Below are positions 1-64,000 of a stretch of 64,000 nucleotides of DNA, piece by piece. How positions within the stretch are numbered: position 1 is the first letter of the stretch; each line of letters opens with the position of its first letter. The notes beneath the pieces are model-generated. The model made no database searches. It was not told the origin of the DNA and worked only from the letters and a program-made list of their open reading frames with translations. Source of the DNA: Rhodanobacter glycinis (lineage in GTDB: Bacteria > Pseudomonadota > Gammaproteobacteria > Xanthomonadales > Rhodanobacteraceae); assembly GCF_900114325.1 (NCBI RefSeq), contig NZ_FOSR01000006.1, positions 124,001 to 188,000 of the forward strand. The letters run 5' to 3'. Both the position numbers and the translations under genes were made by a program.

Positions 1-1174
1 TCCAACTGGACACGCCGCTGAAGTCGACCGTGACGTCACCCCAGTTGAATTGCGCCGGGCCATTCACCGCCTTGCCCACATCCAGTTCGCCATAACCGAA
101 GGTGGGATTGGGTTGCGAGCCGCCCAGCGGGTCGGCCGTGCCGAGCAGGGTCTGCCGCACCAGATCGTTGCTGAAATACGGGTACGCCTGCCACACCAGC
201 GCCGCCGCGCCGGACACCTGCGGCGCCGCGAACGAGGTGCCTTCCACGATGAAATACGACGGCTTGGCGGTGGTGGCGGTGGTGTCCTTGTCCAGCACGA
301 TCACGTCGCCCGGCGCGGCCAGGCAGTAATTCATCGCCACGCCGCACTTGTTCGAATAGCCCTCGAGCTGGGTCGGGTCATTGCTGTTTATCGCCACGGC
401 CACCAGCCAGCCCTTCTCCAGGTCCGGCGCCAGGCTGGGCAGTGCGGCGATGGTGCTGGGGTTGGCATTCGAATCGTTGCCGGCGGCGAATACCACCAGC
501 CCGTCGTGATTGAGCACGAAGTTGCTGTAGGCGTCGTGGAAAGCCTGGGTTACCGCGGTATCAGTGCTGCTCCAGGTAATGCCGCCCCAGGAGTTGTTCA
601 TCACGTTGACGCCGGCGCTGATCAGGTCCTGGTTCACGGAACCGAAGAACTGCGCATCGCTGACGGTGACCTGCGATGGCGGTGTGGAACCGTTGTCGTC
701 CGGCGCGTTGTCACTGATGATGCGCGCCGACACCAGGTTGGCCCCCGGTGCAATGCCGCCGGGAAACTGGGCGAACGGCGTGCCGGCGGCAATCCCGGAC
801 ACCCAGGTGCCGTGACCGACCACGTCGTCGATCTTGGTGTTGTTCTGCGTCGGGTCGACGTAGATCAACTCCTTGGTCACCCTGCCAGCCACCGTGGGGT
901 TGCTTTGCATGATGCCGCTGTCGACCACGCCGATGGTGACGCCGACACCCGTATAGCCGGCATCGTGTGCTGCGTAAGTGTTGGTAAGCGAAAGCTGGGC
1001 ATCCAGCGGCGGTTGCGGGGGCGGCGGAGGCGCCGTGCTGGCCGGAGGCGGATTGTCGCTCGCAGGTGATGGCTTGACGCCGCCACCACCGCCGCCACAG
1101 GCGCTCAGCGCCAGTGCAATCGCCATGAACAACGCCGCCTCGCGGCAACCCGGACCACGCACGTCTGCTTTCAT
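1..1174 (-). CDS. Subtilisin-like (S8) serine protease, lipoprotein or autotransporter type, 3' end outside window
   Basis: The frame stays open from an ATG at 1174 to the left edge, so the C-terminus is missing. The N-terminus has a hydrophobic stretch ending in LALSAC, a lipobox-like cleavage site, followed by a Gly run and a Pro-rich linker. The S8 catalytic set is complete in order: Asp in VVDSGI, His in GHGTWVSG, the oxyanion Asn in AAGND and Ser in GTSFAAPQ. After the protease domain the protein reads on through AVNGPAQFNW. That transition is common in subtilisin autotransporters such as NalP-like proteins, so a passenger and beta-barrel probably lie beyond the edge (inference). A GGGGA stretch lies about 9 nt before the start. 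Secreted or surface protease is secure; the autotransporter reading is not. Confidence 0.85.
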   Translation of the reverse strand, partial: MKADVRGPGCREAALFMAIALALSACGGGGGGVKPSPASDNPPPASTAPPPPPQPPLDAQLSLTNTYAAHDAGYTGVGVTIGVVDSGIMQSNPTVAGRVTKELIYVDPTQNNTKIDDVVGHGTWVSGIAAGTPFAQFPGGIAPGANLVSARIISDNAPDDNGSTPPSQVTVSDAQFFGSVNQDLISAGVNVMNNSWGGITWSSTDTAVTQAFHDAYSNFVLNHDGLVVFAAGNDSNANPSTIAALPSLAPDLEKGWLVAVAINSNDPTQLEGYSNKCGVAMNYCLAAPGDVIVLDKDTTATTAKPSYFIVEGTSFAAPQVSGAAALVWQAYPYFSNDLVRQTLLGTADPLGGSQPNPTFGYGELDVGKAVNGPAQFNWGDVTVDFSGVSSW

Positions 1175-1345
1175 CTGATTGTCCCCGCTACACATTCCGT
1201 GTCACGACCGACGCGGCAAGACCCCATCCTGCGGTCGGCTACGCGGCACAGTTTGGCATAACCGCCATGCACCGGAACGCTCCCTGGCAGACGTCGAGCG
1301 GTCCGGTTTGCCGCGCCGCATCATGGGCTGCGATAATCCGAAGGC
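1175..1345. other. Intergenic region between divergent protease and thiolase
   Basis: This holds the upstream regions of both divergent genes. I see no convincing promoter pair and no coding potential beyond short arginine-rich frames typical of GC-rich noncoding DNA. The 165-bp palindromic element that follows is listed separately. Confidence 0.4.
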
Positions 1346-1510
1346 TAGGAGCCTGTCGTACTTTGGTGGTCGAGGCGAAAACTCGGCTGCGCGAGGACAG
1401 ATTTTCGGCGATTCTTGACCCATAGTGGTTCTATGGGTCAAGAATCGACGGAAATATGGACCGTGCAGACGGATTTGCAGCCCGGCCGACCAAAGTACGA
1501 CAGGCTCCTA
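1346..1510. repeat. 165-bp palindromic element (MITE/REP-like) upstream of thiolase
   Basis: The ends are a perfect 21-bp inverted repeat (1346-1366 and 1490-1510; outer sequence TAGGAGCCTGTCGTACTTTG). The centre is a second perfect 16-bp inverted repeat (1410-1425 and 1431-1446) around a 5-nt loop. The DNA between them is imperfectly complementary, so the whole element could fold into one long hairpin. It ends 42 bp before the thiolase start. No transposase and no clear target-site duplication are visible. Confidence 0.75.
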
Positions 1511-1552
1511 CTCCCGGGCGCATCGCGCCTCCACGTTCCTGCGGAGATCCCC

Positions 1553-2737
1553 ATGTCGGACGTCAGCGTTGTCATCGCCGGTGCCAAGCGCACCGCCATC
1601 GGCTCCTTCCTCGGTCAGTTCACCGGCGTCCCCACGCCGAAGCTGGGCGCCACCGCCATCCGCGCCGCGCTGGAGCAAGCCGCCGTGGCTGCCGGCGACG
1701 TCAGCGAGGTCATCATGGGCTGCGTGCTGCCCGCCAACCTCGGCCAGGCCCCCGCGCGCCAAGCCTCGCTGGAAGCCGGCCTGCCGGTCAGCACCGGCTG
1801 CACCACCATCAACAAGGTCTGCGGCTCGGGCATGAAGGCGGTGATGCTTGGCCACGACCTGATCAAGGCCGGTTCGGCTGCCATCGTGGTCGCCGGCGGC
1901 ATGGAGTCGATGACCAATGCGCCGCACATGGTGCAGGCCCGTGGCGGCATCCGTTACGGCAGTGGCGAGCTGGTCGACCACATGGCGTGGGACGGCCTGA
2001 CCAACCCCTATGACGGCAAGGCGATGGGTGTGTTCGGCGAGCTGTGCGCCGACAAGTACCACTTCAGCCGCGAGGAGCAGGACGCGTTCGCCATCGAATC
2101 GGTGAACCGCGCCAAGGCCGCGCAGCAGAACGGCGGCTTTGCCGGCGAGATCGTGCCGGTCACGGTGAAGGGTCGCAAGGGCGACGTGGTGGTGGATACC
2201 GACGAGCAGCCGGGCCGCTCCGACGTGGCCAAGATCCCCACACTGAAGCCGGCCTTCCGCAAGGAAAACGGCACCATCACCGCTGCCAGCTCGTCGTCCA
2301 TCTCCGATGGCGCCGCCGCGCTGGTGCTGCTGTCGGCCGACGATGCCAAGGCTCGTGGCGTTGCCCCGCTGGCCCGCATCGTGGCGCACGCCACCCATTC
2401 GCAGGAACCGGAATGGTTCACCACCGCCCCGGTGGCGGCCATCCAGAAAGTGCTGGACAAGGCCGGCTGGAAGGTCGCCGACGTAGATCTGTTCGAGGTC
2501 AACGAAGCGTTCGCCGTGGTGGCGATGGCGCCGATCAAGGAACTCGGCATTCCGCACGACAAGCTCAACGTCAACGGCGGCGCCTGCGCGCTGGGCCATC
2601 CGATCGGTGCCAGCGGTGCCCGGCTTATCGTCACCCTGGTCAACGCACTGAAGACGCGCGGACTGAAGCGCGGCATCGCCTCGCTGTGCATTGGCGGCGG
2701 CGAAGCCACCGCCATCGCGGTGGAATGCCTGGACTGA
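1553..2737 (+). CDS. atoB: Acetyl-CoA C-acetyltransferase (thiolase)
   Basis: 394 residues, the usual biosynthetic-type thiolase length. It interconverts two acetyl-CoA with acetoacetyl-CoA plus CoA in the cytosol. The nucleophile is Cys90 in NKVCGSGMKA. The NEAF motif starts at Asn317, His349 lies in GGACALGHPIGASG, and the second catalytic Cys379 is in CIGGGEA. The ATG at 1553 has GGAG 6 nt upstream and gives the family N-terminus; longer in-frame starts would run through the palindromic element. The neighbouring leucine genes end in HMG-CoA lyase, which makes acetoacetate and acetyl-CoA, so this enzyme may finish that pathway. The symbol atoB rather than phaA is a convention. Confidence 0.92.
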   Translation: MSDVSVVIAGAKRTAIGSFLGQFTGVPTPKLGATAIRAALEQAAVAAGDVSEVIMGCVLPANLGQAPARQASLEAGLPVSTGCTTINKVCGSGMKAVMLGHDLIKAGSAAIVVAGGMESMTNAPHMVQARGGIRYGSGELVDHMAWDGLTNPYDGKAMGVFGELCADKYHFSREEQDAFAIESVNRAKAAQQNGGFAGEIVPVTVKGRKGDVVVDTDEQPGRSDVAKIPTLKPAFRKENGTITAASSSSISDGAAALVLLSADDAKARGVAPLARIVAHATHSQEPEWFTTAPVAAIQKVLDKAGWKVADVDLFEVNEAFAVVAMAPIKELGIPHDKLNVNGGACALGHPIGASGARLIVTLVNALKTRGLKRGIASLCIGGGEATAIAVECLD

Positions 2738-3053
2738 GGTCGCTTCGCAGCATCACCCTCGCGGGCTTTTCGAACTGACGGGTCGGGCATGCGAATGCCC
2801 GGCCCGTTCCTGTCTGGAAGAGGTGCTTATGCCTGCCGCGACAAAGCCCTCGCCATTCGCACGAGTGCTTCGTGCCGTTCCAAAGTGCACTGAAATGTCC
2901 AAGCCATGTGAACACCCGGCGCACGATTTGTGAAAGCCGCTTAACCGTCGCTTTAATGCCTCCTGAAACACACTGCGAAACAAGTGGCGTGTTAACGGGG
3001 AACGCGCTTTAATGGTTGAGCCATCCGGCATTCCACGGCTAAGGAGATTCACC
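2738..3053. promoter_or_regulatory. Intergenic region before the Ala-rich lipoprotein, with one weak promoter candidate
   Basis: A weak sigma-70-like pair, TTGTGA (2928-2933) and TTTAAT (2952-2957) with an 18-nt spacer, lies about 100 bp before the lipoprotein start. A 34-codon ORF (2829-2933) shows no recognisable features and is not called. Nothing else is evident. Confidence 0.3.
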
Positions 3054-3467
3054 ATGAAGTTCACGCGTATCCTTCTCGCCTCTGCGCTCGTCGCGCTGCT
3101 GGCGGCTTGCAGCAACGGCGCGCAAGATTCCGCGCAGGACGCCCAGAAGTCCGCTGATCAGGCCCAGCAGGCTGCCGACCAGGCTCAGAACGCTGCGGCT
3201 CAGGCTCCTGACGCCGCCACCAAGCAGGCTGCCGACCAGGCCCAGACCGCTGCTGCGGCTGCCGGCCAGGCCGCTGACCAGGCCAAGCAGGCTGCTGCCG
3301 CTGCTTCGGCTCCGGCCAATGCTTCCACCTCGGCGACCGACTCGATGAAGGCTGCTGCCTCCAACGCCGCCGACGCTGCCTCCAACGCCGCCAGCGCTGC
3401 GAAGGACGCCGCGGGCAAGGCCAAGGACGCTGCCGACAAGGCCAAGGATGCCATGAAGGGTCATTGA
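3054..3467 (+). CDS. Small alanine-rich lipoprotein with helical repeats
   Basis: 137 residues. The start is the ATG at 3054, with AAGGAG 7 nt upstream. The signal peptide [19 protein letters not shown] ends in a lipobox with Cys19. The mature part is almost entirely Ala, Gln, Asp, Lys and Ser in repeats such as [13 protein letters not shown] and [10 protein letters not shown]. That composition predicts a long amphipathic helix or coiled coil, in the manner of Lpp or LEA-like proteins. It is probably anchored in the outer membrane or periplasmically exposed. The gene is monocistronic and ends in a strong terminator. I recognise no specific family; a structural or stress role is a guess. Confidence 0.85.
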
Positions 3468-3487
3468 TCCCTTCCGGCATTCGCCTG

Positions 3488-3521
3488 AAAACCGGCCGCC
3501 TCGTGCGGCCGGTTTTTTTTT
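3488..3521 (+). terminator. Intrinsic terminator of the Ala-rich lipoprotein
   Basis: A 9-bp GC stem (3491-3499 with 3505-3513), extended by an A/T closing stretch, is followed by a run of nine T. It lies 20 nt after the stop codon. Confidence 0.9.
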
Positions 3522-3636
3522 CGCCCCGGCGAAGGATTTTCCAGCCCGGCGAACCCGGCGAAAGCGGCGATATTTCCGCATCGTGGACGCTGGCCGTTAT
3601 CATCCATGGTTTGCCCCTGCGCCAGTTATCGAAACC

Positions 3637-5244
3637 ATGAGTATCGTCACCTCGCAGATCGATCCCCGTTCTCCCGAATTCCAGGCCAGCAGCACGCAGT
3701 TGCGCGCACTGACCGACGAGCTGCGCCACGAGCTCGCACGCACGGCCGAAGGCGGCGGCGCCAAGGCCCGCGAAAAGCACGTGGCCCGCGGCAAGCTGCT
3801 GCCGCGCGAGCGCATCCGCGCACTGCTTGATCCCGGCTCGCCGTTCCTGGAACTCTCGCCGTTGGCCGCGCATGGCATGTATGACGATGCCGCACCCGCC
3901 GCGGGCATCATCACCGGCATCGGCCGCGTGCATGGCACCGAAGTGATGGTGGTGGCCAACGACGCCACAGTGAAAGGCGGCACCTACTTCCCGATGACGG
4001 TGAAGAAGCACCTGCGCGCGCAGGAAGTGGCGCTGGAAAATCGCCTGCCCTGCGTCTACCTGGTGGACTCCGGCGGCGCCTTCCTGCCGCTGCAGGACGA
4101 GGTTTTCCCGGACAAGGAGCACTTCGGCCGGATCTTCTACAACCAGGCGCGCATGTCCGGGCTGGGCATTCCGCAAATCGCGGTGGTGATGGGCAGTTGC
4201 ACCGCCGGCGGCGCCTATGTGCCGGCGATGAGCGACGAGACCATCATCGTGCGCGAACAGGGCACCATCTTCCTCGGCGGCCCGCCGCTGGTGAAGGCTG
4301 CCACCGGCGAGGTAGTGGATGCCGAAACGCTAGGCGGTGCGGACGTCCATACGTCCATCTCTGGCGTGGCCGACCACTTCGCCGAGAACGACGCCCACGC
4401 GCTGTCGATCGCCCGCGACATCGTCGCCAGTCTCAACCGCAAGAAGTCCATGCCGCTGGCGCTGCGCGAATCGATCGAGCCGAAGTACCCGGCCGAGGAA
4501 CTGTACGGCGTGATCCCGCAGGACACCCGCCGCCCGTTCGACATCCGCGAAGTGATCGCGCGCATCGTCGACGGTTCGGAGTTCCACGAATTCAAGGCGC
4601 GCTACGGCAAGACCCTGGTCACCGGCTTCGCCCACATCCACGGCTACCCGGTGGGCATCGTCGCCAACAACGGCATCCTGTTCGCCGAAAGCGCACTCAA
4701 GGGCGCGCACTTCATCGAGCTGTGCAACCAGCGCAACGTGCCGCTGGTGTTCCTGCAGAACATCACCGGCTTCATGGTTGGCAAGAAGTACGAACAGGCC
4801 GGCATCGCCAAGGATGGGGCCAAGATGGTCACCGCCGTGGCCTGCAGCCACGTGCCGAAGTTCACCGTGGTGATCGGCGGCAGCTTCGGCGCCGGCAACT
4901 ACGCCATGTGCGGCCGCGCCTACGGCGCCCGTTTCATGTGGACCTGGCCGAACGCACGCATCAGCGTGATGGGTGGCGAGCAGGCCGCCTCCGTGCTGGC
5001 CACGGTCAAGCGCGACGGCATCGAGGCGCGCGGTGGCGCATGGTCGGCCGACGAGGAAGCCGCGTTCAAGGCGCCGATCCGCGAACAGTACGAACGCCAG
5101 GGCCACCCCTACTACGCCAGCGCCCGACTCTGGGACGACGGCATCATCGATCCCGCCGATACCCGCCGCGTACTCGGCATGGCCATCTCCGCCTCGATGA
5201 ATGCACCGATCGAACCGCAGCGCTACGGTGTGTTCCGGATGTAG
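3637..5244 (+). CDS. liuB: Methylcrotonyl-CoA carboxylase carboxyltransferase (beta) subunit
   Basis: 535 residues, the normal MccB length. It transfers the carboxyl group from biotin to 3-methylcrotonyl-CoA, giving 3-methylglutaconyl-CoA in leucine breakdown. The start [10 protein letters not shown] at 3637 fits the family; an upstream in-frame ATG at 3583 adds 18 unrelated residues. Typical features are [13 protein letters not shown], the acyl-CoA pocket [36 protein letters not shown] and the second crotonase-fold half [11 protein letters not shown] with [11 protein letters not shown]. Its partner alpha subunit lies 6 kb downstream at 11361, which is an unusual split. The stop codon abuts the stop of the convergent monooxygenase with no spacer. 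Confidence 0.95.
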
Positions 5245-6450
5245 CTACACCTCTGATGCGCTGTCCAGCAGCTTGCGGATCGGGCCCAGGGCGGCCTTCA
5301 AGGTAACGAAGCGCGCGACCACGTCGCGCACGGCGGCCAGCGTCGGACTGCGGCGGCACATCAGTTTCGTCAGCGCCCGCGAGTTGTCTTGCGCGGACTC
5401 CACGCGCGGGCGCTGCACCCGTTCGTAGTCGTGCAGCGCCACCGGCACGCCGGCGCGGTCGGCGGCCAGCAATTGCCGTGCAAGCACGCCGGCCGATTCC
5501 ATCGCCATGCCGGCGCCGATGCCCGCGGTGGGCACGAAACCGGCGGCCGCGTCGCCCAGCAATACGGTGCGTTGCACTGCCCAGGTCGCGCTGCGGATAT
5601 CGGTGAGCTTCCAGTAATACGACGTGTCGCCGCTTTCCGCCACCGATTCCAACGCGCGCAAAAGCCAGTCGTCGACGTGCCGCAATTGACTCCGGATATG
5701 CGCCACGAAGGCCTGCGGCCCGGCACGGGTGTCATCGCGGTGGCCGCCCACGAACACGCCGGCACGACCCTTGACCGGATACACGCCCACGAAGAAGTCG
5801 CTGCCCCAGATTTCGTCGCCGCGGTCGGCATGCGCGGCATCGCTGTCCATCCAGGCCACCCATCCGCCCCAGCCGCAGTCGAAGGTGGACACCTGCTGCG
5901 CCGGCAACAACAGTTCGCGGCTGCTCGAATGCAGGCCATCGGCCAGCACCACGGCATCGAACACGGCTTCGTGCGTGCTGTCGCCCTCGCGCAAGACGAC
6001 ATGCGCCGCTTCCGGCGTCTGTCGCAATGCCTGCAAGGTGGTTGCGTAACTCACTGCAGCGCCCTCGTCGGCCAAGGCCTGCATCAGTTCGCCACGGGCA
6101 ATGCCGCGGTACTCGCCGTAGCGGCTCAGCAGGCTGTCGATGGCGTATTCGCGCAGGCGCTGGCCATGTCGTCCGTGCAATACGTAGCGATGAAAGCGCA
6201 CGCTGCGCGCGCGGTAGGCATCGCGTGCGCCCGCCTGGCGCAGTACCGGTTCGACCAGCGGCATCAGCGCCAGCATGTAGCCGTCGTCGGCATGATCGGC
6301 GGCGCGTTCCACCAGCACCGGATGCAGTCCGCCGGCACGCAGCGCCTGCGCCAGGGTGAGGCCCGCCACACCGGCTCCGACGACCAGCACCCGCAAATGG
6401 TCGGCCTGTGCGCGGGCAAGTTGAGCATTCAACGACGTGGCGGTGAACAT
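5245..6450 (-). CDS. FAD-dependent monooxygenase of the UbiH/PHBH fold
   Basis: 401 residues from the ATG at 6450, which has GGAG 7 nt upstream; the track-length form from 6498 would start inside the operator region. The N-terminal Rossmann motif VVGAGVAGLTLAQAL binds the FAD ADP moiety, and LLGDAAAGFVPTAGIGAGMA near residue 300 is the family GD motif contacting the FAD ribityl chain. No membrane anchor is visible. The likely reaction is NAD(P)H-dependent hydroxylation of a small aromatic or polyketide-like compound; the substrate is unknown. The gene is divergent from a TetR regulator, with two identical-type palindromes between them. That suggests inducible control and a detoxification or catabolic role (inference). 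Confidence 0.85.
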   Translation of the reverse strand: MFTATSLNAQLARAQADHLRVLVVGAGVAGLTLAQALRAGGLHPVLVERAADHADDGYMLALMPLVEPVLRQAGARDAYRARSVRFHRYVLHGRHGQRLREYAIDSLLSRYGEYRGIARGELMQALADEGAAVSYATTLQALRQTPEAAHVVLREGDSTHEAVFDAVVLADGLHSSSRELLLPAQQVSTFDCGWGGWVAWMDSDAAHADRGDEIWGSDFFVGVYPVKGRAGVFVGGHRDDTRAGPQAFVAHIRSQLRHVDDWLLRALESVAESGDTSYYWKLTDIRSATWAVQRTVLLGDAAAGFVPTAGIGAGMAMESAGVLARQLLAADRAGVPVALHDYERVQRPRVESAQDNSRALTKLMCRRSPTLAAVRDVVARFVTLKAALGPIRKLLDSASEV

Positions 6451-6462
6451 GCGCGGCTCCTG

Positions 6463-6478
6463 TGGACCACCCGGTCCA
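6463..6478. promoter_or_regulatory. Operator candidate 1 (TetR site)
   Basis: Perfect palindrome TGGACC-ACCC-GGTCCA. It lies 13 bp before the monooxygenase start and is near-identical to the second site 38 bp away. Two copies of the same 16-bp palindrome in a divergent TetR/target intergenic region is the classic autoregulated layout. Confidence 0.8.
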
Positions 6479-6500
6479 GAGGCTTCATCCTTGCACATGC

Positions 6501-6516
6501 TGGACCACCTGGTCCA
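6501..6516. promoter_or_regulatory. Operator candidate 2 (TetR site)
   Basis: Perfect palindrome TGGACC-ACCT-GGTCCA, matching operator 1 in both half-sites. Centre-to-centre distance is 38 bp. It lies 20 bp upstream of the GTG start chosen for the TetR gene, which argues against the in-frame ATG at 6497. Confidence 0.8.
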
Positions 6517-6535
6517 GTGCCGCTACGATGGCACC

Positions 6536-7147
6536 GTGACCACCCTGACAGCCCCCACACCACGCGAACACGAGCTACTGGCCACCGCCGCGCGGGAATT
6601 CGCCACGGCCGGCTTCGAGCATGCCTCGCTGAACGCCGTGATCCGCGCCTGTGGCATGAGCAAGAGCTCGTTCTACCACCGCTTCGATTCCAAGCAGGCG
6701 CTGTTCGATCGCGTGGTGGACGAAGCCGCCGCCGCATTGGCGCACGAACTGGCTGCGCCCGATCCGGCGGAACTCGCGGGCCCGAATTTCTGGCCTCGAC
6801 TGGAAGCCTTCGTGACGCACGCGGTGGCGGCGCTGGCGAAACCGGCGTGGTACGCCGACCTCGGCAAGCTGTTTTACCTGCCTGACGTCTCGGCCGAGCG
6901 CAGCGCGGCGATGCGGCGCTTGCTGGCCGGGGTCGACGGCTGGGTGCAAGCCGTACTGAAGGCCGGCCGCAGCTGCGGCGCCGTGCGCGACGACCTGCCC
7001 GCCAGCCTGCAAGCCGAACTGGCCTTTGCCATGCTGCAGGCCATGGATCGCTGGTCGGTGGCACACATGGATGACATGAAGCCGGCTCAACGCCGCCGCA
7101 TGGCTTCGGCGCAACTTGGCACCTTGCGCCGACTGCTGGCGCCATAG
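6536..7147 (+). CDS. TetR/AcrR-family transcriptional repressor
   Basis: 203 residues from a GTG at 6536. The in-frame ATG at 6497 is rejected because translation would then cross operator 2. The N-terminal TetR DNA-binding domain has the helix-turn-helix around residues 26-58 (SLNAVIRACGMSKSSFYHRF), followed by a variable all-helical ligand-binding and dimer domain. No ligand can be read from the sequence. The divergent monooxygenase and the paired TGGACC-N4-GGTCCA sites indicate it represses both that gene and itself until an inducer appears. No strong ribosome-binding site is visible, so the exact start is moderately sure. Confidence 0.88.
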   Translation: MTTLTAPTPREHELLATAAREFATAGFEHASLNAVIRACGMSKSSFYHRFDSKQALFDRVVDEAAAALAHELAAPDPAELAGPNFWPRLEAFVTHAVAALAKPAWYADLGKLFYLPDVSAERSAAMRRLLAGVDGWVQAVLKAGRSCGAVRDDLPASLQAELAFAMLQAMDRWSVAHMDDMKPAQRRRMASAQLGTLRRLLAP

Positions 7148-7380
7148 GCGGGATACTCGCGGACTGACTCGCGCGAGGAACGCGGCCAGCGCTTGCCAGC
7201 ACCACCGGCGCAGCTTGTGACGCAGACCTGATCAGCGGCGAAGCTCAGCCAAGAAGACCGTTCGCGCGGAACGTGGCTTGCGAAGCGCATACAGGCGCGC
7301 CCTTCGACTACGGGCCTGCGCTCAGGGCGAACGGTGGGGTATCGACAGAACCTTGTCGCGAATCAGGAACACGGATGAGG

Positions 7381-7692
7381 TCAGTGCTGCCGACTGCGGA
7401 AATTCAGCGGCATGATCGTATCGGCAGCGGGCTTCGCCACCGCCGGCTTCTTCGGCCCGCAAGCGCCGCAGGTGGAGCAGCCGTCGGCGCAGTTGCCGGT
7501 GGCCTGCTTCGGCTGCAGGCGGCGGCTGAGTGCATGCGCAAGGCGCGAGCGGCCGGGTTGCGCCAACCTGATCGATGCCGCCGCGAACCAGCGGTTGGTG
7601 AGCTGCGGCGCCAGCTTGCGGAACGCCACCAGCACGCTCACCAACACGATGAGCCCGACCACGATGTATTGGATCAGCAGTCCGGTACTCAT
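7381..7692 (-). CDS. Small FeoB-associated membrane protein with Cys-rich tail
   Basis: 103 residues. The ATG (7692-7690) overlaps the feoB stop codon as ATGA, so translation is coupled to feoB. One N-terminal membrane helix (LLIQYIVVGLIVLVSVLVAF) is followed by a basic stretch. The C-terminal part reads CADGCSTCGACGPKK, with four Cys that could bind Fe or an Fe-S cluster. This resembles the small Cys-containing proteins that sit where feoC does in other gammaproteobacteria; whether it replaces FeoC is inference. About 230 nt between this gene and the TetR gene hold only a repeat-like CCCTTCGAC/GGGCGAA stretch. Confidence 0.8.
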   Translation of the reverse strand: MSTGLLIQYIVVGLIVLVSVLVAFRKLAPQLTNRWFAAASIRLAQPGRSRLAHALSRRLQPKQATGNCADGCSTCGACGPKKPAVAKPAADTIMPLNFRSRQH

Positions 7693-9524
7693 GTCAGTGC
7701 ACTCGCGATCTGGAAGGTCAGCAGCGACGCCACGTAGGCCATCACGAACATGTAGCCGAACGAGATCGCCACATTGCGCCAGGAATCGGTTTCGCGCTTG
7801 ATCACTGCCAGCGTGGACATGCATTGCGGCGCATAGGCAAACCACACCAGCAGCGACAGCGCGCTGGCCAGCGGAATGTGCGCAGCCAGCGCCGGCCCCA
7901 GCGCGCCACTATCACCGCCCACCGCGTAGACCGTGGCCAGCGCAGCGACCGCCGTCTCGCGTGCGGCAAAGGCGGGAATCAGCGCCAGGCTCATTTCCCA
8001 GTTGAAGCCGATCGGCGCGAAGATGTGCGCGAAACCGCGGCCGATATAGCCGGCAAAGCTGTAGTCGATCGCCGGGCCGGTGGCGCCGGCGGGCGGCGCC
8101 GGGAAGCTGGACAACGCCCACATCAGGATGGTGAGCGCCAGGATCACGCCGGTCAGCCGCTTCATGAAGATCATGCTGCGTTCGTACAGGCCGATGCCCA
8201 CGTCGCGCACCTTCGGCATGCGGTATGACGGCAGTTCCATCAGCAGTGCGTGCTCGCTCTTGTCGCGATGGATGCGCTTCATCACCCAGCCCACCAGCAT
8301 CGCACCGGCAATACCCGCCACGTACAGGACGAACAGCACCAACCCCTGCAGGTTGAACATGCCGAGGACACGATGCGAGGGAATGAACGCGGCGATCAGC
8401 AGCGCATACACCGGCAGGCGTGCCGAACACGTCATCAACGGCGCCACCAGGATGGTGGTGAGGCGATCGCGCTGGTCGGTGATGCTGCGCGTGCCCATGA
8501 TGCCGGGAATGGCGCAGGCAAAGCTGGACAGCAGCGGGATGAACGAGCGCCCGGTCAACCCCACCGACAGCATCATGCGATCGAGCAGGAACGCGGCACG
8601 CGGCAGATAACCCGATTCTTCCAGGGTGAGGATGAAGAAGAACAGCACCAGGATTTCGGGCAGGAAGCCGAGCACGGTGCCCAGGCCGCCGAAGATGCCA
8701 TCCGTGACCAGTCCCTGCAGCGGCCCGGCCGGCAACCACACGGCCAGGTGTCCACCCAGCCAGCCGAAACCGTCGCCGATCAGGTCGCTCATCGGCTTGC
8801 CGGCGGCATACACCGCCTGGAACACCAGGAACATCACCAGCGCAAGAATCGCCAGCCCGAACACCGGGTGCAGCGCCCAGCGGTCCAGCGTGTCGTCCAG
8901 CTTCGCCGTGGCGCGCGGCATGGTCACGGTGGCGGCCAGCAAGGCGCGCACCTCGGCATGCAGGTCGGCACGGCTGGCTGCATCGTCAGGCTGCTTCGGC
9001 GCGGCGATCGGCACTTCACCGTCCACCCGCTCGACCAGGCCCTTCGCACCATTCCGCTTCACCGCGATGGTTTCCACCACCGGCAGGCCAAGCCGACGCT
9101 GCAGTTCGGGCACGTCGATGACGATGCCGCGGCGGCGCGCGGCATCCATCATGTTCAGCGCCAGCACCACCGGGCGCCCCAGCCGCTTCACTTCCAGCAG
9201 GAAACGCAGGTGCAGACGCAGGTTGGTGGCATCGGCCACGCAGACGATCAGGTCCGGCGGCGCCTCGCCCGGGTAATTGCCCTCGAGCACATCGCGGGTG
9301 ATCTTCTCGTCCGGACTGACCGTGTCGAAGCTGTAGGCCCCGGGCAGGTCGAGGATCTGCAGCATCCGCCCGGACGGCGCCACGAAGCGCCCTTCCTTGC
9401 GCTCGATGGTGACGCCGGCGTAGTTGGCCACCTTCTGCCGACCACCGGTGAGCTGGTTGAACAGCGCCGTCTTGCCGCAGTTGGGGTTACCCACCAGGGC
9501 AATGCGCAACGTACCCGCACTCAT
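7689..9524 (-). CDS. feoB: Ferrous iron transporter FeoB
   Basis: 611 residues from the ATG at 9524, preceded by GGAGG. The cytosolic N-terminal G domain shows G1 GNPNCGKTALFN, the switch region GVTIERKEG, G3 DLPGAYS and G4 NMMD. A helical linker follows, then the polytopic membrane domain with two Gate-type repeats (FIPLLSSFACAIPGIMGTR; FAARETAVAALATVY). It takes up Fe2+ across the inner membrane. The gene overlaps feoA by 4 nt upstream and the small Cys-rich gene by 3 nt downstream, so three proteins are made from one coupled mRNA. The length is shorter than E. coli FeoB (773) but within the range of gammaproteobacterial forms. Confidence 0.96.
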   Translation of the reverse strand: MSAGTLRIALVGNPNCGKTALFNQLTGGRQKVANYAGVTIERKEGRFVAPSGRMLQILDLPGAYSFDTVSPDEKITRDVLEGNYPGEAPPDLIVCVADATNLRLHLRFLLEVKRLGRPVVLALNMMDAARRRGIVIDVPELQRRLGLPVVETIAVKRNGAKGLVERVDGEVPIAAPKQPDDAASRADLHAEVRALLAATVTMPRATAKLDDTLDRWALHPVFGLAILALVMFLVFQAVYAAGKPMSDLIGDGFGWLGGHLAVWLPAGPLQGLVTDGIFGGLGTVLGFLPEILVLFFFILTLEESGYLPRAAFLLDRMMLSVGLTGRSFIPLLSSFACAIPGIMGTRSITDQRDRLTTILVAPLMTCSARLPVYALLIAAFIPSHRVLGMFNLQGLVLFVLYVAGIAGAMLVGWVMKRIHRDKSEHALLMELPSYRMPKVRDVGIGLYERSMIFMKRLTGVILALTILMWALSSFPAPPAGATGPAIDYSFAGYIGRGFAHIFAPIGFNWEMSLALIPAFAARETAVAALATVYAVGGDSGALGPALAAHIPLASALSLLVWFAYAPQCMSTLAVIKRETDSWRNVAISFGYMFVMAYVASLLTFQIASALT

Positions 9525-9775
9525 GCCGCCACCTCCACGCAAACCTCGACGCGCGCGGCTTCGTTGCGCCGCAACGCGAATCGCGTGGAACCGATCTGGA
9601 TCAGCAGCGGATCGCCGCCCATCGGGCCGCGCGCCACCACGCGCACCGGCTCGCCCTGGACGAAACCAAGGTCACGCAGGCGCTGCGCAATGGGATCGGC
9701 AGCTTGGACGTCATCGACACGTTCGACCACGGCGGGCGCACCCTTCTGCAATTCGGACAGGCGCACAGGCACCAC
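9521..9775 (-). CDS. feoA: Ferrous iron transport protein FeoA
   Basis: About 84 residues with the SH3-like FeoA domain: RLSELQKG, then RLRDLGFVQGEPVRVVARGPMGGDP, and the terminal strand FALRRNEAARVEV. FeoA binds FeoB and supports Fe2+ uptake. The start is uncertain. In-frame GTG codons at 9775, 9772 and 9766 place the family N-terminus correctly, while the ATG further upstream (9829) would translate through an AT-rich Fur-box-like stretch. The stop overlaps the feoB ATG (ATGA). Confidence 0.88.
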   Translation of the reverse strand: MVPVRLSELQKGAPAVVERVDDVQAADPIAQRLRDLGFVQGEPVRVVARGPMGGDPLLIQIGSTRFALRRNEAARVEVCVEVAA

Positions 9776-9778
9776 GCT

Positions 9779-9805
9779 TAAATAAGAATTGTTCGCATTG
9801 TAATG
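9779..9805. promoter_or_regulatory. Candidate Fur box upstream of feoA
   Basis: An AT-rich island (AATAAGAATTGTTCGCATTG and flank) in otherwise GC-rich DNA, immediately before feoA. It matches the 19-bp Fur consensus only partly, in the AATAAGAAT and ATTGTAATG halves. Iron repression of feo by Fur is well established in related bacteria; binding here is inference. Confidence 0.4.
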
Positions 9806-9887
9806 CTTTCTTCGTCTTCCTGCAGCCATGCCCTGGAAGGCCGCCACCAGCGTTTAAGATGTTCCCTTTGTCCAGCGGAACCCGCCG

Positions 9888-10679
9888 ATGACTGCCACCC
9901 AGATTGCCGACCGCGCCGGCGTGCGCGAACTCACCCTGAACCGCCCCGAGGTGCACAACGCCTTCGACGACGCGCTGATTGCCGAACTGACGGTCGCCGT
10001 GCAGACCGCCGCCAGCGACCCGGCCGTGCGGGCCGTGGTACTGACCGGCGCCGGCGCCAGCTTTTCTGCCGGCGCCGACCTGAACTGGATGCGTGGCATG
10101 GCCAGCGCCAGCGAACAGGAAAACCGCGACGACTCGCTGCGTCTGGCCGAGCTGATGCGCACCCTGCAGTTCTGCCCCAAGCCGACCATCGCCCGCGTCA
10201 ACGGCGCAGCCTACGGTGGCGGCGTGGGCCTGGTCGCCTGCTGCGACATCGCCATCGGCGCCGACACGGCCAAGTTCGGCCTCACCGAGGTGAAGCTGGG
10301 CCTGGTGCCGGCGGTGATTTCCCCTTACGTGCTGCATGCGATCGGACTGCGCCAGGCGCGCAAGCTGTTCCTTACCGGCGAAGTGTTCGATGCCCACGAG
10401 GCACAACGCATTGGCCTGCTGCACCGGGTCGTGCCTGCCGAGGCACTGGACGACGCGGTGACTTTCACCCTGAAGCTGCTGGCCAAGGCCGGCCCCGAGG
10501 CGCAGCGCGAGGCCAAGCAACTGGCGCTGCGCATGGCCGGTCACGAGGAAGGCGGCGCCGAGCGCATCGACCACGACAACGCCGCGCTGATTGCCCGGCT
10601 GCGCGTGTCCTCCGAAGGCCAGGAAGGGCTCAGCGCCTTCCTCGACAAACGCGCGCCGGCATGGGTCGGCGGCGGCTGA
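9888..10679 (+). CDS. liuC: Methylglutaconyl-CoA hydratase / enoyl-CoA hydratase family
   Basis: 263 residues of crotonase fold. The oxyanion-hole regions are ASFSAGADLNWM and NGAAYGGGVGLVACCDIAI, and the substrate-pocket stretch FGLTEVKLGLVPAVISPYV follows. It would hydrate 3-methylglutaconyl-CoA to HMG-CoA, the step between methylcrotonyl-CoA carboxylase and HMG-CoA lyase, both encoded nearby. Crotonase members are hard to tell apart by sequence, so the specific function rests on the neighbours. It is the first gene of the downstream leucine block and is divergent from feoA. Confidence 0.88.
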   Translation: MTATQIADRAGVRELTLNRPEVHNAFDDALIAELTVAVQTAASDPAVRAVVLTGAGASFSAGADLNWMRGMASASEQENRDDSLRLAELMRTLQFCPKPTIARVNGAAYGGGVGLVACCDIAIGADTAKFGLTEVKLGLVPAVISPYVLHAIGLRQARKLFLTGEVFDAHEAQRIGLLHRVVPAEALDDAVTFTLKLLAKAGPEAQREAKQLALRMAGHEEGGAERIDHDNAALIARLRVSSEGQEGLSAFLDKRAPAWVGGG

Positions 10680-10750
10680 GCAAGGCTGCTGACACCACGT
10701 CGGCAGGAAGCCGACACCAGACTGGAAAAACCACGTAACCGGACGCCGCC

Positions 10751-11263
10751 ATGACTCATCCCGTGCTCAACCTCGACGACGTCGCCATCCAGTCGCCCAC
10801 GTCCGCGCAATCATTGCCGGGCGCCACGGCCGAACGCTACGACCTGCGCCGCGGCGAGATCAGCACTCGCATCGGCGCGCGCAAGCTGGGCTACCGGCTC
10901 ACCGTGGTGGCGCCAGGCAAACGCGCCTGCCCGTTCCACAGCCACCGTGGCGAAGAGGAGATGTTCTTCATCCTGGAAGGCCGCGGCGAACTGCGCCTGG
11001 GTGATACCCGTCACGCGCTGCGCGCCGGCGACGTGGTGGCCTGCCCCTGCGGCGGGCCGGAGACCGCGCACCAGATCATCAACACCGGCGACACCGAGCT
11101 GCGCTACCTGGGTGTGAGCACGATGGAACCGGTGGAGATCTGCGAATACCCCGACTCCGGCAAGCTCGGCGCCTACGCCGAAACGCAGCCCGGCGAGAAC
11201 GCGCAGGCACTGCGCCACCTGTGCCGCATGGAGGACGCCTGCGACTACTGGCGTGGCGAATAG
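10751..11263 (+). CDS. Cupin-domain protein within the leucine catabolic cluster
   Basis: 170 residues with one cupin barrel. Motif 1 is recognisable (CPFHSHRGEEEMFFILEGRG). Motif 2 is GDVVACPCGGPETAHQIIN, with a His that may complete the metal site together with the two His and Glu of motif 1. The C-terminal tail carries two Cys near RMEDACDYW. It lies between liuC and liuD, with spacers of about 70 and 100 nt. I do not know its function. Similar single-domain cupins act as isomerases, dioxygenases or small-molecule sensors. Confidence 0.82.
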   Translation: MTHPVLNLDDVAIQSPTSAQSLPGATAERYDLRRGEISTRIGARKLGYRLTVVAPGKRACPFHSHRGEEEMFFILEGRGELRLGDTRHALRAGDVVACPCGGPETAHQIINTGDTELRYLGVSTMEPVEICEYPDSGKLGAYAETQPGENAQALRHLCRMEDACDYWRGE

Positions 11264-11360
11264 TCGTGCCCGTTTGCTGCGCTGCGCATCGGCGTGCCGG
11301 CGGTGATCTGCTACCGTTCCGGGGCTTTGCCTCCCTCGGACTTCCCCCCAAGGAACCTGC

Positions 11361-13349
11361 ATGTTCGAACGCGTCCTGATCGCCAACCGCGGCGAGATCG
11401 CCTGCCGCGTGATCCGCACCTGCCGCCGACTCGGCATTCGCACCATCGCGGTGTACTCCGAGGCCGACCGCGATGCGCAGCACGTGCGCCTGGCCGACGA
11501 GGCCTGGCCGATCGGCGGCTCGCTGCCGGCTGACTCCTACCTGCGCATCGACGCGATTCTCGACGCCGCCAAAAAGAGTGGCGCGCAGGCGGTTCATCCC
11601 GGGTATGGCTTTCTTTCCGAGAACACCGCCTTCTCGCGCGCCTGCCAGGAGGCCGGCATCGTCTTCATCGGTCCTGATCCGGCCAGCATCGAGGCGATGG
11701 GTTCCAAGGCCGCCGCCAAGCACCTGATGGCGAAGCATGACGTGCCGCTGGTGCCCGGCTACGACGGCGACAACCAGGACAACGCATACCTGGCCGAGCA
11801 GGCGCACAAGACCGGCTATCCGCTGATCATCAAGCCCTCGGCCGGCGGTGGCGGCAAGGGCATGCAGATCGTGCGCTCGGACGCGGAATTCCCCGAGGCG
11901 CTGGAAACCGCACAGCGCGTGGCCAAGGCCGCGTTCGGCGATGCGTCGATGCTGCTGGAGCGCTACATCGAGCAGCCGCGCCACATCGAGTTCCAGATCT
12001 TCGGCGACCGCCACGGCAACGTCATCCACCTGGATGAACGCGAATGCTCGGCGCAGCGTCGCTACCAGAAAGTGCTGGAGGAAACGCCCTCGCCGTTCCT
12101 GACGCCCGAGCGCCGCAAGGCCATGGGCGAAGCTGCCGTGGCCGCCGCGAAGGCTGTGAACTACGTGGGCGCCGGCACGGTGGAATTCATCGTCGGGCCC
12201 GCCGGCGATTTCCACTTCATGGAAATGAACACCCGCCTGCAGGTCGAGCATCCGGTCACCGAACTGACCCACGGCGTGGATCTGGTGGAGTGGCAGTTGC
12301 GCATTGCCGACGGCGAGCCGTTGCCGCTGACCCAGGACCAGGTCGTTTCACACGGCCACGCCATCGAAGTACGCCTGTACGCCGAAGACCCCGAGCAGAA
12401 CTTCCTGCCCGGCTCCGGCAAGCTGCAGATGCTGCGCCTGCCCGCGCCGTCCGCGCACGTGCGCCTCGATGGCGGCGTGATCGAGGGCGACACGGTGACG
12501 ATCTTCTACGATCCGATGATCGCCAAGCTGATCGTGTGGGACGAAGATCGCCCACGCGCGCTGCAGCGCATGCGCGAAGCGCTGGCGCAATGCGAGATCG
12601 CCGGACCGAAATCCAACATCGCCTTCCTCGAACGACTGGTGCGCCATCCGAGCGTGGTCGAAGGAACCATCGACACCGGCTACCTCGACCGCCATCTCGA
12701 CCAGTTCGTCACCGGCCATGCCACTCCCGCCGGACGCACGCTGTTCGCGGCTGCCACGGCCGCGCTGCTGCATGACGAAGCCGCCGTCCAGGGCACCGCG
12801 ACCGATCCGCATTCGCCATGGGCTCGCGCCGATGGCTGGCGCATCGGCCATCCCGGCAAGCGCCTCATCGCGCTGACCCACGGCGATGAACGCTTCGAGA
12901 TCGAAGCCCACGGCCACGCCGGCCACTACCGTTTGCGCCATGGCGAACGGGATGGCGAGGTGACCGGCGCCCGTCTCGACGGCAACCAGCTCAATGCGCG
13001 CTTCGACGGCGAAGCACTGCGCCTGCCGATGCGCGCTGATGGCCACCGCGTGCTGCTGCACGACGCTGAGGGCCGCCGCTGGCGCTTCGACCGCGCCGCG
13101 GCCTACGCCTGGGAATCGAAGGACGCCGCCGGCGGCAACCAGGTCGTCGCCCCCATGCCCGGCCGTATCGTGCTGGTGAAAGCCAAGCCCGGCGACGCGG
13201 TGGAAGAAGGCCAGGAATTGCTGGTGATGGAGGCAATGAAAATGGAACTGGCATTGAAGGCGCCGCGCGCCGGCACCATCGAGAGCGTGAGTGCCACGCA
13301 AGGCGAATTCGTCGAAGCCGATGCCGTGCTGGTCCACTTCGCCGACTGA
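11361..13349 (+). CDS. liuD: Methylcrotonyl-CoA carboxylase biotin-containing (alpha) subunit
   Basis: 662 residues. The biotin carboxylase N-domain begins MFERVLIANRGEIACRVIR. The ATP-grasp Gly loop is KPSAGGGGKGMQIV, with HLDERECSAQRRYQK and the catalytic MEMNTRLQVEHPVTE. A BT-type linker follows, then a C-terminal biotinyl domain with Lys627 in VMEAMKMELAL as the biotin attachment site. It carboxylates its own biotin with bicarbonate and ATP, and the beta subunit (3637) uses it on methylcrotonyl-CoA. Acetyl-CoA and propionyl-CoA carboxylase alpha subunits look similar; the LiuC and LiuE neighbours favour MCC. Confidence 0.94.
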   Translation: MFERVLIANRGEIACRVIRTCRRLGIRTIAVYSEADRDAQHVRLADEAWPIGGSLPADSYLRIDAILDAAKKSGAQAVHPGYGFLSENTAFSRACQEAGIVFIGPDPASIEAMGSKAAAKHLMAKHDVPLVPGYDGDNQDNAYLAEQAHKTGYPLIIKPSAGGGGKGMQIVRSDAEFPEALETAQRVAKAAFGDASMLLERYIEQPRHIEFQIFGDRHGNVIHLDERECSAQRRYQKVLEETPSPFLTPERRKAMGEAAVAAAKAVNYVGAGTVEFIVGPAGDFHFMEMNTRLQVEHPVTELTHGVDLVEWQLRIADGEPLPLTQDQVVSHGHAIEVRLYAEDPEQNFLPGSGKLQMLRLPAPSAHVRLDGGVIEGDTVTIFYDPMIAKLIVWDEDRPRALQRMREALAQCEIAGPKSNIAFLERLVRHPSVVEGTIDTGYLDRHLDQFVTGHATPAGRTLFAAATAALLHDEAAVQGTATDPHSPWARADGWRIGHPGKRLIALTHGDERFEIEAHGHAGHYRLRHGERDGEVTGARLDGNQLNARFDGEALRLPMRADGHRVLLHDAEGRRWRFDRAAAYAWESKDAAGGNQVVAPMPGRIVLVKAKPGDAVEEGQELLVMEAMKMELALKAPRAGTIESVSATQGEFVEADAVLVHFAD

Positions 13350-13356
13350 GATTTTG

Positions 13357-13473
13357 AGCCCCTCTCCCCGTAGGAGAGGGGTTGGGGTGAGGGTTCGGCT
13401 TCGCCCGAACATTCACGCAAGCCCCGCACCCTCATCCGCCCCTGTGCGGGGCACCTTCTCCCGGGGGGAGAAG
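13357..13473. repeat. Facing intergenic repeats (CCCTCTCC/GGGGTGAGG type)
   Basis: One unit (13357 to about 13410) has a CCCCTCTCC...GGAGAGGGG hairpin followed by TTGGGGTGAGGG. An inverted, related unit (about 13421-13473) contains CCGCACCCTCATCCGCCCC and a closing hairpin. Units of the same type recur at 60111 and 60211. These are short palindromic repeats common between genes in this lineage and may act as transcript 3' ends. Confidence 0.7.
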
Positions 13474-13495
13474 AACACGTCGTCCGGAGCCGCCC

Positions 13496-14395
13496 ATGAC
13501 CACATCCAACCACGTCCGCATCGTCGAAGTCGGCGCCCGCGACGGCTTGCAGAACGAGAAGACCCTGCTGCCGGCCGAGGTGAAGATCGCGCTGATCGAT
13601 CGGCTCTCGTCCACCGGCCTGAAGACCATCGAAGCCACCAGCTTCGTCAGCCCGAAATGGGTGCCGCAACTGGCCGATGCCGCCGAAGTGTTCACCGGTA
13701 TCCGCAAGGTGCCGGGTGTGAGCTATCCGGTGCTGGTGCCGAACCTGCAGGGCTACGAGCGTGCGCGCGAGGTCGGCGCCACCGAAATCGCCGTGTTCAG
13801 TGCCGCCAGCGAGGCGTTCAACCGCAAGAACATCAACGCCTCCATCGACGAATCCATCGAGCGCTTCGTGCCCGTGCTGGAACAGGCCAAGGCCGATGGC
13901 GTGGCAGTGCGCGGCTACGTCTCCACCGTGCTCGGCTGCCCCTACCAGGGCGAGGTGCCGATCAGCGACGTGGTGCGTGTGGCCAAGCGCCTGCACGCGC
14001 TGGGCTGCTACGAAATCTCGCTGGGCGACACCATCGGCGTCGGCACCCCGGCCAAGGCCCGCGCCATGCTGCACGCCGTAGCGCAGGACGTACCGATGGC
14101 CGCGCTGGCCGTGCATTTCCACGACACCTACGGCCAGGCCCTGGCCAACATCCTCGCCTGCCTGGAAGAAGGCGTGCGCGTGGTCGACAGTTCCGTCTCC
14201 GGCACCGGCGGCTGCCCCTACGCGAAAGGTGCCACCGGCAACGTCGCCAGCGAAGACGTGGCCTACATGCTGCACGGCATGGGCATGGAAACCGGCATCG
14301 ACCTCGACCTGCTGATCGCCACCGGCGCCTGGCTGGCCGCGCAGTTGCACAAGGACACCGCCAGCCGCGTCACGCGAGCGCGCACGGCGGCGTAA
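13496..14395 (+). CDS. liuE: Hydroxymethylglutaryl-CoA lyase
   Basis: 299 residues, the family length. It cleaves HMG-CoA to acetoacetate and acetyl-CoA, the last leucine-specific step. The TIM barrel opens with VEVGARDGLQNE, carrying the catalytic Arg and Asp. It has the metal-site HFHDTYGQALAN and the signature SSVSGTGGCPYAKGATGN with the catalytic Cys. It follows liuD after a 146-nt gap filled by palindromic repeats. Confidence 0.96.
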   Translation: MTTSNHVRIVEVGARDGLQNEKTLLPAEVKIALIDRLSSTGLKTIEATSFVSPKWVPQLADAAEVFTGIRKVPGVSYPVLVPNLQGYERAREVGATEIAVFSAASEAFNRKNINASIDESIERFVPVLEQAKADGVAVRGYVSTVLGCPYQGEVPISDVVRVAKRLHALGCYEISLGDTIGVGTPAKARAMLHAVAQDVPMAALAVHFHDTYGQALANILACLEEGVRVVDSSVSGTGGCPYAKGATGNVASEDVAYMLHGMGMETGIDLDLLIATGAWLAAQLHKDTASRVTRARTAA

Positions 14396-14531
14396 AGCAT
14401 CTGTCCCCTCCCAGCCGTCCCCTGCAAGCAGGGGGCGGAGCTGGAAACCGCTCCGCCAGCGCCGTTACAAACGCCACTGGCATCCGCGCACAGGCATGGA
14501 ATAATCGGCCGTCCCCTGCTACGGAACCGCC

Positions 14532-15020
14532 ATGCCATCGTCGTTCCTGATCCGCCCCATCGAGCCGCGCGACGATGCCGCAATGGCGGCGGTGATCCGC
14601 AGCGTGATGCCCGAGTTCGGGGCCGATGGTCCCGGTTTCGCAATCCACGATCCGGAGGTGGACGGTATGTCCGCTGCCTACGCGCAGCCACGCAGCGCCT
14701 ACTTCGTGATCGAACGCGAAGGCATCGTCATGGGTGGCGGTGGCGTGGCGCCGTTGGTCGACGGTGAACCGGATGTGTGCGAACTGCGCAAGATGTACTT
14801 CCTGCCGCAAGCACGCGGCATCGGCGCGGGCCAGGCGATGATGCAGCGCTGTCTCGATGCGGCACGCGGTTTCGGTTTCCGCCGGTGCTACCTCGAAACA
14901 CTGACCGGCATGGACGCAGCGCAGGCCCTGTACAAGCGCAATGGTTTCCAGATGATCTGCAACGCCATGGGCGGCACCGGCCACCACGGTTGCGACCGCT
15001 ACTACCTCCGCGAACTGTGA
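14532..15020 (+). CDS. GNAT-family N-acetyltransferase
   Basis: 162 residues forming a single GNAT domain. Motif A is visible as ELRKMYFLPQARGIGAGQAMM, and motif B as ALYKRNGFQMI. Acetyl-CoA is the expected donor; the acceptor is unknown. The next gene starts 11 nt after this stop (or overlaps by GTGA if an upstream GTG is used), so the two acetyltransferase genes are probably co-transcribed. Confidence 0.85.
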   Translation: MPSSFLIRPIEPRDDAAMAAVIRSVMPEFGADGPGFAIHDPEVDGMSAAYAQPRSAYFVIEREGIVMGGGGVAPLVDGEPDVCELRKMYFLPQARGIGAGQAMMQRCLDAARGFGFRRCYLETLTGMDAAQALYKRNGFQMICNAMGGTGHHGCDRYYLREL

Positions 15021-15031
15021 ACACCCGCGCC

Positions 15032-15610
15032 ATGACCGCCACCATCCGCATTGCCCGCGACGAAGACGCGGCCGCCATCCACGCGATCTACGCTCCCCAT
15101 ATCACCGACGGCGTCGCCACATTCGAAACCGAACTGCCCGGCGTGGACGCCATGCGCGAGCGCATCCGCGCGCGCCTGCCGAACTATCCGTGGCTGGTCT
15201 GGGACGAAGACGGCGAGGTGCTGGCCTACGCCTATGCCGGCCGCTTCCGCGAACGTGCCGCCTACGACTGGATCGCCGAAACCTCGATCTACGTGCACGC
15301 CGATGCGCAGCGACGAGGCATCGCACGGCGGCTCTACACCACCTTGCTGGAAACCATGCGCCTGCAGGGCCTGACCCAGGCGGTGGGTGTCATCACCGTG
15401 CCCAACCCGGTCAGCGTGACTTTCCACGAATCGCTGGGCTTCGCGCCGGCCGGCGTGTGGCGGCAATGCGGCTGGAAGCTGGGGCAATGGTGGGACGTGG
15501 GCGTGTGGCAGCTGACCTTGCAGGCGCCGACGCCCCCGCCCGCCCCCGTACGCTCCTTCGCCGCGCTGGCCGATGATCCGGCACTGCGGCACCTGCTCGG
15601 GCTCGGCTAA
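15032..15610 (+). CDS. GNAT acetyltransferase of the phosphinothricin N-acetyltransferase type
   Basis: 192 residues from the ATG at 15032; an in-frame GTG at 15017 overlaps the previous stop. It begins TIRIARDEDAAAIHAIYAPH and has ATFETELPGVDAM, AYAYAGRFRERAAYDW and IYVHADAQRRGIARRLY, the usual order for Pat/Bar/YncA-like enzymes that acetylate small amines such as methionine sulfone. The C-terminus adds about 25 Pro-rich residues beyond the domain. The natural substrate cannot be read from sequence. Confidence 0.87.
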   Translation: MTATIRIARDEDAAAIHAIYAPHITDGVATFETELPGVDAMRERIRARLPNYPWLVWDEDGEVLAYAYAGRFRERAAYDWIAETSIYVHADAQRRGIARRLYTTLLETMRLQGLTQAVGVITVPNPVSVTFHESLGFAPAGVWRQCGWKLGQWWDVGVWQLTLQAPTPPPAPVRSFAALADDPALRHLLGLG

Positions 15611-15644
15611 ACTTGTCCACTGACTTTCCTTTCGGCGGACTCCC

Positions 15645-16412
15645 ATGCAACTCGATCAAATCAAGGCAATCATCACTGGTGGCGCCTCCGGTCTCGGTCA
15701 CGCGGTGGCACAGCATCTCGTCGCCCATGGCGGCCAGGTGTCGCTGTTCGACGTGAACGAGGAAAAAGGCCAGGCTGCGGCAAAGGAACTGGGTGCTGCC
15801 GCCCGCTTCTTCCGCACCGACGTGACCAGCGAGGATGGCGTGACCGCCAACGTGGCCGCTGCGCGCGAGGCGATGGGCGGTCTGAACATGGTGATGAACT
15901 GCGCCGGCATCCTCGGCGCCGGTCGCGTGCTGGGCAAGGAAGGCCCGATGCCGTTGAACACCTTCGCCAGCACGGTGATGGTGAATCTGGTCGGCAGCTT
16001 CAACGTGGCCAAGGCCGGCGCGGCGCTGATGCAGGGCAACGAGGCCGGCGAAGATGGCGAGCGCGGCGTGATCATCAACACCGCCTCCGTGGCCGCCTAC
16101 GAGGGCCAGATCGGCCAGGCCGCCTACTCCGCCTCAAAGGGCGGTGTGGTCGGCATGACCTTGCCGATGGCGCGCGAGCTGGCCCGCTTTGGCATCCGCG
16201 TGGCCACCATCGCGCCGGGTATCTTCTGGACCCCGATGGTCGACGGCATGCCCGAATCCGTGCAGCAGTCGCTGTCCGCCTCGATCCCGTTTCCCTCGCG
16301 CCTGGGCAAGCCGGAGGAATTCGCGCAGACCGTGGCGTTTATCCTCGGCAACCGCTATATCAACGGCGAAACCATCCGCCTGGATGGCGCGGTGCGTTTG
16401 CAACCCAAGTAA
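15645..16412 (+). CDS. Short-chain dehydrogenase, 3-hydroxyacyl-CoA dehydrogenase type II-like
   Basis: 255 residues of classical SDR. The cofactor motif is TGGASGLG, NNAG-equivalent is NCAGILG, and the catalytic Ser, Tyr and Lys lie in NTASVAAYEGQ and AAYSASKGG. Overall it resembles HSD17B10-type enzymes that oxidise 3-hydroxy-2-methylbutyryl-CoA in isoleucine breakdown. Position beside leucine catabolic genes and a thiolase supports branched-chain acyl-CoA oxidation (inference). Confidence 0.85.
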   Translation: MQLDQIKAIITGGASGLGHAVAQHLVAHGGQVSLFDVNEEKGQAAAKELGAAARFFRTDVTSEDGVTANVAAAREAMGGLNMVMNCAGILGAGRVLGKEGPMPLNTFASTVMVNLVGSFNVAKAGAALMQGNEAGEDGERGVIINTASVAAYEGQIGQAAYSASKGGVVGMTLPMARELARFGIRVATIAPGIFWTPMVDGMPESVQQSLSASIPFPSRLGKPEEFAQTVAFILGNRYINGETIRLDGAVRLQPK

Positions 16413-16423
16413 CCTCCTTCGCC

Positions 16424-16534
16424 GTCATTCCGGCGCAGGCCGGAATCCAGTCCGACAACTCGTGCGCAGCACGCGATTGATTTTGTGCGCTATGCGCGAG
16501 CGCTTCACTGGATTCCGGCCTGCGCCGGAATGAC
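16424..16534. repeat. Palindromic repeat with perfect 28-bp arms
   Basis: Arms at 16424-16451 and 16507-16534 are exact reverse complements, starting GTCATTCCGGCGCAGGCCGG, separated by 55 nt that contain a smaller GTGCGCAGCAC-like hairpin. Diverged relatives lie at 28652-28758 and 56075-56185 in this window, so it is a dispersed intergenic family. Confidence 0.85.
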
Positions 16535-16567
16535 GATCATGAAACCTTCACTCCTGATCCCACACTT

Positions 16568-17131
16568 ATGAAAGCTTCCGACGTCAAGAAAGGCAACGTG
16601 GTCGAACACGACGGCACCGTCTACCAGGTGCGCGACATCGAACGCAGTTCGCCGAGTGCGCGTGGCGGCAACGTCACGTTCCGCTTCACCCTGTATTCGA
16701 TCCCCGGCGGCCGCAAATTCGATCTCAGCCTGCGTGCCGATGACGACATGAAGGAAATGGAACTGGTGCGCCGCGCTGCCAATTTCTCCTACATGGACGG
16801 CGACGCCTTCATCTTCATGGATGCCGAGGATTACACCCAGTACCTGCTGGGTCCCGAACTGGTGGGCGACAACGCCGGTTACATCGTCGAGGACCTGGAG
16901 GGCTATTACGTCCAACTGATCGACGACGCCCCGGTGGCTCTGCAGGTGCCGAGCAGCGTGGTCCTGACCGTGGTCGATACCGCCCCGGAAATGAAGGGCT
17001 CCAGCGCCACCAAGCGCAACAAGCCGGCCAAGCTCAACACCGGCGTGGAGATCCAGGTGCCCGAGTACATCAGCAACGACGAGAAGGTGTGGGTGAACAC
17101 CTTGACGGGCGAGTTCGCTGGTCGAGCTTGA
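16568..17131 (+). CDS. yeiP: Elongation factor P-like protein YeiP
   Basis: 187 residues with three EF-P domains: KOW-like N-domain ([16 protein letters not shown]), OB domain ([21 protein letters not shown]) and C-terminal OB ([25 protein letters not shown]-type end). At the loop that carries modified Lys34 in true EF-P it has SPSARGGN, with Arg and no Lys. It is therefore not a substrate of the EpmA/EpmB lysylation that acts on the real EF-P (56224). YeiP proteins probably help ribosomes at specific stall motifs; the exact task is still unclear. Confidence 0.92.
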
Positions 17132-17138
17132 CGCGCTT

Positions 17139-17164
17139 GTGGAATGCCTTGAATGGCATTCCAC
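17139..17164. repeat. Hairpin repeat copy 1 (GTGGAATGCC type)
   Basis: Perfect 10-bp stem GTGGAATGCC / GGCATTCCAC with loop TTGAAT. It lies 8 nt after the yeiP stop and has no T-tract. An identical copy with the same preceding CGCTT occurs 105 bp further on. Confidence 0.85.
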
Positions 17165-17243
17165 GCGTCAGGCGAGGGCGAGGCAGGACGCCGAGCGGGC
17201 AGCGGCGCATGGATGCATGCTTGCCTCATTCCTCATCGCGCTT

Positions 17244-17269
17244 GTGGAATGCCTTGAATGGCATTCCAC
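17244..17269. repeat. Hairpin repeat copy 2 (GTGGAATGCC type)
   Basis: Identical 26-bp hairpin to copy 1, in the same orientation, 45 bp before the FUSC gene. The pair may reduce read-through or protect RNA 3' ends. Confidence 0.85.
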
Positions 17270-17313
17270 GCTCCCGCATGGTGCAGAATGACCGCACCCC
17301 GGATGCTCGCTCC

Positions 17314-19428
17314 ATGCCCCCCAGCAGCTACTCCTTCCGCAACCACCTCGTCGAAAGCCTGACCCGCATCAAGCGGCCGGACGTGCCGTTGCGGGTGGCG
17401 ATACGCAACACGGCGGCGGTGGTACTGCCGCTGGGTATCGGCATGGCCACCGGGCATACGGCGATCGGACTGGGCATTGGCGCGGGTGCGCTGGACACGA
17501 TGTTTTCCGACCAGCCCGGACCTTACCGCCAGCGCATCGCGCGCCTGTTGCTGGCCTCGCTGGCGGCCGGGCTAGCCTCGTTGTGCGGCTTCCTGATCGG
17601 CGATCAGTTGCTGCCGATGCTGCTGGCCACGCTAGCGACCGGCTTCCTCGGCGGCTTGCTGGTGGTGTTCGGTACCGACATTGCGCGCGTGGGCATGACC
17701 AGCATGATCCTGCTGGTGATCACCGCGGCCGAGCCGATCCCCTCGCCTGTCGAGGCCATCGCCGCTTCCGCACTGATCTTCGCCGGTGGCTTGTTGCTGG
17801 CACTGTTTTCGGTGGCCGCATGGCCGTTGCAACGCTACTGGCCGGAACGCAATGCACTGGCCGAGGTGTATCGCGGCCTCGCCGCGCTGGCGCGGCAGGC
17901 CTCGCATGACGACGCCGATGCCCCTGCGCTTACCGACGCCATGACCACGCTGCAGCAGACCCTGCTCGGCCGCCATCGCGCCCACGGTCGCGCGATGGAG
18001 GCGTTCGGCGTATTGCTGGAACTGGCCGAACGGATCCGGCTCGAACTGGTGGCGATGTCCGAGGCCCATGCCGCCCCAGGCGCCAACGCCTTGCTGCGCG
18101 CCGATGTCGCCCGCGTACTGCAAGGCGTGGCCGAGGCCCTGGATGCGGGCGAAAGTCCGAGCCGTGCGATGCACGCGCTGCAAACCTTGCAGGCCAGCCA
18201 GGAAGCATTGCTGGGCGACGAAACCACCCATCGCAGCATGGCTGCACACTTCCATGCACTGTCCGGCCAGCTCGCGGCCGCGGTGCGCAACGCCAACTGG
18301 GCCGGCAGCCGCGGCGAAGAACGCGCCGCCGCCGCCGAAACACGCCTGCCGCGGGCGCTGCGCGGCAGCGCGACATGGGCCACGCTGCGCGCCAACTTCA
18401 CCATGCGTTCGGTCGCCTTTCGCCATGCGCTGCGCTGCGCCGCCTGCTTGAGCCTCACCCTGCTCGTCTCGCGCCTGTGGCAGCTCCCGCACGGTTACTG
18501 GCTGCCGATGACCGCCGCCATCGTGCTGCGTCCGGACTTCGCCGCCACCTTCAATTTCGGCCTGCTGCGCGTGGTCGGCACCGTGCTCGGCCTGCTGCTC
18601 ACCACCGTGCTGCTGTACGTGACGCCCGATGCACCCTGGGCCCATCTCACACTGATGGGGCTGCTGTGCGTGGCGTTCCGTTATCTGGCCAGCGCGCATT
18701 ACGGCATCGCGGTAGCCACCCTGACCGGCACGGTGGTGATCCTGCTGTCGTTCGAGGGCGTGGGCTCCGGCGCAGCGGTGATGGACCGCGTGATCAACAC
18801 CGTGCTCGGCTCGGGCATGGCACTGTTGGCCTACGTGGTGTGGCCCACCTGGGAGCGCAGCCGCGCACGCGCCGCGCTGTCGGCGATGCTGTCCGCCTAT
18901 GCCGATTACCTCGCTGCGCTGGCCCTGCCCGGGCAACGCGACGTGCACCGTGAAACGCGCACCGCCGCGCGCACCGCGCGCACCAACGCCCAGGCCTCGC
19001 TGGAGCGCATGCGCGTGGAGCCTGCCACCCCACCGGCACTGTTCGACCTGGCCAGCGCCCTGTTCGCCAACGGCAACCGGCTGGCACGGACGGCCATGTC
19101 ATTCGAGGCGCTGCTGGACGAACGCGACACCCTGCCTGAGCATGAGGCGACCTGCCGCTTCATCGGGTCCGCCGCAGATGCCACCCACGCGATTGCCGAT
19201 GCCCTGCGCGAGCGACGCGCACCGGATGCGCTGCCGGACCTGCGTACCATGCAGCGCGAACTCGCCCTGCGCCTTGCCGCCAGCGACGCGCACGGTAACG
19301 CCGACCTGCTGGCACGCATCAGCGACCGCCTTGCCGACAACGTGAACACGCTGGCCCACGTCACCGGCCGCAGCCCGCAACTGACGGCGCTGGACGATCG
19401 CCACAGTCCCGCGGGGCACGTGGCCTGA
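17314..19428 (+). CDS. FUSC-family inner membrane protein (YccS/AaeB-like efflux)
   Basis: 704 residues from the ATG at 17314; an in-frame ATG at 17278 would overlap the repeat region and neither has a clear ribosome-binding site. Two membrane blocks are visible: residues about 25-170 with helices such as LLLASLAAGLASLCGFLIG and ALIFAGGLLLALFSVAAWPL, and about 370-510 starting FRHALRCAACLSLTLLVSRL. Cytosolic helical regions follow each block. This duplicated layout is typical of fusaric acid resistance-type and AaeB-type proteins, which export aromatic acids. No membrane-fusion partner gene is adjacent, so the substrate and complex remain open. Confidence 0.85.
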   Translation: MPPSSYSFRNHLVESLTRIKRPDVPLRVAIRNTAAVVLPLGIGMATGHTAIGLGIGAGALDTMFSDQPGPYRQRIARLLLASLAAGLASLCGFLIGDQLLPMLLATLATGFLGGLLVVFGTDIARVGMTSMILLVITAAEPIPSPVEAIAASALIFAGGLLLALFSVAAWPLQRYWPERNALAEVYRGLAALARQASHDDADAPALTDAMTTLQQTLLGRHRAHGRAMEAFGVLLELAERIRLELVAMSEAHAAPGANALLRADVARVLQGVAEALDAGESPSRAMHALQTLQASQEALLGDETTHRSMAAHFHALSGQLAAAVRNANWAGSRGEERAAAAETRLPRALRGSATWATLRANFTMRSVAFRHALRCAACLSLTLLVSRLWQLPHGYWLPMTAAIVLRPDFAATFNFGLLRVVGTVLGLLLTTVLLYVTPDAPWAHLTLMGLLCVAFRYLASAHYGIAVATLTGTVVILLSFEGVGSGAAVMDRVINTVLGSGMALLAYVVWPTWERSRARAALSAMLSAYADYLAALALPGQRDVHRETRTAARTARTNAQASLERMRVEPATPPALFDLASALFANGNRLARTAMSFEALLDERDTLPEHEATCRFIGSAADATHAIADALRERRAPDALPDLRTMQRELALRLAASDAHGNADLLARISDRLADNVNTLAHVTGRSPQLTALDDRHSPAGHVA

Positions 19429-19656
19429 AAGCGTCGTCTCGACACGGCGTCCCGAAGCCCTCCAGAGGGCAGTCCCGGTAGCCGCGGGCCGGTCTGGGAT
19501 GCTCCGGCGCCGAGGCCGCCCTCACGACAAACGATGGCCACGCACCCGGCAGAAAAGCCATGCGCGCGGTCGATGCCCGCCAACCCGTGACGTGAGCCCG
19601 TTCGCACTGCCGCATGCCGACATCCGCGACGCTGCACTTATCATCGACGTTCCCCC

Positions 19657-20601
19657 TTGGAGACCGCCGCCATCGACCCGCAAGAGCAGGATGACGTCAA
19701 TCCGCTGCGTTTCGACGCTCCGCCCGCCGGCCCACACGTGCATCACGTGCGTCGGCACCTGCCGCCCATGCTGATCGAAGATCCGCGCGTGCTGGCGGCA
19801 ATCCGCGTGATCGAAGCCGGCTTTCCCGACGAACCGACGCTGGCCAGGCTGGCGGCGCAAACCAGGCTCAGCCCGTTCCACTTCCACCGCCTGTTCGCCG
19901 ACGTGATGGGCGAGACGGTGAATGGCTATGTGCGGCGCATCCGCATGGATACCGCAGCGATCCTGCTGCTGGCCTCGCCGCTCGCCGCACAGGACGTCGC
20001 CGCCGCGGTGGGGTACGGCAGCCTCGCCGCGTTCAACCACGCTTTCCGGCGCCAGTTCGGCCTGCCACCCACCCGCTACCGCGAACTGGCGCGCGCGGCG
20101 GTCATCGACATCACGCCGGACGACTTGCAGCGTGCGCGCCGCGTCCGGGTGGAGACACAACTCCCGTTGTCGCTGGTCGGCGCCCGCTTCCACGGCAGCT
20201 ACGACCAAGCCGAGGACTACTGGCTGCGTTTCGCCGCCTTGCTGCACAACCACGGCATCGAGCCCGATGGCCTGGCCGCCTATGCGCTGATCCGCGACAA
20301 CCCGGAGATCACCCCGAACGGCCTGATCCGCTACTTCTGCATGGTGGCCGACCCCGGCATCCCGGACCCACTGCCGGCGCCGCTGGAACGCTTCGCCGTA
20401 CAGCCCGGCCGCTATGCCTGCCTGCGCCACGACGGCCCGTATGCCGGCATCTTCCCCGTGTACTTCGCGATCAGCCCGGTGTGGCTCAACAAGCACGGCG
20501 AACGCTTCGGCATGGCACCGGCGATGGAACGCTACGAGGCACCGCCATGGCGTAACGTCGGCGGCGAGCAATCCGTCACGGTGATGATCAAGCTGCTCTG
20601 A
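19657..20601 (+). CDS. AraC-family regulator with GyrI-like effector domain
   Basis: 314 residues from a TTG at 19657. Two helix-turn-helix units near residues 45-145 (TLARLAAQTRLSPFHFHRLF; DVAAAVGYGSLAAFNHAFRR) are followed by a C-terminal GyrI/BmrR-type small-molecule-binding domain (RVETQLPLSLVGARFHGSYD to the end). This is the Rob-like arrangement, DNA-binding domain first. Such proteins sense amphipathic drugs or metabolites. It may act on the adjacent FUSC transporter or the autotransporter (inference). The first 35 residues are not family-like, so the true start may lie downstream. Confidence 0.83.
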   Translation: METAAIDPQEQDDVNPLRFDAPPAGPHVHHVRRHLPPMLIEDPRVLAAIRVIEAGFPDEPTLARLAAQTRLSPFHFHRLFADVMGETVNGYVRRIRMDTAAILLLASPLAAQDVAAAVGYGSLAAFNHAFRRQFGLPPTRYRELARAAVIDITPDDLQRARRVRVETQLPLSLVGARFHGSYDQAEDYWLRFAALLHNHGIEPDGLAAYALIRDNPEITPNGLIRYFCMVADPGIPDPLPAPLERFAVQPGRYACLRHDGPYAGIFPVYFAISPVWLNKHGERFGMAPAMERYEAPPWRNVGGEQSVTVMIKLL

Positions 20602-20943
20602 CGGGATAACACGGCGACAGCAATCCCGATCAAACGCAGGCATCGGTACGTTGCCACAATCCACGACTTGCCCGGCGGCACGAAGCCCTGCGGCACAAGC
20701 GTGGCTACAGGGGATCTCGTGCGATGGACAAGCCTGCCGGTAATCGCAGCATGCAAGCCCGCGTGCGTCGCGATTCGTCCGTGCACGCATGCCCTGCGCC
20801 CGACTGGCCGCCCTGGTAGACCGCAGTCCCGACCGAACCTCCTGCCACGGGCGTGCGCCGCAACCGTTTCCACGACGCATCCGCCCCGGCCGCGCACGCG
20901 TGCCCCCCCATTACATCACTTCCCTGTTCGAGGAATTCCCGCA
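20602..20943. other. Intergenic region before the autotransporter gene
   Basis: 342 bp without a convincing gene. It should carry the autotransporter promoter, but I see no clear -35/-10 pair and no strong hairpin. AGGAAT about 10 nt before the ATG at 20944 serves as the ribosome-binding site. Confidence 0.4.
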
Positions 20944-23900
20944 ATGAACCGCACCTACCGATTGGTCTGGAACCGCGCCCTGCGCGTCATGCAGGTGGCT
21001 TCGGAACTGGCCATGCCGCCGCGTCACGGCACTGCCGCCGCAACGACCTCGCGCCTATCCCGGCGCCTGCTCGCCGTGGCCTGCGCCGTGGCGCTGTCGG
21101 CCAGCCTGGCTCCGCTGCCGGTATGGGCCACCGTGGGCGGCAGCCAGGGCGGTGCTGGCGGTGCCGGCAGTGGCGCCTACGGCGGCAGCGGCGGCAACGG
21201 CAACGGCGGCGGTGGCCAGGGCGGCAGCGGCTGGGCGGGCGTCGCCGGCAGCAACGGCAACGGCGGTGCCGGCGGCCATGGCGGTTCGGCCATCAGTGCC
21301 GGCGGCAACGGCGGCAGCGTGGGGGCCACCACCATGGGCAATACACCGGTCACCGGCGGCAACGGCACGGACGGCCAAACCGACCCCGGCACCAGCTTCA
21401 TGAGCGGTGGCGGCGGTGGCGGCGGCGACGGCGTGTACACCGCAGATACGGGTATCACCGTCGGCGCGGGCCTGGCTATCACCGGCGGCCACGGCGGCAA
21501 CGCGGGCAACGGCGACCGCATCGGCGGCGGCGGCGGCGCCGGCGGTGCCGGGCTGGCGACGCTGACCGACGCCACCGTGCTGACCAACGCCGGCAACATC
21601 ACCGGCGGCCAGGGCGGCAATGGCGGCAGCGGCCAATGGAGCGGCGGCGGCGGTGGCGGCGGCGACGGCATCCTGGTGTCGGGCGCGAGCGGCAACCTGA
21701 CCAACAGCGGCAGCATCGCCGGTGGCGCGGGCGGCGCCTCGGGCGGCATCACCAGCTTCAGCGGCCTGGCCGGCGAAGGCGGGGCCGGTATCGACCTGGC
21801 CGGCGACGGCACCCTCGTCACCAACAGCGGCAGCATCGCCGGCGGCGACGCACACACCGCCGCCGGCGCCGGCATCACGGGCGGCAACGGCAGCCACGTC
21901 ACCAACCTGGCCGGTGGCAGCATCGCCGGCGGCGACACCCTGGACAACTACACCATCGGCGGCAGCGGTATCGCGGCCGTCACCAGCGGCGCGCAGACTT
22001 TCATCATCGACAACGCCGGCACCCTCCGTGGCGGCATCGGTGCCAACGCCACCGGCGGATTCAACGGCAACGGCACGGGCGGCGACGGCATCCAGGCCAC
22101 GGGCAACGTGACCATCGGCAACAGCGGGCTGATCGAAGGCGGCCACGGCGGCTCCAACAACGGCGGCGGCCACGGCGGCACCGGCATCGCGATCGCCGTC
22201 GCCAGCGGCGAGCAGGCCACCGTCACCAATCGCAGCGGGGGCGTCATCCGCGGCGGCTATGGTGGCGTGGTCGGCAGCGGCAACCTCGGCGGCACCGGCA
22301 TCGACGCCAGCGGCAACGTAAGCATCGTCAACCAGTCGGGCGCCGCCATCCTCGGCGACGACGGCGGCCTCAGCGACATCAGCACCAGCGGTGGTACCGC
22401 GATCGCCGCCACCAGCGGCGCCAGCATCGACAACAGCGGCACCATCGCAGGTACGGGTGGCATCATCGCCGGAACCGCCATCCGTGTGCTCGACATCGCC
22501 GCCCCCGACGACAGCGCGGGCGCGACCGTCATCGTCAATCGCGCGGGCGGCACCATCCAGGGCGGCAACGGCCAGGATGCCAACGCCGGCGCGGCAGCCA
22601 TCGTCGCCAGCGGGCAGACGTCGATCGACAACAGCGGCAGCCTGATCGGTGGACAGTCGTCCGTCGGCGGCGTCCAGGCCGACGCGGTGGTGCTTTCCGG
22701 CGGCGGCAACACCCTGCTGCTGCGTGCGGGTTCGAGCATCACCGGCAACGTGGTCAGCAACAGCGGCAGCGGTGTCGGCGGCGACAGCTTCATCCTCGGC
22801 GGCGACGACAACGCCATCGGCGGCAACACGTTCGACACCGGCACCGCGACCGGCTTCGCCAGCTACCAGAAGAGCGGCGCCAGCACCTGGACGCTGACCG
22901 GCATCGGCTCCACTGCGCAGGACTGGTCGATTGCCGCCGGCACCCTGGTCGGCGACAGCACCAGCCTGGCCGGCAACATCGACGACGCCGCGGCGCTGGT
23001 ATTCAACCAGGCTGCCGACGGCAGCTTCGGCGGCATCGTCAGCGGCGCCGGCAGTCTTGCCAAGACCGGCACCGGCACGCTCGTGCTCACCGGCGCGAAC
23101 ACCTACGGCGGCGGCACCACGATCGACGCAGGCACGCTGTCGGTGTCCAGCGACGGCAACCTCGGCGACAGCGCCGGCGCGGTCGACATCGACAACGCCA
23201 CCCTGCAGGCCGGCGCCTCGTTCGCTTCGGCGCGCGCTTTCAGCCTCACCAACTACGCCCACATCGACACCCAGGGTTTCGACCTCACCCTGTCGGGCCC
23301 GATCACGACGAGCGGTTACGGCATCCTCTTCAAGGACGGCGCGGGCACGCTCACCGTCACCGGTCACGCCAATGCGTACCAGGGCACGATCATCGACGGC
23401 GGCACGCTGGCCTTGTCCGGCGACGGCGCCATCAGCGGCACCCTGGACATCCAGGGCGGAGCCAGCTTCGACATTTCGCAGACCCGCGCCGGCGCCAGCA
23501 TCGGCACTCTCGGCGGCAGTGGCACCGTGGCGCTGGGCGGGCAGACGCTCACCGTCAACCTCGGCGCGTCTAACTGGAGCTTCGATGGCACGCTGGACGA
23601 CGGCGGCATCGGCGGCGGCACCGGCGGCAGCATGGTGCTCGACGACGACCTCGGCATCGCGACCTTCGCCGGGGTGAACGGCTACACCGGCAGCACCACC
23701 ATCGCGGCCGGCACGCTGGCACTGACCGGCACCGGCCGCATCGCCGCGTCCAGCGGGCTGATCGACAACGGCACGTTCGATATCGCCGGTACCCGTGGTG
23801 GCGCCAGTGTCACCAGCCTGGGCGGCAGCGGTGCCGTGACACTGGGCAGCCAGGCCCTGACCCTGAGCCGCGCCCACGACAGCTTCGACGGCGTCATCGC

Positions 23901-26900
23901 CGGCAGCGGCGGCCTGCTGCTCGATGGTGGCCGCCAGGTCCTGAACGGCGCCAACACCTACACCGGTCTCACCGACGTGCATGGCGGCACGCTGATCGTG
24001 GGCGACGACGCCCACGCCAGCGCCGCCATCGCTGGCAGCGCGCAGGTGGAAAACGGTGCCACCCTGGGCGGCCACGGCCGCATCGGCGGCGACGTCACCG
24101 TGCAGTCCGGCGGCCATCTTGCACCCGGTGCGTCGATCGGCACGCTCACCGTCGGCGGCAATCTCGTCGCCGCATCGGGCAGCGTGCTCGACTACGAATT
24201 CGGCGCCCCCGGCGCGGATCTCCATACCTTCGGCACCGGCGACAACGTGAAGGTCGACGGCAACCTCGAACTGGACGGCGCCGTGCTCAACGTCGCCGAT
24301 GCCGGTGGCATGGGGCCTGGCCTCTACAACGTATTCCGCTGGGGCGGCTCGCTCACCGAAACCAACGGCGGCGTGGCCCTCGGCAGCACGCCGACCGGCA
24401 GCATCCTGCAACTACAGACGCTCAGCGCCGACGGGCAGATCAACCTGATCGCCACCACCGGCCTCACGCTGAACATCTGGAATGCCAACGGCCAAGCCAG
24501 CGCCAGCCACATGGGCGGCGGCAGCGGCACCTGGACGACCACCGCGCCGGTGTGGACCGACGCACAGGCCGACGTCACCTCGGCGATGCAGCCACAACCG
24601 GGCTTCGCCATCTTCGGCGGCACGGCGGGCACGGTCACGGTGGACAACGGTGCCGGCACGGTCAGCGCTACCGGCCTGCAATTCGCCAGCGACGGCTACA
24701 CGCTCACCGGCGACACGCTGACCTTGGTGGGCGCGGGCGGCAGCGCGCCGGTGATTCGCGTGGGCGACGGTTCCGGCGCGGGCACGGGCATGACCGCGAC
24801 AATCGGCAACGTGCTCGCCGGCAGCGCCGGCCTGACCAAGACCGACCTCGGCACCCTGGTGCTGGGTGGCGCCAACACCTACACCGGTGGCACCTTCGTC
24901 GATGGCGGCACGCTGTCCGTGTCCGGCGATGGCAACCTCGGCGCGGCCAGCGGCGGCCTCACCCTCGACGGCGGCACGCTGCGCGTGACCGGCACCGCGT
25001 TCCGGAGCACCGCACGCACGCTCACCCTGGGTAGCGCCGGCGGCGGCTTCGACATCGCCGACGCGGGCAACACCTTCACCGTCGACCAGGCGTTGTCCGG
25101 CAGCGGCAGCCTGACCAAGCGCGGCACCGGCACCCTGCTGCTCACCGGCGCCAACACCTATACCGGCGGCACCGTGGTCGAAGCGGGCACGCTCGCCGGC
25201 GATACCGCCAGCCTGCGCGGCGCGATCGCCGACAACGCCACGCTGTCCATCGCGCAGGCCAGCGACGGCAGCTTCGACGGCACGCTGTCCGGCCACGGCA
25301 CGCTGCTGAAATCCGGCGCCGGCACGCTCACGGTCAACGGCACCAACCCGTTCGCCGGCACCACCACCGTGCAGGCCGGCAGCCTGGTGGTGGGCGACGA
25401 CAGCCACGCGGCTGCCACGCTCGGCGGCATGGTGACGGTGGCCGCCGGCGCCACGCTGGGCGGCATCGGCACCCTCGGCGGCCTCGACCTCGCCGGCACG
25501 CTCAGCCCCGGCAACTCCGTCGGCACGCTGCACGTGAGCGGCAACGCCACCATCGAACAAGGCGCGAGCATGCGCATCGACGCCACGCCGGACGGCCATG
25601 CCGACCAGCTCGCGGCGGGCGGCAAGGTCGACATCCTGGGCGGCAGCGCGCTGGTGCTGGCGCAATCGGGCAACTGGGCGCCACGCACCGACTACACCAT
25701 TGTGACGGCGACGAACGGGGTGAGCGGCCAATTCGCCTCGGCCACGTCCAGCCTCGCCTTCCTCGTGCCGGTGCTGAGTTACACCGCCGATGCGGTGAAC
25801 CTGTCGCTGCAGCGCAACGACGTCGGCTTCGCCGACGTGGGCGCCACACCCAACGAAAAGGCCGCCGCGCACGGCGCCGAGAGCCTGGGCCAGGGCACGC
25901 CGGTGTACGACGCGCTGGTGAAACTGGACGCGCCGCAGGCACGGCACGCGTTCGACCAGTTGAGTGGTGAGATCTACCCCGGCACGCTCGCTGCGCTGGC
26001 CGAGGACGACCGCTACGTGCGCGACGCGGTCAACCGCCACCTGCTCGGCCTCGGCGAAGGCACCGAAGCCCGTACGGCCGATGGTACCGACGCGTGGCTG
26101 AGCGGCTGGGGCCACTGGGGCCGCGACGATGGCGACGGCAATGCGGCCTCGCTGCGCGCCAACGGCAGCGGCCTGCTGTTGGGCGTGGATCGCACCGTGG
26201 GCATGGACAGCCGCCTGGGCCTGTTGCTCGGCCACGGCCAGAACTCGCTGGATGTGGATCAGCGCGCCTCGTCGGCGCACGTGCGCAGCCGCCAACTGGG
26301 CGTGTATGGCGACACTTCATTCGGCGCACTGCAGCTGCGCGCCGCCGCCATCCACGCCTGGCAGGACGTGGACACGCAACGCACCACGGACTTCCCCGGT
26401 TTCGACGAACGCCTCGCCAGCCGCCGCCACGTCCGCAGCGACCAGGCCTACGTGGAAGCCGGCTACCGCCTCACGCTGTCGCACGGCCAGCAACTGGAGC
26501 CGTTCGTGAACCTGGCGCACGCGCAACTGCATGCCGGCGCGGTGCGGGAAAGCAACGGCCAGGCCGCGCTGGCGGTGGCCGCCGCCGACCCGTCGGTGAG
26601 CAGCGCCACGCTGGGCCTGCGCGATACCTTCACCTCGAAGGCCGGCCTGCACCTCCACGCCAGCCTCGCCTGGCAGCAGGGCTGGGGCGACATCACGCCG
26701 GTGGCCACGATGCGCTTCGCCACCGGCGGCGACAGCTTCGCCGCTGCCGGCGTGCCGCTCGCGCGCCATGCGCTGTTCGCCAACCTGGGCACGGACTTCC
26801 CGCTGGCGCGCAACGTCACGCTGGATGTCAGCTACCTCGGCCAGTTCGCCACGCGCTATCGCGACCAGGGCGCGCGGCTCAGCCTGTCGGTGGCGTTCTA

Positions 26901-26901
26901 G
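20944..26901 (+). CDS. Very large type V autotransporter adhesin with ESPR, Gly-rich passenger and PATR repeats
   Basis: 1985 residues. The N-terminus MNRTYRLVWNRALRVMQVAS is an extended signal peptide region (ESPR), followed by a hydrophobic core LLAVACAVALSASLAPL with cleavage near VWA at about residue 64. Residues about 66-600 are extremely rich in Gly, Asn, Ser and Thr, with repeated NSGSIAGG-like units expected to form a beta-helix. About seven passenger-associated repeats follow (for example GTLVLTGANTYTGG, GTLLLTGANTYTGG). The C-terminal barrel spans about 1710-1985 and ends ...LSLSVAF with a terminal Phe, as needed for BAM insertion. The likely role is surface adhesion or biofilm. No catalytic motif was seen. 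Confidence 0.93.
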   Translation: MNRTYRLVWNRALRVMQVASELAMPPRHGTAAATTSRLSRRLLAVACAVALSASLAPLPVWATVGGSQGGAGGAGSGAYGGSGGNGNGGGGQGGSGWAGVAGSNGNGGAGGHGGSAISAGGNGGSVGATTMGNTPVTGGNGTDGQTDPGTSFMSGGGGGGGDGVYTADTGITVGAGLAITGGHGGNAGNGDRIGGGGGAGGAGLATLTDATVLTNAGNITGGQGGNGGSGQWSGGGGGGGDGILVSGASGNLTNSGSIAGGAGGASGGITSFSGLAGEGGAGIDLAGDGTLVTNSGSIAGGDAHTAAGAGITGGNGSHVTNLAGGSIAGGDTLDNYTIGGSGIAAVTSGAQTFIIDNAGTLRGGIGANATGGFNGNGTGGDGIQATGNVTIGNSGLIEGGHGGSNNGGGHGGTGIAIAVASGEQATVTNRSGGVIRGGYGGVVGSGNLGGTGIDASGNVSIVNQSGAAILGDDGGLSDISTSGGTAIAATSGASIDNSGTIAGTGGIIAGTAIRVLDIAAPDDSAGATVIVNRAGGTIQGGNGQDANAGAAAIVASGQTSIDNSGSLIGGQSSVGGVQADAVVLSGGGNTLLLRAGSSITGNVVSNSGSGVGGDSFILGGDDNAIGGNTFDTGTATGFASYQKSGASTWTLTGIGSTAQDWSIAAGTLVGDSTSLAGNIDDAAALVFNQAADGSFGGIVSGAGSLAKTGTGTLVLTGANTYGGGTTIDAGTLSVSSDGNLGDSAGAVDIDNATLQAGASFASARAFSLTNYAHIDTQGFDLTLSGPITTSGYGILFKDGAGTLTVTGHANAYQGTIIDGGTLALSGDGAISGTLDIQGGASFDISQTRAGASIGTLGGSGTVALGGQTLTVNLGASNWSFDGTLDDGGIGGGTGGSMVLDDDLGIATFAGVNGYTGSTTIAAGTLALTGTGRIAASSGLIDNGTFDIAGTRGGASVTSLGGSGAVTLGSQALTLSRAHDSFDGVIAGSGGLLLDGGRQVLNGANTYTGLTDVHGGTLIVGDDAHASAAIAGSAQVENGATLGGHGRIGGDVTVQSGGHLAPGASIGTLTVGGNLVAASGSVLDYEFGAPGADLHTFGTGDNVKVDGNLELDGAVLNVADAGGMGPGLYNVFRWGGSLTETNGGVALGSTPTGSILQLQTLSADGQINLIATTGLTLNIWNANGQASASHMGGGSGTWTTTAPVWTDAQADVTSAMQPQPGFAIFGGTAGTVTVDNGAGTVSATGLQFASDGYTLTGDTLTLVGAGGSAPVIRVGDGSGAGTGMTATIGNVLAGSAGLTKTDLGTLVLGGANTYTGGTFVDGGTLSVSGDGNLGAASGGLTLDGGTLRVTGTAFRSTARTLTLGSAGGGFDIADAGNTFTVDQALSGSGSLTKRGTGTLLLTGANTYTGGTVVEAGTLAGDTASLRGAIADNATLSIAQASDGSFDGTLSGHGTLLKSGAGTLTVNGTNPFAGTTTVQAGSLVVGDDSHAAATLGGMVTVAAGATLGGIGTLGGLDLAGTLSPGNSVGTLHVSGNATIEQGASMRIDATPDGHADQLAAGGKVDILGGSALVLAQSGNWAPRTDYTIVTATNGVSGQFASATSSLAFLVPVLSYTADAVNLSLQRNDVGFADVGATPNEKAAAHGAESLGQGTPVYDALVKLDAPQARHAFDQLSGEIYPGTLAALAEDDRYVRDAVNRHLLGLGEGTEARTADGTDAWLSGWGHWGRDDGDGNAASLRANGSGLLLGVDRTVGMDSRLGLLLGHGQNSLDVDQRASSAHVRSRQLGVYGDTSFGALQLRAAAIHAWQDVDTQRTTDFPGFDERLASRRHVRSDQAYVEAGYRLTLSHGQQLEPFVNLAHAQLHAGAVRESNGQAALAVAAADPSVSSATLGLRDTFTSKAGLHLHASLAWQQGWGDITPVATMRFATGGDSFAAAGVPLARHALFANLGTDFPLARNVTLDVSYLGQFATRYRDQGARLSLSVAF

Positions 26902-26925
26902 GAACCGGCTCAAGATCTTTCCCGG

Positions 26926-26953
26926 TGTAGGAGCGGCTTCAGCCGCTCCTACA
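26926..26953. repeat. GTAGGAGCG-type palindrome after the autotransporter
   Basis: Perfect 13-bp stem TGTAGGAGCGGCT with a 2-nt loop, 24 nt after the stop codon. There is no T-tract, so it may serve as a mRNA 3' end stabiliser rather than a standard terminator. A related element lies at 38767. Confidence 0.75.
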
Positions 26954-27040
26954 GCAAGCTTGCGCGCCCCGCTGCGTGACGGGCCTGCCGATGTGCGACC
27001 GCGGCGGGACGCCTATGCCACGAGGTTCTAAACTCGCAGG

Positions 27041-28075
27041 ATGCTCAAGATCGATACCCACGCGCACATCCTGCCCCGTGACTGGCCGAATCTGGCGACC
27101 AAGTACGGCAACAACCGCTTTCCGGTGATGACACACACCGATGGGCGCCACCGCATCTACAAGGATGGCAAGTTCTTCCGCGAGGTGTGGGATTCGGCCT
27201 TCGATCCGCAGACGCGCATCGACGACTACGCCCGCTTCGACGTGGACGTGCAGGTGATTTCCACCGTGCCGGTACTGTTCTCGTACTGGGCTCCGGGCCA
27301 CCAGGCGCTGGAACTGCATCGTCATTTGAACGACCACATGGCCGGCATGTGCCGCGACCACCCTCGTCATTACGCCGGGCTGGGCACGGTACCGCTGCAA
27401 TCGCCGGAGCTGGCCGTGCGCGAGCTGGAACGCTGCATCGACGAGCTGGGGCTGGCCGGCGTGCAGGTCGGCTCGCACTGCAACGACTGGAACCTGGACG
27501 CACCGGAACTGTTCCCGTTCTTCGAGGCCGCCGCCGATCTGGGCGCCGCGGTGATGGTGCATCCGTGGGACATGATGGGCGCGGCGTCCATGCCCAAGTA
27601 CTGGATGCCATGGCTGGTCGGCATGCCGGCCGAGCAATCCCGCGCCGGTTGTTGCCTGGCCTTCGGTGGCGTGCTGGAACGGCTGCCGAAGCTGCGCGTG
27701 ATGCTGGCCCACGGCGGCGGCAGTTTCCCGTACACCATCGGCCGCATCGAGCACGGCTTCAAGATGCGCCCGGACCTGGTGGCCACCGACAACCCGCGCA
27801 ATCCGCGCGAGTACCTCAAGCAGCTGTATTTCGACTCCTGCGTGCACGACGACCACGCCCTGCGCTATCTGCTGGATGTGACCGGCGTCGACCGCGTGAT
27901 GCTCGGTACCGACTATCCTTTCCCGCTGGGGGAACAACAGCCCGGCAGCGGCATCGAGGCACTCAAGCTCGACGACGCCACCCGCGCACGGCTGTTCCAC
28001 GGTACCGCACTGGAATGGCTGGGCCTGCCGCGCCAGCGCTTCATCAATGACGCCCATCCACAGGAGCAGGCATGA
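27041..28075 (+). CDS. 2-amino-3-carboxymuconate-6-semialdehyde decarboxylase (ACMSD)
   Basis: 344 residues of amidohydrolase-fold decarboxylase. The metal pair His7 and His9 lie in MLKIDTHAHILP. Further metal or active-site residues are in VMVHPWDMMG, MLAHGGGSFPYTIGR and the Asp of MLGTDYPFPLGE. It removes CO2 from ACMS in the kynurenine branch of tryptophan breakdown, steering carbon away from quinolinate/NAD. Kynureninase is encoded 775 nt downstream. Kynurenine monooxygenase and hydroxyanthranilate dioxygenase are not in the window. Its stop overlaps the next start by ATGA. Confidence 0.93.
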   Translation: MLKIDTHAHILPRDWPNLATKYGNNRFPVMTHTDGRHRIYKDGKFFREVWDSAFDPQTRIDDYARFDVDVQVISTVPVLFSYWAPGHQALELHRHLNDHMAGMCRDHPRHYAGLGTVPLQSPELAVRELERCIDELGLAGVQVGSHCNDWNLDAPELFPFFEAAADLGAAVMVHPWDMMGAASMPKYWMPWLVGMPAEQSRAGCCLAFGGVLERLPKLRVMLAHGGGSFPYTIGRIEHGFKMRPDLVATDNPRNPREYLKQLYFDSCVHDDHALRYLLDVTGVDRVMLGTDYPFPLGEQQPGSGIEALKLDDATRARLFHGTALEWLGLPRQRFINDAHPQEQA

Positions 28076-28599
28076 GCTTGTTGCGCCACACGACGATTCT
28101 TGCCGCCGCACTGCTGCTGGCCGGCACCGCCACCGTTGCCCACGCCGATGACGTCAGCATGGCCGATGGCAGCGTGCACTTCACCACGCCGGCCAACTGG
28201 GTCGACATCATGCAGACCACGGGTGACCCGGAAGTGCACGTGTTCCAGGTGCCCGATCCGTCACCCACCGCCAGCACCAGCCTGGCGCGCATCACGGTCA
28301 CGGTGAAGAAGGTGGCCGACCTGGACGGCTTCAACACCTACCGCAGCGGTGCCGACGCGAAGGCCCGTGGCCTCACCGGCTATCAGCCCGGCGTGCGGCC
28401 CGCCGACGACATCAACGGCAACGCCTATAGCGCACGCGAGAATGGCGCGCAGTTCGACTACCTCGAGTACTACTGGTTCAAGGGCGACCGCGCCATCCAG
28501 CTGCGCTGCGTGCGCCCGCAGCAGACCCAGGCCGGTGCCGCCTGGACAGCGGCCTTCGACAAAGGCTGTCACGCCCTCGCCGCCCAGCTCGGTGGCTGA
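28072..28599 (+). CDS. Secreted protein of unknown function, coupled to ACMSD
   Basis: 175 residues. A Sec signal peptide (LLRHTTILAAALLLAGTATV, cleavage near AHA-DD) precedes a compact beta-rich domain containing GSVHFTTPANWVDIM, which resembles the start of small periplasmic proteins that bind membranes or lipids. Two Cys near the C-terminus (LRCVRP, KGCHAL) could form a disulfide. The ATG overlaps the ACMSD stop by 4 nt. I do not recognise the family; co-translation with a cytosolic decarboxylase is puzzling. Confidence 0.8.
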   Translation: MSLLRHTTILAAALLLAGTATVAHADDVSMADGSVHFTTPANWVDIMQTTGDPEVHVFQVPDPSPTASTSLARITVTVKKVADLDGFNTYRSGADAKARGLTGYQPGVRPADDINGNAYSARENGAQFDYLEYYWFKGDRAIQLRCVRPQQTQAGAAWTAAFDKGCHALAAQLGG

Positions 28600-28651
28600 C
28601 TGCTGTTGTTCCGCGGGGCGCCTGGCACTTCGCACCAAAACTTTGCAGCAG

Positions 28652-28758
28652 CGTCATCCCAGCGGCTCTCAACGGCCGAAGGGCCGGTCAAGCCGAGATC
28701 CAGCGTCTATAGGCCATTGAAAGCAAAGGCGCTGGATTCCTGCTTTTGCAGGAATGAC
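28652..28758. repeat. Diverged copy of the GTCATTCC palindromic repeat
   Basis: Starts CGTCATCCCAGCGGC and ends GGATTCCTGCTTTTGCAGGA followed by ATGAC. The arms match those of the 16424 and 56075 elements, with more mismatches. It lies between the secreted-protein gene and kynureninase and contains inner hairpins. Confidence 0.65.
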
Positions 28759-28849
28759 GGGCAAAATCGGACCTTTCCCAAAGCTCGTGGACACCCTTTT
28801 TTGTCGCCGCACCGCCCCATGTCATTCCGCACGAATCAGAGACGTACCC

Positions 28850-30133
28850 ATGCCACTTGCCTACGAAGCCACCCACGCCTGGGCGCAAGCCGCCGATGCT
28901 GCCGATCCGCTGCGCGCATTTCGCGACGAATTCCTGATCCCGCCGCATGACGGCAAGGACGGCGTGTACTTCTGCGGCAATTCGCTGGGCCTGCAGCCAC
29001 GCGCCGTGCACGAGGCGGTGAACGCGGAACTGGGCCGCTGGGGCGAACTCGGCGTCGAGGGGCACTTCACCGGCAAGCTGCCGTGGATGAACTACCACGA
29101 ATTCGTGCGCGACCATCTCGCCGAAGTGGTCGGTGCACGGCCGTCCGAAGTGGTGACGATGAACACGCTGGGCGTGAACCTGCACCTGATGATGGTGAGC
29201 TTCTACCGCCCCACGGCCGAGCGCCCGGCGATCCTGATGGAAGCCGGTGCCTTCCCTACCGATCGCTACGCGCTTGAATCGCAGGTCCGCTTCCACGGCT
29301 TCGACCCCGCCGACGCGCTGATCGAGCTGCAAGGCGACGAACCGAACGGCACCCTGTCGATGGCCGCCATCGAACGCGCGCTGGCCGAACACGGTTCACG
29401 CATCGCACTGGTGATGCTGCCCGGCGTGCAATACCGCACCGGCCAGGCGTTCGACCTCAAGGCCATCACGGCGCTTGGCCACCGCCACGGCTGCATGGTC
29501 GGTTTCGACCTGGCCCATGCCGTCGGCAACCTGCCACTGCAATTGCACGACAGCGGTGCCGACTTCGCCATCTGGTGCAGCTACAAATACCTGAACTCGG
29601 GCCCGGGTGCGGTAGGTGGCGCCTTCGTGCACGAGCGCCACGCCACGGCCGTGCTGCCGCGCTTCGCCGGCTGGTGGGGCCACGACAAGACCACCCGCTT
29701 CCAGATGGGCCCCGAATTCGTGCCCACGCCCGGCGCCGACGGCTGGCAGTTGTCCAACCCGCCGATCCTCGCGCTGGCCCCGCTGCGGGTGTCGCTGGAA
29801 ATCTTCCACCGCGCCGGCATGGCCCGCCTGCGCGCGAAGTCGGAACAGCTCACCGGTTACCTGGAATGGCTGGTGCGCAGCCAGCTCGGCGACGTGCTGG
29901 AGATCGTCACCCCGGCCGAACCCGAACGCCGTGGCGTGCAACTTTCCATCCGCGTCTTGGGTGGTCGCGAACGCGGGCGCGCGTTGTTCGATTATTTGAT
30001 GGCTCATGGCATCGTCGGCGACTGGCGCGAGCCGGACGTCATCCGAATCTCTCCTGTGCCGTTATACAACCGCTTCGCCGATTGCCTGGCCTTCGCCGAG
30101 GCGGTGCGGGCCTGGGCCGCGCCCGGGCACTGA
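28850..30133 (+). CDS. kynU: Kynureninase
   Basis: 427 residues from the ATG at 28850; an upstream in-frame start at 28754 lies inside the repeat and is rejected. It cleaves kynurenine or 3-hydroxykynurenine to (hydroxy)anthranilate and alanine using PLP. The N-terminus has VYFCGNSLGLQPR, the substrate loop WGELGVEGHF, the PLP Asp region MVGFDLAHAVGNLPL and Schiff-base Lys246 in WCSYKYLNSGPG, then GWWGHDKTTRFQM. With the upstream ACMSD it supports a kynurenine-type tryptophan catabolic pathway. Confidence 0.95.
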   Translation: MPLAYEATHAWAQAADAADPLRAFRDEFLIPPHDGKDGVYFCGNSLGLQPRAVHEAVNAELGRWGELGVEGHFTGKLPWMNYHEFVRDHLAEVVGARPSEVVTMNTLGVNLHLMMVSFYRPTAERPAILMEAGAFPTDRYALESQVRFHGFDPADALIELQGDEPNGTLSMAAIERALAEHGSRIALVMLPGVQYRTGQAFDLKAITALGHRHGCMVGFDLAHAVGNLPLQLHDSGADFAIWCSYKYLNSGPGAVGGAFVHERHATAVLPRFAGWWGHDKTTRFQMGPEFVPTPGADGWQLSNPPILALAPLRVSLEIFHRAGMARLRAKSEQLTGYLEWLVRSQLGDVLEIVTPAEPERRGVQLSIRVLGGRERGRALFDYLMAHGIVGDWREPDVIRISPVPLYNRFADCLAFAEAVRAWAAPGH

Positions 30134-30352
30134 CCCGGACGGCTCGCTGGCACGCCACCCGGCGCGTCTCGCCGATGGCCAGCAACCGAAGCGACAAGGC
30201 ATCCCGGCACCACCGTCGATACCATCGGGCGGCCGCTCCCGCCCGCGGGTTGTCGCACTCCGGGCGGGATGCGGATACCCTCGACGGCATGGCATTACGC
30301 GCCATGCCGGAGCCCGACTCCAGACGATCCCTTTTCCAAGGCCAGACCACGC

Positions 30353-32524
30353 ATGTTCTCCCGCCCTGCTTCGCCTCTCGCAACACGTTTCCGGCCGCTG
30401 ATCTGGCTTGGCGTGTGTTTCATCGCCATCTCGTTCGTCACCCGGCTGATCCTGCTGCTGATGACGGGCTCCGGCGTGCCGGCGAACCCGCTGTATTGGC
30501 TGTACGCCTTTGGGGTGGGCCTGGGCTATGACCTGATCACCTTCATCTATTTTGCGTGGCCGATGGTGCTGCTGCTGTGGCTGGTGCCGACCCGGCGCGG
30601 GCGCATGTCCGGCTGGAAGCACTGGTCGCTGTATGCGCTGACGGTGGTGCTGCTGTGCGCGATCTGCCTGGGTGCGCTCCGGCTGTCGTTCGACGCCAGC
30701 TGGAAAACGGCGTGGCCCGCGGTGATTCCATTCCTGTTCGCGCTGCCACTGACCGCCTTCACCTACACGTCCAGGGTCGGCCAGTGGGTGCTCTACATCT
30801 TCTGCCTGCTGCTGCTGTTCGGGCTGTTGTTCGTCGGCGCCTCGGAGCTGACTTTCTGGAACGAATTCAGCACGCGCTTCAATTTTATCGCGGTGGATTA
30901 CCTCGTCTACACCCGCGAAGTGATCGGCAACATCGAAGAGTCGTACCCGATCGCACGCTGGATAACCATGCTGGCGGTGGCCGCGATCATCATTTTCGTG
31001 GCCACCCGGCGCCGCCTGCGCACCCGCGACGACACCAGCCGCTTCGGCCAGCGCAGCATCGTCGTCGCGGTCTGGCTGGGGCTGACCGTGGTCAGCGCCA
31101 TGGCCGTCAATTCGGAAACCAAGAACCGCCTGCAGAACGTCTACGTCGATTCGCTGGCCGGTAACGGCATCTACGAATTCTTCGCCGCCTTCCGCAATTC
31201 CAAGCTGAACTTCCATCGCTTCTACCGCACGCTGCCGGACGGCGAGGCTTATGCCATCGTGCGCAAGATGTTGCAGACGCCGGATGCCACCTTCGTCAGC
31301 AACGATCCCCACGACCTCACCCGCATCATCCGCAACGCGGGCCCGGAGAAGCATCTCAACGTGGTGCTGATCAGCGTGGAAAGCCTGTCCGGGAAATACC
31401 TTGCCGCCTTCGGCGACAAGAAGGACCTGACGCCCAACCTGAACAAGCTGGCCGACCAGAGCCTGTTCTTCGAGCACATGTACGCCAACGGCACGCGTAC
31501 CGTGCGCGGCCTGGAAGCGCTGTCGCTGTCGGTGCCGCCGACGCCCGGCGACTCGCTGGTCAAGCAGAAGCACAACGAGGGCCTGTTCTCGCTGGCGGAC
31601 ATCTTCAACCAGCGCGGCTACGTGTCGGAGTTCGTCTACGGTGGCTACGGCTACTTCGACAACATGAACTACTTCTTCGGACACAACGGCTACAAGGACA
31701 TCGACCGCCGCGACATCCCGGCCGGCGCGACCATCCATTCGGAGAACGTGTGGGGCGTGGCCGACGAGGATCTGTTCACTCTGGCCATGCAGCAGATGGA
31801 CACCATCCATGGCGAGAACAAGCCGTTCTTCCTGCACATCATGACCACCTCCAACCACCGGCCCTACAGCTGGCCGAAGGACCGCGTGGACCTGCCGCAG
31901 GGCAGCCGCGACGGCGCAGTGAAATACACCGACTGGGCGATCGGCGACTTCATCAAGCGCATGCGCGCCAAGCCGTACTTCAAGGACACGGTGTTCGTGA
32001 TCACCGCCGACCACTGCGCCTCCAGCGCCGGCCGCACGCGCATCCCGGTCAACCAGTACCACATTCCGCTGATCATCTATGCGCCGGACCAGATCAAGCC
32101 GCAACGCGTCGACCGGATGATGTCGCAGATCGACATCGCACCGACCGTGCTTGGCCTGCTGAACTTCAGCTACCGCAGCCGCTTCTTCGGCTACGACATC
32201 ATGAAGCTGCCGGCCGGTGACGAACGTGCCTTCCCGTCGACCTACCAGAACCTCGGTTACCTGAAGGGCGATCGCCTGACCATCCTGTCGCCGGGCCGCA
32301 AGGTCGAGCAGGTCAAGCCCAACGTGCTGACCGGCGACGCCACGCCTTACCCGCAGCTCGACCAGACCCAGCTCGACCAGGCGATTGCCTCCTACCAGGT
32401 GGCCTATGACGAGTTCGACACCGGCCGCATGCGCTGGCGTCCCAGCGACGCCACGCCGGTGCAGCCGTTGCCTGCACCGGCCAGTTCAACCGCGCCGGCA
32501 GCCGCGCCGGTGCCGGTGAACTGA
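30353..32524 (+). CDS. LTA synthase-like membrane sulfatase (phosphoglycerol/phosphoethanolamine transferase family)
   Basis: 723 residues from the ATG at 30353. Five or so N-terminal membrane helices (residues about 10-220) are followed by a periplasmic alkaline-phosphatase-fold domain. Catalytic Thr lies in YANGTRTVRGLEAL, and metal ligands in VVLISVESLSGK, HIMTTSNHRPYSW and VITADHCASS. A Pro/Ala-rich tail ends the protein. Relatives in Gram-negatives add phosphoglycerol or phosphoethanolamine to periplasmic glucans or lipid A; the acceptor here is unknown. It is convergent with proA. Confidence 0.9.
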   Translation: MFSRPASPLATRFRPLIWLGVCFIAISFVTRLILLLMTGSGVPANPLYWLYAFGVGLGYDLITFIYFAWPMVLLLWLVPTRRGRMSGWKHWSLYALTVVLLCAICLGALRLSFDASWKTAWPAVIPFLFALPLTAFTYTSRVGQWVLYIFCLLLLFGLLFVGASELTFWNEFSTRFNFIAVDYLVYTREVIGNIEESYPIARWITMLAVAAIIIFVATRRRLRTRDDTSRFGQRSIVVAVWLGLTVVSAMAVNSETKNRLQNVYVDSLAGNGIYEFFAAFRNSKLNFHRFYRTLPDGEAYAIVRKMLQTPDATFVSNDPHDLTRIIRNAGPEKHLNVVLISVESLSGKYLAAFGDKKDLTPNLNKLADQSLFFEHMYANGTRTVRGLEALSLSVPPTPGDSLVKQKHNEGLFSLADIFNQRGYVSEFVYGGYGYFDNMNYFFGHNGYKDIDRRDIPAGATIHSENVWGVADEDLFTLAMQQMDTIHGENKPFFLHIMTTSNHRPYSWPKDRVDLPQGSRDGAVKYTDWAIGDFIKRMRAKPYFKDTVFVITADHCASSAGRTRIPVNQYHIPLIIYAPDQIKPQRVDRMMSQIDIAPTVLGLLNFSYRSRFFGYDIMKLPAGDERAFPSTYQNLGYLKGDRLTILSPGRKVEQVKPNVLTGDATPYPQLDQTQLDQAIASYQVAYDEFDTGRMRWRPSDATPVQPLPAPASSTAPAAAPVPVN

Positions 32525-32556
32525 CCGGCACCGGGTTTCCGACGTCCCGAGTCGAC

Positions 32557-33831
32557 TCAGGGCGTCGGAAGCCTCGACTGCGGATGCCTTACCTGGCCAT
32601 CCCCGCGCACCACGAACCGCTCCACCGTCAGTGACTCGGCGCCCATCGGGCCGTAGGCGTGCAGGCGGGTGGTGGAGATGCCGATCTCGGCGCCCAGGCC
32701 CAGCTCGCCACCATCGCTGAAGCGCGACGAGGCGTTGACCATCACCACCGCCGAACGCATCGCATGCACGAAGCACTCGGCTGCGGCCTGATCCTCGGTC
32801 GCGATCACTTCGGTGTGATCGGAGCCATGGCGACGGATGTGCGCGATCGCCGCGTCCTTGCTGTCCACGATGCCGACGGTCAGCTTGAGGCTCAAGAATT
32901 CGGTGGCGAAATCGTCGTCACTGGCCGGCCCCATGTTCGGGCATAGCGCGCGTGCGCGTTCGTCGCCCAGCAGTTCCACCCGGCGCTCTCGCAGGGCCCT
33001 GGCCGCGCGCGGCAGGAAGGCCGCCGCCACGTCGGCATGCACCAGCAGCGTCTCCAGCGCATTGCAGGCGGACGGCCGCGAGGTCTTGCCATCGATCAGG
33101 ATGTCCAGCGCCTTGTCCAGGTTGGCCTTGGCGTCGACGTACAGATGGCACACGCCCTTGTAGTGCTTGATCACCGGCACGCGCGCGTTCTCGGTGACGA
33201 AGCGGATCAACCCCTCGCCGCCGCGCGGGATGATCAGGTCGACGATCTCGGACAGCTGCATCAACTCGAGCATCGCCTCGCGGCTGAGGTCGTCCAGCAA
33301 CATCAACGCGTGTTCGGACAGGCCCGCTTCGCGCAATACGCCGCACAGGCAAGCGGCGATCGCACGGTTGGAACGCACCGCCTCCGAACCGCCGCGCAGG
33401 ATCACGCCGTTGCCGGCCTTGAGGCATAGCGCCGCGGCATCGGCGGTGACGTTGGGCCGTGCCTCGTAGATCATCGCGATCACGCCGAGCGGCACGCGTA
33501 CGCGCTCGATGGTGAAGCCCTTGGCCGAGCGCTCGCTGCGCGTCACCTGCCCCACCGGGTCGGGCAACGCGGCGACCTGGCGCAAGGCCTCGGCGATGCC
33601 GCGCACGCGGCCTTCATCCAGCGCCAGTCGATCGAGCATGGCTTCGCCGATGCCCTTCTCGCGCGCCGCCGTCATGTCCTCGGCATTGGCGGCCAGGATC
33701 GTCGTGGCCTGCGCCTCCAGCGCGTCGGCCATCGCACGCAGCAAGGCGTTCTTGGCATCGGTGGACAGCTCGGCAATTTGCACGGCCGCCTGCTTGCAGA
33801 GAATCGCGGAATCGCGAACGGAACCCTTCAT
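32557..33831 (-). CDS. proA: Gamma-glutamyl phosphate reductase
   Basis: 424 residues of ALDH-fold enzyme. It reduces gamma-glutamyl phosphate with NADPH to glutamate semialdehyde, the second proline step. Motifs are [19 protein letters not shown], the nucleotide-loop [12 protein letters not shown] and catalytic Cys in [16 protein letters not shown]. Its ATG overlaps the stop of proB copy 1 (ATGA), so the two are translationally coupled, matching the known need for a GK-GPR complex to channel the unstable phosphate. Confidence 0.96.
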
Positions 33832-34991
33832 GAAATGACTCCCGAATCGGTGGTGATGACCATGTCATCGCGATGCATGACGCTCTCGCCGTAGCTGTAG
33901 CCGAGCTTTTGCCGGATGTCGCGTGTATGGCTGCGGGCCAGCTGGTTGATCTCGGCGGCGCCGTACTGGGTGATGCCACGCGCGACGACATACGGCTCGC
34001 CATCGGGACTGTCGCCCACGATCTCGACCATGTCGCCACGCTGGAACTCGCCGACGGCATCGATGACGCCCTTCGGCAGCAAGGACGCACCGCCCTCGCT
34101 GAGCGCGCGTGCCGCACCGGCATCCACGTGGATGCAGCCCGGCACGGCGGGAACATGCAGCAGCCAGTACTTGCGCGCCTGCATCCGGGTGGCACTGGTT
34201 CGCAGCAAGGTGCCATGGAGCAGGTCGCGCGACAGCAGGTTGACCACTTCGTTGTCGCGACCATTGAAAAGAATGGTCTGGATGCCGGCGGCAGCCGCCT
34301 TCTCGGCGGCTTCCAGCTTGGTGCGCATGCCGCCCGTGCCGACACGACTGCCGGCGGCACCGGCCATGCCCATGATTTCCGCGGTGAGCTCGTGCACTTC
34401 GTCGATGGGCTGCGCATCGGGATTGCTGCGCGGATCGGCCGTGTACAAGCCGTCGATATCCGTGGCGATCAACAGCATGTCGGCATCGATGAGCGCCGCC
34501 ACGATCGCGGCCAGGTTGTCGTTGTCACCCAGGGTGAGTTCGTCCACCGCCACGGTGTCGTTCTCGTTGACCACCGGCATCACGTTGAGCGCGAGCAATT
34601 CGCTCAGCGTGGCACGCGCGTTGAGGTAACGACGCCGGTTGCGCAGATCGTCATGAGTCAGCAGCACTTGTGCCAAGGGACGATCAAACAGACGTTGCCA
34701 CAAGGCCACTGTCTGGGTCTGTCCCAGCGCGGCCATGGCCTGGCGCGCGGCGTTGCTGGCATCTTCCGGCAGGTGCTGCATCAGCAGGCGTCCCGCCGCC
34801 ACGGCACCGGACGATACGAGTACCACCTCGCGACCCGAGGCATGACACGAAGCAATGAATTGCGCCAGACCGAGCGCATGGCGTGTACTGAGCCCTCCGC
34901 TGTCGGCGGCGAGCAGGCTGCTGCCCACCTTGAGTACGGCTCTGCGCCATGGCGGCACGGTTTGTTGGCGAAATTTTCTTAGCTGGGTCAT
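33828..34991 (-). CDS. proB: Glutamate 5-kinase, copy 1 (proA-coupled)
   Basis: 387 residues from the ATG at 34991 ([10 protein letters not shown]). It phosphorylates glutamate to start proline synthesis. The kinase domain has [42 protein letters not shown] and [18 protein letters not shown]-terminal PUA domain ([20 protein letters not shown] to the end) is complete. All catalytic residues are present. It overlaps proA and is therefore the likely housekeeping copy. A second full-length proB sits directly upstream, separated by 143 nt that hold a possible separate promoter. Confidence 0.95.
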
Positions 34992-35025
34992 CGTCCTCAA
35001 ACAGGGTTGGTGTGAAAAACTTATT

Positions 35026-35039
35026 CCCATGAACATGGG
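35026..35039. promoter_or_regulatory. Palindrome in the proB-proB gap, possible operator
   Basis: CCCATG-AA-CATGGG lies about 35 bp upstream of proB copy 1. On the minus strand it is flanked by a weak TTGAAG ... AATAAG promoter-like pair with a spacer of about 17 nt. A short palindrome inside a promoter spacer could bind a regulator, but chance is quite possible. Confidence 0.3.
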
Positions 35040-35134
35040 GCCTTCAAGCGCGATTGCAACGCGACGCCTCGATCCGGGGCTGACAACGCCTCATTGCGAC
35101 AGGCTTTTTCCCGCATCGCCGTGCTGTCATCGCG

Positions 35135-36292
35135 TCAAGCTGCCGGCTCCAATCGATCAGGCATGTTTGCCAGGTCATCGCGATGCACCACTTCGGTGCC
35201 GTGACTGTAGCCAAGCAATGTTTCGATCTCCCGGCTGTGTCGTCCGGCCAGGCGACGCACTTCGACCGCCGCGTACTGACTCAGGCCGCGCGCGATTCTT
35301 CGTTCGCTGGCATCGATGATTTCCACCAGGTCGCCGCGCTGGAATTCACCCTCGGCAGCGAGGATGCCGCCCGGCAGCAGCGAGGCATGGCCATGGCTGA
35401 GTGCGCGTGCCGCGCCGGCATCGATGCGAATCCGACCGCTGCTTGCCGGTGCGTGCAGCAACCAGTATTTGCGCGCCTGCATGCGTGTGTGCGGCGCATG
35501 GATCAGCGTGCCGCGAAGCTGTCCTTGCGCGAGGGCTTGCACGGTGGCCGTATTGCGCCCGTCGAACAACGCGGTGGGAATGCCCGCTGCACCGGCCTTC
35601 TCTGCCGCCTCCAGCTTGGTACGCATGCCGCCGGTTCCCACGATACTGCCGCTGCCGCCGGCCATCGCCATCAACGCCGGCGTCACCGCATCGGCCTGCG
35701 CAATCGGCGTAGCGGCCGGGTCGCGTCGTGGATCGGCGGTGTACAAGGCGTCCACGTCGGAGGCAATCAGCAACAGGTCGGCATCGACCAGGGCCGCCAC
35801 GATCGCGGCAAGATTGTCATTGTCGCCGAGCTTGAGCTCATCCACCGCCACAGTGTCGTTCTCGTTGACCACCGGCACCGCATCCAGCGCCAGCAGGCCC
35901 AGCAAGGTGGCCCGCGCATTGAGGTAGCGGCGGCGGTTGCGCAGGTCGTCATGGGTCAGCAATACCTGCGCCACCGGCCGCGCCGACAGCGATTGCCACA
36001 ACCCGATCATCGGCGCCTGCCCCAGCGACGCCATCGCCTGGCGCGCCGCCAGGTCGCGGCCCGCGGATGCGCGCGCGTGCAACAGCGCCCGACCCGCCGC
36101 CACCGCCCCCGAGGACACCAGCACCACCTGTCTGCCGCCGGCATGGCTGCTTGCCATGAAGCTGGCCAGCGCCTCCGCGAAGCGCGGCGTCAAACCGCCA
36201 CCGTCCGCCGCCAGCAGGTTGCTGCCGACCTTGAGTACCGCGCGCCGCCAAGGAGGCAGCGGCTGTTCCGGTAGCGTGCTTTGCATGCTCAT
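35135..36292 (-). CDS. proB: Glutamate 5-kinase, copy 2 (tandem paralogue)
   Basis: 385 residues. It aligns with copy 1 from [12 protein letters not shown] to the PUA domain without large gaps, and well over half the residues are identical by eye. It keeps [48 protein letters not shown] and the PUA end. Nothing suggests decay. Differences from copy 1 cluster in surface segments, in LLHARASAGRD versus [11 protein letters not shown], and in a 3-residue deletion near the C-terminus (DASERR). Its ATG overlaps the acyltransferase stop (ATGA), so it belongs to the arginine-side transcript. Distinct feedback sensitivity from copy 1 is plausible but unproven. Confidence 0.95.
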   Translation of the reverse strand: MSMQSTLPEQPLPPWRRAVLKVGSNLLAADGGGLTPRFAEALASFMASSHAGGRQVVLVSSGAVAAGRALLHARASAGRDLAARQAMASLGQAPMIGLWQSLSARPVAQVLLTHDDLRNRRRYLNARATLLGLLALDAVPVVNENDTVAVDELKLGDNDNLAAIVAALVDADLLLIASDVDALYTADPRRDPAATPIAQADAVTPALMAMAGGSGSIVGTGGMRTKLEAAEKAGAAGIPTALFDGRNTATVQALAQGQLRGTLIHAPHTRMQARKYWLLHAPASSGRIRIDAGAARALSHGHASLLPGGILAAEGEFQRGDLVEIIDASERRIARGLSQYAAVEVRRLAGRHSREIETLLGYSHGTEVVHRDDLANMPDRLEPAA

Positions 36293-37437
36293 GCGTCAGG
36301 CTCCGTCGACATGACCGCAACGCCACCGGCATGAGTGGCCGGTGCCGCATTGACCAACGCAGCCCCGGCTGCGCTCGGACTGGAAACGTTCGTGGCCGAG
36401 GCTCCGGTGCCCGGCAAATGGCGTTTGAGCCCCAGGGCCGGACGCTCCACCAGGTACCACGACAGCACCGCAAACGGCAGGGTGAATACCACTGCCAAGA
36501 ACAGACCGACCGCATATGGCTGGTGGGTCCCCAGCCATTGCACCAACGTCTTTTGCACCATGAAAGCGTAAATGTAGATTCCGTAGGAAAAATCCCCGAA
36601 CCGGCCACAGCGCCGCAATACCGGTGTCGACCACGTACCCACGCGAATCACCACGAAGGGGAGTAACACGTAGAGAGCTGCGTAGCCGTACCCACACGCA
36701 GCCAGGATCGTGCCCAGCACGACCAGCGCTGCAAGCAGTCGCCACGGATGGCGCTGCCATGTTTCGCGGAAGCGGAACAGGGCCGCCCCATAGCAAAAGA
36801 AGGATCCGTATTCGCACCCGAAGCCCGGGTGGAAGAGTCCCGCATCAGGATTGTGTTGCACGTCATACACCAGGTAGATGTATACCGCATAGGCACACAC
36901 CAGCCCCAGCAACGCACCGCGCAGGGAATGTCGAAGCAAACCGCAAGCTCCGACCAGAAGCAACACGCCATACCAGCGCACTTCGATGGGAATCGTCCAT
37001 AGCGAACCATTCACGATGGGGAACGGGCTGTGTTCGAACACCCCTGGCAGGTATTGCTGGATGGAGAAGTACAACTGTGAGAAATAATCCCGGGTCAGCG
37101 GCGAGCGGACATAGTCAGCCAGATTCCAGGTAGTCACCAGCGGGCCGAGCAAGCAGGCTGCGACAAGCGTGACCACGGCCAGGCCGGGCCAGATTCGCAA
37201 CAAGCGCTTGGCCGCGAAGCGCAGCACATGCGGGTCACGGTCCCAACTCAGCGCGACCAGGTAACCACTGACCGAGAAGAACACCAGTACGCCAACGGTA
37301 CCGAGCGTCATCCTGCCGAACATGAAGGTCTGCGACCTGGCAGTAAGCGCGAACTGGTGTGAGCACAACACCATGCCTGCGGCAAGCAAGCGCACGGCAT
37401 CGAAATTGTTGGATGAATGCACACGCGACATCGGCAT
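36289..37437 (-). CDS. Acyltransferase 3 (OafA/YrhL) family membrane protein
   Basis: 382 residues with about ten membrane helices. The N-terminal family motif is NFDAVRLLAAGMVLCSHQFAL, with the catalytic His in SHQF, then VLVFFSVSGYLVAL, RRLLRIWPGLAVV-type basic loop and LWTIPIEVRWYG. The end is a soluble Ala/Thr-rich tail. Such proteins O-acylate polysaccharides or lipids at the inner membrane. The gene lies between argH (11-nt gap) and proB copy 2 (4-nt overlap), functionally out of place. It looks less GC-biased than its neighbours, so it may have been inserted into the operon. Confidence 0.9.
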   Translation of the reverse strand: MPMSRVHSSNNFDAVRLLAAGMVLCSHQFALTARSQTFMFGRMTLGTVGVLVFFSVSGYLVALSWDRDPHVLRFAAKRLLRIWPGLAVVTLVAACLLGPLVTTWNLADYVRSPLTRDYFSQLYFSIQQYLPGVFEHSPFPIVNGSLWTIPIEVRWYGVLLLVGACGLLRHSLRGALLGLVCAYAVYIYLVYDVQHNPDAGLFHPGFGCEYGSFFCYGAALFRFRETWQRHPWRLLAALVVLGTILAACGYGYAALYVLLPFVVIRVGTWSTPVLRRCGRFGDFSYGIYIYAFMVQKTLVQWLGTHQPYAVGLFLAVVFTLPFAVLSWYLVERPALGLKRHLPGTGASATNVSSPSAAGAALVNAAPATHAGGVAVMSTEPDA

Positions 37438-37448
37438 GGTGTCCTTGC

Positions 37449-38753
37449 CTAGTTGACGGGAGGCTCGATCGCAGCCAAACGTGCCGCAAGCTCGTCCAGC
37501 CTGAGATCGTCACCCGCCCCCGGCGACGTGCGCGCTGCCAGACTGGCCTCGGGCGTGCGTCCGGCACCTGCCGATGCAGCTGCTTCCGCGGCGGCCCGGT
37601 AGGCGTCGCGGAACGGCACGCCAGCGGCGGCCTGTTCGATCGCCACGTCGGTGGCGTACATCGTCGGCTCGATCGCCGCGCGCATCACCTCGTCGTTCCA
37701 CTGCAGCCGTGCCAGCAGATCGGGCACCAGTTCCAAAGCCATCAGGCCATGACGCACACCATGGAAAATCGAGCCTTTGGAGAACTGCAGGTCGCGCTGG
37801 TAGCCGGTGGGAAGCGACAGCAATTGTTCGATCTCGGTGCGCGCCGCGGCCACGCTGGCGTAGCTGGCACGCAGCAGTTCCACCACGTCGGGGTTGCGCT
37901 TGTTCGGCATGATCGAGCTGCCGGTGGTGTATTCGGCCGGCAGCTTCACGAAGTTGAATTCGGCGGTGGTGAACAGCGACAGATCCCAGGCCAGCCGGCG
38001 CAGGTCGAGCATCGCGCTGGCAATGGCTTCCAGCACGGCCATCTCGAACTTGCCGCGCGAAAGCTGGGCGTAGATCGGCGACACCTGCATGCGCGAGAAA
38101 CCCAGTGCCTTGGTCGTGTGCTCGCGATCCAGCTTCAGGTTCACGCCATAGCCGGCTGCGGTGCCGAGCGGATTGGCATCGATCAGGGCCAGCGTCTGGC
38201 GCGCACGCAGGGCGTTGTCGATGAAACCCTCGGCGAAGCCGGCAAACCACATCGCGGTGGACGACACCACCGCGCGCTGCAAATGGGTATAGCCCGGCAG
38301 CGGCACGGCCGGCTGCGCGGCGCGCTCCAGGCAGACCTCGGCGATCGCGCGGCAATGCGTTTCCAGTGCAACCAGCTTGTCCTTCAGCCACAGGCGCGTG
38401 GCGACCAGCACCTGGTCGTTGCGGCTGCGCCCGGTGTGCACGCGACGACCGGCGTCACCCAGCCGTTCGGTCAGCCGTGCCTCGATGGCGGAATGACCAT
38501 CCTCGTAGCGATCATCCAGCACGAACGCGCCGCTGCGGAAATCGTCCGCCAGCGCATCCAGCTCACGCTTCAATGCCGCCGCCTCATCGATGCTGACTAC
38601 ATCGATGTGGGCCAGCCCTTCCACGTGCGCCTTGCTAGCGGTGATGTCGTGCAGGAAGAACTCGCGATCGAGCAGCACGTCGTCACCGGCAAGGAAGCGC
38701 ATGATCTTCGCATCAATCTGGATACCGGATTTTTGCCACAAAGGCTGAGTCAT
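37449..38753 (-). CDS. argH: Argininosuccinate lyase
   Basis: 434 residues of fumarase/aspartase fold. It splits argininosuccinate into arginine and fumarate, the last arginine step. Visible signatures are [16 protein letters not shown], the catalytic-His region [11 protein letters not shown] and the signature loop [19 protein letters not shown]. Length is a little under the E. coli enzyme (457). The C-terminal segment is Ala-rich. Confidence 0.96.
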
Positions 38754-38766
38754 CGTGAGAAATCCT

Positions 38767-38842
38767 GTAGGAGCGCACCCTGTGCGCGATGGCTTTGATA
38801 TGGATTTCGGGAATGCAAGTCGCGCACAGGGTGCGCTCCTAC
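38767..38842. repeat. GTAGGAGCG inverted repeat between argC and argH
   Basis: Perfect 22-bp arms at 38767-38788 and 38821-38842 begin GTAGGAGCGCACCCTGTGCG, separated by 32 nt. The right arm covers the argC stop codon. It fills nearly the whole argC-argH gap and could lower downstream expression or protect the upstream transcript. Confidence 0.85.
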
Positions 38843-39810
38843 GAGTTCACGGGAATGGCGGTGAGCTCGTCCACGCCAATCGCCCGATTGATGTTCTGCA
38901 TCGCCTGGGTGGCCGCGCCCTTCAGCAGGTTGTCCAGCGTGGCCACGATCACCACGCGTTTGCCATCGGCCGACACCGCGAAACCGCCGATTTCGGCATG
39001 GTGGCGATCGGCAATTCGACTGACCCACGGTGCTTCGTCGAGTACTTTCACCAATGGCTCGGCGCCGTAGGCCTGGCGGAAACGCGCGAGCACGTCCTCG
39101 CGCTTCACCTGGCGCACGAGATAAAGATTGGTGGTGACGGTAAGGCCACGGAAATGCGGCGCCACGTGTGGCATGAATTCCACCGGCAGGCCAAGCTGGA
39201 AGCTGGCCTCCTTTTCGTGCCCGTGGCCGGTGAGCGCATACGGCATCAAATTGTCGCGCAGCTTCTCCGGATCATTCTTGTCCGAAGGCGTGGTGCCCGC
39301 ACCGGAATAACCGGAGACGCCGAAACACACTGGCGGCGCGGCCAGCAGATCCTTCAAGGGCGCGATGGAAAGCTGCATCGCAGTGGCGTAGCAGCCGGGG
39401 TTGCTGATGTGCCTGATTCTATCGGTACCGTTGCCGCGCCACTTGTCTCGGGTCAGTTCGGGCAGGCCGTAATACCAGCTCTTGTCGAAGCGGTAATCCG
39501 CGGAAAGATCGAGGATCAGGGTCTCGGGCGCAGCGGCGTCAATCGCTTCGACGTACGGAGCCGCCTTGCCGTTGGGCAACGCCAGGATCACCACGTCGGC
39601 ACGCTTGGCCGCCACTGCGGCGGGATCAAGCGCCTCGAAGCACAGCTCGCCCACGTAAACGTCGTTGTGTTCGGCCACGCGCTGGCCATCCAGCTCGCGC
39701 GAGGAGACGAAGGTCAATTCCAGCGCGGGGTGCGCCGCAATCATGCGGATCAGCTCGGTGCCGGTATGGCCACGAGCCCCGACGATACCGATGGTTTTCT
39801 TGTTGCTCAT
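38839..39810 (-). CDS. argC: N-acetyl-gamma-glutamyl-phosphate reductase
   Basis: 323 residues from the ATG at 39810 ([17 protein letters not shown]). It reduces N-acetylglutamyl phosphate with NADPH to the semialdehyde. Shown by the Rossmann Gly motif [14 protein letters not shown], the catalytic Cys in [14 protein letters not shown] and [14 protein letters not shown]. The substrate is made by the kinase encoded two genes upstream. Its ATG overlaps the GNAT stop by 4 nt. Confidence 0.95.
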
Positions 39811-40409
39811 GCGTTGTTGCCCCGTTCCAGCTTGAAGGCCAGATGCCGCTTCACGGCCGGCCATTCCGATTCGATGATGGAAAACACCACGGTATCGCGG
39901 TAACTGCCGTCAGACAGGATGCGATCGTTGCGCAGCACGCCATCCTGCTTCGCACCCAGTCGTGCAATCGCGGCGCGACTGGTCTGGTTGTGCCAATGCG
40001 TGCGCAATTCCACGCGGATGCAGTGCAACGTTTCGAAGGCATGGCGCAACAGCAGCCATTTGCATTCGGTGTTCACACCCGAGCGCTGCACGCTGGCCGC
40101 ATACCAGGTGTAACCGATTTCCACGTGGCGGTTCACCGCATCGGCGTGACACAGCCGGGTGCAACCCACGATATCGCCCGATGCCAGCGAACGCACGGCG
40201 AACGGCAGTGCACTGCCTTCGGCCTGCATCGCCAGCGCCTCTTCGACATAGGCGGCCACGCCGTCCGGCGTCGGCACGGCGGTGTACCAGAGCTTCCACA
40301 GTTCGCCGTCGGCCGTCGCACGTTGCAGCGATTCGATATGTTCGTGCGCCAGCGATTCCAGCCGCACATGGCGACCTTCGAGCACGATCGGGGAAAGGAA
40401 TTGGCTCAT
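39807..40409 (-). CDS. GNAT acetyltransferase (RimJ/RimL type) inside the arg operon
   Basis: 200 residues from the ATG at 40409 ([20 protein letters not shown]). The RimJ/RimL-type start, the central [20 protein letters not shown] and [20 protein letters not shown] are typical of amino-acid or protein N-acetyltransferases. It starts 2 nt after argB and overlaps argC by 4 nt, so it is tightly embedded in arginine synthesis. Because NAGS activity is expected from the ArgB fusion, a second acetyl-CoA-dependent step here is unexplained. Confidence 0.87.
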
Positions 40410-40411
40410 CG

Positions 40412-41728
40412 TCAATCCACCAGGGTTGCTTGCCGTTGTGCGCAATGGTCCACGCAACGGGCGATGGTTTCCATATCCTCCAGCCCGTACCAGAACACCT
40501 TCCAGCGCGGCTGCTTCATGCAGCCGTCGGACTCGGCGTAATAGAAATGATTGACCGGGTTGCCATTGCGCGAGCGCCAGAACAGCGACGGGTTCTCCTC
40601 TCGCATCACCTGCCACACCGCGCGCCCCAGGCCTTCGCCCTGCGCGTCGTCGAGCACGGCGAACTTGTCCAGGTACGGCAACTTGCCTTCCATCGTCAGG
40701 ATCATCGCGGCACGGTAGTTTTCGCTGACATAGATGCGGAAGGCCCGCGTGCGTTCGAAATAATCGTCCACCAGCCGCCGGCCGAAGCTGGACTCGATCA
40801 GCTCGCGCATGCGCGCCTTGTCCACGCCCGCCCACGACTCGAAGCGCAATACCTTCTCACCCCGTCGCACCAGCGTGCCCGAGCCCTTGTGGGTGAACAG
40901 CTCCTTGGCCAGCTCGGACGGCCGCGTGATCGAGACCGACGAGGTCAGCGGCAGACCGCTCAGCAAATCCGCGATCTGCTCGATCTTCAGGCGCATGCCG
41001 CCATTGATCCACGGCTGTGCCATCAAATGCTCGAACTCGGTACTGAGGTTGATCGAATCGATCACCTCGCCCTTGTCGTCGAGCAGACCACCGGTACCGG
41101 TCAGGAACACGATCTTGTACGGCTGCAACATGCGCACGAGCTCGTTGGCGGCGAAGTCGGCGTTGATGTTGAGGATCTGGCCCTCGTCCGTCTCGCCGAG
41201 GCTGGCGATCACCGGGATCGAATTGGCGCGCAGGCTGGCGTCGATGGCGGCCAGGTTGATGCTCTCCACCTTGCCGACCATGCCGAACGTATCGCGATCC
41301 AGATAGCTGGCCATGAACACGCCCGAGGGCACCGCGGTGGCGCGTGTATCCATCGCCTGCAGCGCCTCGACCAGCTTCAGGTTCTGCTGCTGGAACACGC
41401 GCCGCACGATGCCCAGCGCCTTCGGCGAGGTGACGCGGAGGCCGTTCACGGTCTCCTTCTCGATGCCGGCGGCGGCCAGTTCCTCGTCCAGCTGTGGACC
41501 GGCGCCGTGCAGCACGATGGGAGTCAGCCCCACCTGTTGCAGGAAGGTCAGCGACGATGTCAGATCGGCCAGTTCGTCGCGCAAGACGGCACCGCCCACC
41601 TTCACCACCGCAAAGCGTTTGGCGTCGAGTTGCGAGAACCGCTTGAGGTACTGCTGGATCTCCTTCGCACTGCCCATGCTCGACAGCAGGCGCACGATGG
41701 TTTTTCGGGTGTTGGTTTCGTTCGTCAT
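40412..41728 (-). CDS. argB: Bifunctional N-acetylglutamate kinase / N-acetylglutamate synthase
   Basis: 438 residues. The amino-acid kinase domain (about 1-285) shows [22 protein letters not shown] and [13 protein letters not shown]. The GNAT domain (about 290-438) shows [37 protein letters not shown] and [15 protein letters not shown]. This kinase-synthase architecture is the Xanthomonas-type NAGS/K, which performs the first two arginine steps and is inhibited by arginine. Nothing indicates truncation. A 112-nt gap, with a GGCACGC/GCGTGCC hairpin, separates it from argE'. Confidence 0.95.
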
Positions 41729-41840
41729 GATTCAGGCGATCTGCGCCGCAAGCCGGTTGAGGGCAAAGTGGGCAAGGTTGAAAGCGGCACGCCACGGCGC
41801 CATCGCATCACGATGCGCCCGCGTGCCGGGTGGGAAAAAC

Positions 41841-42962
41841 TCAGGCGAGGCCACGGTCGACGATCCGCTGGATGGATTCGGCATAGCGCTGCAACTGGTC
41901 GAGTTCGACCCATTCGTCGGCGGAATGCGCCTGCGCGATATCGCCGGGACCGTAGACGAAAGCGAGATGACCCGCCGCCGAGAACAGCGCGGCCTCGGTC
42001 CAGAAATCCACGGCGTTGCCCACCGGGAGTTCCAGTTCATCGGCAATGTCGCGCGCGGCCAGGCGACGCTCTTCGGCGCGCGCCGTATCTCCGGCGGGCA
42101 ACGACGGGCCACGGAAGGTTTCCTCGAAGTGCGCCGGCTCCGGTTCGGCCAGAGCGCGCAGTTGCTGCAGCAAGGTATCCGGATGCATCGTCGGCAACGG
42201 CCGCATGCCGAAACGCACTTCGGCGGTGGGCGCGATCATGTTCGCCTTGATGCCGCCTTCGATGCGGCCAATATTGAAGCGCAGCCCGGTCAGCCCACCG
42301 AAGCGTTCGTGCGATTGCGCCGCCACGAAATCCAGCGCGGCATCGCCCCAGCGCACCGCCTGGTGCAACGCGCTGTCGCCGGCTTTCTGCTCGCCCGAGG
42401 CATGGCCGGCGTGGCCGGCAAAGCGCATCAGCACCGACTGGATGCCGCGATGCGCCAGCACCACTTCGCCCTTGGTCGGCTCGGCCACGATCACCGCTTG
42501 ATAGCACCCGTCTCTCTTCGGGAGATGGGGAAAAGCATGCAAAAAGCCAGCGATGCAACGCGGATCGTTGGCTTCTTCGTCGGTGGAAAACAGCAGCGCC
42601 ATGTCGCCGTCACTGGCGTTCGCCACCGCCAGCAAGGCCGCAGCCGCGCCCTTGATGTCGCAGGCGCCCAGGCCGATCGCATGCTTGTCCGTCACCCGCA
42701 ACGTGTGTGGATCGGCCGTCCACGCCGGCGAATCCGGCACCGTGTCCAGATGCACGTTGAACAGGTAACGCGGCGTGCCGCGCACCGCGTGCAGCGACAC
42801 GGCGCCGGCGCCGAAGTCGGTCACCGTCACCGCGAAGCCGGGCAACTGCGCACGCAGATAGTCGAAGATGCCGCCGGTATCGATCGCGCGCGGTGGATTG
42901 CGCGTGTCGAAACCAACCAGCGCACGCAAGTGATCCAGCGTGGCGTCGAGCAACGCGCTCAT
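41841..42962 (-). CDS. argE: Acetylornithine/acetylcitrulline deacetylase
   Basis: 373 residues of M20 metallopeptidase. Metal ligands are seen in LFNVHLDTVPDS, GLGACDIKGAAAALL, LFSTDEEAND and the C-terminal VYGPGDIAQAHSADEW. The dimerisation domain begins near VLAHRGIQSVLMRF. In bacteria that use N-acetylornithine carbamoyltransferase, this enzyme removes acetate from N-acetylcitrulline, and the argF' gene of this operon implies the same here. The ATG shares one base with the argG stop (TGATG). Confidence 0.94.
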   Translation of the reverse strand: MSALLDATLDHLRALVGFDTRNPPRAIDTGGIFDYLRAQLPGFAVTVTDFGAGAVSLHAVRGTPRYLFNVHLDTVPDSPAWTADPHTLRVTDKHAIGLGACDIKGAAAALLAVANASDGDMALLFSTDEEANDPRCIAGFLHAFPHLPKRDGCYQAVIVAEPTKGEVVLAHRGIQSVLMRFAGHAGHASGEQKAGDSALHQAVRWGDAALDFVAAQSHERFGGLTGLRFNIGRIEGGIKANMIAPTAEVRFGMRPLPTMHPDTLLQQLRALAEPEPAHFEETFRGPSLPAGDTARAEERRLAARDIADELELPVGNAVDFWTEAALFSAAGHLAFVYGPGDIAQAHSADEWVELDQLQRYAESIQRIVDRGLA

Positions 42963-44152
42963 CAGCGGTTGACCTCTGCCCACAACGTGCTGCTCATGCC
43001 GAACAGCTTGATGAAGCCCTCGGCTTCCTCCACGCCCCAGTCCGCCGATTGCGCGTAGGTGGCGCCCTTGGCGTTGAGGATGTGCTTCGACTCGACCGCC
43101 ACGGCGTTGACCACGCCACCCTGCGTCTCCAGCGTGACTTCGCCGTTGACGGTGGACTGGCTGGACGCGAGGAACGCTTCCAGGTCGGTCTTCAGCGGGT
43201 CGTGGAAGAAGCCTTCGTAGACGATTTCCACCCACTTGCGCGCCACCTCGGGCTTGAAGCGGTTCTGCTGCTTGCTGAGCACGGCCTCTTCCAGCGCACG
43301 GTGTGCGGTGAGCAGGCTGATCAGGCCCGGGGCTTCATAGATGATGCGACCCTTCAGGCCGATGGTGGTATCGCCGGTGTAGACGCCACGACCCACGCCG
43401 TACGGCGCGAACAGGCCGTTCAACCGAGCCAGCATGGTGTGGCCCGCGAGCTTCTCGCCATCCAGCGTGACCGCCTCGCCGTTGACGAAACCGATCTTCA
43501 CCCGCAACGGTTTGGACGGCCATTCGGCACGCGGTTTGCACCAGCCCACCGCGCCTTCGCCCGGCGCCTGCCACTTGTCGATCTCGCCGCCGGACATGGT
43601 CAGGCCAAGCAGATTCTCGTTGATGGTGTAGGCCTGCTGCTTGGCACGCACACCGAAGCCGCGTTCTTCCAGGAAGGCCTGCTCGTAGGCACGCGTCTGC
43701 GTGTGCTCCTTCTGGATCTCGCGGATCGGCGCCACGATCTGGTAATCGCCCAGCGATTTCACCGTCAGGTCGAAGCGCACCTGGTCGTTGCCCATGCCGG
43801 TGCAGCCGTGTGCGATCGCCTTGGTGCCCAGTTCGGCAGCGCGCTTGAGCGCGGCTTCGACGATCAGGTAGCGGTCGGACACCAGCAGCGGATACTGGCC
43901 CTGGTAACCCTCGCCCGCCCACACGAACGGCTTGACGAAGCCGCTCCAGATCGCCGGGCCGCCGTCCACGGTGACGTGACTGGCCACGCCCAGTTCCTTC
44001 GCGCGGTTTTCGATGAAAGCGCGCTCCTCCGCGTCCACGCCGCCGGTGTCGGCGAACACGGTATGCACGGCCCAACCGCGCTCCTTCAGGTAGGGCACGC
44101 AGAAACTGGTGTCGAGGCCGCCGGAAAAGGCGAGAACGATATCTTTGCTCAT
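42962..44152 (-). CDS. argG: Argininosuccinate synthase
   Basis: 396 residues, the standard type-I length. It joins citrulline and aspartate using ATP. The PP-loop is [16 protein letters not shown], followed by [14 protein letters not shown] and [15 protein letters not shown]. It follows osmC by 32 nt and precedes argE' with a 1-nt overlap, in step with the pathway order. Confidence 0.97.
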
Positions 44153-44184
44153 GGCTTGCTTGGGTCCTGGAAAAGTGGCGGTGA

Positions 44185-44658
44185 TCAGGGGGATTCAACA
44201 ACGATGCGCGGTTCGCAGCGCACCGGGAAACTCACGGAGTTGGCGATGAAGCAGGCGTGGTGCGCGGTTTCGTGGGCGACCTCGGCCTTGGCCGGATCGC
44301 TGGCGGCGCTGATGGTGACCACCGGGCGCAACACGACTTCGGTGAACCGACCGGCATCGCCCTCGGTCTGCATCGTGCCTTCGGCGGTGTCGACGTAGGC
44401 CGTGACCACCACGCCCGCCACGGTGGCCATGTGCAGATAGGACAGCATGTGGCAACTCGACAGCGCGGCCAGCAGCATGTCCTCGGGATTGTGCCGCGAG
44501 GCATCGCCATGGAAGCTGGGGTCGGACGAGCCGGCCAGCGCCGGTTTGCCGGCAATGCGGATATCGTGGTCGCGGCGGTAGGCACGGTAACCGGACGTGC
44601 CGCTGCCCTGGTTGCCGGTCCACTCCACGTCGACGCGATAGTGGTGCGCATGGTTCAT
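44185..44658 (-). CDS. OsmC-family protein
   Basis: 157 residues. The OsmC/Ohr fold shows the reactive Cys in [13 protein letters not shown] and the second Cys in [14 protein letters not shown]. Family members reduce organic hydroperoxides with these two Cys. The ATG overlaps paiB by 4 nt. A role in arginine synthesis is not obvious; operon position may reflect co-expression only. Confidence 0.9.
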
Positions 44659-45278
44659 GGCTTCGATGTCTCCTGCGTGGCCATCCAGTCCGCGAGTTCC
44701 GCATCACCGTCGCCATCGCGGCGGCGCAACCCGGCGATCACGCCGAGGCGATTGCGTTCGGGGTGGTTCTGGCTCAGCTTGAACTTGCCCTCGATGCGCT
44801 CGATGGCGATCTCGATGCCGACGATGGCACGCAGCGACTTCTCGATGTGGTCTTCCGGCGCATCACTGACATGCCATGGCGCGGGCTCGCTGGCTTCATG
44901 ACGATCGGTGAGCCGCTCCAGCAAGGCACGCAGCCACGTCGCATCCTCGATCACCTTGAGCCGGCCATGCACGTGCACCACCGCGTAGTTCCAGGTGGGC
45001 ACTTCACGTCCGGTCTCGTGCTTGGTCAGGTACCAGTTCGGACTGACATAGCCGTGCGGCCCGCGAAAGATCACCAGCACCGGCGCGCCATCCAGCGCCG
45101 CCATCTCGTTGCCGCGGGCCACGTGGCCATGCAGCACCGCGCCCACCCGCTCGAACGGCAGGTGGTTGGCCGTCAGTTCTCCGTCGGCATGCGTTACCAC
45201 GGTGGCAAACGGATAGGCGTCAACCAGCCCGTGCAAGGCCTCGCTCCGCGTCTCCTGGTAGTGCCTGGGCATGTACAT
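44655..45278 (-). CDS. PaiB-family FMN-binding negative regulator
   Basis: 207 residues. The split-barrel FMN-binding fold has the usual N-terminus MPRHYQETR, NHLPFERVG, GHVARGNEM and the YVSPNWYLTKHETGREVPTWN core. In Bacillus PaiB acts with the PaiA acetyltransferase in polyamine-linked regulation. It begins 10 nt after argF' ends. Function here is not established. Confidence 0.9.
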   Translation of the reverse strand: MYMPRHYQETRSEALHGLVDAYPFATVVTHADGELTANHLPFERVGAVLHGHVARGNEMAALDGAPVLVIFRGPHGYVSPNWYLTKHETGREVPTWNYAVVHVHGRLKVIEDATWLRALLERLTDRHEASEPAPWHVSDAPEDHIEKSLRAIVGIEIAIERIEGKFKLSQNHPERNRLGVIAGLRRRDGDGDAELADWMATQETSKP

Positions 45279-45288
45279 GGCGTGGCGC

Positions 45289-46296
45289 TCAGCCCTGTCC
45301 GGCCAGCAACGCCATCACCGCCTTCTGCACGTGCAGGCGGTTCTCGGCTTCGTCGATGGCGATGCAGGCGGGCGAGTCCATCACCGCATCGGTCGCCTTG
45401 ATGTTCCGGCGCAACGGCAGGCAGTGGCTGAACAGGCCGTGGTCGGTCAGCGCCATCTTCGCCTCGTCCACGATGAAGTGCTTGTGCGCATCGCGGATCG
45501 GCTTTTCCTGCTCCCATTTGCCGAAGTACGGCAACGCGCCCCAGCTCTTGGCGTACACCACATGGGCACCCGAGTAGGCTTCCTCGATGTCGTGACTGAC
45601 CTTCAGCGAGCCGCCGTTCTGCTCGGCATTCAGACGGCCAAACGCCATGTAGCGCTCATCCAGCACATAATCCGGCGTGGGGCACAGCAGGGTCACGTCC
45701 ATGCCCATCTTGGTGGCGATCAGCAGGGCCGAGTTGGCCACCGCCGTGTTCAGCGGCTTGGGATGGTAGGTCCAGGTCAGCACGTATTTCTTGTTCTGCA
45801 GGCTGCCCAGGTGTTCCTTCATCGCCAGCGCGTGGGCCAGCTCCTGGCAGGGATGGGTGATCGTCTCCATGTTGATCACCGGCACCGTGGCATATTTCGC
45901 GAACGACTTGATGACCGTGTCCTGCCGATCCACCGCCCAGTCCTGGAATTTCGGAAATGCGCGCACCGCGATCAGGTCGACATAGCGCGACAACACCCGC
46001 GCCACCTCCGCGACGTGCTCCTCGGTGTCGCCATCCATCACGGTGCCCACCTCGAACTCGATCGGCCATGCATCCTTGCCGGGCGACAGCACCACGGCAT
46101 GACCGCCAAGCTGGAACGTGCCCAGTTCGAAGCTGGTGCGGGTGCGCATCGACGGATTGAAGAACAGCAACGCGACGGACTTGCCGGCCAGCTGCGCGCC
46201 GGCGGGCGAACGCTTGAACGCCACAGCCTGCTCCAGCAGCGCATCGATCTCGGCGCGGCTGTAATCCTGGGTGGTGATGAAATGGCGGAGGGTCAT
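45289..46296 (-). CDS. argF': N-acetylornithine carbamoyltransferase
   Basis: 335 residues from the ATG at 46296 (MTLRHFITTQDY); a start 11 codons upstream is less like the family. The carbamoyl-phosphate loop is FFNPSMRTRTSFELG. Glu92 in MDGDTEEHVAEV is the residue that directs the Xanthomonas enzyme to N-acetyl substrates. HPCQELAHALA and FSHCLPLRRNIKATDAVMD (with the Lys that is carboxylated in the X. campestris enzyme) are kept. It carbamoylates acetylornithine to acetylcitrulline and is the first structural gene after a probable attenuator. Confidence 0.96.
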   Translation of the reverse strand: MTLRHFITTQDYSRAEIDALLEQAVAFKRSPAGAQLAGKSVALLFFNPSMRTRTSFELGTFQLGGHAVVLSPGKDAWPIEFEVGTVMDGDTEEHVAEVARVLSRYVDLIAVRAFPKFQDWAVDRQDTVIKSFAKYATVPVINMETITHPCQELAHALAMKEHLGSLQNKKYVLTWTYHPKPLNTAVANSALLIATKMGMDVTLLCPTPDYVLDERYMAFGRLNAEQNGGSLKVSHDIEEAYSGAHVVYAKSWGALPYFGKWEQEKPIRDAHKHFIVDEAKMALTDHGLFSHCLPLRRNIKATDAVMDSPACIAIDEAENRLHVQKAVMALLAGQG

Positions 46297-46373
46297 GGTG
46301 TCGTTGGCCTTCTTCACTGTTTCCGGCATGGGAATCGGGAGACTAGCGGACGGATCCGCACGAAAAAATCCAC

Positions 46374-46403
46374 AAAAAAACCCGGCGCAGGGGCCGGGTT
46401 TTT
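46374..46403 (-). terminator. Intrinsic terminator in the argF' leader (attenuator)
   Basis: An 11-bp stem (46376-46386 with 46393-46403; AAAAACCCGGC/GCCGGGTTTTT) is followed on the minus strand by seven U. It lies 77 nt upstream of argF' and 33 nt after an Arg-rich ORF. Its 5' arm ACCCGGCCC (46399-46391) is exactly complementary to GGGCCGGGT (46446-46438) at the end of that ORF, giving a possible antiterminator. Confidence 0.88.
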
Positions 46404-46435
46404 GTCGTCAATGCACATGTAACGCGTGCGACAGC

Positions 46436-46540
46436 CTACCCGGCCCGTTGTCGGTCCAGCGGTCGGCGCGCACGCGACGTCATGCCAGCGGCCATGCGGG
46501 CGCTGGTGAGTACGGTAGCGGTATAGACGGCTGAAGACAT
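46436..46540 (-). CDS. Candidate arginine leader peptide
   Basis: 34 codons from the ATG at 46540, with GGAA about 8 nt upstream; two in-frame ATGs lie 8-10 codons earlier. The product is MSSAVYTATVLTSARMAAGM followed by TSRARRPLDRQRAG. Six codons are Arg, five of them in the last 12, and three of those are CGA or CGG, unusual where CGC dominates. Stalling at residues 23-26 would leave the antiterminator segment free; reading to the stop would cover it. That is the logic of classical attenuation. I know of no described arginine leader like this; the peptide may still be a chance ORF. Confidence 0.5.
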   Translation of the reverse strand: MSSAVYTATVLTSARMAAGMTSRARRPLDRQRAG

Positions 46541-46593
46541 GGTGGTTCCGGACAGGCGAGGCTGCATCATGACGGGAATTTCGCTGCCTTGCA

Positions 46594-46621
46594 ACAATAA
46601 TCGGCAAGGCCCGCCAGCCAA
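46594..46621 (-). promoter_or_regulatory. Candidate promoter for the argF' leader
   Basis: On the minus strand TTGGCT (46621-46616), a 16-nt spacer and TATTGT (46599-46594) form a moderate sigma-70-like pair. It would start RNA near 46587, about 47 nt before the leader ATG, giving a leader RNA of about 210 nt to the terminator. Confidence 0.35.
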
Positions 46622-46656
46622 GGGCTGGACGCCGCCCGGAGGCGGCGCCATCGGCA

Positions 46657-47190
46657 TCAGTCGGCCGGCGTCACGCTGACCCGCACGCGCAGGCGATCGC
46701 CCGGGTCGTAGCTCAGTTGCGACATGTAGACCTCGCCGCGATAGCGATATTCCACGTTGTAGCCCACGATCCGGCGCTGTTCGCTCACCGTATTGACCTG
46801 CTGGCAACGCGTCTCGCTGCCTTCGTAGGTACCACCATGGTCGGACGCGCGATTGCCCACCGCGCCACCCGCCACCGCCCCAACCACGGTGGCGGCAGTG
46901 CGGCCGTCGCCCTTGCCGATGGTGTGGCCGAGCACGCCACCCACCACCGCACCGAGCAGCGTACCGGCCGTGCTGTTGCCACGATCCTCCCGCACCACCG
47001 GCTGGTTGTAGCACTGCTGGCTGGGGACATTGGTGCGAGTGATGCCGTAGACCGGATCGACGCGCAGCACGTTGGCCCAGCCGTAATGGGAATTGTCGCC
47101 GGCGTCCTGGTTCGGGTAGCGCGCGTCCTGCGCAAATGCAGTGGTGGCCACAAGAGCCAGGACCAGTGCGGAAAGCCATATGCGGGTCAT
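46657..47190 (-). CDS. Glycine-zipper 2TM-domain envelope protein
   Basis: 177 residues from the ATG at 47190. Sec signal peptide [20 protein letters not shown]. The mid-section has the 17 kDa/Gly-zipper repeat [19 protein letters not shown] and [15 protein letters not shown], then a beta-rich end with [12 protein letters not shown] typical of this family. Probably a periplasmic or outer-membrane structural protein. It is divergent from cysS. Confidence 0.87.
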
Positions 47191-47382
47191 TTCGACCTCC
47201 AATCGGGGATATCTGGACGCTTCTTCGCGCTTCTGACCCGATTGCAACAAACCTTCGCTGAATCGCGGCTTAGAACCGGACGCCCGCGGCAGTTGCGCTT
47301 ACAGCTTGTTAAGATGCGGGGCTGGCCCGAACCAGCTCCGTCCACCGACGCCGCCCGCCGATCACCGCCACGAATTCCGCCG

Positions 47383-48756
47383 ATGCCCATTTCGCTCTAC
47401 AACAGCCTGACCCGCCACACCGAACCGTTCACCCCGCTCGATCCCGATCGGGTGACCGTGTACCTGTGCGGCCCAACGGTCTACAACTACGTGCATATCG
47501 GCAACGCGCGCGGCCCGGTGGTGTTCGACGTGCTGGTGCGCTTGCTGCGGCGGCACTACCCGAACGTGGTCTACGCCCGCAACATCACCGACGTGGAAGA
47601 CAAGATCAACGCCGCGGCCCAGGCTGAAGGCGTGCCGATCAGCACCATCACCGACCGCTATGCCGGCGCCTATCGCGAGGACATGGCCCGGCTCGGCATT
47701 GCCCCGCCGGATCTCGAACCCCACGCCACCGCGCATATCGGCGAGATCATCGCGATGAGCGAGTCGCTGATCGCCAGCGGCCACGCTTATGCCGCCGAAG
47801 GCCACGTGCTGTTCGACGTGGGTTCGTATGCCGCCTATGGCGCGCTGTCCGGCCGCGATACCGACGAATTGATCGCCGGCGCCCGCGTCGAGGTGGCACC
47901 GTACAAGAAGTCACCGGGCGACTTCGTGCTGTGGAAACCGTCCACGCCCGAGCAACCCGGCTGGGACAGCCCGTGGGGCCGCGGCCGCCCCGGCTGGCAC
48001 ATCGAGTGCTCGGCGATGTGCGCCGCGCAGCTGGGCGAGACCATCGACATCCATGCCGGTGGCGTAGACCTGCTGTTTCCGCACCACGAGAACGAGATCG
48101 CCCAGTCCACCTGCGCCCACGGCGGCAAGACCTTCGCCCGCTGGTGGATGCACAACGGCATGCTGACCTTCGACGGTCGCAAGATGTCCAAGTCGCTGGG
48201 CAACGTGCTGGTCCTGCACCAGCTGCTGAAGCAGCATCGCCCGGAAGCACTGCGCCTGCTGCTGCTGCGCGGCCACTACCGGCAGCCGCTGGACTGGTCC
48301 GACAACGCCCTCGCCCAGACCGCGAGCACGCTGGACGGCTGGTATCGCGTGTTGCGCGATCTGGCCGACGTCGCCATCGACGCCACCCGCCTGCCCGTGC
48401 CCGAACGCATGGAAGCCGCCCTGTGTGACGACCTGAACACGCCACAGGCGCTGGCCGAACTGGCCGTGCTGGCCGATGCCGCGCGCCAGCAACGCACGCC
48501 TGAAGCCAAGGCCGCCCTGCTCGGCGGCGGCGCCTTGCTTGGCCTGCTGCAGCAGGATGCCGAAGCGTGGTTCCGGCAAGCCGGCGGCAGCGACATCGAT
48601 CCCGCACGCGTGGAAGCCCTGATCGAGCAACGCCAGGCCGCCCGCGCCGCACGTGACTTTGCCCGGGCCGATGCGATCCGTGGCGAACTGGCGGGCATGG
48701 GCGTCGTCATCGAGGACGGCGCGCAAGGCACCCGCTGGAGCGTGCAGAAAAGCTGA
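47383..48756 (+). CDS. cysS: Cysteinyl-tRNA synthetase
   Basis: 457 residues from the ATG at 47383. Class Ia signatures: Zn/Cys site [14 protein letters not shown]-like HIGNARG, Zn-site [11 protein letters not shown] with HHENEIAQS, and KMSKS in [10 protein letters not shown]. It charges tRNA-Cys. The long frame upstream of 47383 lacks family sequence and runs over the divergent gene. Confidence 0.96.
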
Positions 48757-48773
48757 GCGCCCGCACCAGACAC

Positions 48774-48795
48774 CCTCCCCTGCTTGCAGGGGAGG
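48774..48795. repeat. Hairpin after cysS
   Basis: Perfect 10-bp stem CCTCCCCTGC / GCAGGGGAGG with a TT loop, 17 nt after cysS and without a T-tract. A shorter CCCTGC...GCAGGG relative lies near 14418-14440 after liuE. Confidence 0.6.
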
Positions 48796-48875
48796 AGCCG
48801 CACGTCACGGCGTGGAGCAAGACCCGCGACGACACTTCGCCTGACCCGGCTCGCGGCATGCGCGATAATGCGCAC

Positions 48876-49313
48876 ATGAACGACACCATCACCACCAGCG
48901 CCGCGCAGGTACAGCAGGATATCGCCGACGAATTCGCCTTCTTCGGCGACTGGAGCGAACGCTACCAGTACCTGATCGACCTCGGCCGGCAATTGCCGCC
49001 GTTTCCCGACGAATACAAATCCGAAGAGCATCGCGTGCTCGGTTGCCAGTCGATGGTCTGGCTGGTACCCAGCGGCAACGCCGATTGCATGCACTTCGAC
49101 GCCGTCAGCGATTCGGCCATCGTTTCCGGCCTGCTGATGCTGGTGCTGCGCGTCTACTCCGATCGCTCGGCGGCCGAGATCCTGGCCACCGAACCGGAGT
49201 TCATCCAGTCCATCGGCCTGGCCAGGCACCTGTCGCCCACCCGCTCGAACGGGCTCGCCTCGACGCTGGCGAAACTGAAGGAATATGCCGCGGCCGTGGC
49301 GAATCAGGAGTGA
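48876..49313 (+). CDS. sufE: Cysteine desulfuration protein SufE
   Basis: 145 residues from the ATG at 48876. SufE fold with IADEFAFFGDWSERYQYLID and sulfur-accepting Cys in HRVLGCQSMVWL. It receives persulfide from SufS and passes it to the Fe-S scaffold. SufS is not in this window. It ends next to a long imperfect inverted repeat and a shared terminator. Confidence 0.94.
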   Translation: MNDTITTSAAQVQQDIADEFAFFGDWSERYQYLIDLGRQLPPFPDEYKSEEHRVLGCQSMVWLVPSGNADCMHFDAVSDSAIVSGLLMLVLRVYSDRSAAEILATEPEFIQSIGLARHLSPTRSNGLASTLAKLKEYAAAVANQE

Positions 49314-49397
49314 GTGGAGAGAAGTGAGGAGTGAGAGAAAGCCGCGGCAGCGTGGACTGCTCGCTCTCACTTCTCACTCCTCTTCACTCACTTCTCC
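49308..49397. repeat. Imperfect GAGTGAG inverted repeat at the sufE 3' end
   Basis: Arms of about 30 nt (49308-49337, starting GAGTGAGTGGAGAGAAGTGA; right arm about 49364-49397) pair with only a few mismatches. The left arm overlaps the sufE stop codon. It is a purine/pyrimidine-biased intergenic repeat. Confidence 0.65.
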
Positions 49398-49400
49398 AGC

Positions 49401-49429
49401 AAAAAGCCCCGCTTCGAGCGGGGCTTTTT
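49401..49429. terminator. Bidirectional terminator between sufE and dksA
   Basis: AAAAAGCCCCGCT-TCG-AGCGGGGCTTTTT is a perfect 13-bp stem with T-tracts on both strands, so it can end both the sufE and dksA-like transcripts. Confidence 0.93.
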
Positions 49430-49455
49430 GCTGGGCGACGCGAAGAACGACGTAC

Positions 49456-50565
49456 TCAGTCGCCCATCTGCTTCTGCAGGTGCTCGCGACGCTCCTGCGC
49501 ATCCAGCGACAGCGTGGCGATCGGGCGGGCATCCAGGCGATCGACGCCGATTTCCTCGTCGGTCTCCTCGCAATAGCCGTAACGCCCTTCCTCGATCCGG
49601 CGCAAGGCCTTGTCGATCTTGGAGATCAGCTTGCGGTAACGGTCGCGCGTGCGCAGTTCCAGCGAGTTTTCGGTCTCGCGGGTGGCGCGCTCGGCTTCAT
49701 CGCCCACGTCCCGCACTTCGTCGCGCAGGTTTTCCATGGTCTGGCGGGACTCTTCCACCAGCTGGTCGCGCCAGTCGCGCAACTTGTTGCGGAAATAGGC
49801 AAGCTGGCGGGGACCCATGTACTCCTCGTCGGGAGTCGGGCGATACCCTTTGGGCAAATCGATCGTGATCGTGGAAGGCAGGGCGTAACGCCCGTCTTCC
49901 TTGGTCACGCCATTGTCTAGAACGGTTGCGCTTTTATTCATCGATGACTGCGTTGGCTTCTTTGTCGTGGAAGTGTCGTGGCGTGCGGTGGCGGATGCCA
50001 CGCGCGGGGACGCCACGGCGTGACCCGTCGCATGACCCTTGGCGGGGGCTGCAGCGGGCTTCGATGGTGCCGGCTTCGCCGCTGCCGGATGGGCAGCCTT
50101 GTGAACCGGCGCCGCCTTGGCCACCGGCTTGGTCGGCCGGGAAGCCTTGACGGCAGATTTCGCTGGCTTGGCAGCAGGCTTGTGGGCCGCGGCCGTGGCC
50201 TTCTTGGCGACCTTCGTCGCGGAGGTCTTGCTGACCGGGGCTTTCTTCGGCGCCACCTTCTTCGGTGCCGCCTTTTTTGCCACCGGCTTCTTCACGGGCG
50301 CCGGCTTCCTGGCCGTCTTGGCCGCCGGCTTGCCCTTGGCGGGTGCCGTGGCCTTTTTTGTCGCCGGCTTGCCGGCAACGGACTTCTTGGCGACGGCCGT
50401 CTTCGGCACGGCCTTGCGACTCGCTGCAGCCTTCTTCGGCGCGGCGCTGGCTCGTGCAGGCTTGACGGCAGCCTTGGGCTTGCTCTTTCGTACGTCTTTC
50501 GCCTTGCCCGCAGCCTTCGCTTTCTGCGGTTTGGCGGCGGTCGAACTACGTGTCGTTTTCGCCAT
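49456..50565 (-). CDS. dksA: DksA-like RNA polymerase-binding protein with Lys/Ala/Pro-rich N-terminal tail and degenerate zinc finger
   Basis: 369 residues. Residues 1 to about 208 consist almost only of Lys, Ala, Pro, Thr and Ser in PAKK-like repeats, resembling histone H1. The DksA part begins near [12 protein letters not shown] (Met209) and shows the coiled coil REL-type [20 protein letters not shown], with the acidic tip region [11 protein letters not shown]. The zinc-finger region keeps only Cys332 of the four DksA Cys; the others are Thr335, Ser353 and Ala356. An internal ATG at 49941 could give a 161-residue short form, close to E. coli DksA length. Expected role: control of rRNA and amino-acid promoters with ppGpp. 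Confidence 0.92.
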
Positions 50566-50689
50566 ATCCCTTCACCAATTTTGGCCGTGGCGGCCCGGTG
50601 TTATAGCCTATGTATCCCCCACCGGCAACCACGCGTCTGGAATACTTGCAACACTACATGCCACAAGCGGTGCCGGCAGCGTGAATGCC

Positions 50690-50953
50690 ATGACTCGATT
50701 GATACTGCTCCTGCTGGCTTTCTACAAGCGCTGGCTGAGTCCGCTGCTGGGGCCGCGCTGCCGATTCCACCCCAGCTGCTCCGATTATGCACGGATCGCG
50801 GTCGTGCGCTTCGGTCCATGGCGTGGAGGCTTGCTGGCCGGTTGGCGCCTGCTGCGCTGCCAGCCGTTGTGCGACGGCGGCAACGACCCGGTACCCGAAC
50901 ATTTCCACTTCGTCCGCTGCCGCCATCCGGAAGACTCGGACCACGTCCACTGA
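50690..50953 (+). CDS. yidD: Membrane protein insertion efficiency factor YidD
   Basis: 87 residues. An amphipathic N-terminus ([20 protein letters not shown]) is followed by the invariant [11 protein letters not shown] and [19 protein letters not shown]. YidD aids insertion of membrane proteins with YidC. Here it is not beside rpmH/rnpA/yidC, its usual location. It lies between dksA and folE2, convergent with the latter. Confidence 0.93.
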
Positions 50954-50968
50954 TTGACGCCACCGCCA

Positions 50969-51910
50969 TCAGGAACCGAAACCGCCCGGCACGCCCTTGC
51001 TGGCATAGGCCACGGCGTCGTGCGGGTGCAGGCTTTCCTGATGCTCGACGCGGACATGGAAGTCGGCAAGGCGCTCGTCGACGTCGAGCGCTTTCTGGAT
51101 GCGCCGTGCAGCATCCTCGCAGAACATCAGATTGCAGCCGTTGGCCAGCGCGAAGGCCTGTTCGTCCTCGCGTTTCACTGCCGTCTGCACCGCGGTGCCC
51201 AGCGCCTGTTCGACGCGATCGAGCGTATCGAGCAGGTTGAAGGAGGCGCCATCGACCAGGCGCACCAGCAACCGGGCCACGCTGCGCTGCGCATGCGGGG
51301 TGGCGACGATGCCCTGCTCCGTGCCCAGCCACGCCTGCACCGCGGCGTGGTCGAGCGCCTGGCCGGCCTGGAAATCCCTGGCGAACTGTTCCTGGATCAA
51401 CTGCCGCGCCAACGCCGCCGAGGCCGGGCAGGTGGAGGAGTAAACCGCTTCGGTACCCAGCTCCAGCCGGAAACCGTCCGGGCCAAGGCTGGCTTCGATC
51501 GACACCGGGTAGCTGCGCCAGCCGCTGTTGGCGCTGCGCAGGGCCGCGCGCCGCACCAGCACGTCGAAACGGATGCTGAGGCGGGCGCGGTCGGAAAGAC
51601 CCTTGTGCGATTCGAGGAACGCATCCAGCAAGTCCCGCAGCGCGGCCACGCTCAGCGGCTGCGTGCCGAGGTGACGATCGACCAGCAGGTACAGCCGCGA
51701 CATGTGGATGCCGCGCTTGTCTGCCTGCACCAGGTTGACGAAGGCACCGACCTGGGCATTCGTGCGCTGCACCTCGCCATCGCCTGCATCGAAATGCACC
51801 GGCACCTCGATGTTGTCCATGCCCACCCAATCCAGCGCACCGGTCAGATGCGGCTGCGCCTGGGCGGCGACATCGGGCATCAGGCGGGTGGTGTTTTCGT
51901 GGCTGTGCAT
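50969..51910 (-). CDS. folE2: GTP cyclohydrolase I type IB (FolE2)
   Basis: 313 residues from the ATG at 51910, preceded by AGGAAAG. It has LDWVGMDNIEVPV, the metal/active-site STCPASAALARQ and NGCNLMFCEDAARRI. FolE2 opens GTP to make dihydroneopterin triphosphate for folate and is metal-promiscuous, often expressed when zinc is scarce. No Zur box was recognised upstream. Confidence 0.95.
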   Translation of the reverse strand: MHSHENTTRLMPDVAAQAQPHLTGALDWVGMDNIEVPVHFDAGDGEVQRTNAQVGAFVNLVQADKRGIHMSRLYLLVDRHLGTQPLSVAALRDLLDAFLESHKGLSDRARLSIRFDVLVRRAALRSANSGWRSYPVSIEASLGPDGFRLELGTEAVYSSTCPASAALARQLIQEQFARDFQAGQALDHAAVQAWLGTEQGIVATPHAQRSVARLLVRLVDGASFNLLDTLDRVEQALGTAVQTAVKREDEQAFALANGCNLMFCEDAARRIQKALDVDERLADFHVRVEHQESLHPHDAVAYASKGVPGGFGS

Positions 51911-52027
51911 GATCTTTCCTGTAATCGGCGGACAAGCCGCTGCGAGACCTTTCATTTTGGGGCAGATCGGCCGCGCTCAATAGAAGCAAAACGGAAACGC
52001 TGCGTTATCGGCGGCGGGAAACGCCAT

Positions 52028-52882
52028 TCAACCGGCAAGACGATGCCATTGGCGCGCCAGGCGCCAGGAAGCCAGCGCCACGCCAAAGCCCTTGGTCGAG
52101 GCGCCTTGCTGCAATACGGCCAACGGATCGTCCGCTCGCGCCGCACGCCGCGCCAGCTTTTCCCCGCCCGCCGACTCCAGCCCGCGGAAGACACTGAGCG
52201 GCCCCGGCAGGCGCGACGCCTCGCGCCACGCCGCGCGCAAATCGGCCAGCTGCGACTGAATCGCCTGATCGCGCGCCTTGCTGCGCTGGCCCAACTGGCT
52301 GCGACTGAGCCCGAAACGTGCCAGGCACGCCATCGGCAATGGCAGGCGATCGCGCCCGGCATCGTCCTGCAGGCGGCGCAAGGCGTGCAGCAGATGGGCC
52401 AGCACGGCCACCCGCGAAGCGCGAGCCGGCGCCGCCTCGATGCCGAACCACCAGGCCGTCTCCAGCGACGCCAACGCGCCATGCAGGGATTCGGCGGCGG
52501 CCAGTTGCGCGGAAAAATCCGCCGCCGTGCCCTCTTCCAACTGCGCCATCGCGGCAAGCACGGGGGCCAACCAGAGTTCGCCCGGCAGCGCCGCCGCACG
52601 CTCGTCCGCAAACAAGGCCTGGGTCAGCGGATGGCGGCCACCGCTGGCCGCGGCACCGGACAACTCCTCGGCCCACCAGTTGAGTTTGCCCATCGCCACT
52701 TGCGGTTCGCGAATGCCGTAGGCGGCGGCCAGCAACTCCTGCTCCAGCGCGGCCAGGGCGATATGTCCCGGATATTTCACCGGATCGACGAACGCCAGCG
52801 CGATGCGCTGCTGCGGCTGCACTGCCAGCCACTTGTCGACGTAACTGCGCAACGCCCCCTGGGATGCCGGCAGATCGCTCAC
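52028..52882 (-). CDS. Squalene/phytoene synthase-fold protein, NDUFAF6-like
   Basis: 284 residues from a GTG at 52882 that overlaps the upstream HAD stop (GTGA). The helical trans-prenyltransferase fold is suggested by FVDPVKYPGHIALAALEQEL, GKLNWWAEELSG and LHALRRLQDDAGRDRLPLP. The second segment resembles the C-terminal Asp-rich motif of phytoene synthase, but the first DxxxD motif is not visible. That favours a non-catalytic or NDUFAF6-type role over carotenoid synthesis. No carotenoid gene is in the window. Confidence 0.8.
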   Translation of the reverse strand: MSDLPASQGALRSYVDKWLAVQPQQRIALAFVDPVKYPGHIALAALEQELLAAAYGIREPQVAMGKLNWWAEELSGAAASGGRHPLTQALFADERAAALPGELWLAPVLAAMAQLEEGTAADFSAQLAAAESLHGALASLETAWWFGIEAAPARASRVAVLAHLLHALRRLQDDAGRDRLPLPMACLARFGLSRSQLGQRSKARDQAIQSQLADLRAAWREASRLPGPLSVFRGLESAGGEKLARRAARADDPLAVLQQGASTKGFGVALASWRLARQWHRLAG

Positions 52883-53553
52883 GCCGTGACCTCGAGGCCG
52901 AGCAGCTCGGCAAGCTGGCGCGGGTGGTCGAACACGGCATCGGCACCCCACTCGTCCGGATTGCCGCCGTCCAGGTAGCCCCAACGGACCGCCACGGTGT
53001 ACAACCCGGCGTCGCGGCCGGCCTGCACGTCACGACGATCATCGCCGACGAACAGGCAGCGCGCGGGCTCGACGCCGGCACGCTCGCACGCCAGCAGCAC
53101 CGGGGCCGGATCGGGCTTCTTCACCGGCAGCGTGTCGCCGCAGACCACGGCGCTGGCGCGCAGGTCCCAATCCATCCGCTTGATCAGTTCCTCGGTGAGG
53201 AAGCCGGGCTTGTTGGTGACGATGCCCCAGCGCAGATCGCGTGCCTCGATCGCCGCCAGCAGCGGCTCGATGCCGTCGAACGGGCGCGTGTGCTGCGCCA
53301 TGATGCCCGCATAGATATCCAGGTAGCGCGGCATGCGCACCAGCAAGGCCTCGTCATCTTCGGCAAACGCGCAGCGCAGGATCGCGCGACCGCCGCGCGA
53401 GACCACTTCGCGCACGACATCGTAGGGTGGCGCAGCCGCCCCCACCTCGTCGCAATAAATCTGCAGTGCGGCATAGAGATCGGCGGCACTGTCGAGCAAG
53501 GTGCCGTCGAGATCGAACAGCACGGCCTGCACATCGGCGGGCAACGACTTCAT
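52879..53553 (-). CDS. HAD-superfamily phosphatase downstream of ubiG (MupP/Gph type)
   Basis: 224 residues from the ATG at 53553. HAD motif I is FDLDGTLLDS, motif II VTNKPG, motif III Lys in LPVKKPDPAPVL and motif IV GDDRRDVQAG. The family includes phosphoglycolate phosphatase. The mtaD-ubiG-HAD order is the same as around Pseudomonas mupP, where the enzyme dephosphorylates MurNAc-6-phosphate in wall recycling. So both functions are possible. The ATG overlaps ubiG by 4 nt. Confidence 0.9.
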   Translation of the reverse strand: MKSLPADVQAVLFDLDGTLLDSAADLYAALQIYCDEVGAAAPPYDVVREVVSRGGRAILRCAFAEDDEALLVRMPRYLDIYAGIMAQHTRPFDGIEPLLAAIEARDLRWGIVTNKPGFLTEELIKRMDWDLRASAVVCGDTLPVKKPDPAPVLLACERAGVEPARCLFVGDDRRDVQAGRDAGLYTVAVRWGYLDGGNPDEWGADAVFDHPRQLAELLGLEVTA

Positions 53554-54254
53554 GCAGGCTTCCTTGCACACAACAGGTAATTCACCGCGGTGATGCGGCT
53601 CAGCCAGGCCTTGCGGGTAAGCGGGTTGTAGCCGAGGCCGGAGACGTCCTCCAGCTCCAGCCCCGCATGGCGAAGCAGGCGACCCAGTTCGGACGGCTTG
53701 AGGAATTGCGCGTAGTGATGCGTGCCGCGCGGCAGCATGCGAGTGATGTATTCGGCACCGAGGATGGCGGCGCCAAACGCCGCCGGCGTGCGGTTGAGCG
53801 TGGACATGAACAGCCGGCCGCCGGGCTTGAGCATCGCGGCGAGATCATTCACCAGCGCGGCCGGATCGGGTACGTGCTCGATCATTTCCATGCAGCACAC
53901 CGCGTCGAAGGCCGCCGGCTCGGCGGCGGCAAGCTGCGCCGAAGACTGCACGCGGTAATCCACGACCAGTTCCGACTCGTGCAGATGCAGTTTCGCGGTG
54001 GCGATCACCTTGTCGCCAAGGTCGATGCCGGTCACCTGGGCGCCGGCACGCGCCAGCGATTCGCTGAGCAAGCCGCCGCCGCAGCCGACATCGGCCACCT
54101 TCGCGCCACGCAGGTCGACGCGACCGGCCACGTAGCCGGCACGCACGGGATTGAGGTCGTGCAACGGACGCGACTCGCCATCCGGATCCCACCAGCGCGA
54201 GGCCAGTTTGCCGAAGCGGGCGATCTCGTCATGGCTGACGTTGTCGGTGATCAT
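53550..54254 (-). CDS. ubiG: Ubiquinone biosynthesis O-methyltransferase UbiG
   Basis: 234 residues from the ATG at 54254 (MITDNVSHDEIARFGKLASR). SAM motif VADVGCGGGLLSESLA, then CCMEMIEHVPDPAALV and FMSTLNRTPAAF are diagnostic for UbiG. It does the two O-methylations of ubiquinone. The longer upstream frame carries no family sequence. Confidence 0.96.
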   Translation of the reverse strand: MITDNVSHDEIARFGKLASRWWDPDGESRPLHDLNPVRAGYVAGRVDLRGAKVADVGCGGGLLSESLARAGAQVTGIDLGDKVIATAKLHLHESELVVDYRVQSSAQLAAAEPAAFDAVCCMEMIEHVPDPAALVNDLAAMLKPGGRLFMSTLNRTPAAFGAAILGAEYITRMLPRGTHHYAQFLKPSELGRLLRHAGLELEDVSGLGYNPLTRKAWLSRITAVNYLLCARKPA

Positions 54255-54348
54255 GTTCGAGTCCACGATGAGTACATGTGACTGTTCGAGAGGCACGGCC
54301 ATGCATGGCCGCTTTTCGATCCTCGCATTCATGCGAGGCATGCAAAAG

Positions 54349-54603
54349 CTAAACCGCCAACCATTCGCGTACCATGATGTCCCAGCCGCCACTGACATGG
54401 GCGGGATCGCGATGGGCAATGGCCAGGGCATCGTCCAGCGATTCGGCGCGCAGCAGATAGGCGCCGCCGGTCTTGTCGCCGAACGGGCCGGACATCTCGT
54501 TGCGCCCCTGCTCGCGCAGCTCGGCCAGGAACTGCTGGTGCAGCGGAACCACGGCGGGATCGCACTGCGGCCGGCGGATGAGGATTACCAGATAACGATT
54601 CAT
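54349..54603 (-). CDS. YciI-like small protein
   Basis: 84 residues. MNRYLVILIRRPQCDP, then FLAELREQGRNEMSGPFGDKTGG and AHVSGGWDIMVREWLAV match the YciI ferredoxin-like fold. It keeps the Pro, Phe and Asp residues typical of the family. It is a putative enzyme with unclear substrate, between mtaD and ubiG. Confidence 0.85.
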   Translation of the reverse strand: MNRYLVILIRRPQCDPAVVPLHQQFLAELREQGRNEMSGPFGDKTGGAYLLRAESLDDALAIAHRDPAHVSGGWDIMVREWLAV

Positions 54604-54676
54604 CGAAGGGCTCACTTGAAAAGTTCGGCCACGGATGGCCGCTTCCTGATTTTCGCGCTGATGGCTGGGTGAACGT

Positions 54677-56008
54677 TCAATGCGCGGCGATACGCTCGCG
54701 CCAGGCGCGGGTACGGGCCAGCATGCCATCGACGTCCATGTCGACCAGCACGCGACCGGCGAGCTTGCGGCGGCCGGCAATCCACACGTCGGTGACCTGG
54801 TGGCGGCCGGTGGCATAAACCAGCTGCGAGGGTACGTTGAACAGCGGTTGCGTCTCCAGATCGTCCAGCCGCACGGCGGCGAGATCGGCCTGCTTGCCCG
54901 GCTCGATCGAGCCGATCTTCGCATCCAGGCCCATCGCCTTCGCACCGTTGAGCGTCGCTGCGCGCAAGGCGAAGGGGGCATCGAAGGCAGCGGCATCGCC
55001 CGCTACGGCCTTGGCCAGCAGCGCGGCGGTGCGCATTTCGCCGAACATGTCCAGGTCGTTGTTGGACGCGCAGCCATCGGTACCCAGTGCCAGGTTGACG
55101 CCGGCCTTGCGCAATTTCTCCGCCTGGCAGAAGCCGGAAGCCAGCTTGAGATTGGACTCCGGGCAATGCACCACCGACACGCCCGCCTCGACGCAGGCGG
55201 CGATCTCGCCGTCGGTCAGCTGGGTCATGTGCACGGCAATCAGGCGATCGTTGACCACGCCCAGCTTCTGCAGGCGCTGGAACGGGCGCAGGCCGCTCTT
55301 TTTCTTTTCGTCCTCGACTTCCTGCGCGGTCTCGTGCGTATGCAGATGCACGGGGATGTCGAGCTGGTCGGCCAGCACGCGGATGCGCTCGAAGCTTTCG
55401 TCGGACACCGTGTACGGCGCATGCGGGACAAACGCCGTGCCGAGCAGCGCGTCGCCGCGGAAGCTGTCGTGCACTTCGCAGGCGCGCTCGAAGTATTCGT
55501 CCTGCGTCTTGGCCCAGGCGGTGGGAAATTCGATCACCGGCAGACCGACCACGGCACGGAAACCGAGCTTGCGATAGGTGGCACCGATGGCATCCGGGAA
55601 GAAGTAGTTCTCGTTGGCGCAGGTGGTACCGCCGCGCAACATTTCGGCCACCGCCAGCTCCACGCCGTCGCGCACGAACTCCGGCCCCATCACCTTGGCC
55701 TCGGCCGGCCAGATGTGTTGCTGCAGCCACACCATCAGCGGCAGATCGTCGGCCAGACCGCGCAACAAGGTCATCGGGTTGTGCGTATGACTGTTGACCA
55801 GGCCAGGGATCAGGGCGTGCTCGCCCAGGCTGATCGTTTCGCGCGGCACATAGGCGCGACGGGCTTCGTCGATGGGCAACAGCGCGACGATATGGTCGCC
55901 ATCAACCGCCACCGCGTGATTTTCCAGGACCACGCCATGGGGTTCCACCGGTACCACCCAGCGGGCTTCGATCAACAGGTCGACGGACTTGGGCTGGGTT
56001 TCAGTCAT
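54677..56008 (-). CDS. mtaD: 5'-methylthioadenosine/S-adenosylhomocysteine deaminase
   Basis: 443 residues from the ATG at 56008 (MTETQPKSVDLL). Amidohydrolase metal ligands are in PGLVNSHTHNPM, HLHTHETAQEV and GTDGCASNNDLDMFGEM, with VHCPESNLKLASG. It deaminates SAH or MTA, recycling methylation by-products. SAH removal helps the methyltransferase UbiG encoded next to it. The conserved neighbourhood mtaD-ubiG-HAD supports the assignment. Confidence 0.92.
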   Translation of the reverse strand: MTETQPKSVDLLIEARWVVPVEPHGVVLENHAVAVDGDHIVALLPIDEARRAYVPRETISLGEHALIPGLVNSHTHNPMTLLRGLADDLPLMVWLQQHIWPAEAKVMGPEFVRDGVELAVAEMLRGGTTCANENYFFPDAIGATYRKLGFRAVVGLPVIEFPTAWAKTQDEYFERACEVHDSFRGDALLGTAFVPHAPYTVSDESFERIRVLADQLDIPVHLHTHETAQEVEDEKKKSGLRPFQRLQKLGVVNDRLIAVHMTQLTDGEIAACVEAGVSVVHCPESNLKLASGFCQAEKLRKAGVNLALGTDGCASNNDLDMFGEMRTAALLAKAVAGDAAAFDAPFALRAATLNGAKAMGLDAKIGSIEPGKQADLAAVRLDDLETQPLFNVPSQLVYATGRHQVTDVWIAGRRKLAGRVLVDMDVDGMLARTRAWRERIAAH

Positions 56009-56074
56009 GGCTTTGAAGCTCCGTGGTTCGAATACGCAAAGGGCGGCTGACCTTGCGGCGCCGCCCCTTTGGCT

Positions 56075-56185
56075 GTCATTCCAGCAGAAGCTGGAATCCA
56101 GTCTGATACTCGTGCAAAGCACACGAATTGGAAATGCGTGCTTCGCACGAGTACCTCACTGGACCCCGGCCTGCGCCGGGGTGAC
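56075..56185. repeat. Copy of the GTCATTCC palindromic repeat
   Basis: Left arm GTCATTCCAGCAGAAGCTGG at 56075, right arm ends CTGCGCCGGGGTGAC at 56185, with an inner CTCGTGC/GCACGAG hairpin. Same architecture and size as the 16424-16534 copy. Located between efp and mtaD. Confidence 0.8.
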
Positions 56186-56223
56186 GCAGCGGCAAGCCGC
56201 GCGCAAGCGCGCGGGCCGTTGCG

Positions 56224-56793
56224 TCACTTGCCGACGCGACCGACGTATTCGCCAGTACGGGTGTCGACCTTGATGAGTTCTTCCTGGTTCACGAACAGCG
56301 GCACACGCACGACGGCACCGGTTTCCAGCGTGGCCGGCTTGCCGCCGCCGCCGGAGGTGTCGCCGCGCACGCCGGGGTCGGTCTCGGTGATCTTCAGCTC
56401 GACGAAGTTCGGCGCCTGCACCGCGATGATCTCGCCGTTGAACAGGGTCACCACGCACTCTTCCTCGCCCTTCAGCCACTTCGAGGTTTCACCCATGCCG
56501 GCCTTGCCGGCCTGGTGCTGCTCGAAGGTATCCGGCTGCATGAAGTGCCAGTATTCGCCATCCGAGTACAGGTACTGCATGTCGGTATCGGTGACGTCGG
56601 CGACTTCGTACGAGTCGCTGGACTTCATCGTCTGCTCGGAGGTGCGGCCGGTCTTCAGGTTGCGGATGAAGATGCGGGTGAACGCCTGGCCCTTGCCAGG
56701 CTTGATGAACTCGGCTTCGGTGATGACCCACGGGTCGTTGTTGTGAAGGATTTTCATGCCCTTCTTGACGTCGTTGAGTCCGGCGGTGGCCAT
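56224..56793 (-). CDS. efp: Elongation factor P
   Basis: 189 residues from the ATG at 56793. Lys34 in [11 protein letters not shown] is the residue lysylated by EpmA with (R)-beta-lysine made by EpmB, encoded divergently next to it. [17 protein letters not shown] and the C-terminal [20 protein letters not shown] are canonical. It relieves ribosome stalling at polyproline. The paralogue YeiP (16568) lacks the Lys. Confidence 0.96.
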
Positions 56794-56881
56794 GCGTGTG
56801 TGCTCCAGAGTCAAAACTGCCGCACGAGGCGGCTAGAATTAAGGGGTTGCAACAGGCCCGCTGGCCTGCCCAAGGTCCATC

Positions 56882-57892
56882 ATGATAACCGCAAGCCCCG
56901 TCACTCGCCTATCGTCGCCGTCCACGGACTGGCGCGAGCTCTGGCGCCATGCCATCACCAACGCCACCGAGCTGCTGGAAATGCTCGGGCTGGACGACCT
57001 GGCCGACCGCCTGCCACCTGCCGACGCCGGCTTCGCCCTGCGCGTGCCGCGCGGCTTCGTGGCGCGCATGCGCCACGGCGACCCGCGTGACCCGCTGCTG
57101 CTGCAGGTGTTGCCGCAACTGGCCGAACTGGACGAGGTTCCCGGCTTCGTCGCCGACGCGGTGGGCGACATGGCCTCGCGCGAAGCCCGGGGCGTGCTGC
57201 ACAAGTACCAGGGCCGCGCCTTGCTGATCGCCAGCGGCAGCTGCGCGATCAACTGCCGCTACTGCTTTCGCCGCCACTTTCCCTACGGCGACGAGATGGC
57301 CGCGGCCGGCCAGTGGCGCCAGGCGCTGGCGCATGTGCGCCAGGACCCCAGCATCAACGAGCTGATCCTTTCCGGCGGCGACCCGCTGGCGCTATCCACC
57401 GGCAAGCTGGAGGAACTGGGCCGGGGCCTGGCCGATATCCCGCACGTCACCCGTTTGCGCATCCACAGCCGCCTGCCGGTGGTGCTGCCTGAGCGCATCG
57501 ATGCGGCTTTCACCGACTGGCTCGCCGCCCTGCCACTGCAGAAGGTGGTGGTGCTGCACGCCAACCACACCAACGAATTCGATGTCTCGGTCGACGCCGC
57601 CTGCGCCCGCCTGCGCGAAGCCGGTGCCACGCTGCTCAACCAGTCGGTGCTGCTGCGTGGCGTCAACGACGAAGCCGGCGCGCTGGCCGCCTTGTCCGAA
57701 CGCATGTTCGCCGCCGGCGTGCTGCCCTATTACCTGCACCAACTGGACCGGGTGCAGGGTGCTGCCCACTTCGAGGTGGACGACGCCCGCGCCCTGGCGC
57801 TGATGGAGCAATTGCGCGGCCGCCTGCCCGGCTACCTGGTGCCGAAACTGGTGCGCGAAGTGGGCGGCGATCCGTCCAAACGTCCGCTGTGA
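56882..57892 (+). CDS. epmB: EF-P (R)-beta-lysylation enzyme EpmB
   Basis: 336 residues of radical SAM lysine 2,3-aminomutase-like enzyme. The [4Fe-4S] motif is CAINCRYCFRRHFPY. ELILSGGDPLALS, RLRIHSRLPVVLPERI and LNQSVLLRGVND are family signatures. It makes (R)-beta-lysine for efp Lys34. It is divergent from efp with an 88-bp gap. EpmA is not in the window. Confidence 0.95.
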   Translation: MITASPVTRLSSPSTDWRELWRHAITNATELLEMLGLDDLADRLPPADAGFALRVPRGFVARMRHGDPRDPLLLQVLPQLAELDEVPGFVADAVGDMASREARGVLHKYQGRALLIASGSCAINCRYCFRRHFPYGDEMAAAGQWRQALAHVRQDPSINELILSGGDPLALSTGKLEELGRGLADIPHVTRLRIHSRLPVVLPERIDAAFTDWLAALPLQKVVVLHANHTNEFDVSVDAACARLREAGATLLNQSVLLRGVNDEAGALAALSERMFAAGVLPYYLHQLDRVQGAAHFEVDDARALALMEQLRGRLPGYLVPKLVREVGGDPSKRPL

Positions 57893-58046
57893 GGCGATAC
57901 GGCATCCCATCCATGAGATTCGTCACCGTTGCAGGGTTCCACGCTGGCCTCCTCGCATGGAATCCGTTACAACGCATGCATACTGCAATGAATGGTGACC
58001 CTGACATGCGCCGTTTCAGCCCATTCCACGGAAGCGCAATGCACCC

Positions 58047-60098
58047 ATGAAGAACAACGCCGTCATCAAGATCCTCTTCATCGAAAACTCGGTCGAGGAT
58101 GCGGAACAGATCATCAGCCTCATCCGCAATGCCGGCATTGCCGTGCGCCCCGCCCGGGCCACGGACAGCGAGCAGCTGAAAAAGTCGCTGGACGAGCTCG
58201 GCCCGGACCTGGTGCTGTTCAACCCCGGCGTGGGCTCGTTGCCATTGCGTGAAGTGGCCCAGGCGATCGACGCCAGCGGCCGCGACATGGCCTTGATCGC
58301 CAATGTGGCGCAGATGGATGCGCAGTCGGTCTCCGACCTGTTCGCCGCCGGCGTGCACGGCGTGGCCTCGCACGGCCAGCCGCGCCAGTTCATCACCGTG
58401 GTGCAGCGCGAATTCGATTCGCTGAACACGCGCCGCCAGGTACGCAAGCTGGAAAGCGCGCTGCGCGAATCCGAGCGTCGCTGCGATGCGCTGCTGGACT
58501 CGTCCAACGACGCCATCGCCTACGTGCACGAAGGCATGCACGTGCGCGCCAACCGCTCCTACCTCGACACCTTCGGTTACGAGGATTTCGACGAGCTGCT
58601 TGGCCTGCCCATCCTCGACCTGATCAACCACGAATACGCCGACGCGCTGAAAACCCTGCTGAAGAACCATTCGCGCGACGAGAAGGCACCACCGAACACG
58701 GACCTGATCGCGCGGCGCGCGGATGGCAGCACCTTCCCGGCCACCATCGAGTTCGCGCATGCCACGTTCGAGGGCGAGACTTGCCTGCAGGTCGTGTTCC
58801 GCCGCCAGTTGATCGACCCGGCGATGGTGGAGCAGTTGCAGCGCGACCCGGTCACTGGGCTCTACCTGCGCGCCCGCACCCTGGAGTTCATCGACGAGGC
58901 CGTGGCAGCGGCGGCAAGCGGCCGCAAGGGGCAGACCCTGTTGCTGATCGAGCCGGACAACTGGAACGCCACCGTGGCCGGCATCGGCCTGGGCAAGGCC
59001 GACGAGTTGCTGGCCGGGATTGCGGCCCGGATCAGCGCCCTGCTCGGACCCGACGACGTGGCCGGCCTGCTCGCCGAGCACACCTTTGGCGTATTGCTGC
59101 ATTCCAGCAGCGACGAGGCCATCAAGACCTGGATCACCGGCCTGCAGCAGCAGATCGCCGAACGCATCTTCGATGCCGGGCAACGCTCGATCACGCTCAC
59201 CGTCAGCATCGGCGGCAGCCTGCTGGCGGAGAAGAACGCCAACGCCGAATTGTTGCTCAACCAGGCCAGCACAGCCTTGCGCAACGCCCAGGGCCAGGGC
59301 GGCAACCGCAGCGACCTGCACGATCCCACCGCGCGCGAGAAGGCCGACGAGGAACGCGAGCGCAACTGGCTGACCCAACTGCGCCAGGCTCTGGTGCAGG
59401 ACGAGTTCGTGCTGCATCACCAGCACGTCATCAGCCTGCAGGATGCCGACGGCGACTATTCGGAGATCCTGCTGCGCATGAACGGCCCGCAAGGCGAAGT
59501 GCAACCGGGCTTCTTCATGCCGATCGCCGAGAAGCACGGCCTCTCCGCCGAGATCGACCGCTGGGTGCTGGACAAGGCGATCTCCGCCCTGCAGGCGCGC
59601 GACACCCAGGGCGTCGCCACCACCTTCTTCGTCAAGCTCACCACCGACTCGCTGCAGCGCCCCGAGCTGCTGCCATGGCTGGCCAAGCGCCTGCAGCAGG
59701 CAGCATTGAAACGTGGCCGCATCGTGCTGGAAATGACCGAAAGCAAGGTGGTCACCCTGCTTCGACCCGCCCAGGAATTCGTGGCGGGCTGGAAAAAACT
59801 GGGCGGCCGTTTTGCCCTGGAGCAATTCGGTTCGGGCCTGAATTCATTCCAGTTGCTCAGCCATGTCGAGGCCGACTACCTGAAAATCGACCGCAGCTAC
59901 ATGTCCGGCCTGCCGCAACAGGCGGAGAACCAGCAGAAGATCGCGGAGATCTGCCAGCAGGCGCACGAACTGAAGAAGCAGGTGATCGCCGAATGGGTGG
60001 AGGATGCCGCGAGCACCTCGCTGCTGTTCGCCTGCGGCGTGGACTTCGTGCAGGGCAACTTCCTGCAGGAACCGCAGCTGCTGACGATCAAGCCCTGA
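58047..60098 (+). CDS. fimX: FimX-like type IV pilus regulator (REC-PAS-degenerate GGDEF-degenerate EAL)
   Basis: 683 residues. A REC-like N-terminal domain (ILFIENSVEDAEQIISLIRN, about 1-125) is followed by a coiled coil and PAS (about 140-255), then GGDEF and EAL domains. The GGDEF motif is replaced (EHTFGVLL). In the EAL domain, Glu473 begins EILLRMNG, but the metal-binding DDFG is EQFGSGLNS and AEGVE is AEWVED, so c-di-GMP cleavage is not expected. The c-di-GMP-binding form of this EAL drives twitching through PilZ in Xanthomonas and Pseudomonas. Pilus genes are not in the window. Confidence 0.92.
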   Translation: MKNNAVIKILFIENSVEDAEQIISLIRNAGIAVRPARATDSEQLKKSLDELGPDLVLFNPGVGSLPLREVAQAIDASGRDMALIANVAQMDAQSVSDLFAAGVHGVASHGQPRQFITVVQREFDSLNTRRQVRKLESALRESERRCDALLDSSNDAIAYVHEGMHVRANRSYLDTFGYEDFDELLGLPILDLINHEYADALKTLLKNHSRDEKAPPNTDLIARRADGSTFPATIEFAHATFEGETCLQVVFRRQLIDPAMVEQLQRDPVTGLYLRARTLEFIDEAVAAAASGRKGQTLLLIEPDNWNATVAGIGLGKADELLAGIAARISALLGPDDVAGLLAEHTFGVLLHSSSDEAIKTWITGLQQQIAERIFDAGQRSITLTVSIGGSLLAEKNANAELLLNQASTALRNAQGQGGNRSDLHDPTAREKADEERERNWLTQLRQALVQDEFVLHHQHVISLQDADGDYSEILLRMNGPQGEVQPGFFMPIAEKHGLSAEIDRWVLDKAISALQARDTQGVATTFFVKLTTDSLQRPELLPWLAKRLQQAALKRGRIVLEMTESKVVTLLRPAQEFVAGWKKLGGRFALEQFGSGLNSFQLLSHVEADYLKIDRSYMSGLPQQAENQQKIAEICQQAHELKKQVIAEWVEDAASTSLLFACGVDFVQGNFLQEPQLLTIKP

Positions 60099-60110
60099 CG
60101 GCCAATGACT

Positions 60111-60246
60111 CCCTCTCCCCTTTGGGGAGAGGATTGGGGTGAGGGGACAACCTCGCGACGGCATTCCACCGGAGCGATGTTTCGCCCTTCCCAACGCCTC
60201 TGCCTGCCCCGCCCCTCACCTCGATCCTCTCCCCGAAGGGGAGAGG
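60111..60246. repeat. Pair of inverted CCCTCTCCCC repeats
   Basis: Unit 60111-60146 starts CCCTCTCCCCTTTGGGGAGA and ends TTGGGGTGAGGGG. A reverse-complement unit (60211-60246) starts GCCCCTCACCTCGATCCTCT. The two face each other across 64 nt and could form a long stem. They are of the same type as the 13357 element. Confidence 0.8.
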
Positions 60247-60280
60247 AAGAAAAATCAGGGCCTGCGCCGTTCCTTTCAGG

Positions 60281-60320
60281 CAACAAAAAACCCGCGGAGT
60301 GATCCGCGGGTTTTTTGTTG
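60281..60320. terminator. Bidirectional terminator between fimX and rplS
   Basis: A perfect 18-bp stem (CAACAAAAAACCCGCGGA / complement) with a GTGA loop. The A/T parts supply U-tracts for both strands. It ends the convergent fimX and rplS transcripts. Confidence 0.95.
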
Positions 60321-60355
60321 CCGCCAGGCCATGACTGGCCCGGCGGTTACAGGAA

Positions 60356-60757
60356 TTACTTCGCAGCGGCAGCAGCAGCGGCCTTGGCGGCAGCCTTGGC
60401 GGCAGAAACGGCGGCGATGTCTTCCTTGATGCGGGCAGCCTTGCCTTCCAGGCCACGCAGGTAATACAGCTTGGCGCCACGCACCTTGCCCTTGCGCTTG
60501 ACCGACACCGAGTCGATGGCCGGGCTGTGCGCCTGGAACACACGCTCCACGCCGGTGCCGTGCGAGATCTTGCGCACGGTGAAGGCCGAATGCAGACCGC
60601 GGCTGCGCTTGGCGATGACCACGCCCTCGAAAGCCTGCACGCGCTCGCGATTGCCTTCCTTCACCTTGACGTTGACCACCACGGTATCGCCGGGGCCGAA
60701 TTCCGGCAGCTGGCGGGTGATCTGCTCGGATTCGAACTGTTCGATGATCTTGTTCAT
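60356..60757 (-). CDS. rplS: 50S ribosomal protein L19
   Basis: 133 residues. The family core is [20 protein letters not shown] through [16 protein letters not shown] and [20 protein letters not shown]. The C-terminus extends by about 20 residues into an Ala/Lys run ([15 protein letters not shown]) absent from E. coli L19. Last gene of the rpsP-rimM-trmD-rplS operon. Confidence 0.97.
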
Positions 60758-60769
60758 GGCAACACCTGA

Positions 60770-61549
60770 TTAGATTTCGGTACCACGGCCATTCGGGCCG
60801 CTTTGGTCATGCCGCATGTATTCGCGGCGGAATTCGTCCAGCAAGCTGCGGGATTCATCATCCAGCACAACTTGCGCCAACAGATCCGGACGGCGCAGCC
60901 AGGTTCGCCCCAGCGATTGCTTCAGGCGCCAGCGGCGAATCGCCGCGTGGTCGCCGGAGAGCAACACCTCCGGCACGTCGCCCAGTGCGTCATGCACCGG
61001 CTTCGTGTAGTGCGGGCAGTCCAGCAAGCCGTTCGAGAACGAGTCCTGCTCGGCCGATTGCGCGTCGTTCAACGCGCCATCCTGCAAGCGCCCCACGGCA
61101 TCGATCACCACCGCAGCGCCCAGCTCGCCACCGGACAGCACATAATCGCCGATGGAAAGCTCCTCGTCGATCTCGTGCGCCAGCAGGCGCTCATCCACAC
61201 CTTCGTAACGTCCGCAGACCAAGGCGATTCGCGGCCGTCTGGCCAGCGCTTCCACCCTGCCCTGCGTCAGCCGCGCTCCCTGCGGACTGAGGTAAATCAC
61301 ATGCACCGGTTCCGGCGCCGCCTCGCGCATGGCCTGCAAGGCCGCCCGCAAAGGCTCGATCAGCATCACCATCCCGGGTCCGCCGCCACAGGTGCGGCCG
61401 TCCACGGTACGGTAATGATCGGTGGCATGGTCGCGCGGATTCCAGGTTTCCACCTGCAACAACTGACGTTGCTGCGCGCGTCCCACCACACCTACCGCAG
61501 CGCACTGACGCACGAAGTCGGGAAACAGCGTAACGACATCAATGCGCAT
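60770..61549 (-). CDS. trmD: tRNA (guanine37-N1)-methyltransferase
   Basis: 259 residues of SPOUT knot. [19 protein letters not shown] opens it. [36 protein letters not shown] and [14 protein letters not shown] are diagnostic. It methylates G37 in tRNAs to prevent frameshifting. The 12-nt gap to rplS supports one operon. Confidence 0.97.
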
Positions 61550-61569
61550 GAACCCTCAACTCCGCACGT

Positions 61570-62091
61570 TCAGAATTCAGGGTCCCAGTCCACCACCATG
61601 CGCCCGCCGGACAAATCCACCGAACGCACATAAACACCCTGGACGAAGGGAATCAGCCGCTCGCGCTCGCCGTCCCTCACCACCACGACATCGTTGGCAC
61701 CGGTGGCGAACAGATGAGTCACCCGTCCCAGCGCCACGCCTTCCGTGGTGACGACCTCGAGTCCTTCAAGATCGACCCAGTAATACTCGTCCTTGCCGGG
61801 CGGCGGCAGCAGCTCGCGGGCGACATGGATATCCACTCCCACCAGCGCAGCTGCCGTGTCACGGTCATCCACGCCGGGCAATTGGCAGATCAGCCCCTTG
61901 CCCTGCGGGCGTCCCTTGACGCCGGTCATCTCCGTTTCCGTACCCGGCGCAGTAGCAAGCAGCCAGGGCTGGTAGTCGAAGATGCGCGTGCGTGGCTCGG
62001 TCCAGGATTCGATCTTGAGCCAGCCCTGCACGCCATACAGCCCGACGATGCGTCCGACCAGGACGCGCCGACCGGCTGTCACCTCAGTCAC
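61570..62091 (-). CDS. rimM: Ribosome maturation factor RimM
   Basis: 173 residues from a GTG at 62091. An N-terminal RimM barrel ([20 protein letters not shown]) and a C-terminal PRC barrel ([18 protein letters not shown]) are seen, with the conserved YYWVDL linking them. It assists assembly of the 30S head. The start codon is GTG, and the 20-nt spacer to trmD is normal for the operon. Confidence 0.96.
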
Positions 62092-62101
62092 CGAGACGGA
62101 C

Positions 62102-62359
62102 TCAGGCAGCCTGCTGCAACTTGCCGGCTTCCTTGACCAGGGCGGCGACCTTGTCGGTCAGCTGGGCGCCCTTGCCCACCCATTCCTTGACGCGCTCGAC
62201 GTTCAGCTCGAGGCGCTTGTCCTTGCCGGAGGCAACCGGGTTGTAATAACCGACGTTCTCGATGTTGCGACCGTCGCGCTTGTTGCGCTGATCGGTGACC
62301 ACGACGTGGTAGAACGGGCGGCCCTTGGCGCCACCGCGCGAAAGACGAATCTTGACCAT
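62102..62359 (-). CDS. rpsP: 30S ribosomal protein S16
   Basis: 85 residues from the ATG at 62359. [20 protein letters not shown], then [12 protein letters not shown] and [15 protein letters not shown] match S16. It is the first gene of the rpsP-rimM-trmD-rplS operon. Confidence 0.97.
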
Positions 62360-62523
62360 AGTAAAAGCTCCAGAGTTGCCGGAATCGCCGGCCGCACGCA
62401 CGAGGCCGTGCGCGGTAAACGCGGCATTTTAGAGGGATGTGATTGAAAAAGGAAGAGGTTATGCGGGTTGTAGCGTTGCGGCGGCAGCCGGTCAGCTAGA
62501 AAAGCCAGAGCCTTGCCTGATGC

Positions 62524-62632
62524 CCGGGAAGGGCATCCTGCCCTTCCCGGACCCGCCAAGGCCGGCTTGCCGGCCTTGGCTCCGTCACCCACCGCTGCGC
62601 GATGGGTGACGAGCGGGCCATCCCTGGCCCGC
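62524..62632. repeat. Array of four consecutive GC-rich hairpins between ffh and rpsP
   Basis: Four perfect hairpins sit head to tail: 62524-62550 (12-bp stem CCGGGAAGGGCA, loop TCC), 62555-62580 (12-bp stem GCCAAGGCCGGC, loop TT), 62584-62610 (8-bp stem GTCACCCA) and 62613-62632 (8-bp stem GCGGGCCA, loop TCCC). None has a T-tract. They lie right after the ffh stop on the minus strand. The rest of the 284-bp gap has no clear gene; an AT-richer stretch near 62440-62465 may hold the rpsP promoter. Confidence 0.85.
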
Positions 62633-62643
62633 GTGGCGCCATG

Positions 62644-64000
<1,357 letters not shown>

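Follow-up and report, generated by a model that had tools for sequence, protein, structure and literature searches.

An arginine-codon leader ORF with an invariant peptide core is a probable ribosome-mediated attenuator of the argF' operon in Rhodanobacter and its relatives

Introduction

Arginine is the textbook case of control by a repressor, and the presumed purpose of ArgR repression is arginine feedback on the biosynthetic operon. The trp, his, thr, ilv, leu and phe leaders follow another design, in which a short ORF contains codons for the end product, an antiterminator and a terminator are alternative structures, and a ribosome at the stop codon masks the antiterminator. Here we describe a leader upstream of argF' that resembles these amino-acid operon leaders in its short ORF, its alternative structures and the placement of its stop codon. 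It differs from them in using arginine, in that no protector hairpin was found and, in the four families designated f1-f4, in having three constrained codons within a conserved peptide where classical attenuators have a codon run. Its presumed purpose is the same as that of ArgR repression, but the ArgR C-terminal domain was not found in 59 of the 61 genomes sampled. Like TnaC, SecM and the fungal arginine attenuator peptide, whose sequences we take to be unrelated to its core, the argF' leader has, close to where stalling is presumed, amino acids whose conservation exceeds what codon or RNA constraint would account for; arrest itself is a prediction.

Two described systems come close. In the accessible sections of the report on Salmonella orf34/speF, a 34-codon leader ORF with an Arg pair positions the ribosome according to arginine and thereby alters the downstream RNA (PMC6386406). 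Unlike the argF' leader, orf34 acts on ornithine decarboxylase by way of Rho, RNA structure and RNase G and not through an intrinsic terminator (PMC6386406, same sections), and its conserved motif (HIRRT*HIMM) shares only Arg-Arg with the argF' leader core. Likened to our locus by description alone, the Pseudomonas aeruginosa carA leader peptide precedes an arginine-related gene and is suspected of attenuation, which the accessible part of that report ties to pyrimidines (PMC4997734). The corresponding part of a 2005 survey names His, Thr and Phe as amino acids with attenuators, and Tyr and Arg as ones with T-boxes (PMC1262725). Our literature search, whose partial coverage does not establish absence from print, found no description of the argF' leader system.

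Results

A short ORF and a putative RNA switch precede argF'

We analyzed a 64,000-nucleotide stretch of the Rhodanobacter glycinis genome (the window; coordinates are positions within it, and all features described lie on its minus strand). The argF' gene, which encodes N-acetylornithine carbamoyltransferase, occupies 45289..46296 (NF003384, E 3.5e-182). Its listed ORF begins 11 codons upstream of the likely start (46329-46296). Because most relatives align from about residue 4-13 of this longer ORF, we place the start at ATG 46296 (MTLRHF..), which is probably the true one. Together with the genes at 37449..45278 (two extra genes, argG, argE, an argB-type kinase, a gene that we read as GNAT-like, argC and argH), argF' presumably forms one operon. 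The two extra genes, one of them OsmC-like, lie at 44185-45278 between argF' and argG and would be controlled by the attenuator together with argF' if the operon is transcribed as a unit.

Between argF' and an upstream ORF with glycine-zipper-type matches (47250-46657) sits a leader ORF of 34 codons, read from the sequence as running from ATG 46540 to TAG 46436 (46436..46540; MSSAVYTATVLTSARMAAGMTSRARRPLDRQRAG). Its six Arg codons are codons 15, 23, 25, 26, 30 and 32; as the preliminary description had stated, five of the six fall within codons 23-34 and three of those five are CGA or CGG. Codons 17-27 (46460..46492) encode a peptide core, AAGMTSRARRP, which the codon table and change counts given below identify as invariant, and within which Arg26 is a CGA codon (46463..46465).

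The end of this ORF can pair with what follows it. Segment 2, the 5' half of the putative antiterminator (GGGCCGGGT, 46438..46446), overlaps the first base of the leader stop codon and is an exact 9-nt complement (46446-46438) of ACCCGGCCC within the 5' arm of the terminator. This arm (segment 3, 46393..46401), which the 3' half of the antiterminator overlaps, pairs with the 3' arm (segment 4, 46378..46386) to form the terminator stem (46401-46393 with 46386-46378), and a run of seven T follows at 46374..46380. The order first proposed for this locus (34-codon ORF, stop codon, terminator with seven U, then argF') is thus borne out, as is the exact complementarity between the end of the ORF and the 5' arm.

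The promoter proposed in the preliminary description (TTGGCT/TATTGT) fared less well; by eye it is absent from that place in the ten other genomes of the genus that were inspected, and the conserved promoter-like pair is TTGCAA-N17-CATGAT instead. In the window this promoter-like pair comprises a -35-like hexamer, TTGCAA (46589..46594), and, after a 17-nt spacer, a -10-like hexamer, CATGAT (46566..46571), from which we infer a transcript start near 46559. A TTGC..-N16-18-CATGAT-like site, a pattern picked after viewing the sequences, lies no more than 45 nt from the ATG in 116 of the 143 family members described below, compared with 2.1% of letter shuffles; a stricter consensus scan returned no promoter at the window leader. 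The distance from the -10 element to the ATG is about 25 nt in most leaders of the window's family. An in-frame upstream ATG at 46567 was dropped as a start of the ORF since it falls inside the -10 element.

The leader is widespread in four families of the order

In the family to which the window's genome belongs, argF' was present in 143/147 genomes from 26 genera. One upstream region was taken from each of the 143 argF'-bearing genomes, and the leader core occurred exactly once in every one of them, with an ATG or GTG 16 codons before the core in 128/143. A scan of 398 genomes of the order with a degenerate core pattern (GGNATGACNTCNCGNGCNCGNCG) found it in 255, once each; all matches were in f1-f4 and none in f5-f12, and the reversed pattern had no match among the rows listed. 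Across the class, 3/274 genomes matched, all three within the order, and the other 271, from elsewhere in the class, gave no match. The eight f2 genomes in which the exact pattern is missing have close variants of it (e.g., SSMTSRARRP, GMASRARRP); the f4 genomes without it are L182, L184 and L191, the first of which has the variant MTSRARRT.

A tighter pattern, run over the GTDB set, matched at least 119 stretches. Among the matches listed are 80 named loci, selected by a pattern that fixes Arg at codon 26 and leaves its third base free; of these, 76 lie before argF', 3 extend past the end of the stored stretch and 1, in L214 ('Deltaproteobacteria'), is a chance match without argF'. Named hosts among the matches listed include Rhodanobacter, Dyella, Frateuria, Xanthomonas, Stenotrophomonas, Lysobacter, Luteimonas and Dokdonella. 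A conserved short Arg-rich ORF was therefore found where alignment of Rhodanobacteraceae and Xanthomonadaceae genomes had been suggested to look for one: upstream of argF' in 143/143 family regions and in four families of the order.

Selection acts on the peptide core and on its arginine codons

For each codon position (1/2/3) we counted the minimum number of changes needed within genera. For codons 17-27 the counts were 6/3/89, and for the five non-Arg fourfold codons among them (A17, A18, G19, T21, A24) they were 3/0/65. Codons 2-9 (105/99/113) and the leader tail (76/71/71) showed no coding signature. These counts indicate that the core is held at the amino-acid level and that most of the rest of the ORF is not. 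A17, G19, M20, T21, S22 and A24 were identical in 143/143 family members, and Arg23, Arg25 and Arg26 were likewise present in 143/143. The core AAGMTSRARRP, its non-Arg residues included, is thus under strong amino-acid selection that plain counting of Arg codons would not require. Codons 12-16 (46507-46493, ACC AGC GCC CGC ATG) vary little even at third positions (AGC in 132/143, GCC in 138/143), a pattern that points to some constraint on RNA or codons distinct from the one on the peptide core.

The choice of Arg codons within the core is also restricted. Under the standard decoding rules, CGU, CGC and CGA are decoded by inosine-bearing tRNA-Arg, and CGG and AGR by others. Codons 23, 25 and 26 were CGC/CGU/CGA in 428/429 family cases and in 240/240 across the named loci among the matches listed; in the argF' genes of 101 loci, 16% of Arg codons are CGG/AGR. 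Arg26 was CGA in 142/143 family members and in 80/80 named loci among the matches listed, and CGA accounts for 8/207 Arg codons in ten window ORFs and for 2.9% of the 2006 Arg codons in argF' of 101 loci. At Arg23 and Arg25 the family uses CGC or CGU, the only exception among 286 codons being one CGG; the named loci among the matches listed use the same two codons apart from a single CGA. In the Salmonella his leader, according to the part of that report available, CGA is the slowest of CGC, CGU and CGA (PMC4046918).

Arg codons outside the core are less bound. Arg15 was CGG in 19/80 named loci among the matches listed, and the codon table of the 143-member family showed no conservation of Arg30 or Arg32. 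The weight that had been placed on Arg30 and Arg32 is therefore not sustained; a ribosome stalled there would, moreover, partly cover the antiterminator. From codon 17 to the stop there were 18 codons in 133/143 family members, with tail sequence changing freely, and such a constant length is what a ribosome acting as a ruler would need.

The stop-codon region covaries with both arms of the terminator

A terminator was scored in 216/223 leaders (143/143 from the family and 73/80 named loci among the matches listed), and the counts in this paragraph refer to these. An uninterrupted complement (G-U allowed) of at least 7 between the stop-codon region and the terminator 5' arm was found in 192/216 leaders, compared with 157/4320 matched shuffles; for a complement of at least 6, the counts were 206/216 and 647/4320 matched letter shuffles. 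The paired segment begins 7 or 6 nt before the stop codon in 198/216. The commonest pair of segments 2 and 3 was GGCCGGGT/ACCCGGCC (100 of 216), followed by GCCGGGT/ACCCGGC (37) and GCTGGGT/ACCCAGC (25). Leaders with a CCGGC arm had GCCGG in segment 2 in 153/168 and in the 3' arm in 167/168; those with a CCAGC arm had GCTGG in segment 2 in 33/37 and in the 3' arm in 37/37; 11/216 were of neither type. A Watson-Crick run of at least 6 was formed by 183/216 own pairs and by 0.6% of 799 cross-type pairs. Segment 2 and both terminator arms thus covary, giving the compensatory changes in both stems that had been put forward as a check. Because many leaders are related, these counts are not of independent events. 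RNAalifold on 138 aligned family sequences gave the terminator only and did not recover the antiterminator, so pairs were counted on segments.

Folding of the window leader gave -29.1 kcal/mol for the antiterminator in a 73-nt stretch, -30.3 for the most stable unconstrained fold, which has the terminator, and -24.9 when segment 2 was masked. In window RNA ending before segment 4, the antiterminator had a probability of 0.99 with no ribosome, with a ribosome at codon 23 and with one at codon 26, and of 0.00 with a ribosome at the stop. The corresponding means were 0.74 (none), 0.78 (codon 23), 0.84 (codon 25/26) and 0.00 (stop) for the family (n=137), and 0.59, 0.65, 0.79 (codon 26) and 0.00 for the named loci among the matches listed (n=66); these samples comprise 137/143 family and 66/80 listed named leaders, the remainder having a pair shorter than 6 or having been skipped. 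In the full RNA at folding equilibrium the terminator was favored in every state (family means 0.88-0.95), and switching must therefore be kinetic and depend on timing.

The position of segment 2 suits such a switch. The edge of a ribosome usually lies about 12-13 nt past the first base in the A site. Segment 2 begins 19-20 nt past the first base of codon 26 and should thus lie beyond the ribosome edge when that codon is in the A site. Arg30 and Arg32 of the window would be poor control codons, since a ribosome whose A site holds Arg30 would cover a large part of segment 2. The earlier proposal that stalling at codons 23-26 would free the antiterminator, and that a ribosome at the stop would mask it, is in this way supported by sequence and fold modeling.

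We saw no protector hairpin, and the antiterminator forms before segment 4 even without a ribosome. Two candidates were dropped, namely pairing of the core stretch CGCGUGCG with GCACGCG past the stop and an inner hairpin in the spacer, because the spacer from the stop to the terminator is no more stably folded than its shuffles (mean z 0.01 for the family, n=138, and -0.26 for the listed named loci, n=68). Protector hairpins are common but not universal among ribosome-mediated attenuators, and we therefore do not treat one as defining.

The Xanthomonas form of the leader is the RNA filed as Xoo5

The Rfam family RF02242 (Xoo5) matches the leader before argF' in two Xanthomonas loci at 146.9 bits (L221, X. 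vasicola) and 103.7 bits (L211). Both pass the RF02242 cut-off, and L281 and L204 fall below it. The window scores 30.0 bits (E 1.6e-4) against a gathering cut-off of 50 bits and is thus a relative of Xoo5 and not a member by the Rfam rule; an Rfam scan of the window gave no family above its own cut-off. The accessible text of the original report treats sRNA-Xoo5 as a newly found sRNA of 124 nt, with its 5' end determined by RACE, and locates it between PXO_00354 and the N-acetylornithine carbamoyltransferase gene PXO_00353 (PMC3039613). In the same text, Northern blots showed bands of about 130 and 100 nt, both early in growth and the short one alone later (PMC3039613). That text also reports a link of sRNA-Xoo1 to ArgF' and ArgG protein levels (PMC3039613), but this relates to the thiC region and not to the leader locus. 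Xoo5 and our leader share the same genomic place and the same core ORF, and in Xanthomonas they are the same RNA. Where Xoo5 was filed as a non-coding sRNA without a stated function, we read it as a coding attenuator with relatives over the order.

In L221 and L211 the Xoo5 match covers the leader ORF, and its 5' end, placed by the Rfam match, lies 2 nt before the ATG and is the 8th or 7th base after a -10-like GAGGAT. Transcription start and a short leader RNA therefore have experimental support through the mapping of Xoo5, as placed by that match. This support does not extend to a 3' end at the terminator: the Xoo5 3' end, known from cDNA clones, is placed 20 nt past the stop, with 5-7 nt left before the stem of the terminator, and a terminated leader RNA is predicted to be 160-163 nt long, larger than either Northern band (about 130 and 100 nt). 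A 5' end 2 nt before the ATG (L221 6410-6533, L211 6527-6650) implies a nearly leaderless mRNA, and the Xanthomonas leader ORF would thus be translated without a Shine-Dalgarno site.

Other families carry different Arg-cluster leaders

Across the order, argF' was present in 358/398 genomes. By eye, 15 of 18 argF' loci inspected in f5-f11 have a different short ORF with an Arg cluster (e.g., LLRRRSRRP, VVRRARRR, LRRRRTC). The Arg motifs, also picked by eye, use CGC/CGU/CGA in 72/76 codons (the raw count of 81/85 includes three codons from L182 of f4 and six from L196, counted twice), compared with CGG/AGR in 62/174 Arg codons of argF' at the 12 countable loci. By script, the same 18 loci had an antiterminator run of at least 7 in 9 cases, a shorter run in 5 and no scored terminator in 4. 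Among the 14 leaders with a scored terminator, 7 have a run reached by at most 5/200 shuffles (including the f9 pair TGCCAGGTT/AACCTGGCA), 2 are weak (17 and 31 of 200 shuffles) and 5 are at chance. The predicted RNA switch is thus well supported in only half of these distant leaders, which slightly reduced our confidence in the attenuator reading.

Neither a leader ORF nor a scored terminator was visible before argF' in L186 (f6), L197 and L201 (f10), and no ArgR domain was found in the sampled genomes of those families either. In L196 (f8) two tandem copies of the Arg-cluster leader GRRARRTRRPLLAG precede argF', separated by a stretch that contains an N; this could be either a real duplication or an assembly fault.

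The preliminary description had named ArgR as the usual controller of arginine synthesis. In a search that detects the ArgR C-terminal domain (PF02863) in 8/14 control genomes, this domain was absent in 59/61 genomes sampled, the window's genome included, and the expectation does not hold for these. It was present in 2/61, both in f12 and both without argF' at the threshold used.

Discussion

Our comparisons indicate that the leader is very probably a ribosome-mediated transcription attenuator of the argF' arginine operon. It shows a leader ORF under selection in its core, fixed Arg control codons, mutually exclusive and covarying stems, and a stop codon placed within the antiterminator. Of the preliminary description, the central observation and the arrangement of ORF, antiterminator and terminator stood; the promoter, the importance given to Arg30 and Arg32, and the expected role of ArgR did not. 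Four features became visible by comparison alone: non-Arg residues that do not vary, a CGA codon that is likewise invariant, the identity with Xoo5 and the Arg-cluster leaders of other families.

We infer stalling, arginine sensing, the direction of control and promoter use as follows. RNA polymerase would start just before the 34-codon ORF, with a ribosome following. When the charged tRNA-Arg that reads CGC/CGU/CGA is scarce, the ribosome would stall at codons 23-26 (CGU GCG CGC CGA) and leave free segment 2 (GGGCCGGGU), some 20 nt beyond the start of codon 26; segment 2 would then pair with newly made segment 3, the terminator would be blocked and the operon would be on. When it is plentiful, the ribosome would reach the stop inside segment 2 and cover it, segments 3 and 4 would form the terminator and the operon would be off. 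In our opinion, the core peptide of the f1-f4 clade may slow the ribosome at RARR and make the switch more sensitive.

That a terminator follows an unrelated short ORF here by chance is contradicted by conservation and covariation, and we regard the probability of this as negligible. The strong purifying selection on the core would suit an ORF that encodes a functional microprotein, with a terminator that merely ends its transcript, yet codons 2-9 and the tail lack a coding signature (105/99/113 and 76/71/71), the tail length and stop position are kept, and segment 2 covaries with the terminator; we consider this reading highly improbable. Xoo5 was cloned, blotted and filed in Rfam RF02242 as an sRNA, so that the leader RNA might be taken for a trans-acting small RNA with an incidental ORF. 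The coding signature of the core and the stop codon inside the antiterminator speak against this, as does a position before argF' in 143/143 family regions and at 76/80 named loci among the matches listed, and we hold it to be extremely unlikely. An additional role in trans, alongside the attenuator, is possible.

What plain attenuation leaves unexplained is the set of invariant non-Arg residues, and in this invariant core the leader goes beyond the known kind of attenuator. If nascent-peptide arrest were the main sensor, the core would sit in the exit tunnel, perhaps with a ligand (a pathway intermediate, for example), and stall the ribosome at RARR, charging would be minor and the RNA switch would be the same. 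A17, G19, M20, T21, S22 and A24 are indeed fixed in 143/143 though third positions vary where possible, the five fourfold non-Arg codons (17, 18, 19, 21, 24) show 3/0/65 changes, and conservation ends after codon 27, so that a ribosome at codon 26 would have the conserved residues closest to its peptidyl-transferase center. The leaders of f5-f11, however, keep Arg clusters and not the core peptide (though some contain RARR), and the core is constrained in its choice of Arg codons, which a pure peptide sensor would not need; for these two reasons we give such a sensor the lower chance. Arrest induced by arginine would also switch the operon on here, which is the wrong sign for biosynthesis. We accordingly think arrest as the main sensor rather unlikely. 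A two-input sensor, in which the MTSRARR peptide slows or arrests the ribosome at the slow CGA and Arg-tRNA charging or a pathway intermediate releases it, has in our estimate a chance somewhat short of even. The same chance covers this reading in full, i.e., that an order without detectable ArgR controls its arginine operon by one arrest-assisted attenuator that evolved from plain Arg-cluster leaders.

Attenuation by the argF' leader may take the place that repression by ArgR has in other bacteria. The simplest history would be that Arg-codon attenuation arrived with the loss of ArgR in the order and that the peptide core was then fixed in f1-f4. If the attenuator reading is true, the Rfam 'sRNA' family Xoo5 would gain a function, and the leaders, ranging from clusters of Arg codons to a frozen peptide core, would form a natural series for testing the passage from codon counting to nascent-peptide sensing. 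A widespread attenuator in genomes without detectable ArgR would then mean that, in these bacteria, a protein repressor has been exchanged for a translating ribosome.
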